Assembly (NCBI GenBank): GCA_021229015.1
Contig: CM037777.1
Location: forward strand, 65,054,219 to 65,118,218
Reading direction: 5' to 3'
From: Solen grandis
Lineage: Eukaryota > Mollusca > Bivalvia > Adapedonta > Solenidae
Length of the DNA stretch: 64,000 nucleotides
Each line of letters opens with the position of its first letter. The stretch's first letter is position 1. The notes beneath the pieces are model-generated. The model was given only the letters and a program-made list of their open reading frames with translations. It ran no database searches and was not told the DNA's origin. This document shows positions 1-64,000 of this stretch, in pieces. Position numbers and translations under genes: made by a program.

Positions 1-700
1 GATTTACATCAAAATTTCACAGAAGGCATATGAAATGCTCTAGTTGTGTATCCTGGTGTCCTTTTTCCAAATTCAAAAAGTCAATGGTTCTATGGCGAAT
101 CCAAGATTCGAACCATTGACGTCAAATTTTAAAAACGTATAAAATCGCTTCCAGATGACTTAGAATGCTGATATTTTGACCGAATTTTAGTCTTCATGAC
201 TTCCTTCTATTCTGCTTGGGCGAACGTCATTTGACGTCAAATGACGTCAAAGGTCAAAAATAATTTCTGATAACTACGCGTTAATTTCTATGTATTGCTA
301 AGGTCCCAGGGGCATGAAAAATTTTCTGCATATATTTAACGTAATGAAGATTTCATTTTATTGATTTTCTTATGTCTATGACATCATATGACATTAAATT
401 TGACGTTGTCTACACAAGTTTGTACGCGGTCTACAGACATTTTTTTCTGGACGGATTTTCATCAAAATTTCCCAGAATGTGTATGTTTAACTTCTAACCG
501 GTGTCCATTCATTTTAATTCGAAAAGGCAAAGGTTTTATGGCTAATCCAAGATTAGAGGCATTGACGTCAAATTTCAGTTTAAGTCGCCAAGTCTCCTAT
601 ATATTCAGAGAAGATGAACTTCATATGACATCATGTGATCTCATAAGGCCAAATTTTTTTTTTCTGTTGAAATTAAACGGTTTTAAGACCTGAAGGCCTT
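1..700. repeat. Dispersed repeat blocks of an unclassified family
   Basis: This stretch holds two diverged blocks of a repeat that recurs at about 1260-1640 and 6770-7150. Shared words include GGCGAATCCAAGATTCGAAC (near 91, 1431 and 6941, with a variant near 541), TACGCGGTCTACAG and the palindromic ATATGACGTCA. The small open frames here follow the repeat and show no protein family signal. The family is not recognised; a non-autonomous transposon or the untranslated part of a retroelement are both possible. Confidence 0.6.
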
Positions 701-1080
701 ATTTCTTGTTTGATTTGCATGAATTCTTATTGAAGGTATAGCATTTGATCCTGTGGAACAATGTCATTTCCATTTTGATAAAAATGTTAAGTTCAATCAT
801 TGTTTATATCTTGAAAATCTCTAAAGCTGAACTGAATTATGTGACAATCGAAATGTAAGAATTTACAATGAATTTGTTTTGTTACATAGATTACAAGAAA
901 AGGACAAGTTAAATGAAATTTAAAACAAAAAACAAAAGAACAACAACAAAAAAAAACAATGATTTTCAGTTTCTTTTGTAAGTTAATCGGTTTATGTTTC
1001 AAAGTTTATGGAGTTATGGACCTACAAAAACATGTTAAAAGTAGAAATTTGATATCCTTTTACTTTCTTAGCTTTTAGTG
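701..1080. other. AT-rich interval, nothing recognised
   Basis: AT-rich sequence with short A runs. No coding, RNA or repeat feature could be supported. Confidence 0.5.
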
Positions 1081-3262
1081 TTTGACAAATGTAGCAGAAA
1101 GTCTTATCATTTGTATCAACGAATGAAATCTAGTTATTCTTTTTTTCTTCCTCTTATATTTGTATTAATTTTGAGGTGTCGCCATTGACTCAGAACAATG
1201 AAAATTTTATGGTATATATATCAAATCATGTCCTTTGGGATGCATTGAATTTCATATTCATATGACGTCATATAACGTCAGATTCGACGTCAGGTGAAAA
1301 AGTTTGTACGCGGTCTACAGCCATTATTTGTGGACCGATTTTCAACAATATTTCACAGAATGTGTATGTTAGGCTCTAGTTGTGAATCCCGGTGTCCATT
1401 TTTCCAAATTCGAAAAGGCAATGGTTTAATGGCGAATCCAAGATTCGAACTAATGACGTCAAATTTCAAATGCGTATAAAATCGCTTCCAGAAGAGCTAG
1501 AAAGCTGATATTTAAACTAAATATTAGTCTCTATGTTTTTTTTACATTCCAAAAGGATGGACGCCATATGACGTCACATGATGTCATAATGCTAATAAAA
1601 CTTTCGTATTAAAACTTAACGGTTTTTAAGCCCTGTAGGCTTCATTTTTTGTATGATTTGCTTGAAATTTTGTCTGAAGATGCAGTATTAGATTTTATGG
1701 AGCCATATCACATTCGTTTCGGAAAATCCTAAAGGTCAAGGTCATATATCAATTATCGGCTTTTTCTTCGGCTTTAAATATCTCAAAAACGGTAAATATT
1801 CTATCGAGACACTATGCGTATAATTTGTAGTGTTTAAAAAGACCTTTCAGATGATATTTAGTTTTTGATAATCGCGGTTGAATCGGTTGTGTTATGGCGG
1901 AAAAACGAAAATTTGGTAACCCTCAGTGTGTTTAACAGTTTATATCTCGAAAGCCTTTGATTTTTGAAAATATGATGATGAATATTATTTGTAGAGCAAT
2001 GTTTGGCCGTTATTTTGGTGCTTAAAGTTTAATGATTGACCTAAGATTCATGAAGTAATGGGGAAAAAACGAAATTCGTGCATATAGCTTTGCTGATTTT
2101 TTTCTTTTTTCAGGAGGTTTAAGAGCTTGTATCTCAAAAAGTATTGAAAATTTCCTTACATAACGCGTGTGAAATGTAGAGAATTTTCAGATGATTATTT
2201 TGGTACCTAAAGTTTTGAAATTGATCAAAGAATAAGGAAGTTTCATTAAAAACAAGAATTTAAACATGTAGAATTTCAGCGATTTTGCCGTTATGTAAGA
2301 GTTTCACGGCTTATATCTTAATACTCATATGAAATAAGTCAACACATTAAGAGAGAGAGAGAGAGATGTAGAGAATTTTAAGACGATTATTTTGGTACCT
2401 TAAGTTTTGAAATTGAACAAAGTATAAGGAAGTTACATCAAAAATAAGAATATAAACCCAAGTGTAAGAATTTTCGAAAATTATCCTACTTTCGCTTTCA
2501 CGTTAATTGAAGCATTTTCGGAAAATATGTAAGTTTACAGCTATGTATTAGTCATATAAATTGCAAAAAAACTTTTTACTTATATCATATTGATATTACT
2601 AGCTAAACAAGCGTACCCTTCCCGGTGGCCGAGTGGTTAGAGCGTCCGCCTCGGGAGCGGGAGGTCGTGGGTTCGATCCCCGACCACGACATACCAAAGT
2701 CGTAAAAAATGGTACTGGCGCTCAACATATTAGGGTATTTGCAGGACTCGGTATCAGGATGATGTGACTGGGTGTGGTATCATGTCACATGTCTACGGCG
2801 TGATACTGCAGTGTGACAGCACTATACCCGCATAAAGTAGACATCTTCTCCAAATGACTGAATTACTGTCGGTGGGACGTTTAACCCAAGAAACACACAA
2901 ACCAACTTAACAAGTGTTTACAATGATTTAATGTTGTGTCAAATCATTTTATTTACGTTACTTATACATATCAGTTGCAGCATTGCGTTACCCATAATCC
3001 TTTGAGCGTTTTGACACATGTCATTTAGACCGTTGTTGAAACATTGCAATTTCCCGACTTTATTGTTGCATCAATCCAAATTTATGATAAATGATAAGCT
3101 ATGTGAAAATATATGTAATAGTACAATGTAATTTAATTGCCAGCTTGAGATACAATGGGCGTGTATAGTGTAGACGTTTGAAACAAAATGATCAACACAT
3201 GTCATCCGTTCAAGACGTTGCAAGCTAATTTGTCCGTTAGCTAAAAGGGCCAAATGGGGTAA
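1081..3262. repeat. Duplicated segment, copy A
   Basis: From about 1145 to 3262 this segment matches 6656-8547 nearly base for base, with small indels. The offset is about 5511 at the left and about 5240 after the SINE, because copy A has roughly 250 bp near 2280-2500 that copy B lacks. A SINE (2617-2906) lies at the same internal place in both copies. A GAGA microsatellite sits near 2350. The open frames are short and repeat-derived. Confidence 0.75.
2617..2906 (+). mobile_element. tRNA-derived SINE (type A), full length
   Basis: The head is tRNA-like, with an A-box region GTGGCCGAGTGGTTAGAGC and a B-box GGTTCGATCCC. It is followed by a body containing GGTACTGGCGCTCA, GTGACTGGGTGTGGTATCATG and CTACGGCGTGATACTG, and a 3' end CTGTCGGTGGGACGTTTAACCC with an AAACACACAAAC tail. 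The same body recurs at least seven times in the window, which argues against a stand-alone tRNA gene. Transcription would be by RNA polymerase III from the head boxes. Confidence 0.85.
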
Positions 3263-4339
3263 CTTTGTTTAGAGTTTGCCCGCTGTTTCTATCTAATCAG
3301 TGAGTCCAAAATTTCAAATTCATGGTCGATTTAATTTGTTAAGAGTTCGAGATTTTGCGAGACTTGCCTATTTAATTGTGATTTAACTGTTAAGAGTTTA
3401 CGGCAAAATGCGCATGTCATTATTTCAAATTATGCTCCGTCCTATTCACGTGATATCATATATGACAGTGTTTACTACACCGATCCCTACACACGAGGTG
3501 TGCACACTGGCGCATGTTGACGTCTTTTGTAAACATTTAGTAAAGTTGCTTAAATAATCATGTTTATAGATAAACATTTACATAAGAATGAGGAGTTTCG
3601 GAAATATTTTTTTTGCAAAAGGATGATTACCAGCTCGATCCAAACAGACTCCTAAGGAAAGAAAAAGATGCTAAATTAAATACTAAAATACAAGTACAGT
3701 TTATTAGGTTTAACGTCCCACCGACAGTATTTAAGTCTTTTGGAGACAATGTCTACTTGAAATGTAGTGTTGTCACACTGCACAGTATCACGTCGTAGAC
3801 AGTTGGCATGATACCACACCCAGTCACATTATCCGGACACAGGGCCATCAATCCTGGAACTACCTTAATAAGCTGAGCGCCAAGCAAGGGAGCTATACCA
3901 GTACCTATGTTTACGAATTTGGTAAATACAAGAATTGAAATTGATATAACGTTTTTAAACAACTTACAGATCATGTAATGACTCGTTTGATTTGGTATTT
4001 CCGGGGTATTCCTAGCCTTGATATCTTCCGCTGACACAGACTTTTTTAAACGATTATTATTTACATATTTCGTTCTTTCCTTAATGTCAATCAGTTGATA
4101 TTTTCTGATGACTTAAGTAATTAAAACAAGATAAATAAATAAAAAAAAACAGCCATCACATAAATTGATTGAAATCTGAAAAAGAAATGAGCCGACGGTA
4201 AAAAAATGCGCGAAATTTATGTGTTACATCCATATTTGGAAAGCACGTGCACGTGTGTGATTACTTTAACAACACGCTGACGTAACACTTACATGGCGCC
4301 ATCTCCTAATATAGCAGCATAACGCAGTAATAGGGCGGG
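3263..4339. other. AT-rich interval containing a SINE fragment
   Basis: Apart from the SINE piece at 3699-3922, I see only AT-rich DNA. No gene is supported. Confidence 0.5.
3699..3922 (-). mobile_element. tRNA-derived SINE (type A), 5'-truncated
   Basis: Reading leftward, this is the body and 3' end of the type A SINE. On the plus strand it starts TTTAACGTCCCACCGACAG and contains CACAGTATCACGTCGTAGAC and GGGAGCTATACCAGTACC. The tRNA-like head is missing. Confidence 0.8.
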
Positions 4340-4495
4340 GCAAACTCTAAGTTAGTGTTAATTAAGTATAGGTTAGTGTTTTTAGTAAGCATTAATGAAA
4401 TTAAATCGGTCTGGCGCGGCAAAGCCGCGCGACCAATTTAATGGACTTAATGCTTACTTAATAACACTAACCTACTTAGTGTTTGAAATTATGTT
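4340..4495. mobile_element. Fold-back (MITE-like) hairpin
   Basis: This is an inverted repeat of about 70-75 bp per arm. The centre is GGCGCGGCAAAGCCGCGC, and the arms share GGTTAGTGTT and AGTAAGCATTAA in inverted orientation. No coding capacity. It is probably a small non-autonomous DNA transposon; no target duplication was found. Confidence 0.65.
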
Positions 4496-5634
4496 TTGAA
4501 ATTTAACGCAGTCGCACATTCCAAATATAATATTGATTTTTTAGACTCCGCCCTATCAACCTGTTCCCGGCGTGAATTACATCACGTGACATGTAACATG
4601 TTATGTCAAAGGTCAATGCGTCGCTCTAGCTGTGCATAGCTGTGTAGATCTACGCCCCAAATGAGCATTGAACCGGAAGCCGACTTTGATCTCTTCGGCA
4701 AAAAAAAAATGGTGACTGAAATTTGAATAAAAGATACTGTTTAGAAAGGTTCATATATCTGCACCTATATATGTTGTGTTTTGGACATTATTTTTTTATA
4801 TTTTTTTTTATTTAAGTAACCCTTGTTTTTTTTTCTTCTCTTCTCATTATTTATATACATTTTTTAATTTGAATTTATTTAATCGGATATTTACATAATT
4901 GCTTTGTTTAGTAATTAGTTATATATTGCCCATTCTGTGTTAACATGTGTAGACATTGAAATTACACAAGTGTCTTTAAAGCGATGACCGATACTAATGT
5001 TGTTAGAACTTGTGGTCAGACCCTCTTACTTATTTTTTAAAATCTTCAATGTTGTATCATCATTACTTAGGCAATAATACATGATTAAACTAAACTAAGC
5101 GGAAGTGTAGAGTTCTTTTGTTATTTTGGATTAATCAGAATGCTGGTGAGTAAATGTTTGTTCTCTATGGTTGCTGTGTATTATTTTTTATCGATGTTCA
5201 TGCGTTTACATCAAAAATCCCTTACACGTTACACATGCGTGATATGAACTAAGACCACAATTTAAATTTACAATATGTTCTATATAAGCATATATACAAA
5301 TGACAATTTCTGTAAGGGAAATTGGCATCCACACTTACTCTCATTAGATAGACCTATTCAAGAGAAATAATTCTGTACATTTTAAACATGGGGTCACCCG
5401 ACTACCTTTTGACCTATTTAAGGCCAAATAACATGCGTATGAATTTAGTGCACCGGTCGGCCATTTCACACCAATTTTCTCAAAAATTCCCCTCTCAGTA
5501 ATGCTAAACTATTAAGATTGTTGTGCAAGAAGGCCTCCAAATTGGACAAGTTGATGCCGATTAAATGAATTAAATGGAGACAAAAGTTTGAAAAATGGAA
5601 TGATTTCATTGGACAAAATATAATTTCAAACACT
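4496..5634. other. AT-rich interval, nothing recognised
   Basis: AT-rich with T-rich runs near 4790-4870. No gene or known repeat was recognised. Confidence 0.45.
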
Positions 5635-5710
5635 AAGAGAGAATTTAACCGTTAAGAAGCCGCCACTCGCTACGCTCGTTTTGGCTTCTTAACTGTTAAA
5701 TTCCTCTTAA
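5635..5710. mobile_element. Short inverted-repeat hairpin
   Basis: Arms of about 30 bp (AATTTAACCGTTAAGAAGCC on the left, its inverse on the right) flank a short loop containing CGCTACGCTCG. The right flank AAACACTAAC is the inverse of GGTTAGTGTTT in the hairpin at 4340-4495, so the two could belong to one larger element family. Confidence 0.55.
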
Positions 5711-5736
5711 TAAACACTAACTATAACGTACTACAG

Positions 5737-5893
5737 TCGTCTCCATCGTATGTACAAGCATTATTGAAATTTAACTCACGAGGCTCCACGCGTCGACGAA
5801 TCTATTGCATGGTAGCATTTACGGTTTTATTCCCGCGGCTGTACACGAAATTAAAAAAAAAAGAATTGTGATATGCAGAATTAATAGGTTTAA
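5737..5893. repeat. Dispersed repeat module, copy 1 of 3
   Basis: Contains TACAGTCGTCTCCATCGTATG, ACTCACGAGGCTCCACGCGT and TTCTATTGCATGGTAGCATT-like words. Similar modules follow at about 8548-8650 and 9472-9625. Function unknown. Confidence 0.6.
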
Positions 5894-5994
5894 GTTTAAT
5901 TGCTTATATTTTGAAAACCTATAAAACTAGACCCAAATATGCTACAATTGAATTGTAGGAATTTTCAGGATATATATTTTAGTACCTAGAATAC

Positions 5995-6232
5995 TAAAAT
6001 TGGAATCTCTCAGCCCCTCACCGATGTGGGTTCGAATCCCGGTAGGGACTTCGGATTTTTCATGTGAGGAAGCCTTCCAGCTGGCTTGCGGTAGGTCGGT
6101 GGTTCTATCCGGGTACATGTACCTCTGTGTACTCGGGGTCTTCCTCCACCTGTAATTAGCTGGACGTCTCAGTATGATTGAAATACTATCACAGCGACGG
6201 TAAACCCCAATACAACAACAACAACAACTAAA
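5995..6232 (+). mobile_element. tRNA-derived SINE (type B)
   Basis: Contains a B-box-like GGGTTCGAATCCCGG, then GGAAGCCTTCCAGCTGGC, GTCGGTGGTTCTATCCGGGT and ATTAGCTGGACGTCTCAGTATG, ending in ACAGCGACGGTAAACCCC with an (ACA)n tail. The same element lies inverted at 22,612-22,760 and 35,471-35,726; the latter keeps a fuller tRNA-like head. Confidence 0.75.
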
Positions 6233-6432
6233 ATTGGTCAATTATAAGAAAGCGATTTCAAAAAAAAGATGAATTTATTTTTGACATATGGCTTACTTCA
6301 CAAATTTCATGCATGAGAAGTCCATTCGAAAAAAAGAGTAAAAGGTAGGAAATATAATGTATATTCTTTCTAACGGTATTAATCTTTACATTTCAAAATG
6401 TTGCAGAAAGTCCTATCATTCGTATCAATGGA

Positions 6433-6640
6433 TGAAATCTAGTTAGGACTTTCTGCCCTTTCGGCAGAAAGTCCTATTGGGTTTGTACTGTTTTCTTCTT
6501 CTTTTTCTTCTTCTTATTAGGACTTGCTGCCTACAGGCAGAAGAAAGTCCTATTGGGTTTGTACTGTTTTTTTATTAGGATTTTCTGTCTACTGGCAGAA
6601 AGTCCTATTGGGTTTGTACTGTTTTTTTATTATCATTCTT
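6433..6640. repeat. Three palindromic AGGACTTTCTGCC units
   Basis: Three tandem units of about 65-80 bp each begin with a palindrome (for example GGACTTTCTGCC...GGCAGAAAGTCC) followed by TATTGGGTTTGTACTG and a T-rich tract. Single GCAGAAAGTC words also occur near 1091, 6401 and 9224 at edges of the duplicated family, so this may be a terminal structure of that element. Confidence 0.6.
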
Positions 6641-7856
6641 CTTCTTATTCTTTTTTTCTTCCTCTTATATTTGTATTAATTTTGAGGTGTTGCCATTGAC
6701 TCAGAACAATGAAAACTTTATGGCTTATATTTCAAACCATGAGCTTTCGGATGCATTGAATTTCATATTCATATGACGTCATATAACGTCAGATTCGACG
6801 TCAGGTGAAAAAGTTTTACGCGGTCTACAGCCATTATTTCTGGACCGATTTTCATTAAATTTTCACAGAATGTGTATGTTAGGCTCTAGTTCTGCCTTTC
6901 GGTGTCCGATTTTCCAAATTCGAAAAGGCAAAGGTTTTATGGCGAATCCAAGATTCGAACTAATGACGTCAAATTTCAAATGCGTATAAAATCTCTTCCA
7001 GAAGAGCTAGAAAGCCGATATTTGGACCGAATATTAGTCTCTAGGTCTTCTTTACATTCTGAAAAGATGAACGCCATATGACGTCACATGACATCATAAT
7101 GGTAATAACACTTTCGTATTAAAACTTAACGGTTTTTAAGCCCTGTAGGCTTTATTTTTTGTATGATTTGCTTGAAATTTTGTCTGAAGATGCAGTATTA
7201 GATTTTATGGAGCCATGTCACTTTCGTTTCCGGAAAATCCCAAAGGTCAAGGTCATATATCAATTATCGGTTTTTTCTTCGGCCTTAAATATCTCAAAAA
7301 CGGTAAATATTCTATCGAGACACTATGCGTATAATTTGTAGTGTTGAAAGACCTTTCAGATGATATTTAGTTTTTGATGATCGGGGTTGAATCGGTTGAG
7401 TTATGGCGGAAAAACGAAAATTTGGTAACCCTCAGTGTGTTTAACAGTTTATACCTCGAAAGCCTTTGATTTTTGAAAATATGATGATGAATATTATTTG
7501 TAGAGCAATGTTTGGCCGTTATTTTGATGCTTAAAGTTAAATGATTGACCTAAGATTCATGGAGTAATGGGGAAGAAACGAAATTCGTGCATATAGCTTT
7601 GCTGATTTTTTCTTTTTTCAGGAGGTTTAAGAGCTTGTATCTCAAAAATTATTCCTGTACATAACGTGTGTGAAATGCAGAGAATTTTAAGACGATTATT
7701 TTGGTACCTAAGAAAATATCCTACTTTCGCTTTCACCTTAATTGAAGCATTTTCGGAAAATGTAAGTTTACAGATATGTATTAGTCATATAAATTGCCAA
7801 AAAAAAAAAAAATACTTTTTACTTATATCATATTGATATTACTAGCTTAACAAGCG

Positions 7857-8155
7857 TACCGTTCCCGGTGGCCGAGTGGTTAGAGCGTCCGCCTCGGGAG
7901 CGGGAGGTCGTGGGTTCGATATCAAAATCGTAAAAATTGGTACTGTAATAGCTCCCTTGCTTGGCGCCCAGGGTAGTTGCAAGACTGGTTGGCTCGGTAT
8001 CAGGATAATGTGACTGGGTGTGGTATCATGCCACATGTCTACGGCGTGATACCTGCAGTGTGGCAGCACTATAACTGCATTAAGTAGACATCGTCTCCAA
8101 ATGACTGAAATACTGTCGGTGGGACGTTAAACCCAACAAACAAACAAATAAACAA
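7857..8155 (+). mobile_element. tRNA-derived SINE (type A) with deletion after the B-box
   Basis: The head GTGGCCGAGTGGTTAGAGC is kept. The sequence jumps from GGGTTCGAT directly to ATCAAAATCG, losing about 15 bp of head. The body and 3' end GTCGGTGGGACGTTAAACCC with an AAACAAACAAA tail are present. It sits at the same place in copy B as the SINE at 2617 in copy A. Confidence 0.85.
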
Positions 8156-8547
8156 ACAAACTAAACAAGTGTTGACAATGATTTAATGTTTTGTCAAATC
8201 ATTTTATTTACGTTACTTATACATATCAGTTGCAGCATTGCGTTACCCATAATCCTTTGAACGTTTTGACACATGTCATTTAGACCGTTGTTGAAACATT
8301 GCAATTTCCCGACTTTATTGTTGCATCAATCGATAAATGTTGTATAAGCTATATTCAAAATTTATGATAAATGATAACCTATTAAAGAAATTATATGTTA
8401 TAGTACAATGTAATTTAATTGCCAGCTTGAGATACAATGAGCGTGTATAAGTGCAGACGTTTGAAACAAAATGATCAACACATGTCATCCGTTCAAGGCG
8501 CTGCAAGCTAATTTGTCCGTTAGCTAAAAGCGCAAAATGAAGTAACT

Positions 8548-8650
8548 TTGTGTAATACAGTCGTCTCGATCGTATGTACAAGCGTTATTGGAATTTAACT
8601 CACGAGGCTTCACGCGTCGACGGTTCTATTGCATGGTAGCATTTACACGG
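8548..8650. repeat. Dispersed repeat module, copy 2 of 3
   Basis: Matches 5737-5893 over the part with TATGTACAAGCGTTATTG, ACTCACGAGGCTTCACGCGT and TTCTATTGCATGGTAGCATT. Confidence 0.6.
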
Positions 8651-9270
8651 TGCATAACCATATCGGCAGGCTCTCTGCGGAAATCGCTATATCGGCAGGC
8701 TCTCTGCGTTCGCACCGGTCATTCTCTGCCATAAAAACTAGCAAACGCTGGACGGAAGGAAAAGAAACAGACCAATGGTCACTTTTCAAAGGTGAGTTGC
8801 TCAATATTAAGTATTGCACGGAATATTAGAGTATCTTAGCTATGTATATGGTAAACGTTTCAATTATCAGCGACTGCGACCTGAAACTTGGCCGAACAGT
8901 TTAGTGATGTACCAAAATAAACACAACCCCGGCACTTTCTACAGGCTTCAGCAGGTTATTGCTTTGATTATGTCTATAATATGACCATCGAATGTAATCT
9001 TTTAAGTATATTCTTCAAGAAGATACCGACAAATTGGCCGATTTTAATGAGTACTAAAATTGGTCAAGTTATATGAAAGCGATATCAAAACAAAGATTTA
9101 GCCATATGGCTTATTTCACAAAGTTCATGCATCAGAAGTCCATACGAAAAACAAGTGAAAGGTAGGGAATTTAATATATATTCTTTCTTACGGTATTAAT
9201 CTTTATATTTTTCAATGTTAGCAGAAAGTCCTATCATTCGTATCAACGAATGAAATCTAGTTTTTCTTCT
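8651..9270. other. Interval without recognised gene
   Basis: Contains a short direct repeat (ATATCGGCAGGCTCTCTGCG near 8670 and 8692). Around 9200 there is sequence close to that at 1090 and 6400. No gene supported. Confidence 0.45.
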
Positions 9271-9625
9271 TCTTCCAAATTAATGATAAATGATAACCTA
9301 TGTGAAAATATATGTTATAGTACAATGTAATTTAATTGCCAGCTTGAGATACCATGAGCGTGTATAAGTGTAGACGTTTGAAACAAAATGATCAACACAT
9401 GTCATTCGTTTAAGACGCTGCAAGCTAATTTGTCCGTTAGTTAAAAGCGCAAAATGGAGTAACTTTGTGTAATACAGTCGTCTCGATCGTATGTACAAGC
9501 GTTATTGGAATTTAACTCACGAGGATACACGCGTCGACGATTCTATTGCATGGTAGCATTTACTTTTTTATTCCCGCGACTGTACACGAAAATAAAAAAA
9601 AAAGAATTTTGATATGCAGAATTAA
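9271..9625. repeat. Partial third copy of the duplicated segment's right end plus module copy 3
   Basis: From AATGATAAATGATAACC on, this matches 8355-8640 and then 5737-5893, so the right end of copy B is repeated about 900 bp downstream. Confidence 0.65.
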
Positions 9626-9852
9626 GAGGTTTAATCATATTTGAATGTTGCTTTTTAATGTCGGGAAATTGATAACAAAATTAAATGTACAAGTATATTC
9701 AACTGTTGGTATTTAATGTCGGGAATAAAATTCGATGTAAATTAAATTGGTTTGTCGGAAAACTGATAACTATTAAAATCAGATGGAGAAATATATATAA
9801 ATGTTGTTATTTAATGTCGGGAAATTAATATCAAAATGTTCAAATATATCTA

Positions 9853-10470
9853 CCGGTCTCGATGACCGAGTGCTTAGAGCGTGCGCCCCGAAAACGGAAG
9901 GTCATGGGTTCGCATCCCGGCCGCGACATACCACAAATTCCGCACACCGGTTACGTCACGCTACGCTACTTTAACCACTGCCACCTTACAAGTCACGTGA
10001 TGATAGTTGAAACCATGTGGCCAACACTCATAAGTTTATAAATTAATATCATTTGATTTTATTTTTTACTTTTCTCATAGTCACGAATGTTATTTTCGTG
10101 GAATATGACGAAACTGATATAAAATATTCAAAACTGAAGTCAAAAGTGAAATAGTAAATCCGGCTTATATCAGCCGAAATCTACTTGTAAAGGCAGTGGT
10201 TATTGACAACTGTAAGGGGAGGTAACTACTGCGGTGGAGTTTGGACATACCAAAGTCGTTAAAATGGCACTGGTATAGCTCCCTTGCTTGGCGCTCACAG
10301 CCTATAAGGGTAATTCTAGGATGGGTTGGCCTGGTGTCAGGATAATGTGACTGGGTGTGGTATTATACCAGATGTCTACGGCGTGATACTGCATTGTGGC
10401 AGCACTATATCTATCTCAGGTAGACATCGTCTACTGTCGGTGGGACGGTAAACCCAATAAACAACAAAAA
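9853..10470 (+). mobile_element. tRNA-derived SINE (type A) split by a nested insertion
   Basis: A tRNA-like head (GATGACCGAGTGCTTAGAGC, B-box GGGTTCGCATCCC) runs to GACATACCA at 9925-9933. The body resumes at GACATACCAAAGTCGTT from 10,244 and ends CTGTCGGTGGGACGGTAAACCC with an (AAC)n tail. The intervening ~310 bp is not SINE sequence. Confidence 0.8.
9934..10243. mobile_element. MITE-like insertion with 9-bp target duplication
   Basis: The insert is flanked by GACATACCA at 9925-9933 and 10,244-10,252. Its ends are weakly inverted (AAATTCCGC...GTTAC against AAACTCCACCGC...GTTACC). An internal inverted pair is clear: ACCACTGCCACCTTACAAGT near 9975 and its inverse ACTTGTAAAGGCAGTGGTTA near 10,182. 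A 9-bp duplication is typical of Mutator-like elements, but the superfamily is inference. Confidence 0.65.
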
Positions 10471-11311
10471 CAACAACAACAACAACAACAAAAAAACAAC
10501 AAACAAATATATCCAAATGTTGGTACTTAATGTCGGGAAATTGATAAATAATAATTGCAGGGCACAATGAGTGATTTCTAGCTTATGTATGATTCGTCTA
10601 GGTATGTAAAAAAATCATTTCAGTTGGATATAGGCAGTTAAATGGTTTCTGTACAGCTTCTCAAGAGGTGATCGATTAAGCCATGTTGCAAATGCAATTA
10701 GTTGCAGGAAAAACACATTAGTTAAATAAATTCGACTCTGGACGTATAACTAAATAACCGTCTTACTTTCACCATTCTCCTTGTCACGTGTTCGTGCAAT
10801 ACATTCTGTTTTGTTGTCTGCTAGAAGTGGACGAGTTCTGAGATTTCTCGGCGCGAAAGAGATTTCAACACAAAGGAGTTTTTGCCAAAGAAGATAGACG
10901 TCTGAACACTTATTTCAATTAGCTTTCAAATCAAGGCACTGGAAAGGGTTTTACTGAGATTGGGTGTATGTAGTGCAGATTTCATTTGCGAGATGGTTAA
11001 TGTAGAAGAATGCGTGTGGATTTAACGATAAGTGACACTACCCTTTCTTACACAGTTTATTTAATTCTCTGCGAAACAGGAAAATATTTTCACTAGGGCA
11101 TGCACAATAACGCCGAATTATCTTGTAAAATATTAATTGTAACATGTTTTGCAACACCAGAGTACATTTAACACAAAGCTAGCAACCATGCCGTCTTGTT
11201 ATTCGAGAAATCAGTTTTGATAACATTACACCTGCAATACAATCAATTAATTGAAAATGCGGATTTTTACCTAAAATTACATGTCATATTGAATTATCAA
11301 ATAATGATCTA
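10471..11311. other. Interval without recognised gene
   Basis: AT-rich DNA. The open frame at its right end runs into the satellite and has no protein signal. Confidence 0.5.
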
Positions 11312-12305
11312 TAATACTGTATCTAGCCACATCATGTCGATACTGTATCTAGCCACATCATGTCGATACTGTATCTAGCCACATCATGTCGATACTGTAT
11401 CTAGCCACATCATGTCGATACTGTATCTAGCCACATCATGTCGATACTGTATCTAGCCACATCATGTCGATACTGTATCTAGCCACATCATGTCGATACT
11501 GTATCTAGCCACATCATGTCGATACTGTATCTAGCCACATCATGTCGATACTGTATCTAGCCACATCATGTCGATACTGTATCTAGCCACATCATGTCGA
11601 TACTGTATCTAGCCACATCATGTCGATACTGTATCTAGCCACATCATGTCGATACTGTATCTAGCCACATCATGTCGATACTGTATCTAGCCACATCATG
11701 TCGATACTGTATCTAGCCACATCATGTCGATACTGTATCTAGCCACATCATGTCGATACTGTATCTAGCCACATCATGTCGATACTGTATCTAGCCACAT
11801 CATGTCGATACTGTATCTAGCCACATCATGTCGATACTGTATCTAGCCACATCATGTCGATACTGTATCTAGCCACATCATGTCGATACTGTATCTAGCC
11901 ACATCATGTCGATACTGTATCTAGCCACATCATGTCGATACTGTATCTAGCCACATCATGTCGATACTGTATCTAGCCACATAATGTCGATACTGTATCT
12001 AGCCACATAATGTCGATACTGTATCTAGCCACATCATGTCGATACTGTATCTAGCCACATAATGTCGATACTGTATCTAGCCACATCATGTGATATTGTA
12101 TCTAGCCACATCATGTCGATACTGTATCTAGCCACATCATGTCGATACTGTATCTAGCCACATTCGATACTGTATCTAGCCACATCATGTCGATACTGTA
12201 TCTAGCCACATCATGTCGATACTGTATCTAGCCACATCATGTCGATACTGTATCTAGCCACATCATGTCGATACTGTATCTAGCCACATAATGTTGATAT
12301 TGTAT
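11312..12305. repeat. 26-bp tandem satellite, about 38 copies
   Basis: The unit TACTGTATCTAGCCACATCATGTCGA repeats head to tail with a 26-bp period. Most units are identical; the last third shows single-base variants (ATAATG) and small deletions near 12,090 and 12,163. Degenerate half-units continue to about 12,415. The unit contains CTAG and TGTCGATAC. Confidence 0.95.
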
Positions 12306-15300
12306 CTAGTCACACCATACTGTTCCTTATTTATAGTCAAATCACACCGATTATGCATCTAGTCACTTCATAATGATACTGCTTTAGTCAAATCAAAATG
12401 ATACTATATCTAGTCACGTCATTTTCTTACTGGATAACGTTGTAGAATCGCGCCGACATTTGCCCGGTGCTTTGTTTCATCCCAATTTTGAAGGTTTTGA
12501 AAATTAAATTGGTGAAATTCTTTTTGGAATTGACTTTCTTGCTAAATACTAAGTTCAAGTTTAATTTTAGGATGTTTGAATTTAATACCAAAATATACTT
12601 TCAACCGCAAACATTAATGTTATCCTGGCATTGCAAAGGCAGAAGAAGTGGAAGCCCAGTTAACAGAAAAGGTTGAAACCTACCAGTGCGTCAGTATTTC
12701 TGAAGAAGATCCAATCGGTGAAGAAATTCATCAATACCCGAAGAGAAAAATCCATCATGTGTAAACTCAATTCATCAACTTCACCAGAAGGCAAAATTAT
12801 GAATACGTCATCAAAAATTGAAAATATATAAAAAATATAGTTAGCACGAACTATAAATTAACCTATATATATTTTTGCAAAAGATCTCTCTCAGAATTAG
12901 AGGACACGCATCTACATGCAACGCCAATGTCAAGACTGTCAGAAACGCCGTGTAATGACGAATCGACAACATATGTTGATTCAGGTGTTATAAAGGAAGA
13001 AAAGTATTATTCTATAACTTATTCTTGTCGTTCTGGTAAAAAAATCGTAACAAAGAAATGGCACCTCGCATTGAAATACAAGAATATCAAAGTCACAACT
13101 TAGCCAATATAATTTCATATTCCTCAATATGACATATGTGTTGAAATCTTGGCTTCAGTCTAATATACCCTCGGTTTCACTATAGGATTTTGTCAATTCC
13201 AGTTGCATGGGTCAACAAATCACAAATGAATATTCTTTACTCAGCAAGGAATCTACAGTCTCTTAACTTCGAATACGGCAAACCTGAAACGACTAGGCAT
13301 CAGGGGAGACTGAGCAACAATTAATCAACCTCATGCCGCAAACCACTTCTGAAAGAAAGGTTATTGCTTAGAAAACAATATGTGTCCGTAAAACACAATG
13401 TCCCCGCCCGTACCTAACTAATTAGATACAGGGTGATGATTGAAAAGATAAGACCAGGTAGAGTTATTGTTCCTGGTCACTGCACTTCTCCTAGTCACTA
13501 TCTATAATGTATCAATAGATTTGGGGGCAAAAAAGGCAACGTATAAACCGTATATGTGAAAGAACAATTACTTGTGTCAAACGTTTGTATCAATAATCTG
13601 ATATCATGCATGTTCATATCTTAAATTCCAAACAGTATATGCACGCCCTCATCACACACACAGAAATCTTATTAAAATGCATACATGTATAATCAAAAAC
13701 AATAACAACAACAACACACCCTATCTTCATTACAATTTCTCAGTTTGTGTCACTTTCAGTGGTTTCGAAAAGAACTCCTTAACAAAACAAACACAATTTT
13801 GTTACTTTGTTAGTGGTTAAGATAAAGAAATGAGACAGTAACTTTCCAAAAGTGGTAAGAATGCTCATCTGCAAAGCTTTTAAAATAAAAAAAAAATAAC
13901 CGAAAGGAAGCCGACCATAACCACTTGTAATACATGATTAACATATATATTTCCAATCTCCAAGCTGAGTTGTCGTTCGTTCCTCACATAACATCTCTGC
14001 AATGGGCTCAATGACAAAAATCTTGTCAAAACAGAAAACACTTATTAAACGTGTATTTAAGTGTATTTTAAGGATAAAAAATATAGAAGCATTGAATAAA
14101 TACTTTTTGAATCACCATAAAACGTGTGTAAGTAACAATTTTGATTGTTATTAGGGGAACTATTTCATGCCTTATTTCGCCGATGGGAAAATTCCGCAGA
14201 CGCTCGTCTGCATATGTAACTATTTACAGATTCAGCCGGATATCTTAATTTAAGACCAGCTTTTTATTTTCATAATTTGTAATTTTAATGACCATTCCGG
14301 TAAAGTTCAGCGGTGCTGTTTATATATATTTCACAGTTTATGGAGCCTATCTAGTCGTCCTTCAAATTAAATATTTGAACAACGGTCTGGATGACGTCAT
14401 TTATTTGGAACTACTTTCTGAGTCCACCACAGAGTTGAATGTAATGTAAGTCGATGTGTAAGAGAGTGATATATTTCGTACATTTTGTTTATGGAAGGGG
14501 ATATCCGCCAGTTCACTCATAATTATCGCCGGCCCAGGACGGCGATATTATACTATCGAGCAAGAAAGCAACCTTTTACTCCCGCACCGCTGACGTAATA
14601 GTGAAACAGGTTCTTTCTCAGTCGGTCACAGAAAGATGAACAGATAAGATGCTGGGAAATCTGGCCTGGTTTTTAGGCTACCGGAAGTACATGTTGCTAG
14701 ACGGAGCTAGACTGGTAGGCGCACAACTGGGCAGATTGGAGTACGCCCCTTTGTTGTAGCCATTTTGTTATTGATTGATGCTGAACCAAACAAACATGAA
14801 CTGTCATTATATGAGTAACTATAAGGAACATGGTTGTTTATGTCATTACTGTACAAGTATTTAGCACTATCGATAATTTCCAGTGTGTGCGGTATGGAGT
14901 GTATGGTATGGGACTATTAGCTTTTCTGGTACGGTATACGATATTTACAAATCAACAAGGCTTTTTCTTTTCGTCGTTGATCGATGCTGAACCAAACATG
15001 ATAACATTTCCCAGCTATGAACCTCTCCTTCAACTGCAAGTACTTCGACATATAATTCCCCATTACGTAACAGTGCAACTTAATTTTCACTTAGCTAACG
15101 ACGATTTTTAGCATTTATTGAAATGCAAATACATGTTTTATTTAGTATGCTATCGTTTGTTTTGTTAAGCATGCAATACTTGAATTCTTCTTACATGTTT
15201 GTTGACAAATGCCAAGCATGACCTGCCAAACCTTAATTACAGCACTTAAGTAAACACAACACTCTGTCACATTTAAATAGTGTGTTTTCATTTCTCGTCG

Positions 15301-17005
15301 TGTGACAAGGAATATAATGCTATTTGGCATTCAGCTCGTTCACTCTTGTGTTTAGAATGTTAACTTTAATTTACATTTAATCGTGAATATGCAATTAACA
15401 ATAAGTTCGTATGTAACACTTAAAGATTGTGTAACGTGTACTGCCGAACCTGACTTGAAAACAAAACAAGTACCAAACTGATATATATACAAAATATATC
15501 TAATAACTAATCTTTCTCAAGTTTCCGGCCTATGATTATAATTAAAACTAATTAGTTTCGACAGAAATATTTATACAACGCATCGGTCGCCTTGTAAACA
15601 TCCAATAATCACCTCTATAAAACAGAATAGTAAAATCAGGCCAATGACTGATTAAACAAATACAATGTAAGTAAGAAACTAAAATACACTTAAGGAATCT
15701 TGTAAGTATTCCGATTTCAAACTTGCAGAGAAGATATATATTCCAAAACATATGCCCAGTAAATATTAAAATGTGCATTGGCTCAATCTGTTGTCTGCTT
15801 AAATAATTTTGACGCATAATCAACTCTGTGTAACCATTTTTCGTGGAAAGCTATAGAAAACCGAAAATCTGTTATTTTGAATACAACAAATGCTATAGAT
15901 AAAACTTTAGTCGGAGTACTTTTGTCTTGTATATAATACCAATGTTTCTATCTGAAACTTAAATTACACCCAAAGTAGTTTCAAACAACCAACAAACCAA
16001 AAAAGAAGGGTAGCCAATAAACTATGAAAAGTTAGATACAAAAGTATGAATTGAGGTTCAAAATTCCCAAATTATTTAGAGAACTCCGTTTGAACCAAGT
16101 AAAACACAGCGTCGAACCGATCAAGGTTCCAAACGAGTTTGAAACCAATGTTTCAAACCTGAAACAATAGAACTGTTCCAGCTGAAACCCTTGTTCAGTA
16201 GTCCACGACCCGGCGAACCGCACCAGCACCGGGAGAACCAACAAGAAAATCGGTATTTTAATTCTTAGTATATTATAACCCACCAAAATCCACGTATAAA
16301 AAAAGGTTAATTCTATAAGCCAACGATAGAAATAACCATATCGCTAATTACGATCTGCACACCTAGAAGATCTGCAGCCAACTGACTAAAGATAAATTCC
16401 AATCGGCTTTTATACTCTTCTTTCAATAAGAGACCTCGGTTCTCCTCGCTATTTGCATACAAACCGAAACGTCTATTTTACCGTATAAAGACGCAAATAT
16501 TTAATTTATCAAGATAAATGAATAATTTTCCTTCCAAAAACAAGTTTATAGCTTCCCTTAATTTATTAAAACATAGTAAACGTATTTCTCTGATAAAAAC
16601 AACATGGAAATCACTGAAATTGAAAATAAGTTTTAGACCTACGTGAAAATACCGAAATTGACAAGAACGGGTGAAAAAAAATGGTGAAAATAACGAAACG
16701 GAAAAATTCTCACAATTAAATTCGCTCATGACTATGAAATCCGTAATACTAAACCAAATAAAAAAGCATAATAACGCAATGTCACAGTCACTTCCAAAGT
16801 AAAGATGAGGCGTCTTCATTATAATAAGTATAGCTCAATAACATAAGTTTACCGTTACAATAATATGAAATTTAGGGTACCAGTATGAATGTTAAGAACC
16901 AGTTAGAATACTGAATCAGAGATCGATGCGAAATACAGCTCCGGTGTACTTAGCCCTTTCGCCTCTGGTAAATCAACCAGTTGGCTTATTGGTCGATTAA
17001 TACTG
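12306..17005. other. Long AT-rich interval without a supported gene
   Basis: The open frames here (for example 14,830-15,111 plus and 16,478-16,819 minus) are under 115 codons, biased by AT content, and show no domain I recognise. The plus-strand word GCCGGCCCAGGACGGCGATA near 14,530 is a local GC-rich patch and might be regulatory, but nothing more can be said. Confidence 0.4.
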
Positions 17006-19667
17006 ACTATGATAACGGTTGGAATAGTTATAAAGTACTAAGAAACAAAGTTAATAATCTAAAAAAATATGCAAAAGAACGTTTTTATAACAATATTGAA
17101 AATGCGCTAGTATCATCTAGAAATGAAAACCCAAAGTATAACTGGAAAACACTTAGATTACTTGTTAAAATAATAAAAACTCTGAAAAAATACCAATATT
17201 AAAAACATTAAATCAAGACGGATCAGAGCAAATTCACTATCTCGACGACGAAAAAGCTTAATGCTTAAATGATTACTTTACCTCTATAGCAATTATAAAT
17301 GATAAAAATGTGCGTTTACCCCCATTTATTTGTAAATCTGAAGCTAATATTTCAAATATAGAAATATCAAAGCAAGATATAGTTGATAACATTGGGTTTT
17401 TAGGCTTAAACAAAGCGACAGGCCATGATTTAATCAGCCATACAGTATTAAGAGAAACTAAATACAGTATATCAAAGCCTTTCTATTTACTCTTCACTAA
17501 ATCTCTGAGTTGCGGGATATATCCTTCTCTTTGGAAACATGCACTTGTTATACCATTATTTAAGAAAGGTGAAACTTCCGATGTTTGTAATTACCGTCCT
17601 ATCTCCCTTTTAAGTTGTATTGGTAAACTTATGGAAAGGTGTGTTTATAAGTATATTTATAATCACTTACATTGTAATAGTTTAATCTACCCAAAGCAAT
17701 CTGGTTTTCTGAGAGGTCACTCTACCGTCTATCAATTAGTTGACATATATCATAAAGGTAGTTTCGTCAATAGACTCTAAACTTAATACTTGTATGGTTT
17801 TTTTGTGATATATCTAAAGCCTTTGATCGCGTCTGGCATAAGGGACTGCTTTTTAAACTTCGTCAAAATGGTATTACTGGAAATCTACTGTTATTATCTT
17901 TCTAACAGAACTCAAAGTGTATTAGTAGGTAATTCGAAGTCTAAAAATAAAAATGTTAGTGCAGGAGTACCACAAGGTTCTGTACTTGGTCCTCTCTTAT
18001 TTCTTATATATGTAAATGACATATCAGAAAACCTTCTGAGCATATCTCGTTTATTTGCCGACGATACATGTTTAGCTAGTTCTGCATCTGAAATATCAGA
18101 ACTCGAAGGTATTTTAAATCATGATTTGCATATGCTGTCTGTTTGGTCCAAACAATGGCTGGTTAGTTTCAACCCTCAGAAAACGGTTGCCATATTATAT
18201 AATAATAAAACAAGTCGTCAACCAAAACTTTATTTTGATAATACTCCTATTACTGTTGTTGATAACCATAAACATTTAGGACTCACCATTAGCTCAAACG
18301 GTAAATGGCACACGCACATACAAAATAAAATACAATCAGCGTCCAAAATTCTTGGTATGATGAGAAAACTGATATTTCAAATAAACAGATTCCCTTAATC
18401 AAATGTATATCTCATTCTTCGCCCAATTATTGAATATGCCTTTGTTGTTTGGGATAATTGTACCGATTATGAAAAGGAAGCATTGAAAAAAATTCAAAAT
18501 GAAGCTGTGAGAATAGTAACTGGAACCACACGATCAATAAGTCTGTCTAATCTCTAAAAAGAAATAGGTTGGTGGTCTTTATCTGATAGGAGGAAGTATC
18601 AGAAATTAATTTTAGCATTTAAGATAAAAAATGGCCTAAATCCTAACTACCTTAATGAAATTTAACCTGTCTATGTTGAAAATCGAACAGTATATCATTT
18701 AAGGGATCCTCAAAATATAAGCTCTATTCCGATTCGCACTGCAATATTTGCAAATTCTGTAATATCTTCTTTAATTACAATTTGGAATAGTATTCCACAA
18801 TCATTAAAAGAGACACAATCCTTATCGACACTTAAAACAAATACATGTATAAATAAAATGTTTCCAGCACATCAGGTTCCCAAATATTATACTGTTGGCA
18901 AACGCAGACTTTCGGTTATCCATACAAGATTGAGAAACAATTGTAGTGAACTTAAAAAAACATGACTTATTTCATAATCATATAACAGATGACCCTATGT
19001 GTTTGTGTGGTGATGAAAATGAAACTACAGACCATTACTTTTTCAGATGAAAGTTATATGACAATAGTAGAATCACTTTCTTTCGAAAAACACGACGATT
19101 TCATCCACTTAGTGTTTCAAAACTACCTTATTGTATTGAATCTTTAACGTTAGAAGATAATAAGTTTATTTTCTTATGTGTACAGTCCTTTATAGAGGAA
19201 ACAAAACGTTTTTCTACTTGATCATTCGTAAATGTTATTACAGTTTTATTATTAAAAACCTAAATAACCAACGCTTATCCCGGTTACCAACATATATCTA
19301 TTGTTTCTGATGTATTTTGATGACATTTATTATTTCTCTCTCTTTTCCTTTTATAAAATTAGCCTCTCACTTTATAGCACATATAAACATAAAATAATGT
19401 ATAGCTCAATTGTATATTTATTATATTGTCATTTTGATTTAATGCAGACATTTTCATATTTTTCATGACATATTTATTTGACATTAATTATGACCAGCCT
19501 CTTTGCAAATATATTCATGTTGTTTGGGAATGGCCTTAAGCTAAGTTGAGAGAACTTGTGGCTAGAGCCATTTGTCATCTGTATATTTATAACCATGTTG
19601 ATGATATATGTATACTTGTAAACATTTTGACAATAAAATATGTTTAAACTGAAACTATGATAACGGT
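17006..19667 (+). mobile_element. 5'-truncated LINE with 14-bp target-site duplication
   Basis: The non-LTR retrotransposon copy runs 17,020-19,653 between two exact copies of ACTATGATAACGGT (17,006-17,019 and 19,654-19,667). The left duplication joins directly to reverse transcriptase-upstream coding sequence, so the copy is 5'-truncated as usual for target-primed reverse transcription. The 3' end has an AATAAA and no long poly(A). The 3' untranslated part is about 19,225-19,653. Confidence 0.85.
17020..19222 (+). pseudogene. LINE ORF2 reverse transcriptase, decayed
   Basis: Reverse transcriptase of a non-LTR retrotransposon, which copies its RNA into the target site. The first open stretch (to 17,202) is the region before the RT domain. 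Frame 17,310-17,780 carries early RT motifs (LNKATGHD, ALVIPLFKKGE, NYRPISLLS, KQSGFLRGHS). Frame 17,790-18,398 carries AGVPQGSVLGPLLFLIYVND and the catalytic FADDT. The thumb and a C-terminal cysteine-rich part (CLCGDENETTDHYF, near 19,005) lie in further frames with in-frame stops. At least four lesions break it. The family looks CR1/Jockey-like, but the exact clade cannot be set without a tree. Confidence 0.85.
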
Positions 19668-20140
19668 ATTTTGCTATGTGCAAGTCATGGACAACAACAA
19701 CAATACATATATATTACATATACGGATTTTTTTCAGTCTCTGGATACGATCTTTTTTGCAACGCAGTCCGTAACCGAGAGGTCGTACATGTATGTTTGAA
19801 AGGGTGCGATTTTATGCCATGTGCCTACGGCGTGATATCGCAGTATTCTTCTTCTATATAGTAATGGCTAGCAATCATTTTCTGATTTTCATGGGCATCT
19901 TTTAGACCTTGTGGTCAAGAAAACCCCCAAAGTGGGGTCCTGTTTTGTGCTTAAGAGATTGAGACTCCATGATTCTTTTACATGGTCGATGTATATCACC
20001 GATACATGGGAAGCAGGTTCATGGTTAGAACTAGTACTGAGTAATCGGAGTTGCCATAGCAACCCCATTTTGCAAGGCAAAGGTGCATCTGGTGCAAATT
20101 TTATATGTCTTTGGTTTGACGCGGTCACCGGAGGAAAATT
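19668..20140. other. Interval without recognised gene
   Basis: Contains a SINE-like fragment GCCATGTGCCTACGGCGTGATA near 19,817. The two overlapping opposite-strand frames around 19,900-20,180 are repeat-derived and not convincing genes. Confidence 0.4.
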
Positions 20141-20215
20141 CCCCGGCCGGGATAAGAACCCAGACCTCCCGAACGCATAGTGGACACTCTACCACTAAGC
20201 TATTGCGCCGGTCAA
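20141..20215 (-). mobile_element. tRNA-like head of a SINE (type C), minus strand
   Basis: On the minus strand, GCGCAATAGCTTAGTGGTAG (A-box region) is followed by a B-box-like GGGTTCTTATCCC about 35 nt on, with a matching GGCCGGG arm. Degenerate pairing and the flanking body-like sequence favour a SINE remnant over a functional tRNA gene. Confidence 0.55.
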
Positions 20216-20329
20216 ATTTTATCTCATGCAGACACAATTATCAAAACAACTGAAAAAGTGTCGATGTTTGCTTGGGTATACCGTTCCACTGACAATAATT
20301 TATATCAGTCATGTTCAGACTTTCGCCGA

Positions 20330-20935
20330 TATGAAAGGCATGTGTTGTTAAACACATGTGTGAATTTTGAGAGACATCCATTTAGTGAAAGTGGAGACAA
20401 TAGCAATGTAAAACAGAACTTAAAAAAGTCCAAAAAGTGCCATAAATTTGCTAAAAATATTTGTAAGAGTTACTGTCCCTGTTTCTACTAGTTGGTCTGA
20501 TGATGTTCAAGGCATGCGTGAAGTTTGGGGGACATCCAGTGAGTTAAAGTGGAGATAATGGTATTATTATACAAAACTAGTTGGTCTGATGATGATAAAC
20601 ACACGTGAAAAGTTTGAGAGACATCCAATGAGTAAAACTGGAGATAATAGCAATGTTAAACAAACGTTAAAGTCCAAAAAGGACCATAAATAAGCAAAAG
20701 TATTTGGATGAGTTACTGTTCCTGTTTCTACTGGTTGGTCTGATGATGATAAACACATGTGTGAAGTTTGACAGACATCCATTGAGTTAAACTGGAGACA
20801 ATACTAATGCTAAACAACAGTTTAAGTCCAAAAAGTTACTGTTCTTGTTTTTCTGGTTGGACTGATGATGATAAACACATTTGTGAAGTTTGCGGGACAT
20901 CAATTCAGTAATAGGGCAGAACATTGCAACGTTAA
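20330..20935. repeat. Degenerate tandem repeat, unit about 155 bp, 4 copies
   Basis: Each unit contains GTTGGTCTGATGATG (or a variant), ACACATGTGTGAAGTTTG, GACATCCATTGAGTTAAACTGGAGA and AAGTCCAAAAAG. Units start near 20,340, 20,490, 20,578, 20,735 and 20,852 with variable deletions. No gene. Confidence 0.7.
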
Positions 20936-22611
20936 ACAAAACCTTAACATTTAACCTTAACCTATTGTAACTACAATAGCTTATCCTGTTCTTCGAAAAG
21001 TCAAGCTTACAAAAATGAAAGAGAGAACACAGGCTGATTGGTTTATGTGAAGTTGCAGAAACTGTGAGAAAGTCATTGTACCGGAATTCAGAAAATAAGA
21101 TATGTCAAAACTTTAACTTAAATATATTGAGAATTTTGTGGACATTTTTTTTAACAAAGAGTTCCATGTTATTGGTACATTAACCATATATCATCAGCCT
21201 ACCTTAAATTTTATGACATTTTAGCTTAAGACAAAGGTAAATGACTCTGAAAGTAAAGGGCCATTCTCCAAAAACTATTAAAACATCCTTTACAAGTTGT
21301 TAATACATTTAGCATACATCCTCAGCCTATCATAAATAAGATCAAAGTAATACTGTGGATATAATTTTCCAAACAAGGAGCAAATACTCTGAAGAGAAGA
21401 GCTCGTCTTGAAATATTTATTTGCAACAGGCTATTTTGATAGGAACAAATTGATGCTGCACATTTTCTGTTTAAAAAAAAGCACTAACTCTGAAAGGAAA
21501 AGAGGCCCTAATAGAAAAATTTGCTTGCGACACATCGTCTCCTAGTCATTGATACATATGCCAAATATCATCAGTTAAATTTAAATATAAAGAGAATTGC
21601 TCCGGGAAGGGAACACATTTTTTTAACAAGGGACAATAACTGTAAGAAAAAGGGGCAATAGAGGGCAGAGTACAATGCACCTAATTATAACATTTCAGGT
21701 CACTTGATTTGACCTGGTTACCTTCAGCAGTAACCAAAGTCAAATCTCGGGTACAATAAATGTTCAAAGTTTTTATACAGATTATAAGTAAAAGAAAATA
21801 AGTCAAAGATCTTGAGGCCTCATTTTCCATGGGATCAATAACATGAGAGAACCATGAGATTATCATTAGGATAATAATATTTTTTAACACAAGCTCCAGG
21901 AGACAGATTTTGAATTTAACTACATGTATATATATGAAGAGTACATAGAGAAACTAGCTGCCCCCTACTTAAGACATCATTATTCAAAGGATCAAATTCA
22001 TTTTAGCAATGTGGTAGAAAACTATGAGGAGACCATTTGTGCCAAATGAAATTTAAATCTGACCATTAGTTACAAAGATTTGTTTTATAAATACATAAAC
22101 AGTATAATTATTAGGAAACTAGCTAACCATCTGGTGCTCCATTTTTTAAGTAATAAACTTAAAGTAAGCAATTATGGAAGAAGGCTATAAGGTAACCATT
22201 TGAAATTTTGACCATTGGTATCAGAGGGGAAGAAATTAAAGGGACAACTGAGAGTAGATAGTCATGAGGTGGCAATTTGTAACAGATGAATTTGAATTAT
22301 TCTGGCCCTTTGTTTCAGGGAACAGCATTTTTAATTTTGTCAAATCAAATTTTGTTGGTTGCCAATGCAAACAACAAATGGGCATCCTACAAGTAGTTTC
22401 AGAAGATATGTCTCTTTAAGCAAAATGTTGCCATCAGAATAGCTCACCTTGAGCTTGATGTGCTATGTTGAACTAAGAAGGGTCATGTTCAGGACATCTC
22501 GTTTTGAGTTATTTTTATTCCAAAAAAGGAATGTAGGATAGTGTTATTTCAATTATTTCAATTTAAACGAGAAGCAGTTTTGGTCCATGCAAAAGAAAAA
22601 GAAAAAAAGAG
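20936..22611. other. Interval without recognised gene
   Basis: Moderately AT-rich with repeated phrases such as AAAGGGGCAATAG and ATGGTTACAATTTGAAAT. It may be a diverged transposon remnant. Nothing coding supported. Confidence 0.4.
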
Positions 22612-22760
22612 ACTAACTGACTATTTGAGTTTACCGTCGCTTCGACAATACTTCAGTCATATAGCGACGTCCAGCTAGCTAATCACAGGTGAAGGAAGAA
22701 CCCGAATGCACGGAGGCACCCGGGTAGAACCACCGACCTACCGCAAGCCGCAAGAGTTGT
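22612..22760 (-). mobile_element. tRNA-derived SINE (type B), partial
   Basis: Inverted and shortened copy of the element at 5995. It shows GAGTTTACCGTCGCTTCGACA, GCGACGTCCAGCTAGCTAAT and ACCACCGACCTACCGCAAGCC. The tRNA head is missing. Confidence 0.75.
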
Positions 22761-23152
22761 CAGTTTTGTCACAAATTATACCACATAAATGTATTGCCAA
22801 ACCCCTGATGAAATGGTCTATTGATTTCTTGAGATGTTGTTAACTGCTGCTGAGGTGAACAGGATGTTGGATTTTGGCTTGAAAACTGGATATAGCTGCC
22901 CCTGGCCTTTCTTTAACGCGTATGTGTTGCCAGTGTCCAATTTACCAGGTTTTCCGTAGCCACTCCTATTTGCTAGTTATTGCAAGTTGAAAAAAAAGTC
23001 GAACAATGAAAATAATTAGTTGCATATTCATAATTTTAAATATACAGTATTTGAACATCAGTAATATATCTGCTTTGGTATTAAAACATATGAATAAAAA
23101 TACTGGATTTGCATATCACTCACTATCGGGGATAAATATGTGTATGCGATAT

Positions 23153-23240
23153 GCTACCGGCCGGGTAGCTCAGTCAGTAGAGCATTCGCCCTGTAAGAGA
23201 TAGGTCCCAGGTTCGAGTCCCGGCCAGGCTGCACATTTTT
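23153..23240 (+). mobile_element. tRNA-like SINE head (type D), copy 1
   Basis: GCCGGGTAGCTCAGTCAGTAGAGCATTCGCC and a B-box GGTTCGAGTCCCGG form a tRNA-like head, followed by CACATTTTTCTCACCCTGCGACAT. The same head and tail recur 265 bp downstream, which marks this as a SINE family rather than a tRNA gene. Confidence 0.6.
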
Positions 23241-23422
23241 CTCACCCTGCGACATAAGGCACCCAACGGGGGACTGTGACATAGATGCTAGCTCTGTCTA
23301 ATTACACCTACCCGGTACACATGGTTATATTTACCAAATATCTCCTAGAATTCAGGGACAAATTCTAAAATGAAGGGGGATAATTTCACAGTACCGATTA
23401 CTCACAATAGGGGAGAAAGATG

Positions 23423-23530
23423 TGTATGCGGCCGGGAAGCTCAGTCGGTAGAGCATTCGCCCTGTAAGCAAATGGCACCGGGTTCAAGCCACCGTCTTTC
23501 TCAAATCTTTTTCACCCTGTGACATTATAA
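23423..23530 (+). mobile_element. tRNA-like SINE head (type D), copy 2
   Basis: GGCCGGGAAGCTCAGTCGGT and AGAGCATTCGCCCTGTAAGC, then a degraded B-box GGTTCAAGCCACCG and TTTTTCACCCTGTGACAT. Part of a tandem pair with 23,153-23,240; the preceding phrase CACTATCGGGGATAAATATG/CACAATAGGGGAGAAAGATG is also shared. Confidence 0.6.
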
Positions 23531-24328
23531 AGGTGTAAGTAAAAACAAATGTATTGCAATAAAGCATTAAAATTTCATTACAGAAATTGAAATTGTTTCC
23601 CATATTTTTTTTACTCATATAATTATATATTTTTTTCCATAAATTAATTATACTCATAGCTGAACACATATTTGCAGAAATTTGAAATGAATTTTGATAG
23701 ACTGAAGAATTTATTTGAACCCCCCCCCCTTTTTTTAGGTGGATTTCTTTTTTTTTTCCAAATTATTGTTCCTTCCCATGGGAAGGAACATCTATTGTCG
23801 TTCCTCGCGACTTGCCGGATATAAGACTAGCACCTGAAAATATGTTTGCCCGCTCAGTACTATGTGTCATTCTGAATTCTTACGAGACGGGGACCAGCGT
23901 GAAATTCTGTAATGCCTTTATCTGCCATTTTATCGGCCATTTTAGCTTTTTGATGACGTGCAATCTTTCTGTTAAGCCTACATCCTATCAAGTGCAAGAA
24001 ACCATACGAAGCACCAAAATAATTTATTCGGGGGGTCACACTTGAAATTGCAGGGAAAGACGCCTTCATTAATTATTTCATTCATTCATGTGTTACGTAA
24101 CAACCCTTGGGGTCATGACCTTAATTTCATGCAGCAGGTCTGCTGATAGGCTCTCCCATTACCTGTCACTAGGTATCTGTGTCTGACAGTGTGTTAGATT
24201 ACAATGCTTTAGTTCACTTTATAGTGTTTTTACTGGGGTCGTTCTTCATACTTAATCTGTTGCTGCTAGATATGGAAGTAAACATAACTACAGTGGATGA
24301 AAGAGTCTACTTCCTGTTTTCGCAAGAA
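23531..24328. other. Interval without recognised gene up to the assembly gap
   Basis: AT-rich, with C and T homopolymers near 23,720. The overlapping opposite frames at 23,812-24,069 have no protein signal. Confidence 0.4.
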
Positions 24329-24428
24329 NNNNNNNNNNNNNNNNNNNNNNNNNNNNNNNNNNNNNNNNNNNNNNNNNNNNNNNNNNNNNNNNNNNNNNNN
24401 NNNNNNNNNNNNNNNNNNNNNNNNNNNN
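24329..24428. other. Assembly gap, 100 N
   Basis: A run of exactly 100 N, the conventional length for a gap of unknown size. Frames crossing it are meaningless. Confidence 1.
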
Positions 24429-25974
24429 TTTTTCACCGAACCCCTTAAGGATTCAGAACTATAATAATTTCGGTAAACATCGACTTACACCGTCACTATT
24501 TGTGGTGTCCGAACGACGAATCGGACATTTCCGTGAGTAACTATTTTTAGTAATATCGCATGACCTCAAGATATTTCCCGATGTTTTGACGTCATCATTG
24601 ATTTGAGCGGGGAAAGAAAACGAGGAAAAATAAGTTTGTTGCCACATACAGAAAAAAAGCAATTGTTACTGCTGTAGATAGCTGCATTTTTATCATTTCA
24701 TTACTGTAACATGAATATACTTACAGTTTAGTCCTTGGTTGTGAGGTATAGCATCCGCCTTGCAAACATAAGGTCCCAAATTCGATTCCTAGGAGCAGAT
24801 GAAAATTTGGTGACTGTTCATTTGGTTACACAATTAGTGTAAGTTTAAGCTATGGTGTAGTTTCCAGGTAGATAGTGAAATAGATAGAGATTAGTTGAAG
24901 TTGGAAAAACTTATTTCTCATTTGATTTCTGGGAACGGGTGGTAATTTTCGTGGCTTTTCATTTGTACGCACATTTTTAAAGCAAGTACTGGTGTAGTTT
25001 CCAGGAAGCAGAATCGAGAGATAGGTAAGTAAAGTTTGAACTTGTTTCTCAGTCTATTTAAAACAAATATGATGACATAAAAGCCATGAATTTACTCAAG
25101 TTTTATTTTATTATACAGGGTATATCCCTGTTTTGGCAGTGTATCTTGCATTTTTCTCGATTTCATGATTAAAAATGCGAAAGGTTATTAATTGGTATTG
25201 TATTCTGACATTTTATCATATAACCTGTGCCTAATTAGCATTCTGTTATGAATTTTTGCTTTTTTTTTTTCATTTTGTGACCATTTCTCGTGATATCATA
25301 TATTTGTTTAATTGTTTTAACCGATTTGACTGGGCAATAGGGCTATACTTAGATGGGCAATTAAATTTAAATGAGATGGTAAAATGTTTTTAATATATGA
25401 TTCTAATGATGATATATGATAACTTTGATGTATAACATCATTGTTTTCCAACATATTACAATTATCAACAACTCAGATAAACATTTGCATTATTATTCAC
25501 ATTGCTCAAAATGTGCATTTCCGAAACCTGGGTACACTTACAAAAATCAATTGATTAAACTTATAAAATATAGTGCTGGAAGAAAGATGAGTTTTTTTCC
25601 TGCGCAAGTATAATATCCTTTATTTACTAGCCTTTTTTCAGAAATGTTTACCAACTTTTTAACAGAAATAGAGATGATTTCAGCTTTTTGTATGTTTGAA
25701 TTTACAGTCATTTTTCAAAATTCGGGGGTCTCTTCTAAATTTGAAATTTCTCGATATACACATATTTATATGTCTGAATGGGTAAACTTGAAAAGGGAAA
25801 CAAGCAAATCCATATCTGCAAAAGTGAGTATTATAGTTCTAAAACCTTAAGGTATTGTTTTGAAACTTGGAATACTTGTATATAACCACCACCTAACCTG
25901 TAGGCAAGAGGGATAACTCTGTCATGGATTTTGGCCGAATTATGCACCTTTCCTGACTTAGAATCTCAATTTAG
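24429..25974. other. Interval without recognised gene; one weak tRNA-like patch
   Basis: Around 24,730-24,802, GTCCTTGGTTGTGAGGTATAGCATCCGCC and AAATTCGATTCCTAGG resemble a decayed tRNA-like head. The rest is AT-rich with no supported gene. Confidence 0.4.
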
Positions 25975-27130
25975 TTTATGTCGAGCCCGCTTGCGGTGAG
26001 CTCGACATAGTCGCCACAATGGCAGTACAGTGTATGTGCGTCCGTGCGTGCGGCCGTCCGGATTATGCTTTTCCGTACCAATACTCTGTCATTATTGGGA
26101 GGATTTAACAATTACTTGGCATAAATGTTGCCAACATGATGAGACACTGTGTCAGGCGTAAGAACTGTGTGTTTAGCTCAAACTGAAAGGTCATTCTTTG
26201 AGGTCAAAGATCAAAAACAAGTTCATTTTAACTTGTCCGGGCTGTTTCTTTGCCATGGAATTAGGGATTCTAAAATGACCTGACACTAATGTCAAGCTAA
26301 GTGAGACGATGTGTCGCGCACAAGAATCATAGTTCAAAGGTCAAGGACATACCTTGAGATCAAAGATCAAAAACAGGTTCATTTTTGCTTGTCCGTGCTG
26401 ATAGAGGGATTCTCAAATAATTTGACTCAAATGACAAGCTAAGTGAGGCGGTGTCCGCACACAAGAACTCAAAGTTCAAGGTCATACATAGGGTCAAAGG
26501 TAATGGAGTTGGATTTGTTCTTCTATGCTGTAACTTAAACATGGATATAGGATTTTTAAGTAACTTATGTTAACCTTAATGAGACGGAGTACTTACAAGA
26601 GTAAGGTCCGCAGCTCCAAGAAGGTCAAAGGTCATTTGCTCGTCTGGGCTGTAACTTGGATGTTGATCGCCGGATTTCCAAATAAACTTGCTATTATGTT
26701 TACCTCAATTGGACAGTCATGTACAATTAAAGTTGTGACCCTATCTCAAAGGTCAACGTCATACTTAGAGGTCAAAAGTCATTTGTTTGTATGTGCTGTA
26801 ACCTAGACATGGATGGGATGATTTTCAAATAAGTTGGCAGTAATGTTTGCCTAAATGATACGAAGTGTTAAGCACAAGAGCTGGGTCCATAGTTTCAAAG
26901 TCAAGGTCACACTTAGAAGTAAAGTTCATCATGCTGGATTTGCTTTTTTGGGCTGTAAACTTTCTCTGGATCAGAATTCTGAAATGATTTTGCAGTAAGT
27001 TTTGCCTCAATGAGATGATGTGTTGCACTAAAGAGTTGGGTCCCTAAAGCTCCATGGCCAGGATCACATTTAGGGGTAAAAGGGGCACCTTAGGCAACGG
27101 GCTCGACATGTTGCCCTCGGGCATCTAGAT
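25975..27130. repeat. Dispersed element with internal degenerate repeats (TCAAGGTCA family)
   Basis: The left end has the inverted pair GTCGAGC...GAGCTCGAC around GCCCGCTTGCGGT, and the right end has GGGCTCGACATGTTGCCCTCGG. Between them, six or so degenerate units of about 120-150 bp repeat phrases like AAGGTCAAGGTCATACTTAG, GTGCTGTAACTT and CTAAGTGAGACGATGTGT. I recognise no coding sequence. It looks like a non-autonomous transposable element. Confidence 0.55.
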
Positions 27131-27331
27131 TTTTATTTTAGGTGTTCGCCGCCTCTGGGCGAATATATTTCTTCATTGACAAGCATTAGAATAGTCGAGC
27201 GCACTGTCTAACGGACAGCTCTTGTTTGTTTTTCTTTCTCTCGTTCTTTTCCTTTATTAATGCCTTATATGTATATCTTTTCACTAGCTTTCACTGACTT
27301 TGATTAATGCCATTTCAAACTTGATCGAAAC

Positions 27332-27384
<53 letters not shown>

Positions 27385-29325
27385 GTGAATAAAGTGTTTA
27401 ACTGAACTGTAACGTTGTAGCAATCAATGTTATGGACAGAAGTCTATGCGTCTAATGAAGCATATAATTGCAGTTGTTGGTGACCTGGGCAAGTTCCTGA
27501 TTGCAAAGAAGTTCAAAACTAAAGACCATGTTCTTGTACGTTGTGAATTTTGTTTTCAAAGTTGGGAGTTATTGCAAAACGGGTTGTAACAGCACGGTAT
27601 CCGAAAACACTTTTAACTTAAATATTCTTTACAAAAATGTATGGTATAACACAAATAACGATACTATATAAAAAATAAATAAAAGCCACTCGTTTGACAA
27701 TGGAGTTATATGTACAAACTACAAGTTACTCAAGAATAACAAAATAATCATTTAAGGCATATTAATGATCACGATTTTAACGATGTAGAGTCATTTACAA
27801 ATGTATTGCATCACTGATTTAATTTCATATAAATCCCTCCACAATTGTGCGAAATATTTGAAAATATGATATAATCTTTTACTTTTCAGAGTGTTTATAA
27901 ATCAATCAAAACAATAAATCAAATTATTGAAACAAGCGGGCCAGCATGGCCCTAGAACGCTCGCCAAAGTACCATCAGCTTAATTAAAAAATCGATTGAA
28001 CCTTGATTAAAATTTCAGATAAAAAATACAATTTCAAAATTCTATACAGACTTAATAATAACTAGCCAACCATCACCAGGGGGCGGGGGGGGGGGGTCAA
28101 AGCCATGTAATGACAGTATAGGACGATTAGCTGTTATGTCAGTTATTGCACAAATTAGTTCAAAACAAAGCAGGGTACATCAAAATTTTAACAGAGAAAT
28201 CTATATATTTAAGTGTTTATATCTTTTGACATAGTTAAAGTTAACAAAAAAAATCTAAAAAAACACTGCTGAATTTGCTATTATTTACAATGTATTCAAA
28301 GAAACTTATACCAAAAACTTATTTAAAAAATCCCATGATATCTATCAAATAAATGGTGTTGGTCCAACCAGAGTTCAGCATGGATCAAGGTTTTTTTTTA
28401 GCAAATTAGTGGAATTTCGCCTAAGGATGATTCATGCCAAGTTTCATCAATATCTACCCAGCGGTTTCAGAAGAAATGTCTTTTAAAGCAAATTTTTGGA
28501 CAACGGACGGCGGGGGGGGGGGGCACCTTGAGCACGTTGTGAGCTAATAAATAAATGATATCCCAGGCAATACTTCAGAAGTACAGAAATCATCAACTGG
28601 GAACAGTATACGCAGTTTGAGATGATTCAATTTTAATTCAGTACTAGTCCCCGCATCAGCTGTTTAGCCTTAAACAAAACTGAATTACTTTTTACATCTT
28701 TTCAGTTTTATTTCCCTTAGTTATTCTGAATAAGCAAATACATTTTTATTGTCGTTTCTGTACTTGTTTTTATTTTGCTCAGTAATTTAAAAATGTTTAA
28801 AAACACACGTGATTAAAAGCAAGTTATGTTTCCTTTGATTTTAGTTTTAAGTTAAATGTAATTGATTAACATTAAGATTTTTTTTGTATCAATATTAGAA
28901 CGCTAATCTACGCTTATATTATTTATTTCTGATACTTATGAAAGTTCTTTTATTAATAATTTTCAACAGACGTACTTTTCTGCTAAAATTTTTTATCACC
29001 AATATATAATTTGGTTGAAATTTCCCTAAATATGTGGACAATTTGAAACTTTGAAAATTCAAATTTGTTCACGATTTATTTCATTAGAACACCTTTCTAT
29101 TTTTATCTTAATTGTGTACACAACCAAATGCGAATGCGCAACAAACTCCGCCTTCAGGGCGTTGCTTTTTGTTGACGTAAAAACTAACTCGGTTCTGTTC
29201 AACCGTTTGTCTTAACCGTGTTTTTGCATTTTTCCTTTCGGCAAAAATGATATTACAATTGTAATCATACACAGACAGTAAAATCCAGGCGAATCATATT
29301 ACTTTTTCTTTCTCTTGTCTCTCTC

Positions 29326-29360
<35 letters not shown>

Positions 29361-29561
29361 TTTAAGTAACTCTCATATTTTCACCAATATGAATCCGTGT
29401 TTTATTGTTGTTTTTGTTTTCTTGTTGTTGTTTTTTTTCGCCCATCATAATTTAAGCTGTCAGACGATATGAAAAATACGGACACGAAAAAAAAACAAAC
29501 AAAAAACTGTAGGAAATGACACCAATCACGTCACACTATCTATGGTTTGCTTAGTAACATA
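27131..29561. other. AT-rich interval with microsatellites
   Basis: Holds an (AT)n run at 27,335-27,381, G runs near 28,086 and 28,511, and a (CT)n run at about 29,329-29,358. No gene supported. Confidence 0.5.
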
Positions 29562-29826
29562 AGTTTGTTTGTTTATTGGATTTAACGTCCCACCGACAGT
29601 ATTTCAGCCATTTGGAGACAGTGTCTACTTGAGACAAATATAGTGCTGCCACACTACAGTATCGCGTCGTAGACATGTGGCATGATACACACCAACTCAC
29701 ATTATCCTGACACCGGGCCAACCAGTCCTGGAACTACCATTATATGCTGAGCGCCAAGCAAGGGAGTTATACCAGTACTATTGTTTACGACTTTGGTATG
29801 TCGCGGCCGGGGATCGAACCATTCCG
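29562..29826 (-). mobile_element. tRNA-derived SINE (type A), nearly full length
   Basis: On the plus strand it begins TTTGTTTGTTTATTGGATTT and AACGTCCCACCGACAG, and runs through GGCATGATACACACCAACTC and AGCGCCAAGCAAGGGAGTTA to TATGTCGCGGCCGGGGATCG, where the tRNA-like head is cut short. Confidence 0.85.
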
Positions 29827-30890
29827 GGGAGTAACATGAGTAAATTCTTCGTTTAGTCATCAAATTGACATTAAACATAAATTCAAGTCCTCATTTGTTG
29901 ATGTCCAAACAGTTAATTATAATTAAAGCATTGTAAAACTTACATTCAAGTTTGGTCTATTATTTCGAAAAGGGGAGACGTTTCTTTACTATCGATTAAA
30001 ATTGAACATACAGATGTTGGTGTAACATGAACCCCTTCTTATTGTCTGCACATAATGTAAGCGTCCATTTAGATGCCCAGTCGAGAAACACTTGAATGAC
30101 AGAGAAAATGATAACATGAATATTGTTTCCCGGATTCAGTGAAATGGATGCTCGCTTCGGTTTTCTATTGTCTGTGGAAATGTCTTTATATACTCTATCC
30201 TATACATAGAGTCCCATCAAACAACGCATTATTTTAACTATAACACGTGTTTCACATGTAGGATAAATGTTAAAGTAAATCAAAGGTTTCAATTTGTATA
30301 GGTATTCATGTTTCAAACTAATCCTTTTATTGTATAAAACCGTTTTGAGTAATGAATGTCTTTTCTTTTTCGAACACAAACAAACAATTCTAAAAAAAAA
30401 AAATAATAATAAAAAACACGGAAAGATAGGAAAGAGAACCTTTAAAAAAAGATTTTTTTAATAAAAACGTGATTAATCTAATGCAGAATTAGTTCATCAT
30501 ATGGAACATATTTTTTTTTTTTTTTTTTATGAACATTTTTTTTTTTTTTTTTGGGATATTGTCAATTTCAATGAAACTCATCAATCAAACCAAAAAACAA
30601 GAGAAGTGGAAATTCCTTAAAATCAGGTTTTCCAAACAGCAGCAATGTTTGATGACAAGTTAACATCCCGGACAAAGTATATCATTTGATTTCAACCTCT
30701 AAGTATTATATTTCTAACGTGCCCCCGTACACGGCCTCATCCATCTGAACAATTTTGCAACATTACAGTATTTTAATATTCCCGTCCACGAAGCCCGGAT
30801 CAGTTATTATACCTGTTCTACCCATTTCTAACTCTTCAGAGCTATGAATCTGAGTAATACGACTGCACGCCGTTTCATCATTCTTAAAAT
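29827..30890. other. AT-rich interval, nothing recognised
   Basis: Contains T and A homopolymers near 30,400-30,560. No gene or repeat family recognised. Confidence 0.45.
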
Positions 30891-31400
30891 GTGTTTATTT
30901 GGGTAAACAGAACAGAACCTATTATAATCATTTTACACACAGCACAATATACCACACGTGATTAAGGCATATTACTTAATAAGGAGGAGAGTAGAAGGAA
31001 ATATAAAGATATAAGAAAAATCTAAAAAAGGGATTAATTAAAAAAAATTTTAAGGTTTCTTTTGGAAACAAGCAAAATTGTATGGGTTTTTATCATGATT
31101 ATTTAAAACAATTCATAAAACTTAAAAACTGAAGGTCTAATATAATCATAATTGTTAATAAGTGTTACCCTAAGGATTTTATACTTTGGGTATATACAAA
31201 CAAAATGATCTTCTATGTTATGTAAGTTACAGTTTATACACACTCTTTCATGTCTAGGCAATCTCATTTAATCGTCCACGGATGCGGAGAAAATATGCTG
31301 ATATACATAAATCTTAAATTTTGAGGTACAAGACCCAGATATTAATCATAAATGAAATTCATTTTAAAAATCTTATACTCGTCTAAGATGCGCTTTTTTT
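30891..31400 (-). pseudogene. LINE 3' end fragment (cysteine-rich tail)
   Basis: On the minus strand around 31,270-31,180 the translation RLPRHERVCINCNLHNIEDH is followed by FVCIYPKY. This C-x2-C...H pattern is the usual cysteine-rich end of non-LTR retrotransposon ORF2. The rest of this ORF cannot be followed. Element boundaries are approximate. Confidence 0.5.
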
Positions 31401-31861
31401 TTATCCAAATCGATCCAAGTAATTCCTGCTTAAAACAATCTATAATGCGAGCTTTATTATATGAGGAAAATTAATTGCAAAAGAATTACATGTGCTTCCT
31501 TTAAAAATAAGTTAGCTTATGAAGCCGATGCAAAATTATATTTTACACCAATATTTTATGATTTTTCAATAACGTGAAATAGCTCACCGTATATTTCAGA
31601 ATTACAAGATTTTAATGGTACCTTTAAGATGCGCTTACAAAACTTTAAGTGCAAATGTTCTAATTCATTATGCTTATTAAAACCACATTTTTCACTGGAA
31701 TAGCTTAAAATTACCCCTAAAAATGAATCAAACAAATTTAAGATTTTCCCCAGTCACTGATTGGTCAATTTGAATCAGCGAATCATACCGGGTATTGCTG
31801 ATCCTCTGGTGAAATGGTCTATTCAAACAAAGAATTTCTGACTGCATGACTAAACCATGGC

Positions 31862-32092
31862 ATGATTATATTAACACATCAGCAAGATTTGATCTATATA
31901 ATCACATTAAGTTTTTTACTCGATCCTGAGAGATATACCTCAATAGATTTATCATACAAAATTGTGAGAGCGCTTACACGTTTAAGATTTTCGAGTCACA
32001 GGCTTAACATTGAAGTTGGACAGGATAGGATTTGTTTACATTGTTTCATACACGAGAATATACTCTTATTAGATTATGTATATTATGCTTAA
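31862..32092 (+). pseudogene. LINE 3' end fragment, plus strand
   Basis: The frame contains VRALTRLRFSSHRLNIEVGQ then DRICLHC, the same kind of LINE C-terminal tail as at 30,891-31,400 but in the opposite orientation. The second cysteine/histidine pair is replaced by CFIHENILLLDY. It is a decayed fragment without RT motifs. Confidence 0.5.
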
Positions 32093-32644
32093 TTCGCATA
32101 TCAATACAGCTGGTTTAGTGGTAGATCGTACATCTCCAATTTATTTCAATTACTTCACTCTGAAAATGATGTTCTTATTAGAAAAGCGGCTATATACATG
32201 TTAAATATTTTCAACATTGTGGATAATGCTTAACACTATTATTGTATATGCCACAAATGATTATACATATATAATATGATGATAAAATGATACCACTGTT
32301 AAATGCATATATCGTATCTAAATATTCTGGATGTTGGGCCGGAGGCCTCCATATATCAAAAAAGAAGTTAAAATTGTTGGTTGTATACAAAATTCGTCTG
32401 CCGAAAGACAAAGGATGTAGAAACGGCTCGAAAACAATTACATAGTATTACCCTCTTTCTTGGGACCGTATAATAACTAAAAGTTTTGTTTTGAAAAGTA
32501 CTAATGTATGTAATGTTTAACAATGATATTTGTGTGCATTTGTTTGCTTTGGTTCCACGACCCAGTCAATTGGCGACTCTTTCTGCATTAAAACAACTGC
32601 AGGGCTAACTCACTACGATAAAACACTGTAGACCCGCTGCATTT
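32093..32644. other. Interval without recognised gene
   Basis: AT-rich. No supported feature. Confidence 0.45.
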
Positions 32645-33283
32645 ATCACACCCAGCGACAGTATCAAACACTTAGTGTCAGTATCTAGCACCTAGTGTCA
32701 GTATCTAACACCTAGTGTCAGTATCTAACACCCAGTGTCAATATCAAACACCCATTGTCTGTATCCAACACCTTGTGTCAGTATGCAAAACCAAGTTTCT
32801 GTATCTAACACCTAGTGCCAATAGCTAACACCTAGTAACAGTATCCAACATCCATTGTCAGTTTCCAACACCTGAAGTCAGTATCCAACATCCAATTTCA
32901 GTATCCAATACCTAGTGTCAGATTTCATCACCCATAGTCAGTACCAACACCTAAATCAGCACATAACACCCAGTGTCAGTATCCAACACCTACTGTCAAG
33001 TTGCTAAGGCCTAAGGTCAGTATCCAACACCAGTGTTGTATCCAACACCTAGTCTAACCCCACCCAGTGTTAGTTTCTAACACCTAGTGTTAGTATCCAG
33101 CATCTAATGTCAGTATCCAACACCTAGTGTTAGTATCCAACACCTACTGTCAAGTTTCTAAGACCTAAGGTCAGTATCCAACACCCAGTGTCTGTATCCA
33201 ACACCCAGTGTTAGTTTCTAACACCTAGTGTTAGTATCCAGCATCTAATGTCAGTATCCAATACCTAGTGTCAGTATCTAATA
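32645..33283. repeat. 20-bp minisatellite, block 1
   Basis: Degenerate head-to-tail units close to CAGTATCCAACACCTAGTGT, period about 20 bp. The same array resumes after the insert at 35,028. Confidence 0.9.
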
Positions 33284-35027
33284 CTTAGGCAAAAAAAAGA
33301 ATGGTTTCCGCTACCGGCTCTGAAAAAAATAGGGTCGGTAAGTAGGGATTTTTTTTTTTCTTTTTTTTTTTTTTAAGAAACATGATTTTCAGTCAATTTT
33401 TTAAAGCTTTCCATGTGTATGAATACAATAAGTGACATTTAATGTAATTTCACACAATATTGTATGTTAATATGTCCGTAATATGCTATAAAATCTTGAA
33501 ATTAATTTAAATGTCTTTATTTCAGTAGATATCCTACATTGAGTAGACGGCTAAATAGACACTGGACAATAAGCTGTCACGAAAGATAGCAATGTCAGAG
33601 CACTTTAAGGTCTGGCTTGCTGAACAAGTATTTTTGATGTGAAATAGTTATATAAATTATAGGTACATGTATCTGAAATTAAAAAGGGTGACATCCAATA
33701 CAATTTATTTCAGAATTTATACTTTTATGTTCCCCCATATCCTGTTGTCAGATTAATGTATTGTTGAAACTTCTAGTTTTTAACAATTTCAACTATAGAC
33801 ATTATGAAGCTAGAAAATAAAATTGATATTAAATTGCTTTGTATAGAATTATATATTTTTGTAATGTCAAATTGTTTTTGAAATAAAACTGTTCAGGGTT
33901 CAACACTTTTCAGCCAGGAATCCTGTCGGGACATTATGCTTTTCAAATCAGAAGTCTCTACTTAAATAAGAAGTCCCTTAAATTGTTTTTAATTTAAGTT
34001 AAATTTAGTAAAAGATACTTGGATATTTAAAACAATTAAATGAATTTAAAAATTAAAAAAATATATATGTTATTTAATTTTTATTTTTATAAATAATGCA
34101 AGTTTGTCTCAATGCATTACCCCACCCACTTTACGATCATATTATTGTAAGTACAACGTCAGTCTTAATTTCAAATAATGTTGTAAAATCAGTATTTCAT
34201 TTTAAACATTCATGTTTTAAAACATTACCAAAGCTTTTAGACCATATTGCTGTAAACAATATTTATCAGTTGATGCTTTTTTCTACGATCATACCGGAAG
34301 TAAACAAATTATATTTAAATAGCTTTTCACGTGCTATTAAAACCACCAAAGGCATTTAAATTGAATTTTAATTATAAATATTATGAAAGAATGATATTGT
34401 GTCAAGGTTGAATGCCAGATTAAAAGTACTACAAATATTTGTGCCGATTAGGCTATTCGTTTCATATTCATAAACAGACCCGCAAAATCAAATTTTACTT
34501 TAACTTTGAAATTAACTTGAGCCGTGAACATTATTTGTAGGTTTGTATTCACACATTTCCTCTTCAGTCATCAGCAAAGACAATGGTGCTGGCTGTTGTT
34601 GTTTTGTTGTTTTTTCCAATGATTTGTTAGAGTAATGTTATTGATCCAGGTGGAATTCAGGTTGAAGAAAAAAATACGGTCGGTGGTGAAAAAAAAGAAA
34701 AAAGTTTTATTTCCGGTTTCAATTTTTGATAGATTAGATGTGTATTGACAAATTATACGTCACACAACAATTGATTTCATTTAATAATTATGTTTTCTCT
34801 TGAAAAATCAAGAGTCTCAACGGAAGGAATCCCTTGTTTTGGTGTTATTGTGTTCGTGTCGAACAATTACAGCTAAGATAGGGAAAGGACCGAAAATACC
34901 CGAAATGAAATGGCGACTGTCGAAGAGATTTTAATCTTTTATCAAAATTTTGGCAAACAAAAGATGAGGGTCGGCGGCAAAAAATAGGTTCGGTCGGGGT
35001 AGCGGAAACAATTATTTTAAGCCTTAG
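33284..35027. mobile_element. 1.73 kb terminal-inverted-repeat element inserted in the minisatellite
   Basis: Both ends carry an inverted pair of about 55-60 bp: TGGTTTCCGCTACCGGCTCT and AAATAGGGTCGG at left, the inverse of TAGGTTCGGTCGGGGTAGCG and GAAACAATTATT at right. The element (33,289-35,022) is flanked by CTTAG at 33,284-33,288 and 35,023-35,027, consistent with a 5-bp target duplication. The internal frames (such as 34,096-34,359) show no transposase, so it is non-autonomous. Confidence 0.65.
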
Positions 35028-35470
35028 TGTCATAATATAATCCAGTGTCGGTATCCATCAATCTAATAGTGTAAGTTTCCAACAGTCAGTACCCGACACC
35101 AGTTTAAACAGTTCCAACACATTTTGTCTGATCTAACACCTAGTGTCAGTATCCAACACCCAGTGCCAGTATACAACACCTAGTGTCAGTATCCAACACC
35201 CAATGCCAGTATACAACATTTAGTGTCAGTTTCCAACACACAATGTCTGAAATCAACACCCAGTGTCACTATCCGACACCCAGTCTCAGTATCAAAAACC
35301 GTGTGTCAGTATCCAACACCCCAGTATCCAACATCCAGTGTCAGTTTCAAACATTAGTTTAAGTATCCACATCTAATGTCAGTTTAAAACCCAGTCCGAC
35401 ACCCAGTGTTAGTATCTAACACCTTGTGTAAGTATCCAGCATCTTATGTCAGTATCCAATACCTAGTGTC
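35028..35470. repeat. 20-bp minisatellite, block 2
   Basis: Same CAGTATCCAACACCCAGTGT-type units as block 1, separated from block 3 by a SINE. Confidence 0.9.
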
Positions 35471-35726
35471 AGATTTGACTTGACTATTTGAATTTACCGT
35501 CGCTGTGACAGTATTTCAGTCATATAGCGACGTCTAGCTAATTACAGGTGGATAAAGACCCCGAATGCAAGAAGGCATTCAGGTAGAACCACCGACCTAC
35601 CACAAGCCAGCTGGAAGGCTTCCTGACGTGAAAATCCGAATCCGAAGGTTGGATTCGAACCCACAGCGGTGAGGGGTTGAGTGAGTGTAAGTCAGCGACT
35701 TTACCCTCTCAGCCACGGAGGCCCCA
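35471..35726 (-). mobile_element. tRNA-derived SINE (type B), full length
   Basis: The minus-strand head reads GGCCTCCGTGGCTGAGAGGG (A-box region) with a B-box GGGTTCGAATCC. It is followed by the type B body (AAGGCTTCCTGACGTG in inverse, ACCACCGACCTACCACAAGC on the plus strand) and the end ATTTACCGTCGCTGTGACAG on the plus strand. It is inserted inside the minisatellite. Confidence 0.85.
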
Positions 35727-37990
35727 CCTAGTGTCAGTATCCAACATCCAATGTCACTATCCGAAATCTAGTGTCAGTATCCAACACCTTCTTTAATATC
35801 TAACAGTATAAAGTATAAAACCCAGTGTCCAACACCTTCTATCAGTATCTAACACCCAGTGGCAATGTCTAACATCCGTTATCAGTATCCAACACCTGGT
35901 GTCAATATACACCAATTTAAATAACACAAGTATATAACACCCTGTGTCAATGTCTAACACCCATTGTCAGTATCCAACACCTATTGTCAATATACACCAT
36001 TGTCAGTATTCAACAGCCAGTGTGTGTCAGTATCCAACATCCATTATCAGTATCTAACACACAGTGTCAGTATCCAATACACAGTTTCATTATCAGTCTA
36101 ACACCCAGTGTCAGTATCCAACACACAGTGTCAGTATCCAATACACAGTTTCAGTATCCAATATCCAGTGTGAGTCATTATCCAATATCCATTATCAGTC
36201 TAACACCCGGTGTCAGTATCCAACACACAGTGTCAGTATCTAACACCAAGTGTCAGTACCCAACACACAGTGTCAGTATCCAACACACAGTTTCAGTATC
36301 CAACACACAGTGTCAGTATCCAACACTCAGTGTCAGTATCTAACACCCAATGTCAGTATCAAACACACAGTGTCAGTATCTAACACCCAGTGTCAGTATC
36401 CAACACACAGTTTCTGTGTCAGTATCCAACACACAGTTTCAGTATCTAACACCTAGTTTCGGTATCTAACACACAGTGTCAGTATCCAATTCACAGTGTC
36501 AGTATCCAGCATCTAGTGTCCGTATCCAACAGCCAGTGTCTGTCAGTATCCAACATTCATTATCAGTATCTAACAACAATTGTCAGTTCCCAACACCTAG
36601 TGTCAGTACACAACACCTAGTTTCAATATCTAACACCCAGTGTCAGTATCTAACACCCAGTGCCAGTTTCCAGCACCAGTGTCAGTATCAAAACCTTTTT
36701 TTAAAGTTTCAGGATCTAACACCTTGTGTCAGTATCCAAAACAGTGCAGTATAAACACAGTGTCAGTATCTAACACCCAGTGCAAGTTTCCACCACCCAG
36801 TGTCACTATCCAACATCCAGTGTCAGTATCTAACACCCAGGTCAGTATTTAACACCCAGTGCCAGTTTCTAGCACCCAGTGCCAGGATCCAATATCTTGT
36901 GTCAGTATGTAACACCCAGTGTTAGTATCTAACACCCACAGCCAGTTTCTATAACCTAGTGTCAGTATCCAACACCCAGAGTCAATATCTAACACCCAGT
37001 GCCAGTTTATCTAGTGTCGTATCAAACACCAGCGTAGTATCTAACACCCAGTCCCAGTATCCAAGCACCCAGTGCCAGGATCCATTACCGTTACACCCAG
37101 TGTTAGTATCTAACACCCACAGCCAGTTTCTAACACCTAGTGTCAGTATCCAACACCCAGAGTCAATATGTAACACCCAGTGTCAGTATCTAACACCCAG
37201 TGCCAGTTTCTAGCACCCAGTGCAAGTATCTAGCACCTAGTGTCAGTATCCAACACCCAGTGACAGAATCTAACTCCAAATATCAGTATCTAACACCCAG
37301 TGCAAATTTCTAGCACCTAGTGTGAGTATCCAACACCCAGTGTCCATATCTAACATTCAGTGTCAGTATCTAACACCAAGTGCCAGTTTCTAGCTTCCAG
37401 TGCCAGTATCCAACAGCTAGTGTCAGTATCTAACACCCAGTGTCAGTATCTGACACCTTGAGTCAGTATCTTACACTGAGTTTCATTATCCAACACCCAG
37501 AGTCAGTATCTAACACCCAGTGTCAGTATCTTGCACCTTTGTCAGTATTCAACACCAAATGCCAGTTTCTAGCTTCCAGTGCCAGTATCAAACACCAAGT
37601 GTCAGTATCTAACACCCAGTTCCAGTATCTAACACCCAGTGCCAGTATCTGGCACCAAGTGCCAGTATTTAGCACCTAGTGTCAGTATCACAAACCCAGT
37701 GCTAGTTTCTAGCTTCCAGTGCCAGTATCCAACACCTAGTGTCAGTATCTAACACCCAGTGTCAGTATCTAACACCCAGTGCCAGTTTATAGCACCTTGT
37801 TTCAGTTTCCAACATCCAGTGTGAGTATCTAACACCCAGTGCCAGTATGTAACACCCAGTGCTAGTTTCTAGCCCCAGTGCAAGTATCTAGCACCTAGTG
37901 TCAGTATCCAACACCCAGTGAACATATCTAACATCCAGTGTCAGTATCTAACACCAAGTGCCAGTTTCTAGCACCCAGTGTCAGTATCTT
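35727..37990. repeat. 20-bp minisatellite, block 3
   Basis: More than 100 degenerate units of about 20 bp (CAGTATCTAACACCCAGTGT and variants such as GCCAGTTTCTAGCACCCAGT). Because 20 is not a multiple of 3, a 60-bp super-unit encodes the same 20 residues in every frame, giving Ser/Val/Gln-rich open frames (35,984-36,343 and others) that are translation artefacts of the repeat. Confidence 0.9.
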
Positions 37991-38160
37991 GAATTAAAGA
38001 GTTATTTATACTAAAAAGCCCGCGAAAACGGGGGAGGGGGATGTCAGCTTTGTAAAACAGCGGGAGGGTTATGTCCGCCTTGTCAAAACCTTGGAAGGGG
38101 AGTTGTCCGCCTTGTCAAATATCACGGGAGGGGAATTGTCCGGGGGGGGGGGGCATTATC
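37991..38160. repeat. G-rich short tandem repeat
   Basis: Four units of about 38-40 bp with GGGAGGGG...TGTCCGCCTTGTCAAA. The G runs could form quadruplex structures; this is inference from composition only. Confidence 0.6.
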
Positions 38161-41100
38161 CGTATTGTCCTGTTGAAAGACCTATTTTCCGAAGAAGTTT
38201 CTGAGCTGCGCCTCTTGTATCAAATATTTGTCAAATAACGTCTGAATCTGCGCTCAAGTGATAAATATAACATTGATCGAAAGAGGCGTTTTTGAACATT
38301 TGCAAATATAGTTGAATAGTTTAATATTACAGCACATTTTGATACGACTTAGTACTTTTAAAACACCTCAACTTAGAAATATATCATCGGGATGTTATGA
38401 GGCATAATTCAGGAATATATTTCTCCATGTTTTATGGTATTAAAGATTACCAATTTTCCCATTAAAAACTAAAACATAGTGACATATTATGTACATGAGG
38501 AGTTTCAAAAGTCATCGTATTTTACCGATTGCTGATGAGAGTTTCAGAGACATAAGTATCATATTTTTTTATTACTCAAATGTAGTTTTATATTCGACAT
38601 TTTTTAAACATTTATTATCTGATAACATACATAATAGATATAACAATACCTTCATAATACGCATATTTCTTAACTTAACTAATAGGACGAAGTAAGGGTC
38701 CAAGATATTGCAAGTAGAAAAAGTTTGTTTTGACTGTGACTTTGTGAAATTTTTAAATTAAAACGAGTGTTTGCTCTTTACTTGATCTTGACACCCAATT
38801 TCATCAACGTATTAGGCTAGCCAACAGCCAATGCGTTCCTTTGTAAATTTATTACATGATCCAATGTCTATTTCAAAAGGTAGACGTAACAAGCTTTTTG
38901 TGTCATATCCTAAATGATAAGTGTTTTGTTGTTGTTGTTGTTTTCTAAAAGCAAGTATGGTCTTCAGTTACGCCAAGTTATCAAAACCTTAAGAACTTAA
39001 GAAGTTTTATCTCTATTAAGGACAGAGTTGGTCATTGAATATCTTCCAACTCTTTTTGTTTCACTATTTTTCCCTAACAAATTTTAGATTGTTTTATGCC
39101 CGGAGATGCACCTGAATTTGAAGAGATGCCAAGTGAGTTTCGTTTTTGTTATCTATTATGTGACAAACATTTATTTATGGCTATTGTGACACTTTCCTTT
39201 GTGTGATATATTGTACGACAGGTTCGTCCTTTCCATAGAGGTTATTAATTCTATCAAGTTTCTTCCATAAACCCAGGAAGTATAATCCATCTATCCAAAA
39301 TGTTACTAATCACAGGAAAGTATTAATTAGTATAAACTCACGTGGGCAGTTAATCAAAGTCTATGATTGTGTTGCCCTCTGGCTCAGTATTAATACAGAC
39401 ACTGTCAGACTAGTTACATCTGTTCTGTTTAGATTCCCATTTCCTATATGATTTTCTTGTTAAAGTAGAAGAAACATATTCAAATAAACCTCGTGTGATT
39501 AATATAATCCTTCGATCTAATTACTTGACATTGATCTCAGTAATGGAAAGATATTCAATGTGTCACAGGAGACATGTGTTTCTTTGAGTAACGTTATCGC
39601 ATTCTTATATGAGTATTAATAGTTTCTAGAATAGTACTAGACATCGAATACGTTCAAAGCACCAACTAAATGAACTGCCCATTCATATTATTAAAAGGTT
39701 CTCAACTGTCGGTAACATCTTTCCACGTTTACTTACCATTCTAACACGACTCGCATCTTTCTCTCTATACCGAAAGAAGGAAAAAAGTTGTGTGTAAACA
39801 AAACACTGGTCGGCGCGCGCTCATGTGAATTTATTTCCATCGTAACAATTTATCAATGAACGTAAACATCGTTGTAAAACCTTAAAAAAACTTTTCATGG
39901 CGTCATGGAAAGCGATATTTTTTTTACTATCATCCGTCGATATGTATATCTGTATATACGAGGGAGGTAATTTGATCGGCAAGTTGGGGGGGGGGGAGTA
40001 ATTGGTTCTTAGTTTCTACGTCTCTAGAAAGTAATCCAAATAAAAAGTGACGAAAACGAGTTAGAATCGAAATAATCTGTTTCTACCCGTTCAGGTGCAA
40101 ATAATTATATCACGAGGGCGTAATCCTCACCTGAACTGTGTTTAAATACACATGAAAACACGGGTAGAGATAGATTATTTCTTAAATATCTCCTTAAAAT
40201 TCAGATAATGGCTTCATACGTGCAATATATATTTGTCAATTGTAATTGATTTGGAATTCATTAACTACAGAAAAGTTCCAATATTATATGACCAGACAGT
40301 AACCCTTACTTTCCGGGTGTTATTCATGTATCGCTATTCAACCCAGTTTGCTTTACAATATTATTAAATTGTTTGGCAGAATTTTTCCTTAACCCCATAC
40401 CAATCTGAAGGAGGAAAGATGCATTTATATTTCCGTTTTACATGTTCATCTCAAGAGATTTCGTTTAATTGGCTGTAGTAATGACTTTTATGCAATGCTG
40501 TAAAAATATAAATGATTAACCGGACTTTATGTCACATGCAAAATAATTTACACACTTCTCCACAGTAATTTCCCTATTTAGAAGTTTAAAAAAAAACCCT
40601 TAAAATTTTTTATTTTAAATTTTGGTTAAAAATTGGCAGCTATCTGATTTGCAATGTAATATAGTTTGTTTGAACTGCGTTACAAGTAGTGTAACACTTT
40701 ACATTGTGCGCTCTCAGCTGATTCCCCCAATACGATAGCTTTATATTAGGTTCTATGCTGAACTTGCAAAGATGATCCTTGGCTTTTTTTCCTCTGACTA
40801 ATTTTCTAACCCTTCCATGTACTGTGTCTTTAAAGGCGACAAGTCTTTCGATTTAATATTTTCCCCCGACCCTTTTTAAGTTTACAACATTACATTTAGG
40901 CACGACAGTCTTGTTCTCGTTCAAGACATGGAAAGGATGAAATTAAGTAACCAGTATTCTTCCATAAAATTGTTCACAATCGTTTCTAGATTTAAATAGA
41001 ACTGCATAAATAATTTACAGAAATCTTACTTTAGAACAGCCATTAATATGTTAGAGCGCTATTTCATCAAGACTATTGAATAATATGAGTTTTCGTTACA

Positions 41101-41789
41101 TATTCAACATAGCAATCATTGTCTCCATTGTCTCCTTGAGCGAAGACACTTGTAAAACCTAGGTATCATTTCATGTAAACAATATATGTTTCCAACGTTC
41201 AGAATCACAAACTATTCCAAATTTTCTATAACTCATTTTCTGCTTTAGACTATGAAATTTCCGCATGTTTCTGTGATAAATTATCCATTGAGACTACACA
41301 GGTTAGCTTTTTGTATATAACATTTTCAGTTAAGATGTTTTGTTGTTTGTTGTTGTTGTTGTTGTTGTTTTTTGGGGGGTTGTTGTGTTTTGCAAACTTT
41401 TCTTTTCATATGTATTCGATACAATTTTGAGTTCTTTAGAAACATTTAAGTTACCTTCCAATATTAAAGCACTGATGGAAAACAATCACACCTTGTAGTT
41501 GATGCATTTAGGTAAACTATTTACTTCAACACAAGTCGTATATAATCTAAACACCGTTTTAACTGAAATGAAACACGCGACGCGATAGACGCTTCTGAAT
41601 TTATCAGGAAAGTGATATTTGTTTGACAAAACTTCCAGTTCAGAATTGTAGTCCATTAGAATGGTAACAGTTCCTGTGGGTGTCCTGGCTGGTCATATCC
41701 GCAGATTTGTGAAATACTGACTTGATCTACATACATTTGTTGAGCATGATAGATATTTAACTTTATGATCATATATCAAGTTTTAGAAA
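38161..41789. other. Long AT-rich interval without a supported gene
   Basis: Scattered GTT microsatellites (38,925; 41,350) and a G run near 39,988. The open frames are under 70 codons and have no domain signal. Confidence 0.45.
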
Positions 41790-41885
41790 TCACAGTCAGG
41801 CAGCACTTTTTTGTCTCATGTACACAAACGTCTCAAAATAACTGAAATACTGTCGGTGGGGCATTAAATCCAAATAAGCAAACGC
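41790..41885 (+). mobile_element. SINE (type A) 3' fragment
   Basis: Holds GGCAGCACTTTTTTGTCTCATG, then AACTGAAATACTGTCGGTGG and GGCATTAAATCCAAATAAGC, the 3' part of the type A SINE only. Confidence 0.7.
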
Positions 41886-43568
41886 GTAAATGCTATAAGA
41901 TAATCAAAATAAACAAGCACACAAGAACAATATGCCATTGAATAATCAAATCATATATTCATAAATAATATATTATAAATTCCAGATATCTCTAATACCC
42001 TGGATGTATACATAATATATACTTTTAACACTCTCTGTTTAGGTGACATATAGGCCCACTGGGCCGGGTGCTGATAATCTATATATGTATTGTATTGTCA
42101 TTGAAACTTTATGTTTATATGCACATGTCACTAAAATAAATAAATTAATAGCTTACATTCTGAAATGAATTTATTGTACTTCAAATTATCTAGGTATAAT
42201 ATAGATTATATAAGTGTCTAATTCTTTTGCAAGGTATATTCCTACGGTCATAATGTGGTATTTATGTTCTGGTATGGAGTGTTTGTGATATACATCAACA
42301 TCCCCGAGATTGAACGAACAACCTTTGTTTAATGTTAAATCATCGACCTGGTTATTATCAAAGATTTCAAAATGTAGTCATGTGAAACATTATTTGTTAC
42401 TTATCAAAACAATGCCTGTTTAAACTTTTTGTTTTTGCTTTATAACACTATTTGAATAAAGCAATTTAGCCGATCGCTCGACATCATGGTTAGCCCTTAG
42501 TCCCGTTCATTAACGATTCCTGACTGAATCAATACGCAGATCAGTGTGAACGCACTTTGGGTTCAGATCTCCGAACATATGTTTAAGAAATTTCATGCAT
42601 TTGAATAAAGGGAAGTGGTTTCCATAGCTTTTTTGCCAAAGTTATCTGTAACTTTGTTTGCTAATATAAAATGATTTAAGCAGTGTTATGGGAGGTAGTG
42701 GTGGGACTTTTCTTGACATCAAAAAACAGACATTTGCTTCAAGTTGAGCACAACGACCAAAGTGCTAAAGATATATTGCAATATAAAGACATCACCGAAT
42801 CTGGCCTTATCTATGCACATCAGGAGTTCGTTTTATTCCACTTTCTAAATATTTTACATCATTTTGATTGTCATAATCATACCGAAGAACTGTTTTATCT
42901 GTGGTTAAGACTAAAACACCATTTTATTCGTTGGTTTATGCGGAGATTGGGTAATTAAGGGCTAATTTCATAAAATATTTATGATTTCAGCCATATTTTA
43001 CACACAATCAATATCAATAGGTTAAGATTTAGTTTAACTAAACTGAGAATATCTTCTCATTGAAGTTAAGATTGGCAAGTAAAATACCTTCACTAGTAGC
43101 CTGTGCAACAAGTCATGTTATATTTGAATGTATTTTTATATGACGAAATACACGCACTGGTATGTTGAAATTAATTGAAATGTTTAAAAATGGATATTTC
43201 ACGTCCAAATCAAACGTGGTAATGAATAATTTGTCGGTTTCATTTTGGGTGCGAAACAGTCGGGTACAGTAAAAGATATCCTTTAAATAAATTCCAAACG
43301 TCAAAGAAACCGTTCTTAAAGCGCCATCAACTGCAACAGACTCTCCAGCAAATGGTCACGGATTTATACTTTAAATAACTAAAATCAAAATACCCGGTTT
43401 ATCTTTGATTTTTGTCATTGGAAAGTGACTTTTTTCAGTCTTGGAATGTTCACAACAATCTAATCAAATTGATACTAAATATATAACTAGTATGAAGATG
43501 AACAACAATGGTGTTATTTATTTTATTTTTTTGCTTTTTTTGTTGTTGTTTTTTTGTTGGGGCGGGGT
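41886..43568. other. AT-rich interval, no supported gene
   Basis: The largest frame (42,683-42,958 plus) starts with a plausible ATG but shows no domain and unremarkable composition, so I do not call it. Confidence 0.4.
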
Positions 43569-43792
43569 GGATTAACACCTCGACGACAGTATTTTAGTCA
43601 TTTTGAGACTATGTCTACTTGAGACATATATAGTGCTGCCACACAGCAGTTTCGCGCCGTAGACATGAGACATGACTTGTCACGTTATCCTGACACCGAG
43701 CAAACCAGTCCTGAAATGCCTATTCTATGCCAAGCATGGACACTTTAAGTACCATTTATTTCTTACGGCTTTGGTATGACGCAGCCGGTACA
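43569..43792 (-). mobile_element. tRNA-derived SINE (type A), diverged
   Basis: Inverted copy: GGATTAACACCTCGACGACAG at its 3' end, TAGTGCTGCCACACAGCAGT, CGCGCCGTAGACATGAGACA and TTTGGTATGACGCAGCCGGT. The head is truncated and the body is more diverged than in other copies. Confidence 0.75.
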
Positions 43793-44859
43793 AAAATTGT
43801 TACAATTGTAATACACATTGCTTATATTGATAGTAAATACGTTGACCATGACAAGCACGATTATGACGATGATACTGATGAAAAGTGGATGAGGGGTGAC
43901 GATAATGAAGAAAATATTGACGATCGATCATTTATCAATCGAGGTTGGACCTCAAAGTGCGTAAGAATGTGACATTCCCATCGCACTTGGGGTCCATTTT
44001 CGGGGCTGACCCTAAAGTGCGGTAAGTTTGACGCGTTCCCCACATAGCACAATCTGATAACAGCTTTACACTTGTACATTGAATAAGATGAAGAGGGCCA
44101 CAACCGTGTCGGAGAACTTAATCAACTTTTAAAACATAATTTATCATTTAACCAAAATAATTGTAGGGCAAAGGCGAGCGAGAGCACCACCTCTTACATG
44201 TACAGTGTATTGAACAGTGTTGCTTGCAAGAGAAACATTTCATAAACCCGAAGTCAGTCATCGCAGCTGATTAGAGGGAAATATACTATACCCCATCTTA
44301 CCAAAGGTTGGGGCTATGTTTGACCACATTTGTAACACCTGTAACAAACGTGATCACCTGCGTCACAAGTGTCAAAAAAGGTGTAACGGAAATCAAGCAC
44401 ATATGAACATATTTTGTGACAGACATGTTCGATACAGATTCACATTTGTCACAACTCAATTTCATACAGAAAACAAAAAAGAGCTTGTTACAACTGAAAC
44501 ATATTTGTAGCAAGTTTTGATTTTAGTAAATAGCTTTATAACCACTCGGGTCATATCTTGATTTATTATATGGGAAAGAAATTCTATGAAAGCAAGATGA
44601 TTGTATGTCACATAATTACCTCTTTTTTCCATATAAGAGGTATAAAACGGATTTCAACCTATACAATCTTGAATAATAAGTGCACGTGTGACATATTGCC
44701 AACAAATAAGTCTCCTCACAGAAATAAGTCTCCTTACAGAAAAAGGCCTTGTCACAATAAATAGAACCAAACTTTAAATATTGACAATAAGTTTGCTGAA
44801 GTCCATGATGCATGAAGGTGTGTTTTATATAACAGATTTTTATGTGGACAGAAATCAGG
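43793..44859. other. Interval without a supported gene
   Basis: Contains a near-tandem pair (ACCTCAAAGTGCGTAAG and ACCCTAAAGTGCGGTAAG near 43,950 and 44,010). No gene. Confidence 0.4.
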
Positions 44860-45020
44860 TGGTGGTCGGAATAGTACACTGGCACGTTGGCTACATGACA
44901 ATTTCCAGCCGGGAAGTAAGTAAAGGAAATATCCAGGACAGATCCAAGTTCATGGGTAGGCTGCTCAACCAACTGTATGAAGCTGTTGTTTGGAGCTTCC
45001 TTTTCGCTAAAAAGGGCCAT
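44860..45020 (-). pseudogene. Endonuclease/exonuclease/phosphatase-fold fragment of a transposon
   Basis: The minus frame contains SFIQLVEQPTHELGSVLDIS and then VPVYYSDHHLISVHIK. The spacing of PTH, LD and SDH is that of the C-terminal part of AP-type endonuclease domains found in non-LTR retrotransposons and in some animal Helitrons. Downstream the frame continues without recognisable domain. It is an isolated fragment, and I cannot say which element class it came from. Confidence 0.5.
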
Positions 45021-45060
45021 ATTTTTCCAGTACAGAGAACAAACTTATAAATGCACCTTG

Positions 45061-46958
45061 CTGTGTGAGCTGTAAGACTTGACTAAGTGTGTGTGTGTGT
45101 GTGCGCGCGCTTAAAGAAATATAGCATGGAATAGGTTAACTGGACGAACGATCTATAGGAGTTTTTTTCTTTCTTTTTTTTTTCACTAAGGATTAACTAG
45201 AAATATCTTTTTATGCAAATTCATATGGGACCATGAACGACCCATCCTTGAAACAACTGACCTCAAACGACAATGGTGAATATTTTTAATTATTGTTCAA
45301 ATTTATTTCTTTAAACAATCGAATTGAATACAAACTGAACAAACACCTTTGCATTTATATACATACATTTATTACTGCATTCACAAATTTTCGATACAGG
45401 ATACTTGGTAATCTACCTGTAGATAAAGCATAGCTTACGTTCAAAATAAATGAATAAAATAAGAAAATTCATTAAAAAAAACTTTTTCTTTGACTTGCTT
45501 TTTAATATCACAACCAAGTCTGTTGTCAAATTCTACTGGACTTGTAAGCACCTGAGGATACATATACAACATGCATATAAGTTAATGCGATATTAAATAA
45601 ATCCTGTATTATAATCACATATCATATCTTGTAACATGACAGTCTATTACTGCATGTATATGATTTACATCAATATCGGAAAAAGCTTTTAAGTCGTTTT
45701 GGGAAATCACTTAAAAAAAAGAAAATGTAGATAAAGTTAAATCATGAATTTATGTGTAAACTACTTGTCTAATTAACATAAATATATATAAAAATGGCGA
45801 ATTCGTAATAGATGTATCTAAAATGTCATTAAACAAGCGTATAGTATTTCAAATAATTTGCAGAAACATGGATTGTTTTCTCTACTTGCTGTTGTTGTTG
45901 TTACAAGTAATGAATGCAACTGAGTAAACAAATCCGTATTCAAAACACCGTTAGACTACAATTTATTCCTTATGAAGTAAGTTTGTTCTAATAATAGTAA
46001 TGGCTTTTAATTCACCAGACTGAGTGAATTTTTCACTCTTTCTTTTAAAATTCAACATTTCTAGGAAAATATTAGAAATAGAAGAAACCGCCTTTGCAGA
46101 TATACATGGTTTAAACGTCCATGAAAGTCACGTGTTTAAACTGAATACAATCAAATTTTGTAACATCTCAATGACTTATACATCGAACATTTCAAATGAC
46201 GGAAATAGCAGAAACAAAATTCCATTTATTATACTCCCTGATTTCAATATGTGCTACATTAAGTACGACATATATAATTATATTGTTCTAATTTTGGAAT
46301 AAAAGAACTTTTTAAAAGGTCTTTTTGCATGCTAATCTGGAGACGGAATTTTGTTCAAATAATATTCCGGGTAATTAATTTTTTCCTTCGTTCTGAATGA
46401 GCCTGTGTGTCGTTCTCGGTAATGGAAAGATATAAAGAGTCCCAATGCATTACAAAGGCCAGAGCTTCTTGGAATTACGAAGAATTATTCTGCAGACAAA
46501 TTTATAAATACGTTCCAGAATGTAACTGAAGCTAAATATTGGAAGGTGGTGGTGATAAGAAAACCGTCGAAACCCTCTGAAATATGGTTTTATTTTTTCC
46601 CGTACTTTTTTTATCAGAAAGACATATGGACATTAAATGCATCTGTATTGATAAACATTGTTAGTCTTCAAATTATATTTAATATGCAAATTATGATGAA
46701 ACACTCAATAAAATATTTATAATGTTTGTACAATATGAGTTTGAAGTTACAATATCGTAACGGTAAAAAGAGTTCATTTTGGAGTTAGGGACGCATTTAA
46801 TTACGTTTGAATATCAAACATAACATAATAACAACAAACATCGTAATAAAACGATTTTATATTCATGCATAGCTATGACCGTTTATATTTCAAATTGTAT
46901 AATTTTCACATAGGTTTATCCCAAGAAATCAATGTATCAATGTATTTCTGTATCAACA
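45061..46958. other. AT-rich interval, no supported gene
   Basis: Begins with a (GT)n/(GC)n run at about 45,090-45,110. The frame 46,024-46,302 has no recognisable domain. Confidence 0.4.
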
Positions 46959-47062
46959 AGCCTTAAGGTATGTACAAGTCTTAAAGTATATACAACAAGT
47001 CTTAAAGTATGTACAATAAGTATTAAATTACGTACAATAAGTCTTAAAGTATGTACAATTAC
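46959..47062. repeat. 25-bp tandem repeat, 5 copies
   Basis: Units like AAGTCTTAAAGTATGTACAA repeat five times directly upstream of the Polinton left end. Confidence 0.75.
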
Positions 47063-47107
47063 ATTTTAATGCTTAGTTATTAGATTTACCCTAAGAGAAG
47101 GAAGTGA

Positions 47108-47455
47108 AGGGTGGCACTTTGGTACCCTGATTTTTTAAAAATTATGGTACCGAGTCGAAAATGTATGGTACCGACGGAAATTTATGGTACCTTGAGTATA
47201 TACGAAAAAAGATTTATGGTACCTTATGTTGCATGTAATAAAACATTTCATACCTGGTAGGATGACTTAAGATCTGATAGAGAGAAAGAGTATGAACTTA
47301 CATACCAAACATTCCGATGACGCGATATTGTCATTTTGACGTCATGTATTTCTTTTATTTCTTAGTTAAAGGAGGACCACTTCTTAACGTTTGACAATTG
47401 TAAATGTCCTTTCGAGACATTTGGGTTGACCCTGAAAAGGGCCGTTTTGTTTCTT
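47108..47455. repeat. Polinton left terminal inverted repeat
   Basis: Begins AGGGTGGCACTTTGGTACC and matches the inverse of the right repeat to its end at GGCCGTTTTGTTTCTT, with about 95% identity by eye and a few indels. Its outer part has four ATGGTACC-type words spaced 20-40 bp apart. Its inner end contains a histone-type stem-loop read by the leftward gene at 47,458. Confidence 0.9.
47407..47443 (-). terminator. Histone-like 3' stem-loop plus purine element (left TIR)
   Basis: On the minus strand GGCCCTTTTCAGGGTC (47,428-47,443) folds into a six-pair stem with one G-U pair and a TTTC loop. The 5' flank is ACAAAAC and the 3' flank AACCCA; GAAAGGA follows after a 14-nt spacer. This matches the metazoan histone mRNA stem-loop (6-bp stem, 4-nt UUUC-type loop, ACCA-like tail) with a U7-type downstream element. 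It starts 14 nt after the stop of the leftward gene. The role in 3'-end formation is inference. Confidence 0.7.
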
Positions 47456-47457
47456 GT

Positions 47458-47829
47458 CTAGATTTCGGTGAAATCGTCCTCATCGTCTTTGATTTCTATG
47501 ACATCGTGCTCATCGTCCTTAATTTCGATGACATCTTTTTCATCTTGTAACATCTCCTGTTGTTCTATGAGCATATGGTCTTCATCTTGTTGCTGTTGTC
47601 TCAACATCTCTTGATGTTCCATGAGCATATAGGCATCATGTTCATCTTGTTGCTGTTGTCTCAACATCGCCTGATGTACCATTTGTTCCTATTGCAGTTG
47701 GTATTGTGCAATATGGACTTGCTGTTGTCTCCACTCAATGCGTTGTTGTCCGATCAACCCCATCAATTCATTTCGCGATCTTGATCAAGACGCTGAATAC
47801 ATTCAATCAGATGCTGATATTCTTCCATG
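47458..47829 (-). pseudogene. Gln/Asp/Met-rich small Polinton protein, broken
   Basis: The open part (47,458-47,682) encodes repeated MLRQQQQDEDHM-like and DVIEIKDDE-like units and ends at TAG. Reading upstream, the same Gln-rich character continues to an ATG at 47,829 (starting MEEYQHLIECIQRL), but a frameshift near 47,765 and a TAG at about 47,690 interrupt it. The total would be about 124 codons. I chose the start because a TATA box lies 50 nt upstream. The product is probably a charged, helical protein; function unknown. It is the leftmost gene and reads out into the TIR. Confidence 0.55.
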
Positions 47830-47871
47830 GTTGTGAAGCGAGAAGATGACAGGATGCTTGATGCGGTGCGC

Positions 47872-47940
47872 TTTTATAGCCTTGGGACGGATTGACCTAC
47901 TTTCTATCGAGTGTTAGCGTACACCAATCAGAAACGTTAT
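47872..47940 (-). promoter_or_regulatory. Promoter of the leftmost gene: CCAAT box, GTAGGTCAATCCG motif, TATA box
   Basis: Read on the minus strand: AACGTTTCTGATTGGTGTAC (inverted CCAAT), ACACTCGATA, GTAGGTCAATCCG and CTATAAAAG. The TATA box starts 50 nt before the ATG. The order and most bases recur on the plus strand at 59,936-59,998 before the rightmost gene. Confidence 0.75.
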
Positions 47941-47983
47941 TTTCATTCAATGACAATAACGTGAAGTTTAACCTTGACCTGAG

Positions 47984-48005
47984 GTGGATTGACCTACTTT
48001 GTATT
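47984..48005. promoter_or_regulatory. Extra partial copy of the promoter motif
   Basis: GTGGATTGACCTACTTTGTAT repeats the CGGATTGACCTACTTTCTAT of the promoter about 95 bp away. No TATA box accompanies it, so it looks like a partial duplication of the promoter module. Confidence 0.5.
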
Positions 48006-48132
48006 GACAATCAGAATTGCTGTTAAATTTTGTAAACTTTTGTAAGCTTTTATAAAAACATTGGCTCATATTTTAATGAAAAAATAATTTTGAAGGGAAT
48101 TTAAAAGAAAAGATGTGACAACTGAGGTATAT

Positions 48133-48169
48133 TCTCTTTCGAGACATTTGGGTTGGCCGTTTTTTTTCC
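48133..48169 (-). terminator. Vestigial stem-loop site that has lost its hairpin
   Basis: TCTCTTTCGAGACATTTGGGTTGGCC-GTTTTTTTTCC (given in pieces) aligns with the TIR stem-loop region, but exactly 12 nt (CTGAAAAGGGCC in the intact copy) are missing, which removes the loop and one arm. It lies 13-45 nt downstream of the stop at 48,182. Confidence 0.65.
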
Positions 48170-48181
48170 ACAGAGTAGTGG

Positions 48182-48424
48182 TTACTCATGATTGTCTATG
48201 AGTTTCTTCAGCAGATATTCAACATGTTCTATGGTGATGAAATGTGCTTCAATGATATTTAAGATATCATCGTAGTATAGATCAGTACAGTAACATTCAC
48301 TTAATTTGGCTACGATACTCCTGAGTGTTGTTGATATTTTAAGCGTACGTTGGTATCGGTCCTGTATTTTGTCCATGTCAGATATGCAGTCGTTGTCCCT
48401 GTTAGTTATATGTGACTTATCCAT
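48182..48424 (-). CDS. Small Polinton protein, unknown
   Basis: About 80 residues from the ATG at 48,424 (MDKSHITNRDND...). An in-frame ATG at 48,457 would add 11. I prefer 48,424 because a TATA-like AATAAAAG lies about 52 nt upstream, the spacing seen at other genes here. The protein is polar with a C-terminal helical stretch (IEHVEYLLKKLIDN). No family recognised. An intact histone-like stem-loop lies just upstream (end of the preceding gene) and a vestigial one just downstream. Confidence 0.5.
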   Translation of the reverse strand: MDKSHITNRDNDCISDMDKIQDRYQRTLKISTTLRSIVAKLSECYCTDLYYDDILNIIEAHFITIEHVEYLLKKLIDNHE

Positions 48425-48502
48425 GGCACAGCCTGAAAACGAATGGCATGAATTCATTTCGTTTGATACTTTTATTACTTGGTTTGACAATTGTAAAACA
48501 TG

Positions 48503-48539
48503 TCCTTTTGAGACATCTGGGTTGGCCCTGAAAAGGGCC
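48503..48539 (-). terminator. Histone-like 3' stem-loop, perfect copy (internal)
   Basis: The minus strand has GGCCCTTTTCAGGGCC (48,524-48,539), a perfect six-pair stem with TTTC loop that equals the metazoan histone stem-loop consensus. It is preceded by AACAAC and followed by AACCCA, then CAAAAGGA after about 13 nt. It starts about 25 nt after the stop of the gene at 48,565. Confidence 0.75.
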
Positions 48540-48564
48540 GTTGTTTTTGTTTTTTCTCTACTTC

Positions 48565-48738
48565 TTACTCTTTTTGCCTTTTTTGTTTGTCTTTACAATG
48601 GGCTCCAAGTCTATTCTTAGAATGCGATCCACCATCAAGCGGACATTTGTTGGATGATTCCGCTTTTTCTGGAATGAAAGTGATAGGCACCAGCAGCTTG
48701 TCTGTTTTCAATTTGATACGGCATTCCACTTCTTCCAT
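48565..48738 (-). CDS. Small coiled-coil Polinton protein, unknown
   Basis: The frame is open from 48,810, but the first in-frame ATG is at 48,738 (MEEVECRIKLKTDK...), giving 57 residues. The codons before it also look coding (LKEVINNLIKLQQR, a heptad-like stretch), so the natural start may have been lost or the frame may once have joined the gene at 48,803, which it overlaps by a few bases. The C-terminus is Lys-rich (CKDKQKRQKE). No family recognised. Confidence 0.4.
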   Translation of the reverse strand: MEEVECRIKLKTDKLLVPITFIPEKAESSNKCPLDGGSHSKNRLGAHCKDKQKRQKE

Positions 48739-48802
48739 TCTCTGTTGCAATTTGATGAGGTTGTTGATCACTTCTTTGAGTTCCCTCCCTGGTCCATGTT
48801 GT

Positions 48803-49165
48803 TCAATCAAAAATATCTAACGGTCGTGATGAGATTTTTCTTTTTTTGATGTGTCTCCTTGACGTGCTGGAAGCAGAATGATGTCGACGTTTGAATGCTC
48901 GAGGCTTTATACTTCTCAGAGTTTTCCGACCCACATCTTTCAACAATGCTTTACCCCGTTTCTTGATCACTGTCTTTACATTTTGGCCAGACAGAATATC
49001 TTTTACGGCTCCTATACCTTGTTTAAAGCCCTCTTTTTTCAGAGTCTGTAGTCCTGAGTTTACGATTGGTTTCACCATGGGTAAGATGTTGCTGGCCATT
49101 TTCTTGAACATGGAGCCCAAACCATATCCGACTTGTCGAGGTTGACCACGGTAAACTGGAACCAT
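48803..49165 (-). CDS. pX/pVI-like amphipathic minor virion protein
   Basis: 120 residues, intact. A Gly/Tyr-rich N-terminus with GYGLGSMF leads into amphipathic helices (ASNILPMVKPIVNSGLQTLK) and a helix with KDILSGQNVKTVIKKRGKAL. The C-terminus is strongly basic (KPRAFKRRHH, RRHIKKRK). The layout resembles the Polinton and adintovirus proteins compared with adenovirus pVI/pX, which interact with membranes or condense DNA inside the capsid. It lies directly after the penton-like gene, its usual neighbour, overlapping it by 94 bp in another frame. The family call rests on pattern and position. Confidence 0.7.
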   Translation of the reverse strand: MVPVYRGQPRQVGYGLGSMFKKMASNILPMVKPIVNSGLQTLKKEGFKQGIGAVKDILSGQNVKTVIKKRGKALLKDVGRKTLRSIKPRAFKRRHHSASSTSRRHIKKRKISSRPLDIFD

Positions 49166-49999
49166 CGTGTCTTTCTTTTAAAATGAAGCTTCACCATCGA
49201 CTTCGCGTGAGTGAAATGAACTGTATCCCCTGTGTCGCCGGTTATATTGATACTGATCTCGTTGAAATATGATCTGCTGACAGGTATGTAGTGTAGACTT
49301 AGAAATTCAAAGTGCATGTGTGGATTAGCCCCTGCTTTTGTTTTTGCGTCAAATGGCACAATGCGTAAAAATGGGTGCTTCGACATCCCCTATCAAAATG
49401 TGTTCTGCCAGATCGGTATATACAAACAGATGGTTCATCTTCGTGATGAGGTCCACACCGTACTTGAATCTGTTGTTGTCTTTGTTCGGAAAAACCACAG
49501 TACTTCCCTCTCCTCCAAGTTTCGTAAGGAGGTTTGGATGAAGTTCCAAGCCGATCATTGATCCACTATTTCCGGTAAACTTGACACGTTTTGACAAGCC
49601 GGAAAAATCAAGTCCAAATGTGAGGTTTCTTTGAGTAAAAATTGTTTTAGTGGCTTGTTTAATAGCCTTGTCTATTTCGTCAGTGAGATGTTGTGGTGAC
49701 GCATAGATGCCTGCAGGAATGCAAAGGCGTATTGCCCATTTTTTGTCTTCTAATTCACACCCGTTTGTCACTTGTGAAAAAGCTGCAGCCAGTTCTGGAT
49801 CTTTAGTCACGACTTAGAATTTTCCTTCATCCTCTTCGATGTTTCTGACTTGTGTGGGAACTATCATTTCCACGAGAGCCACTTCCCAATGTTTGTCGAC
49901 ATCAATGGTTTTTGCCAGCTTGGTTCTAAAACAACATTGTATGTTGTTTGGGTACAATGTCATCGAACTATCACTGATGAGAGTGATGTAGAAAGAGTT
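49072..49999 (-). pseudogene. Penton-like minor capsid protein (single jelly-roll), broken
   Basis: Three consecutive pieces on the minus strand. The N-terminal piece (49,999-49,817) has SFYITLISDSS and HWEVALVEMIVP and ends at an in-frame TAA (49,814-49,816). The middle piece (49,813-49,349) includes HLFVYTDLAEHILIGD. The C-terminal piece (from about 49,386) has FLRIVPFDAK, LHYIPVSRSYF and MVKLHFKRK. This motif order is that of the Polinton protein assigned as penton. There is one nonsense change, one frameshift near 49,350-49,385, and a Lys codon where a start is expected just before NSFYIT. The normal stop also seems lost, so the frame runs on into the pX-like gene. Confidence 0.75.
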
Positions 50000-50009
50000 C
50001 TTTTTTTTT

Positions 50010-50230
50010 TTAAATTTTAAACTTGGGCTTTGGAAGAATGTATTCGATAGAAGTACTCATCAGCAGCAACCAAAGTTCACGATCTGGACTAATGACACGA
50101 TTACGGTGATAAAGATGATCACAATCTGTGTCAAGAAAGTGATTTTGTTGTGAGGAACCTCACTTTTTCCTGTCTGTATACTGTTGTCTACCTGAACACT
50201 GCTGGTATCGGACTGAGACATGCTGTTCAT
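50010..50230 (-). pseudogene. Small Polinton membrane protein with one frameshift
   Basis: ATG at 50,230 opens a 57-codon frame: a polar N-terminus, then a hydrophobic segment (ITFLTQIVIIFITVIVSLVQ). In that frame it ends soon after the segment. An overlapping frame continues with DRELWLLL and IEYILPKPKFK to a TAA at 50,010. Small proteins with this hydrophobic segment and a Pro/Lys-ending tail commonly sit just upstream of the penton-like gene in Polintons, so I infer one gene with a 1-nt frameshift near 50,095. The paired GTATAAA words just upstream (50,235-50,248) are too near the ATG for the usual TATA spacing. Function unknown. Confidence 0.5.
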
Positions 50231-50314
50231 GACGTTTATACTTTATACTAAATGCGATTTTGGAATCCAGCTGTTAAACTTTTTAGGATATCCAAGTCAC
50301 TTCACTTTCACTTC

Positions 50315-51325
50315 TTAAAAAGATTTACCGCCTACACGCCTTGTACGCCGATCAAGAACTGATTCCACTTCGTATAGCTCATCATCTTTTATATGTTGAA
50401 TTTCATCCCTGTAGAAGGATCCGGCGATAGATTCTCCAGCCAAGTCTTCAAGTTTTACGGCCAATGGATGTGTTCTGTTGATGCGAACCACTTTGAACAA
50501 TTCCACTGTCCAGTTGGTAGATAGCCTTTGCCAAATGTTTGCTTGGTTTTATTGATGCGCACTATATCACCCACTTTCAAATCAGTTGATTTCTTATTTT
50601 CTTTTGATGGTTGCCATACAATGTCTTTGTGACTTCATGCTCATTTTCTCTAGACACAGATGCAGGGGTACGCCCGATGCTTCGATGAAAACGATGATTG
50701 TAGCCATGTACCAGTAGTTGCAGTACATCCACATAGTGACGGGTCTTGTGATGAGTAAAATATTTCCACATTCTTGAATTTAGCGTACGTTAAAAACGTT
50801 CAACAATACTCGCTTTAGTTTCTGGGTTTTCAGACGTGAAGAAATGAATGTCATGCTTGTCTAGAAACTTCTGAAATTCCTTGTTCAAAAATTCTCGGCC
50901 TTTGTCTGTTTGCAAAGAGAGTGGTTTTCGGCCTTCTTTTAGAATAGACTGAAAGGCTTGGATGATTGGATGATCCAGTTTTGATTTGTATTACCCAAGC
51001 ATAATTTGAAAACACATCAATGACACATAGTAAGTAGCGATATGGTGAATTCTCTTTGTACATACGTTGCATATCTGCGAGATCAGCTTGCCACTGATGA
51101 TCGATACCTCCTACCACAGTCTGTCGACGTCGAAATTTTCGTCGTATTGTTTTATGCAACGTGTAGGTTCTTTGACTTCTCAACCAGTCCCGTACATCCT
51201 CTAAAGAGATAGATCTGTTCTTTCGCTGCCTTGTAGAGTCCATGAATTCCTCCAAAACTCGTAGGATTATCAGTATCATAGTACAGGTGACGAAGCAACG
51301 TGTCCTTCTTTAGTAGGCGTCCCAT
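50315..51325 (-). pseudogene. DDE integrase (retroviral-like, Polinton type), broken
   Basis: Integrase joins the element ends to target DNA. The start ATG at 51,325 overlaps the end of the preceding gene by 16 bp. Parts in order: the N-terminal region with LLRHLYYDTDNPTSFGG; LEDVRDWLRSQ; the catalytic core with WQADLAD (first Asp), YLLCVIDVFSNYAWV, LQTDKGREF (second Asp) and ASIVERFN (Glu); YNHRFHRSIGRTP; then the C-terminal SH3-like part KVGDIVRI and DELYEVESVL. All three catalytic residues are present but in different frames. At least five frameshifts lie near 51,265, 50,975, 50,790, 50,580 and 50,520. The chromodomain-like end seen in longer relatives is missing after RRTRRVGG. Confidence 0.85.
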
Positions 51326-52034
51326 GACGAATGGGCTAATATCTCCTGGGGTTCTTCCTTTTTAATAGGTCTTTGTTTCTTTGATGTAGATGCGTAGGCA
51401 AAACTTTCATGAAATTCATCCTCCTCCTCCTCTTCTTCTTCATCATCATCTGGTTTTTGTATGAAATTCCATCGACGTTTATTGCCCACGACTTCTTGTG
51501 GGATGTTGACCTCTCTCAGTCCTCTAGAAAATTGCTCCCATCCTCGTGGATTTGACCCTTTCCGCTGTCGAAGTACATCATTGACCAGATCAATAATATC
51601 TGAACCTTCAACGGGTTTTCCATCATATTCTAACAGGTCATGTTCATCCCAACTTAAGTGAGGATGGTCTTTCAGCATGTTTAACAAAAGAGTAGCCTTT
51701 CGCCCCATGGTCGTGGGAACACTGTCTAGAATTTGATCATCGGTTTTTCCTCTTTCTTTACAGTCACTGTACTCGTTGTTTTTTCAGCCATGTGTGGTCT
51801 GGAGGGTTTGAGTGCTTTTTTGTGTGACACTTGAAAGCGATGTAATGCTTCTCCAAATTGTTGTGCTTTTTCTGACTCAGACAATTGATTGTCGTCAAGA
51901 ACTTGATTCATTTCTTTCTGTAATGATGAAGTCTGACTCACTTGAGGGGATGGGGGTAACCGAGGTCGTTGTTCCTTCTTCCATCGATTCATCTCTTCCA
52001 GCAATCGAACCGGAACATAGGCCATCTTCTTCAT
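51310..52034 (-). pseudogene. Conserved Polinton protein of unknown function, one frameshift
   Basis: The N-terminal part (52,034-51,726) starts MKKMAYVPVRLLEEM and contains LDDNQLSESEKAQQFGEALH. The C-terminal part (to 51,310) contains ATLLLNMLKDHPHLSW, SDIIDLVNDVLRQRK and GWEQFSRGLREVNIP and ends after a Glu/Asp run. In known Polintons these two regions belong to one protein, with a short Val-Pro linker that is open here in the second frame across the TAG at 51,726. I therefore infer one gene of about 240 codons with a frameshift near 51,735. Its ATG overlaps the stop of the upstream gene (ATGA). It is probably structural or packaging-related, by position only. Confidence 0.65.
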
Positions 52035-52721
52035 ATTATCCGAATGATTTCACCAGCAAGAGGTATAATTGTTTTGGCTAAGAGTGGTGCAAGTGCCAAC
52101 TGGGGTAGAAAACCATCTTTCTGATTGAGAATGATTTTTTCGAAGTGATACTTTCTTGGTGGCTAACTGTCGGAGCTGATGTCTCTTAGAATGCAATCGA
52201 CGCTTCTGAGCCTCTGACAGTGGTACATTGCCTTTTAAAATGTTGTGACAACATTCAGCAATACAATCTACCAATTCTTTTGGTGCTTCTTGAATAATCT
52301 TCTTTCGAAATTTGGGCGAGGCTTCTGTCAAAGCAAGCAACATTTTGCCATGTTTGCGAACGAGTGGTTGTTTGCGCTTCATGATGACAAATGGTGATGA
52401 AAAGTTTGGTCTCTTTAATTTATACCACTGTTGAAGGGCTTGTAAAGCGATATTGCCAGCACTACTCAGTGGTCCTGAATTTCTCATCGCAGTAACGGCA
52501 GTAGGTAAAGGGGAATGGAGACTTGGGATTGGTGAAAATCTTGATGATGATGATGATGATGATGAACGCCCACTTGAAGAATTGGAAAGGTCAAACAATT
52601 GCCGTCGAACTGTAGGGTTTGGAGAAACCTTCATTGATCCTTGTATTGTAGCCAATCCAGACCTCATCGAACTTCTATTAGAACGGGGAGTAGATGAGGT
52701 CAGTGGAGAGAATTGGGCCAC
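52031..52721 (-). pseudogene. Conserved basic Polinton protein, frameshifted near the C-terminus
   Basis: The open frame (52,721-52,050) has a Ser-rich, probably disordered first half with an S-run, then MKRKQPLVRKHGKML, EASPKFRKKIIQEAPKEL, NILKGNVPLSEAQKRRL and LRQLATKKVSLRK. The second half is a conserved small basic Polinton protein. Near 52,120 the reading frame shifts: the alternative frame gives GFLPQLALAPLL and ends at TGA 52,031-52,033, overlapping the next ATG as ATGA, which supports it as the natural end. No ATG opens the long frame; in-frame ATGs exist at codons 19, 30 and 113. Probably nucleic acid-binding; function unknown. Confidence 0.6.
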
Positions 52722-52739
52722 AGGTGATCTTTGATGTTG

Positions 52740-53231
52740 TCATGGGTAACATCATGTCGAATATATGGGACACTGTTGGTGGTCAGGGTTTCTTACTTCA
52801 GTGACAAATCGGGTCATGAGCTGCATTCTTGTTTGTTTCCTACTGGTGACTTGCGTGTGGTTGGCTTTGCCGTGGTTGTTGTCGTGACGTTTCCTGGCAT
52901 GATACATTCGTTTGGTGTTGTTTTCTTCTTGAACCAAATTTCACAGCTTTGTCTCCATTAAGAGGTACGCATATGGTGCCCAAGACCTCCGCAGTTTTAA
53001 GATAAGTTTCGTTTGTGGTAAATCACAGTTGATCAGCTGTCTTTACATGTCTTTGTTGCTTTCATAAAATCCATCGCATGTTGCACGGTTACTTTTTTCT
53101 CTAATACGCAGCTAAGGTGAAACCTTTCAACCATCTGTCAAACTGATTACCAGCTCTTGTCGTTTCGTTGGGTTCTTTTCCCGTCTCAACGATTCTAGAG
53201 CTTTGATCACTGTATGTGGTGTGTATTCCAT
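52740..53231 (-). pseudogene. Decayed Polinton gene of unknown function
   Basis: ATG at 53,231 (MEYTPHTVIKALESLRREKN) stands 51 nt after a TATA box (53,276-53,282). After 34 codons the frame stops, and plausible coding continues in another frame (VERFHLSCVLEKK, VQHAMDFMKATK) and then a third (YLKTAEVLGTICVPLNGDKA). A His/Arg/Gln-rich end follows (HARKRHDNNHGK, in yet another frame). At least three frameshifts and one stop. No family recognised. Confidence 0.45.
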
Positions 53232-53275
53232 GGTAGCTGTATCCTTAATGATGATCGGATGTCATGTTCCAGTCA

Positions 53276-53282
53276 TTTTATA
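53276..53282 (-). promoter_or_regulatory. TATA box
   Basis: TATAAAA on the minus strand within CAGTATAAAATGAC, 51 nt upstream of the ATG at 53,231. The spacing matches other genes of the element. Confidence 0.6.
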
Positions 53283-53311
53283 CTGTAGTGTAGACGATCG
53301 GTCCTCGATCT

Positions 53312-53923
53312 TCACCTGTTACCCACCGATGGAACACATCTTAAACGATTCAGGTCGGGTGTTCTTGGATGAAAGTCAATGATAAGATATCCATGAGGTG
53401 TAGAGGTTGCATCTTAATACGCCATCACTAAATGGGGTAGTTGTATTTGGTTCGCAAGTGTTTTGATCTGACCTTTATCTCTTGTGTTTTGAAATAATAC
53501 CATGTAGTGTGCATTCAAGCTGATGGTACGACTAGCCTTGGATTGTTGGAACATGTTTTGTGTGATGTAAATGACAGTGGCATTTCTATGGTGTCCCTTT
53601 CGTGTGAACCATAATTTAATTTTCTCCTCATCTTTTTCTTCTAACATATCATCAAATATGACGAGGTGTGGTAAGGTTGTATCGTCTACTATCTCTTCAT
53701 CATCCTCAGGGATACCCTGATTGAATTTGATAGCTTCACGTGCTTGTAACTGTGCGTAGGCACTTTGCCATTCTTTGTAACACCAGACGATGTGTTGTGG
53801 TACCACATGAAATAAATATGTTTTGTACTCAATACGTTTTTTTACAAATTGAGTTTTTCCTAAACCACTTGGCCCTGAGATGAAAATATTACTAGGATGT
53901 TGAAAAAGTAAACTACTTTCCAT
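53312..53923 (-). pseudogene. FtsK/HerA-type genome-packaging ATPase (A32-like), premature stop
   Basis: Pumps the element's DNA into capsids in the family model. The ATG at 53,923 starts MESSLLFQHPSNIFISGPSG. The Walker A motif is GPSGLGKTQF (residues 17-26), Walker B is LVIFDDML, then VIYITQNMF with the sensor Gln and LNAHYMVLF with Arg/Asp further on. An in-frame TAA (53,414-53,416) ends the main frame at residue 169, but the same frame continues with family-like DATSTPHGYLIIDF to a TGA at 53,312. So this is one nonsense change that removes about 33 residues. A TATA box lies 51 nt upstream. Confidence 0.9.
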
Positions 53924-53967
53924 GATGGTCTAAGAAATAATAACAGCATTGACATGACAACATTTTA

Positions 53968-53974
53968 TTTTATA
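53968..53974 (-). promoter_or_regulatory. TATA box of the ATPase gene
   Basis: TATAAAA on the minus strand, 51 nt from the ATG at 53,923. The adjoining AATAAA (minus strand, 53,964-53,969) could also serve as polyadenylation signal for the gene ending at 54,008. Confidence 0.6.
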
Positions 53975-54007
53975 CATCATAGCAAATAAACACTTGAACA
54001 ACATCAG

Positions 54008-54250
54008 TCAAAAATGTAAACTATGACACACATCATGAATCAGTCTTTCTTTATACATCATCCATTTCGGGAATATCATGGTATATCCCATAGCATTTAA
54101 AGCCATGCGCACTTCGTCAAACAGTTCCTCGGATTGTCTTAACGCCTGTTCTGATTGAATTCCAAGTACACGTACAGCCAACAGCACAGCTCTACGCCAT
54201 GGATTCCGAATTGGAGTTATGTTTTTTTCCTGTAGTGAAGTATTTTCCAT
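54008..54250 (-). CDS. Small Polinton protein, unknown
   Basis: 80 residues from an ATG at 54,250, intact. Contains NPWRRAVLLAVRVLG, QSEELFDEVRMALNAMGYTM and IFPKW. No family recognised. It is mixed-charge and helical in character, without a membrane segment. It lies 13 bp after the stop of the F-box-like gene and 84 bp before the ATPase gene. Confidence 0.6.
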   Translation of the reverse strand: MENTSLQEKNITPIRNPWRRAVLLAVRVLGIQSEQALRQSEELFDEVRMALNAMGYTMIFPKWMMYKERLIHDVCHSLHF

Positions 54251-54263
54251 TTTTTTTGGCTTC

Positions 54264-54883
54264 TCATTCGTCTTGCAAGTACTCTGCGTAGTATCTTATT
54301 TTGTAGGTGTCCCAGAGGGATTTGTCTCCCAACTCAAACCTTTCTAAGTTGACGAAATCGGGATCTTGAAAGAACTGTTCACTAGGATTTGGCCTCTTTT
54401 GTTTGAATATTGCGGCGCACTGTTTACCAAAAGTGTTAAACACTTGTGCACAAGTGATAGGTTGTGGAGTTAGTAAAATGGCACGTTTATCCTCTGGTGT
54501 GTCGTTCCGGTAGTTAATCGCAAATCTGAGATACATACGCTCATCAAAACGGATCAGTTTCTCCACTGTGTCAATGTTTATGGTGTCAATGTATATGTAC
54601 CACACGTCAGAGATCAGGTTGCATAGCAGCTTTAAATGACGAAAATCCGTTGAATGACCAAACTTTTATAGCTGCTTGGAAGATCACGCTCTCGAACATC
54701 ATTAAAGATATCTTGAACTTGGTTTAAACAGCAGGGATCCTCCATCGTCTGGTGAAATATTCTGTTTCCAATGCGCTGTGCCCAGGTAAAAAAAATCTCG
54801 TTGCAAAATGCAGCAGGTTTCTTATTAGCTTCAACTAGATGTCTGCAGATCATCTGTTGCATTTCTACTGGTAGAGTGTTCAT
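54264..54883 (-). pseudogene. F-box-like protein, one frameshift
   Basis: ATG at 54,883 starts MNTLPVEMQQMICRHLV, which resembles the N-terminal half of an F-box (Leu-Pro, then hydrophobic positions). RIGNRIFHQ, VQDIFNDVRERDLPSSY follow. The frame ends at 54,632. From about 54,660 a second open frame, which has no ATG of its own, carries WYIYIDTINIDTVEKLI, MYLRFAINYRNDTP and WDTYKIRYYAEYLQ to 54,264. I infer one gene of about 205 codons with a frameshift near 54,645. F-box proteins recruit substrates to SCF ubiquitin ligases, so a host-interaction role is possible. The F-box call is weak: the Trp usually found late in the motif is not placed with confidence. Confidence 0.4.
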
Positions 54884-54944
54884 TGTGAATCTCCGTATGT
54901 TTCCACCACCGTTCAGGCTATGCACACGATCACAAGCCAACTGG

Positions 54945-57900
54945 TTATGAAGGTTGGTAACCGTACGGCACTGTCTTATATTTGTCCACGACCACGCGTT
55001 TTGTATACACCGAGCGGAACGTCTTAGTCTGTGTCTCACTGGTCACTTTGCGATTTCTATGTCTCTTGATTCGGGATTCATATTGGATGACTGTTTTGTA
55101 ATGTTCGCGATCTTGTACACAGTCGACCATAGTCTTAAAATTGACTTTCTGACTAGCATTGAAATCCAAAGTGATGCCTTTTACTTTGCATTTCTGATGT
55201 CGATTTCCTTTTTCATCGATGTATTCATACCCATAGTTTTTTGGCCCTAATGCCACGAATTTGACAATGCGTCCATGTGGTACTTCATCTGTCCACTTTC
55301 CCAAATGACTATCTTCAATTGGAATGTTGTACTTGTCAGGGTCATAGATGTAAATGCAACTGTCTGTGTCAAAATACAGTACCCGATCTCCAAGTTTTTC
55401 CAACTCGGTGTAAAGTTCAAGTCGAGCATAGGACGTAACGAAGGCAGCTACCACTGGATTTGAAGATGAATGGGGCTGTGTTGCGTCTGTTTCATCCGAG
55501 TAATCCACCAGCATAAAGTTGTCATGATCGAAAATCTCGGCAAACTGCACAGTGACATGACGGTCGGAGAGTAGGTCATACAACCGGTTTACCTTAGACA
55601 CATACTCGGTCTTGGTTTGAACATTGTTTTGTGCATTCTTACCCCACAAGCAGTTCAACATGGTTTTGGCAAACGCTCTTTTTCTTTTTTTCTTTTTCAC
55701 GTTGTCGAGCCAGATACCAACTATCTGAAAATAATTCTGTTTAAAGCGGGCTTCATCATGTTCTGTTTTTACCCAATTAGGGTAACCAATTGCTTCTTGT
55801 TACAATTTCAAGTATTTGTCAATATACTGTTTATACACATCTTTACTCCATGTGTCCCAGTGCTAGATGTGGAAGACGTCTACCAATTGGTATCCTACCT
55901 CAAGAGCTTTGGCTATTTCCACATGGGTCCAGGTACCTGTCAACATGCGTTTGTACAGAGTGTGATTGCATTTTTCACACTCTTCCTCAGCACAGTGTAA
56001 AGATCATTTTCTTGTTACAGTGAATAGGTAGGACGGGTAGCCACAGATCTTGTGGTAGCAATACACGACATTTGATGAATCCCTTGTACTTTCCAATGTT
56101 CTTTGTATCAATCATCTCTTGACTTAAGATGTTGGGATGTCCCACGGGGTATGCTTTGTACTTGTTCACGAATGGATACAGAGAGCAAATGACAGCATAC
56201 TTGATTTCTTCCTTGGTGGTTGTATCCACTTCACGGTAAAATTGAACGGCATTGGTTCGTCCACCAAGCAAAGCATCCCGAGGTATAATAGGTTCTTGGA
56301 AGGGAAAGAAACTCTGTATCTCTGTATTCTGGTTCAATCTTACATTTCTGATCAAAGTCACATTCCCACATTACAACTGTGTTGTAACCTTGTTGTGCCA
56401 AGTCTATCAACCGAAAGGTTGTGGCATTGTATAACTGCTCCATAGTTTGAAGTGTGTAACCGTTCACAGTGTCTCTCCTTGGGTAACATATTGGACATCC
56501 GTGTGTCCAGCACCCCATGAATTCGTATACGGTGTTCGTCTCTTTGTGGAACCCGTCAACGTAATAGGGTCCAATTTGTACTTCACCTCCATTTAATGCA
56601 TGGCGAATGTGCTTATTCTCAATGGAAGCAGTTGTTTCTATCTAGCGAATCCCTTTGATTGAGTATCGAGTTTTGTTTGGATACCCGTCATCAGAGATTA
56701 CAGTCAAGGTCTTTGGAGGCATTGAATTTTTACGCCAAGTTTTGTTGCACACTTTAGCTAGAGTGGTCGCTTCCAGGAACGGATCAATCTGGTCACTGGC
56801 CAACAGTTCTTCCTAAACTCTCCACAACCTCGTCTCAAGATGTCCACATCTGATTTGCAGTACTTTTGCATTTCTAACTGAAAGTGAAACACAGCCTTTT
56901 GTGCCACTTTTGCATTGTACCATTTCAGAAACGCTTCTCTCTTGTCAGGTTTCATGCTGTTGGGTCTGTAAAAATGTACGGGGAGATAGTATCCAATGTA
57001 GTCTTGGTATTCATCCGTGTTGGCATAAAATGGAAACCATCCTTTTGCCATCTCAGTCAATCCAAACGTGTCGGGGAAATCGGACAAAGGCATGTTGAGA
57101 AAACTCAGTGAGTCGATGAATCTCATTAGATTTTTGCTTCCATTCATGATCAATTCTGGTTTGACTGTATCATGTGTCAGTAAGTGCCTCAAAATAAACT
57201 GTGCATCGTATCCTTGTGAGTTGTGAGCAATCACTGTGGTACCTCTGTGACTGGGTTGAAACAGCCATGCACAAAATTCTGACAAGGTGTTGTTACCACG
57301 AAATATTTTTTCTCTTGGCTCATCAACAGCGTCGCATTTCTGACACGGGCTTTCTATGGATTGACGCATACAGTCTCCACAAGCACGCTGAGCAACACAA
57401 AAGTTTGGTATATGTTCACCCAAATCAAATCGGCACTCAAAGTCAAAGAAGATGAAAGGTACAGTCGGTGACTTCATGTTCTCTGGTTCTTTGTACGTGG
57501 GGATATAACACTGATGTTCTGCATCCACAACTTTCTTGCAATATCTGCATTTCTTAGTGCCGGGACATAGATGGTTCTTCTTTGTGCCCACAACCATTTG
57601 ACCACAGGTCTTGCAATTCCATACACTTTCACAGATGCTTTTTTGTAGATTTTCCTGGTTTCGCTATGTGCTGATCAAAACATTTCTGACTATGAAATGT
57701 TCTACCACAGTGACCACATGGAAAGAATCCTTCTTTTGGACATAGTGTTGAGGGATAACACAGACAAATGTTCTTGCAAAAGTGAGCTTCTCTGTTGTTA
57801 TAACCGTAGTTACAGTGTTCACAGAAGTAGCTGCATCCCAGGAAACCAGTGATCGATGTAATGCAATCATAATGTTTACCATGATGATAAATGTGAATCA

Positions 57901-58731
57901 CTTTGCTTTTGTCTATCAGAGGTAGGTGATTGAACAACACGTCCATTTTCTCAAATTGGGGCCACACTTTGATCACATAGTCTGGATAAAGGTGAGCTTG
58001 AATCTTCTTGTATTCTTCTATACCACAAGGTTGATTTGGACTAATGCCCACAATGTCTAACAATGTCTTGGCTTCTTGGCTTTGAAGTAATTTTGCAGAT
58101 TGTCTCATCAAATTCCATCGCTTCTTCCAGGCTGCAGCGTTCGTTTTATTGAGTTTACATATCCCTACCACAATTGATCGTGCCAAGCACATACTGTCGT
58201 GAGCATTGTCTATCTTCAACATACTTCGTTTGACTTTGGTCATGTTCTCAATGCTTAATTGCGATCCAAACGTTCTTTTTGATCTTCCACCACCCTCAGG
58301 CATAATGACATGTGTCATTTCTAACTGGAGATGCCCGTCATGAATCTCAAACTTGTGGTTGCTCTGTGATACTTTCTCTATTTCGTTCAACAGCGTATAT
58401 CCTGAAATGTGTGTTGCATTCCCGAACGGAATGTGGATACCAAACGCTAGGTCAGGATGATTCATAGAGATACGAATTTGATCGTTGTCATTGACCCGTG
58501 CTTCTCTGTATAACTGTTTGACCATGTCATTGAAAAGTTGATGTGTAAATTCAAACGGTTTCTTATATCTTTCAAATGTAACATCGTACACGTGGCCATT
58601 CGTTTTAAATTTTTTTGAAGTTCTCTGTGACCGTGGCTGTATGGAATAATATTCCGTATATCACTCTTGGTCTTTTTTGCAAGTGGCTCGTCATCGCTGC
58701 TTTCTTCACTACTCGACATCGTTGTGATCAT
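54945..58731 (-). pseudogene. Protein-primed family B DNA polymerase (Polinton PolB), multiply broken
   Basis: Replicates the element, primed by a terminal protein in the family model. ATG at 58,731 (or 58,719). Order: acidic/basic leader; N-terminal domain with DSMCLARSIVV and a Cys/His-rich zinc region (FCEHCNYGY, CGHCGRTFHSQKC); exonuclease motifs FIFFDFECRFD, HNSQGYDAQFIL and YCKSDVDIL; polymerase motif A (ICSLYPFVNKY), motif B region (AKTMLNCLWGK), motif C LYFDTDSCIY; GPKNYGY and a C-terminus ending VPYGYQPS. The motif A Asp is Val (GTC at 56,191-56,193). Frameshifts lie near 58,605, 57,640, 56,790, 56,300 and 55,990. In-frame stops are at 56,642, 55,863 and 55,800. Several frameshifts sit in A runs. 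Full length would be about 1,250 codons, normal for the family. Confidence 0.92.
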
Positions 58732-58750
58732 AAGTAAGCGAGCAAAGCTT

Positions 58751-58757
58751 TTTTATA
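58751..58757 (-). promoter_or_regulatory. TATA box of the polymerase gene
   Basis: TATAAAA on the minus strand in TGTATAAAAAAG. It is 26 nt before the first ATG (58,731) and 38 nt before the second (58,719), so the second may be the start used. A GGGCGG GC box lies between it and the divergent plus-strand promoter. Confidence 0.55.
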
Positions 58758-58788
58758 CATCTAAGCTCCGCCCACCTGATCTCAGGCC

Positions 58789-58795
58789 TATAAAG
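58789..58795 (+). promoter_or_regulatory. TATA box of the zinc-knuckle gene
   Basis: TATAAAG on the plus strand, 65 nt before the ATG at 58,854 and about 30 bp from the divergent polymerase TATA box, forming a compact bidirectional promoter. Confidence 0.55.
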
Positions 58796-58853
58796 TGCGG
58801 TTTGACCCGTCCACTTCATCACTCTCAAACCTGATTCAGACTGCTCTCTTCAG

Positions 58854-59377
58854 AATGACCTGCAACGCATTTGAGTTCTGGATGAAAGGACAACTACAAG
58901 CTGATCAGACTAGAAACAGAAAGACAAGTGACATGCTACCGCTGTCAGGAAAGTGGGCATTATGCATCGGCATGTACGAAGAAAGCTTCAACACCTCAAA
59001 CAGCACGGGTGTGTTACCGTTGTCATGAACCGGGACATTTTGTTTCTAATTGCCCAAAGCCTGCAGTGTGCTACAGCTGTCATGAACAAGGCCACTTTGC
59101 ATCCGCTTGTCCTAAGAAAGGGGTGAATAGTACTGTACCTACAGTAAACGCACAGGCGGACAGTGAAATGCAGAAAATGGACGTAGTTGAGACAGTGACA
59201 CAGACGGACAGTGATGTTGAGTTGGTAGAGGCTGTCTCTGAGTTGGAGAAACCTACCGTAAATCCCAAGAAACGCAAGAGAAGCGTCAACACATGCATCG
59301 TGTGTCCTGAGGCTCACCCATCAACAAGCAGTACAGAGTGTAACCGACCAGCTAAGAAACGAAAAAGTAAAATGTGA
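58854..59377 (+). pseudogene. Triple CCHC zinc-knuckle protein (CNBP/Gag-like), frameshift near the start
   Basis: Three C-x2-C-x4-H-x4-C knuckles in a row (CYRCQESGHYASAC, CYRCHEPGHFVSNC, CYSCHEQGHFASAC). They are followed by an acidic Thr/Val-rich stretch and two basic clusters (KKRKRS, KKRKSK) that look like nuclear localisation signals. A binder of single-stranded nucleic acid is likely. The knuckle frame (open from 58,928, about 150 codons) has no ATG before the first knuckle. A start at 58,854 (MTCNAFEFWMK), placed well after a TATA box, reads in another frame, so a 1-nt shift near 58,890 is inferred. It differs from most genes here in its rightward orientation and in ending with a normal AATAAA (59,485-59,490) and no stem-loop. 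It may be captured cargo. Confidence 0.7.
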
Positions 59378-59484
59378 CATTTGAACACTAGACTCGAAAA
59401 CAAAGTTGTGTTATGTTCATTATTTGCTGTATGACCCATGTTTAATTCATTGTTGTTGTATGACACATGTTTGTTGTTAAACAC

Positions 59485-59490
59485 AATAAA
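59485..59490 (+). terminator. Polyadenylation signal of the zinc-knuckle gene
   Basis: AATAAA about 110 nt after the stop at 59,377, the only plainly placed poly(A) signal of this kind on the plus strand of the element. Confidence 0.6.
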
Positions 59491-59515
59491 AATCATATGA
59501 CAATTGTAATAGTTA

Positions 59516-59551
59516 TCCTTTCTACATCATTGTAGTGGTCGTGAAAATGAC
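59516..59551 (-). terminator. Diverged histone-like stem-loop plus purine element
   Basis: On the minus strand GTCATTTTCACGAC (59,538-59,551) has a TTTC loop and a five-position stem with one A-C mismatch. GAAAGGA follows after 15 nt, the same spacing as in the TIRs. It lies about 45 nt after the stop of the leftward frame at 59,597. Weak alone; supported by the loop and downstream element. Confidence 0.4.
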
Positions 59552-59596
59552 GTTTTTTTTGTTGGTTTTTTTTTGTTGTTGTTTTTTGAGAAGTGT

Positions 59597-59845
59597 CTAG
59601 CACTCACTCAAATACAAATACCGCCAGTAATGCCTGCTGGCTTCTGGATATGCCAGGTAAAACCCTGATAAATCCGGGTACAATGGCAAAGGGGGTAAAC
59701 TCGGGTACAAGTTGACACCCTCTTCCTTAATACCCTCTCCCTTGACTTCTACTTTCTTCTTCTTCTCCTTTCGTAACACCTTCCTTATACGTCGAAATAT
59801 CTTACGCAGGAACGTCATGGTGAAGAATGAATACATACACAGCAT
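59597..59845 (-). CDS. Small membrane-anchored basic protein, unknown
   Basis: The frame is open from 59,962 but without an ATG until 59,845 (MLCMYSFFTMTFLRKIFRRI), which gives 82 residues. A short hydrophobic N-terminus is followed by a Lys/Arg-rich helix (RKVLRKEKKKKVEVKG) and a Pro/Tyr-rich end (LYPSLPPLPLYPDLSG). The codons upstream of the ATG are also hydrophobic (IELLTYFFLTIN), so the natural N-terminus may be lost; that part overlaps the promoter of the next gene. No family recognised. Confidence 0.4.
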   Translation of the reverse strand: MLCMYSFFTMTFLRKIFRRIRKVLRKEKKKKVEVKGEGIKEEGVNLYPSLPPLPLYPDLSGFYLAYPEASRHYWRYLYLSEC

Positions 59846-59935
59846 TACACAATTTATAGTCAAGAAAAAGTAGGTTAGTAGTTCAATCCACTTCAGGTCA
59901 AGGCCGAACACATCATTTTTTATTGGATGAAAAAT

Positions 59936-59998
59936 AACGTTCTCCGATTGGTACACCAACACTCGATAAATAAGTAGGTCAATCCGGAACTATAAAAC
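59936..59998 (+). promoter_or_regulatory. Promoter of the rightmost gene: CCAAT box, GTAGGTCAATCCG motif, TATA box
   Basis: AACGTTCTCCGATTGGTACAC (inverted CCAAT at 59,947-59,951), ACACTCGATA, GTAGGTCAATCCG (59,974-59,986), TATAAAA (59,991-59,997). The TATA box starts 47 nt before the ATG at 60,038. Near-identical in order and sequence to the module driving the leftmost gene. Confidence 0.75.
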
Positions 59999-60037
59999 AG
60001 TGCACATACTCTATACATTATTATTCATAAGTGAAAC

Positions 60038-60376
60038 ATGACACCGTACACACGTATGTCCACCCCAGACTTGCTAAAATTGTTCCTCGACAATCCCAGA
60101 TTTGGGGAACAAGAGAGCGACCCAGACAGCTATCACGACCGAGTTGAGGTGTATGATCAATACCTAACTCTTAGAGAAATGGGAGATCTCCCTAATTACC
60201 TGTCAGTTACCTTTGAAGATGTACCATCTACCCTACTACAACAGGGATGGGGACACAGCGTAAACTTCATAGGTGACAAGGATCTAACCCGTTGTCATTT
60301 GCATCTCTTTGCAAGATGGATGAAGAGATATGTGATGGGATGGGACTGTACAACGTGTGGTATGGACCACAATTAA
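60038..60376 (+). CDS. Rightmost Polinton gene, unknown 112-residue protein
   Basis: ATG at 60,038 (MTPYTRMSTPDLLKLFLDNP), intact to a TAA (60,374-60,376). The protein is acidic and mixed, with VEVYDQYLTLREMG, YLSVTFEDVPSTLLQQGW and a Cys pair near the end (WDCTTCGMDHN). No family recognised. It has its own CCAAT/TATA promoter, and a histone-type stem-loop begins 13 nt after the stop, inside the right TIR. It shares this cassette layout with the leftmost gene, though the proteins do not look alike. Confidence 0.65.
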   Translation: MTPYTRMSTPDLLKLFLDNPRFGEQESDPDSYHDRVEVYDQYLTLREMGDLPNYLSVTFEDVPSTLLQQGWGHSVNFIGDKDLTRCHLHLFARWMKRYVMGWDCTTCGMDHN

Positions 60377-60377
60377 T

Positions 60378-60731
60378 AAGAAACAAAACGGCCCTTTTCG
60401 GGGTCAACCCAAATGTCTCGAAAGGACATTTACAATTGTCAATCCCCCTTTAACTTACATAACGTTAAGAAGTGGTCCACCTTTAACTAAGAAATAAAAT
60501 ATGACGTCAAAATGACAATATCGCGTCATTGGAATGTTTGGTATGCAAGTTCATACTCTTTCTCTCTATCAGATCTTAAGTCATCCTAGTTAAATCTACC
60601 AGGTATGAAATGTTTTATTTCATGCAACATAAGGTACCATAAATTTCCGTCGGTACCATACATTTTCGACTCGGTACCATAATTTTTTAATTTTTTTTTT
60701 GAAAAAAATCAGGGTACCAAAGTGCTACCCT
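60378..60731. repeat. Polinton right terminal inverted repeat
   Basis: The inverse of the left repeat, from AAGAAACAAAACGGCC to GTGCTACCCT, with a few indels (an extra ~20 bp near 60,435-60,455 and ~12 bp near 60,590). It carries the same GGTACCAT words near the outer end. Confidence 0.9.
60390..60426 (+). terminator. Histone-like 3' stem-loop plus purine element (right TIR)
   Basis: GGCCCTTTTCGGGGTC (60,390-60,405) pairs over six positions with two G-U wobbles and a TTTC loop. It is preceded by ACAAAAC, followed by AACCCA, with GAAAGGA after 14 nt. It is read by the rightward gene ending at 60,376. Confidence 0.7.
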
Positions 60732-60849
60732 CCTAAAGCCTTTATTTTCATAAGTGTAATAGTGTGTAACTGTATCACGTCACGGTTGCGTCAAATACTT
60801 CGACGTGATTTGGCACCATTTTTGGTAAGGTCTGACAAGTTTAATGCAA
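60732..60849. other. Right flank of the Polinton
   Basis: Short AT-rich flank. No target duplication matching the left flank was found. Confidence 0.5.
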
Positions 60850-61030
60850 AAACTATAGAAAATAACATAAGATAAAAAGAAATTTTGTTTCTTTTGAGTA
60901 AATATGGAATATATCTCATCTCAAAGTGATACAATGTTCATATTTTAATATTGTAATTGCATCACTTCTCGATGAGATCTATTCCATATTCACCCAAAAC
61001 AAACAAATTTCCTCTATTTCTATAAACTTT
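60850..61030. mobile_element. Hairpin MITE
   Basis: Inverted arms of about 75 bp: GAGTAAATATGGAATATATC and TCATCTCAAAGTGATACAAT at left pair with ATTGCATCACTTCTCGATGA and GATCTATTCCATATTCACCC at right. The outer part is A/G-rich (AAAGAAATTTTGTTTCTTTT against its inverse). No coding capacity. Confidence 0.7.
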
Positions 61031-61094
61031 TGTCAACAAGAGATAGATAAAATGCAGTCGCACTAATATATTACGCGAATACTAGATTAGTCCT

Positions 61095-61160
61095 ATTATC
61101 TTGATACTGGGCCAACCAGTTCTTGAACTACACAATCTGCTAAGCGCCATTTTAACGACG
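61095..61160 (-). mobile_element. SINE (type A) fragment
   Basis: TTGATACTGGGCCAACCAGT and ACACAATCTGCTAAGCGCCA match the middle of the type A SINE in inverse orientation. Confidence 0.6.
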
Positions 61161-62144
61161 CACGCCCGCTTGTCGTATAGAGGCTGTAACTATTTAGCCA
61201 CCTGGACCGATTTTAGTTTATTAATTTCTCTCTACCAGCCATTTTCACAGTTTTGAGAGAGATCTTATTTTTCGCTTTTTCGAAACACATGGAAAAAACC
61301 TGACTGACTAATCTGATATGTTCTTGTGGTTCAAATAGAAGACTATTTCTCATCCTGGCCACTCTGCAATTGTTTAATAAACGCATCAGTCAAACAAGCA
61401 TAATAGCTAACACTAATTTAACAATATTAACCACACGGAATGTAATGTGAAACGTAAAAGAAAGCCCTCTTCATCACAAATGCCTGTGGACCAAATGGAA
61501 GATTGATTTATGGCAAAATTTAATATATTATCCACTTTAATCGCTCAAAATGAACATCAACCAAAACACATTTTATCTGATAATATATATATATGTTTGT
61601 AAAACAAAAACAAGAAATATCATTAAAAGGATATTCGGCATGGATTGGGATTTAAGTAACGAAGATTGTAGAGAACGGTTGTATAATGTAAAACGTCCCC
61701 TCCAAAGCAAACATAAGATTGTGTATTGTAATGAAGCGCACTGTATACTGCAGATGTTTATAACATTTGACTCGGAGAGATTTTCTAAAAGACGTACTTT
61801 GAAAAATCAAGTATATATTTATAACAGAAACTACAATTCAGTATCAATATTTCGTGAATAAGTGACATATGTGTCAGCTAGTTGTTATTTCAACAAAAAT
61901 TAGTGAGCAAATTTTTTTCCTTCTTCCGATAAAAATCGTTCAATATTCATTTGCGTCTTTAAATAGGTCAAAGAGGTGGTTAAACAGCTACGTCGGAAAA
62001 AAGAAATAATTGAGATATTGTGAGAAATAGTACCAGCCAATGAGAGAATTTCCCCTAACGCATAGTCGTATTAACGATTCAACTCAACTTGTTTTACAAC
62101 TTTTTGCCATTGTCTAGTAGTCTGTTACCCGAAATCAGATGTTA
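61161..62144. other. Interval without a supported gene
   Basis: The frame 61,550-61,861 (103 codons) has an ATG and plausible length but no domain I recognise, and the region is AT-rich; left uncalled. Confidence 0.4.
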
Positions 62145-62745
62145 AATAGATCCCACATAATACAGATGTTAAACAAATCCCACATAAGATACATGTTAGA
62201 CAGATGTTAAACAGATCCCACATATGACAGATGTTAAACAGATCCCACATAAGATAGATGTTAAACAGATGTTAAACAGATCCCACATAAGACAGATGTT
62301 AAACAGATCCCATATGAGATAGCTGTTAAACAGATCCCACATAAAACAGATGTTAAACAGATACCACATAAGACAGATGTTAAACAAATCCCACATAAGA
62401 TACATGTTAAACAGATGTTAAACAGATCCCACATATGACAGATGTTAAACAGATCCCACATAAGATAGATGTTAAACAGATCCCACAAAAGACAGATGTT
62501 AAACAGATCCCACATAAGATAGATGTTAAACAGATGTTAACAGATCCCACATAAGATAGATGTTAAACAGATCCCACATAAGATAGATTTTACACAGATG
62601 TTAAACAGATGTTAACAGATCCCACATAAGATAGATGTTAAACAGATGTTAAACAGATCCCACATAAGACAGAAAGTTAAACAAATCCCACATAAAATGT
62701 TTAAACAGATCCACATAAGATAGATGTTAAACAGATATTTGTTGA
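62145..62745. repeat. 27-bp tandem repeat (with 17-bp variant)
   Basis: Units like CAGATGTTAAACAGATCCCA and CATAAGA repeat about 22 times; some carry an extra ACAGATGTTAA. Because 27 is a multiple of 3, the minus strand gives long frames of a MWDLFNICL repeat, which are artefacts. Confidence 0.9.
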
Positions 62746-64000
62746 AAACAATTGTTTTTAAACGCATATTAAAAAAAATTTTCGGGGAATTTTTAAAATT
62801 TTAAAAAAATTTCCCCTTTTAAAAATTATTTCTCCAATTAGCAAAAAAAAAAAGCAAAATTTTTAAAAACCCTCCGATGTACTAGGGGGAAAAAAAAAAA
62901 AATTTGTTTCAATAAAGAAACCGGGGAAATTTAAAAAGAAAAAGCACAGTATGGAAAGGGGTTAGGAAGGAAATTTTTATTTTTAATTTTTTTAAAAGGG
63001 GGTTTTTTTTTAAGGGTTTTTTAAAAATCTAAATTTTCATAAAAAATTATATGTTTGTTTAAGATATTTAATATTTTTTTTTTTTTTTCCCCTTTATAAA
63101 AGATTTAAAATTTTTTTTGAAAAACCTTTATGAAAAAAAAATTTTTAAAAAAAAAAAAAAAACATAAAAAATTTTTTAAATTAACATATTATGGAAAAAA
63201 TAAAATTTAAGAAGAAATTTAAAAAGGGAAAAAAAAAAAAAATTGGGTTAATTACAAACAATGGGGTTTTAAAAATTTTGGGATTTTCATTTTAAAAAAG
63301 GGATAAATTTTCCCCCAAATTTTTAAAAAGGGGGACAATGAACTGGGGCCCCAAATTTTTGGGCCCAAAAATTAAGTTTTTCAATAAATATTAAAAAACC
63401 CATGTGAAAAATTTTTTTGGGTTAAATTTTATTTTTGTAATCTTAATATGTTTTTAAAAAAATTTTTAAAATTTTAAATGAAATTTTTTTCTAAAAAACA
63501 GTCGTAAAAAATTTTTATTATTTTTTATAATTTCTAAAAATTTAAAATTTTAAAAAAAAAAAAAAGAAAACAATAAAAATCAGTTATTACATAAAAAAAA
63601 AAATTTTTTATGTTTTTTTTGGAAAATTCTAAAAATTTTTGATTTAAATAAACTTTTTTTAAAAAAATTAATTGAAAAATAAAAAAGGGTTTTAAATTTT
63701 AAAAACCCCCAAGTACTTTTTTAAAGATTAAATTTTAATTTTTTAAAAATTTAAAATTCACTTCAATTCCCTAGTTAAAAAAGAAAAATATCATGGTCTT
63801 TGAAAAACCCGAAGGGGTTTACCATTTTTTATTAAAAATTTTTTTCATTTGTAAAAATTTTTATTGTTTTAAGTTTTTTATTTTAAAAAATTTTAAAATA
63901 TTTTAATCCAAAATTTTTTTTAAAAACATTTTAATAAACCCCTGTTTCAAACCAACTTATATCGTTTTTAAAACCTTTTATTTAATTTTTAAAGGGAAAA
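62746..64000. other. Homopolymer-rich, probably low-quality sequence
   Basis: Nearly all bases sit in runs of A, T, G or C three or more long (for example GGGGCCCCAAATTTTTGGGCCC near 63,345). Its texture differs abruptly from everything before it. It looks like uncorrected read sequence, not normal genomic DNA. Confidence 0.65.

What the first reader, a model, noticed from the sequence alone, without database searches (positions are those of the whole stretch)
47407..60426. Histone-type 3' stem-loops at the gene ends of a Polinton
Sequence: at 47,428-47,443 (minus), 48,524-48,539 (minus) and 60,390-60,405 (plus) a 16-nt hairpin GGCCCTTTTC(A/G)GGG(C/T)C sits 13-25 nt after a stop codon. It has AAC-type 5' flanks and an AACCCA 3' flank, and a GAAAGGA or AAAAGGA element follows 13-14 nt on. 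A weaker copy is at 59,538-59,551 with the same loop and a 15-nt spacer to GAAAGGA. Established: metazoan replication-dependent histone mRNAs end in a 6-bp, 4-nt-loop stem-loop with an ACCA-like tail and a purine-rich U7 target downstream, bound by SLBP. Inference: this virus-like element may form non-polyadenylated, S-phase-linked mRNA ends. Two copies lie in the TIRs, so both outermost genes end inside the element's termini. I do not know of a prior description of this in Polintons.
Basis: partly seen in the sequence, partly recalled or inferred. Interest (0 to 1): 0.9.

Follow-up and report, generated by a model that had tools for sequence, protein, structure and literature searches.

The report
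Virus-like element wearing histone-gene controls
A virus-like mobile element present in well over a hundred copies in this animal's genome carries, at most of its outer genes, a promoter box and a three-part 3' hairpin signal that the host's own histone genes also have, and is therefore likely to make those mRNAs the way histone mRNAs are made, without poly(A) tails and when the cell copies its DNA.

Summary
The window holds a decayed copy of a multi-copy Polinton. The five host histone types carry the same parts (H2A with AAATTGTC). Genome-wide the three-part pattern occurs 1248 times, reversed control 0. Pair 3 of the stem changes on both sides in gene E and host H1. Beyond the finding: genes A, C, D, E and F also carry a promoter box found in host H2A and H2B (its 10-nt core in H4), with CCAAT and TATA in the same order. 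So these genes resemble histone genes at both ends; the core region read does not. SLBP/U7 processing and S-phase timing are inferred: host SLBP exists, U7 was not found, there are no RNA data, and AATAAA lies downstream of three hairpins. The divergent Polinton stretches tested lack the signals. No prior description was found in the searches named.

The parts
47108..47455 (.). left terminal inverted repeat (matched piecewise to 60378-60731)
   Evidence: inverted arms 89-98% complementary
60378..60731 (.). right terminal inverted repeat
47428..47443 (-). stem-loop, end of gene A (left TIR gene)
   Evidence: Histone3 22.8 bits
47407..47413 (-). purine element GAAAGGA of gene A end
47393..47400 (-). 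CAATTGTC of gene A end
48141..48159 (-). gene B end: hairpin collapsed to GGCC-AACCC; intact GGCCCTTATCAGGGCC in sister copies
48182..48457 (-). ORF of gene B (91 aa)
48524..48539 (-). stem-loop, end of gene C
   Evidence: Histone3 32.8 bits, E 2.9e-6
48503..48509 (-). purine element AAAAGGA of gene C end
48486..48493 (-). CAATTGTC of gene C end
59538..59551 (-). decayed stem-loop, end of gene E (perfect GGTCCTTTTCAGGACC in sister copies)
59516..59522 (-). purine element GAAAGGA of gene E end
59499..59506 (-). CAATTGTC of gene E end
59597..59845 (-). ORF of gene E (82 aa, basic, proline-rich)
60038..60376 (+). ORF of gene F (112 aa, right TIR gene)
60390..60405 (+). stem-loop, end of gene F
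   Evidence: Histone3 20.0 bits
60420..60426 (+). purine element GAAAGGA of gene F end
60433..60440 (+). CAATTGTC of gene F end
47889..47900 (+). histone-type promoter box GGATTGACCTAC, upstream of gene A
47986..47997 (+). second box GGATTGACCTAC upstream of gene A
59974..59985 (-). box GGATTGACCTAC in the E/F divergent promoter
59877..59889 (-). box variant GGATTGAACTACT in the E/F promoter
56758..57597 (-). piece of DNA polymerase B (core gene)
   Evidence: Pfam DNA_pol_B_2, E 8.6e-9
53414..53923 (-). packaging ATPase (core gene)
   Evidence: Pfam Pox_A32, E 1.2e-6
50851..51279 (-). integrase piece (core gene)
   Evidence: Pfam rve, E 0.012, below cut-off; sister copy rve (below cut-off) and chromo

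Best explanation
Six small outer genes of this Polinton family carry the host's replication-dependent histone 3'-end signals, and five of them also carry a promoter box found in host histone genes, so they are likely transcribed and 3'-processed as if they were histone genes, which would give S-phase-linked mRNAs ending in a stem-loop instead of poly(A). Shown: the shared sequence parts, their order and spacing, their recurrence, and their absence from the core region read. Inferred: host SLBP binds the stem-loop, U7 snRNP pairs with the purine element, CPSF73 cuts a few bases after the stem, the promoter box recruits the host's histone transcription factors, and the mRNAs rise and fall with DNA replication. 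The core genes would use ordinary polyadenylation: one (protease-like) has AATAAA after its stop codon, tail to tail with the hairpin of gene D. The element would thus have two classes of mRNA, one tied to S phase.
For: 1) Host histone genes (two loci, C3:50.91-50.96 Mb and C1:50.506-50.517 Mb) end in GGCCCTTTTTAGGGCC (H1: GGTCCTTTTCAGGACC) followed by GAAAG/GAAGGG-type and CARTTGTY-like elements; Polinton ends line up part for part. 2) Three-part pattern: 581+667 matches in 1.32 Gb, reversed control 0+0; exact hairpin 632+647 against 1+0. 3) Ends of genes D and E differ from A/C/F in their spacers but keep hairpin, a purine element and CAATTGT. 4) Over 21 hairpins that I chose (12 Polinton, 4 other repeats, 5 host) 99.2% of 126 stem cells pair; pair 3 changes on both sides (C-G to U-A) in 3 of 21; 1 of 500 shuffles reached the covariation score. 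5) GGATTGACCTACT: 1013+993 against 2+8; 92 of the 100 listed chromosome-1 boxes lie within 1.2 kb of a listed hairpin, 3 of 1000 random positions do. In host H2B and H2A the box sits at -83 and -90; H4 has its core ATTGACCTAC at -80 to -91. A 15-mer AAGTAGGTCAATCCG is shared with H2B and a 14-mer GTTAGTAGGTCAAT with H4 (0 of 200 shuffles each). 6) Order CCAAT - box - TATA - ATG agrees with host H2A/H2B. 7) Of 13 chromosome-1 copies of the polymerase gene, 12 lie in the range of the hairpin listings and all 12 have a hairpin within 3.7 kb. 8) An SLBP RNA-binding domain is encoded in the genome.
Against: No RNA evidence. U7 snRNA was not found (Rfam search silent in all controls; patterns below control; candidates without a stable 3' hairpin). 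NPAT_C gave no match, but its controls were silent too. AATAAA lies downstream of the hairpins of genes A, C and F in the window (47359-, 48476-, 60493+), so polyadenylation past the hairpin is possible. H3 lacks the box and its shared words are no longer than in shuffles (200 of 200); gene B lacks box and TATA. For H2A and for H2B of the C1 locus the shared word alone is weaker (5 and 15 of 200 shuffles). Only one stem pair covaries; the number of such pairs and of pair types did not exceed shuffles (225 and 500 of 500). Window hairpins score below Rfam's cut-off. Family copies are about 91-97% alike, so copy number is not independent evidence. The divergent Polinton stretches tested lack the feature.
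Confidence: 0.8

Rival explanations
1. The outer genes descend from a captured host histone gene pair: promoter and 3' end came together and the coding part was replaced or diverged. Function as above, but the origin is one capture, not piecewise mimicry.
For: Both ends match host histone genes, and gene E shares the GGTCC..GGACC stem with host H1. Divergent promoters as in E/F and C/D resemble H2A/H2B pairs of other animals (recalled).
Against: No product looked histone-like by eye, and of those scanned (B, C, D, E, F; not A) none hit a histone family. Long stretches beyond the motifs are not shared (longest common word 15 nt).
Confidence: 0.3
2. The hairpin is a DNA-level or packaging/recombination signal of the termini, and its likeness to histone ends is fortuitous.
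For: Two copies lie in the TIRs; the stem is a near-palindrome.
Against: Four of six gene ends (B, C, D, E) lie outside the TIRs, on the sense strand after stop codons; purine and CARTTGTY elements and promoter box also match host histone genes.
Confidence: 0.04
3. The hairpins end or stabilise poly(A) mRNAs, as hairpins do in mimivirus (recalled), with AATAAA downstream doing the real work.
For: AATAAA lies downstream of the A, C and F hairpins. Misprocessed histone pre-mRNAs use such downstream signals in flies and humans (PMC6303110, passages seen).
Against: Histone-type stem and loop, purine element at histone spacing, and shared third element.
Confidence: 0.1
4. The signals are relics of an old association and no longer work in this host.
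For: The window copy is decayed: hairpin of B collapsed, E mutated, genes broken.
Against: Many sister copies keep perfect hairpins and long open polymerase frames.
Confidence: 0.06

Closest known systems
Metazoan replication-dependent histone genes (stem-loop, histone downstream element, SLBP/U7 processing; Rfam RF00032)
   Same: Stem-loop sequence, 5' AAC-type and 3' A-rich/ACC-type flanks, purine element at 12-14 nt, CARTTGTY-like element, promoter box with CCAAT and TATA, single open frame, short distance from stop to stem
   Different: Products are not histones; genes sit in a mobile element; loop mostly TTTC as in host H1, where host core histones have TTTT; processing untested
Polintons/Mavericks and adintoviruses
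   Same: TIRs, polymerase B, packaging ATPase, integrase with chromodomain, double-jelly-roll capsid
   Different: Outer genes carry histone-gene controls; not seen in the flanks of two divergent copies here or in a contig of a Bathymodiolus symbiont MAG
Bracovirus histone H4 (passage in PMC12819152)
   Same: A virus meddling with host histone gene regulation
   Different: There a viral histone protein acts; here non-histone genes borrow the control signals
Mimivirus 3' hairpin rule (recalled, not looked up)
   Same: Hairpins at the ends of viral genes
   Different: Those mRNAs are polyadenylated and the hairpins are not of histone type

Membership tests
Replication-dependent histone 3' end (RF00032) | 6-bp stem, 4-nt loop, GG..CC histone sequence | tested here: met
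   perfect stems in sister copies
Replication-dependent histone 3' end (RF00032) | reaches Rfam gathering score (34 bits) | tested here: inconclusive
   not met by the window copies (32.8/22.8/20.0); met by sister-copy hairpins (L010, L011, L013, L022, L024, L025: 37-39 bits)
Replication-dependent histone 3' end (RF00032) | compensatory change in the stem | tested here: met
   pair 3 C-G in 18 and U-A in 3 of 21; only one pair, few independent events
Replication-dependent histone 3' end (RF00032) | purine-rich downstream element at histone spacing, as in host histones | tested here: met
   12-14 nt after the stem
Replication-dependent histone 3' end (RF00032) | pairs with host U7 snRNA | tested here: inconclusive
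   U7 not located
Replication-dependent histone 3' end (RF00032) | non-polyadenylated mRNA ending just after the stem; SLBP bound | not testable with these tools
   no RNA data; SLBP domain present in the genome
Host histone promoter class | GTAGGTCAAT box at -80 to -91 with TATA and CCAAT (H2A, H2B) | tested here: met
   genes A, C, F reversed box at -64 to -72, TATA -43 to -50, CCAAT; D, E forward box; B not met; host H3 itself lacks the box
Polinton/Maverick | terminal inverted repeats | tested here: met
Polinton/Maverick | type B DNA polymerase | tested here: met
   DNA_pol_B_2 E 8.6e-9
Polinton/Maverick | retroviral-type integrase, often with chromodomain | tested here: met
   Chromo 1.2e-9 above cut-off, rve 3.3e-5 below cut-off, in sister copy L076
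Polinton/Maverick | double-jelly-roll major capsid protein | tested here: met
   L076 433 aa, model pLDDT 83.5, best PDB match Sputnik virophage structure E 3.7e-15; not in the window copy, whose layout leaves no room for it
Polinton/Maverick | FtsK/A32-type packaging ATPase | tested here: met
   Pox_A32 above cut-off
Polinton/Maverick | adenovirus-type protease | tested here: inconclusive
   145-aa ORF in L002 looks adenain-like by eye; no Pfam support

The most novel reading that the evidence does not exclude
A DNA virus lineage disguises its outer genes as host histone genes at both ends: a histone promoter box at the start and a stem-loop/U7-type 3' end at the finish. It thereby runs a private S-phase gene class, non-polyadenylated and possibly made in the histone locus body, beside poly(A) core genes. 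This would be the first natural non-histone animal-cell mRNAs with histone 3' ends and the first viral use of that pathway.
Probability: 0.7. Interest if true: 0.93.

Novelty: new variant of a known kind. Interest (0 to 1): 0.88.

Why it matters
Two papers state that replication-dependent histone mRNAs are the only known animal protein-coding mRNAs without poly(A) (PMC6303110, abstract and passages seen; PMC12819152, passages seen). A virus-like element that borrows both the promoter box and the 3' end would break that rule. It would show how an integrating DNA virus could time expression to host DNA synthesis, and would give natural variants of a histone promoter and 3' end of this host lineage. 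It also points to a concrete unknown: what binds GTAGGTCAAT and CARTTGTY in the host's histone genes.

Tried and rejected
Viral contigs (IMG/VR): hairpin plus purine patterns gave 2 and 2 stretches; the three whose frames I printed (L071-L073) looked like phage or bacterial DNA by eye, the fourth (L074) was not looked at. Polymerase and capsid searches found no relatives there; a promoter pattern gave 0. Bacterial/archaeal genome collection: three-part pattern 0; capsid alignment 1 locus, on a contig filed under a Bathymodiolus symbiont MAG, without Histone3 hit at E up to 10, near-match hairpin, CAATTGTC or TTGACCYAC.

U7 search: Rfam U7 silent even in controls; TTTC-Sm pattern 97+97 against control 161+129 (30 of 194 loci were folded, one gave a hairpin under -8 kcal/mol and was not pursued); CTTTCG-Sm pattern 3 against control 8, the 3 candidates lack a stable 3' hairpin. 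Not accepted as U7.

Divergent polymerases: of 7 divergent loci listed on chromosome 1 5 lie in the range covered by the listed patterns; none has the three-part pattern within 40 kb (lists compared by eye). Direct reading of one 5' flank each for two divergent copies (6.5 and 6.0 kb): no Histone3 hit, no box. Their other flanks were not read, so absence is not proven.

Promoter statistics: longest shared word is a crude test; H3 showed nothing (200 of 200 shuffles equal or better), H2A 5 of 200, second H2B 15 of 200. The H1 promoter was outside the loci held.

Literature: searches (listings seen, mostly the best 20; passages of PMC6210712, PMC6303110, PMC11071296, PMC8905726, PMC12819152). 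None seen describes histone-type ends or promoters in Polintons or viruses. The library holds open-licence papers only.


Full report
What is there. The window lies at C1:65054219-65118218 of an unnamed 1.32-Gb animal genome. The element at about 47.1-60.7 kb has TIRs of about 350 bp and core genes of a Polinton: DNA_pol_B_2, Pox_A32-type ATPase, integrase piece. A sister copy adds integrase plus chromodomain and a 433-aa protein whose predicted fold matches double-jelly-roll capsid proteins, a Sputnik virophage structure first. Members of that capsid family are named F54H12.2-like in Mercenaria, Crassostrea, Saccostrea and Ostrea, so a bivalve host is likely; I did not identify the species. 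The window copy is decayed: between the ORF ending at 48803 and the hairpin at 48539 there is no room for the capsid, protease-like and RING-like genes that sister copies have there (layout), and a search of the gene-D region against the element found only promoter and hairpin pieces.

The 3' ends. The three hairpins are as described and are the best structured-RNA hits in the element. 300 shuffles gave none. Each is followed by a GAAAGGA-type element and then CAATTGTC. In sister copies six genes end this way: A (left TIR gene), B (97 aa), C (161 aa, PQ-rich), D (87 aa, RING-like at E 1.9e-4 but below the curated cut-offs), E (78-82 aa), F (112 aa). Stop-to-stem distances in copies with a readable frame: A 87 nt (one copy), B 27-32, C 12-16 (71 from one early stop), D 34, E 18-19, F 49 (13 in the window).

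Host histone genes. The Rfam family search scored 75 of 260318 candidates and listed 52, 47 over the cut-off, so its counts are lower bounds. Of the 30 loci fetched, 18 are histone loci (L014-L021, L029-L038), 6 belong to this Polinton family (L010, L011, L013, L022, L024, L025), 4 to a GDSL/SGNH-like repeat (L023, L026-L028) and 2 to a Cys-rich ORF repeat (L009, L012). H3, H4, H2A and H2B end in GGCCCTTTTTAGGGCC; the H1-type gene (Lys/Pro/Ala-rich tail) in GGTCCTTTTCAGGACC. All five have a GAAAG-, GAAAAG- or GAAGGG-type element 12-13 nt after the stem and then CARTTGTY (AAATTGTC in H2A). Between Polinton genes A/C/F, D and E the spacers differ while the three parts stay.

Numbers. Exact hairpin: 1279 in the genome, reversed control 1. 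Three-part pattern: 1248, control 0; five of the listed chromosome-1 places are histone genes, one is L075, and the rest read like Polinton ends by their printed spacers. Stem pairing over 21 hairpins that I chose (12 Polinton, 4 other repeats, 5 host): 99.2% of 126 cells; one pair with changes on both sides, in 3 sequences; one unpaired cell; covariation score reached by 1 of 500 shuffles, but the number of pairs with two-sided changes by 225 and of pair types by 500. Covariation alone is therefore modest. 139 polymerase copies were scored out of 1441 candidates, mostly 93-97% identical to the window piece. On chromosome 1, 13 of these are listed; 12 lie in the range covered by the hairpin listings and all 12 have a hairpin within 3.7 kb; the 13th (105.7 Mb) could not be judged.

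The promoters. GGATTGACCTAC turned up in the Polinton intergenic regions and, without having been sought there, in the histone loci. In host H2B and H2A it lies reversed at -83 and -90 from ATG; H4 has the core GTAGGTCAAT at -80 to -91; H3 lacks it within 400 nt; H2B of the C1 locus has one mismatch. H4 also shares GTCAAGGTCGAA, adjacent to its box, with the promoter of gene C. Polinton A, C and F: reversed box -64 to -72, TATA -43 to -50, CCAAT upstream; D and E: forward box at -70 and -42/-43 (D in L008 and E in the window have only the distal box by exact match); B has neither box nor TATA. Host H2A/H2B: TATA -50 to -69, CCAAT -115 to -170. Genome count of GGATTGACCTACT: 2006 against 10; 92 of the 100 listed lie within 1.2 kb of a listed hairpin, and 56 of 61 (one search list) and 56 of 58 (one search list) hairpins in the same range have a box within 1.5 kb. 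The 4.5 kb of core read (L076) has no box, no CAATTGTC (one CAGTTGTT within coding sequence) and no Histone3 hit at E up to 10; the window core has no box. CAATTGTC/T words do occur in the window core inside ORFs without a hairpin (51887-, 52601-).

Two mRNA classes. The protease-like core gene in L002 has AATAAA about 110 nt after its stop, tail to tail with gene D's hairpin; another AATAAA follows the ORF ending at 54008 in the window. This suggests poly(A) ends for core genes and histone ends for outer genes. Against a clean split, AATAAA also lies downstream of the A, C and F hairpins; the one after C may instead serve gene B as a TATA-like element (guess). Ends of the other core genes were not surveyed.

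How it likely works (inferred). Outer genes switch on with histone genes at S-phase entry, their transcripts are bound by SLBP (domain present), cut by the U7/CPSF73 machinery near the AACCCA flank (major mammalian cut 5 nt after the stem, ACCCA; PMC6303110 passage), and are lost when replication stops. The RING-like protein may act on the host, but this is a guess.

Scope. The divergent Polinton stretches tested lack the signals (contig in a mussel-symbiont MAG). An SGNH-like repeat, one copy of a Cys-rich ORF repeat, and one ORF end that looks like a pogo/Tigger transposase by eye (L075, no Pfam support) also carry the three-part end. So histone-type ends may have been picked up by several mobile elements in this genome.

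Novelty. Searches showed no paper on histone-type ends or promoters in Polintons or viruses. The parts are known kinds; their combination is not described in what I could search.

Noticed in passing
L023, L026-L028, L085, L086 (C16:5.0M, C19:21.47M, C1:45.17M and 45.18M, C1:90.99M): A repeat encoding a GDSL/SGNH-like protein (below the Pfam cut-off) ends in the same three-part histone-type end; perhaps a DIRS/Ngaro-type retroelement (recalled).
   Followed up: partly
L009:1048-1565 and L012:1045-1561: A 114-aa Cys-rich ORF in a dispersed repeat ends in GGCCCTTTTAAGGGCC plus CGAAAGGAAT; L009 also has CAATTGTC, L012 does not.
   Followed up: partly
L075 (C1:97467000-97468200): An ORF that looks like a pogo/Tigger transposase C-terminus by eye (no Pfam support) lies before a three-part histone-type end.
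   Followed up: partly
host histone loci L014, L030, L037: CARTTGTY after the purine element and GTAGGTCAAT at -80 to -91 look like histone control elements of this host lineage; one text search for the box word gave nothing on topic among the 20 listed of 165 papers.
   Followed up: partly
L082 (C6:37358600-37359600): A three-part histone-type end (GGCCCTTTTTAGGGCC) with no recognisable ORF just before it.
   Followed up: no
L089 (JACCHT010000004.1): A bacterial symbiont MAG contig holds a Polinton-type capsid gene (38% identical), so it is probably misbinned mussel DNA.
   Followed up: partly
window 23159-23231: A tRNA-like match (43 bits) outside the element.
   Followed up: no
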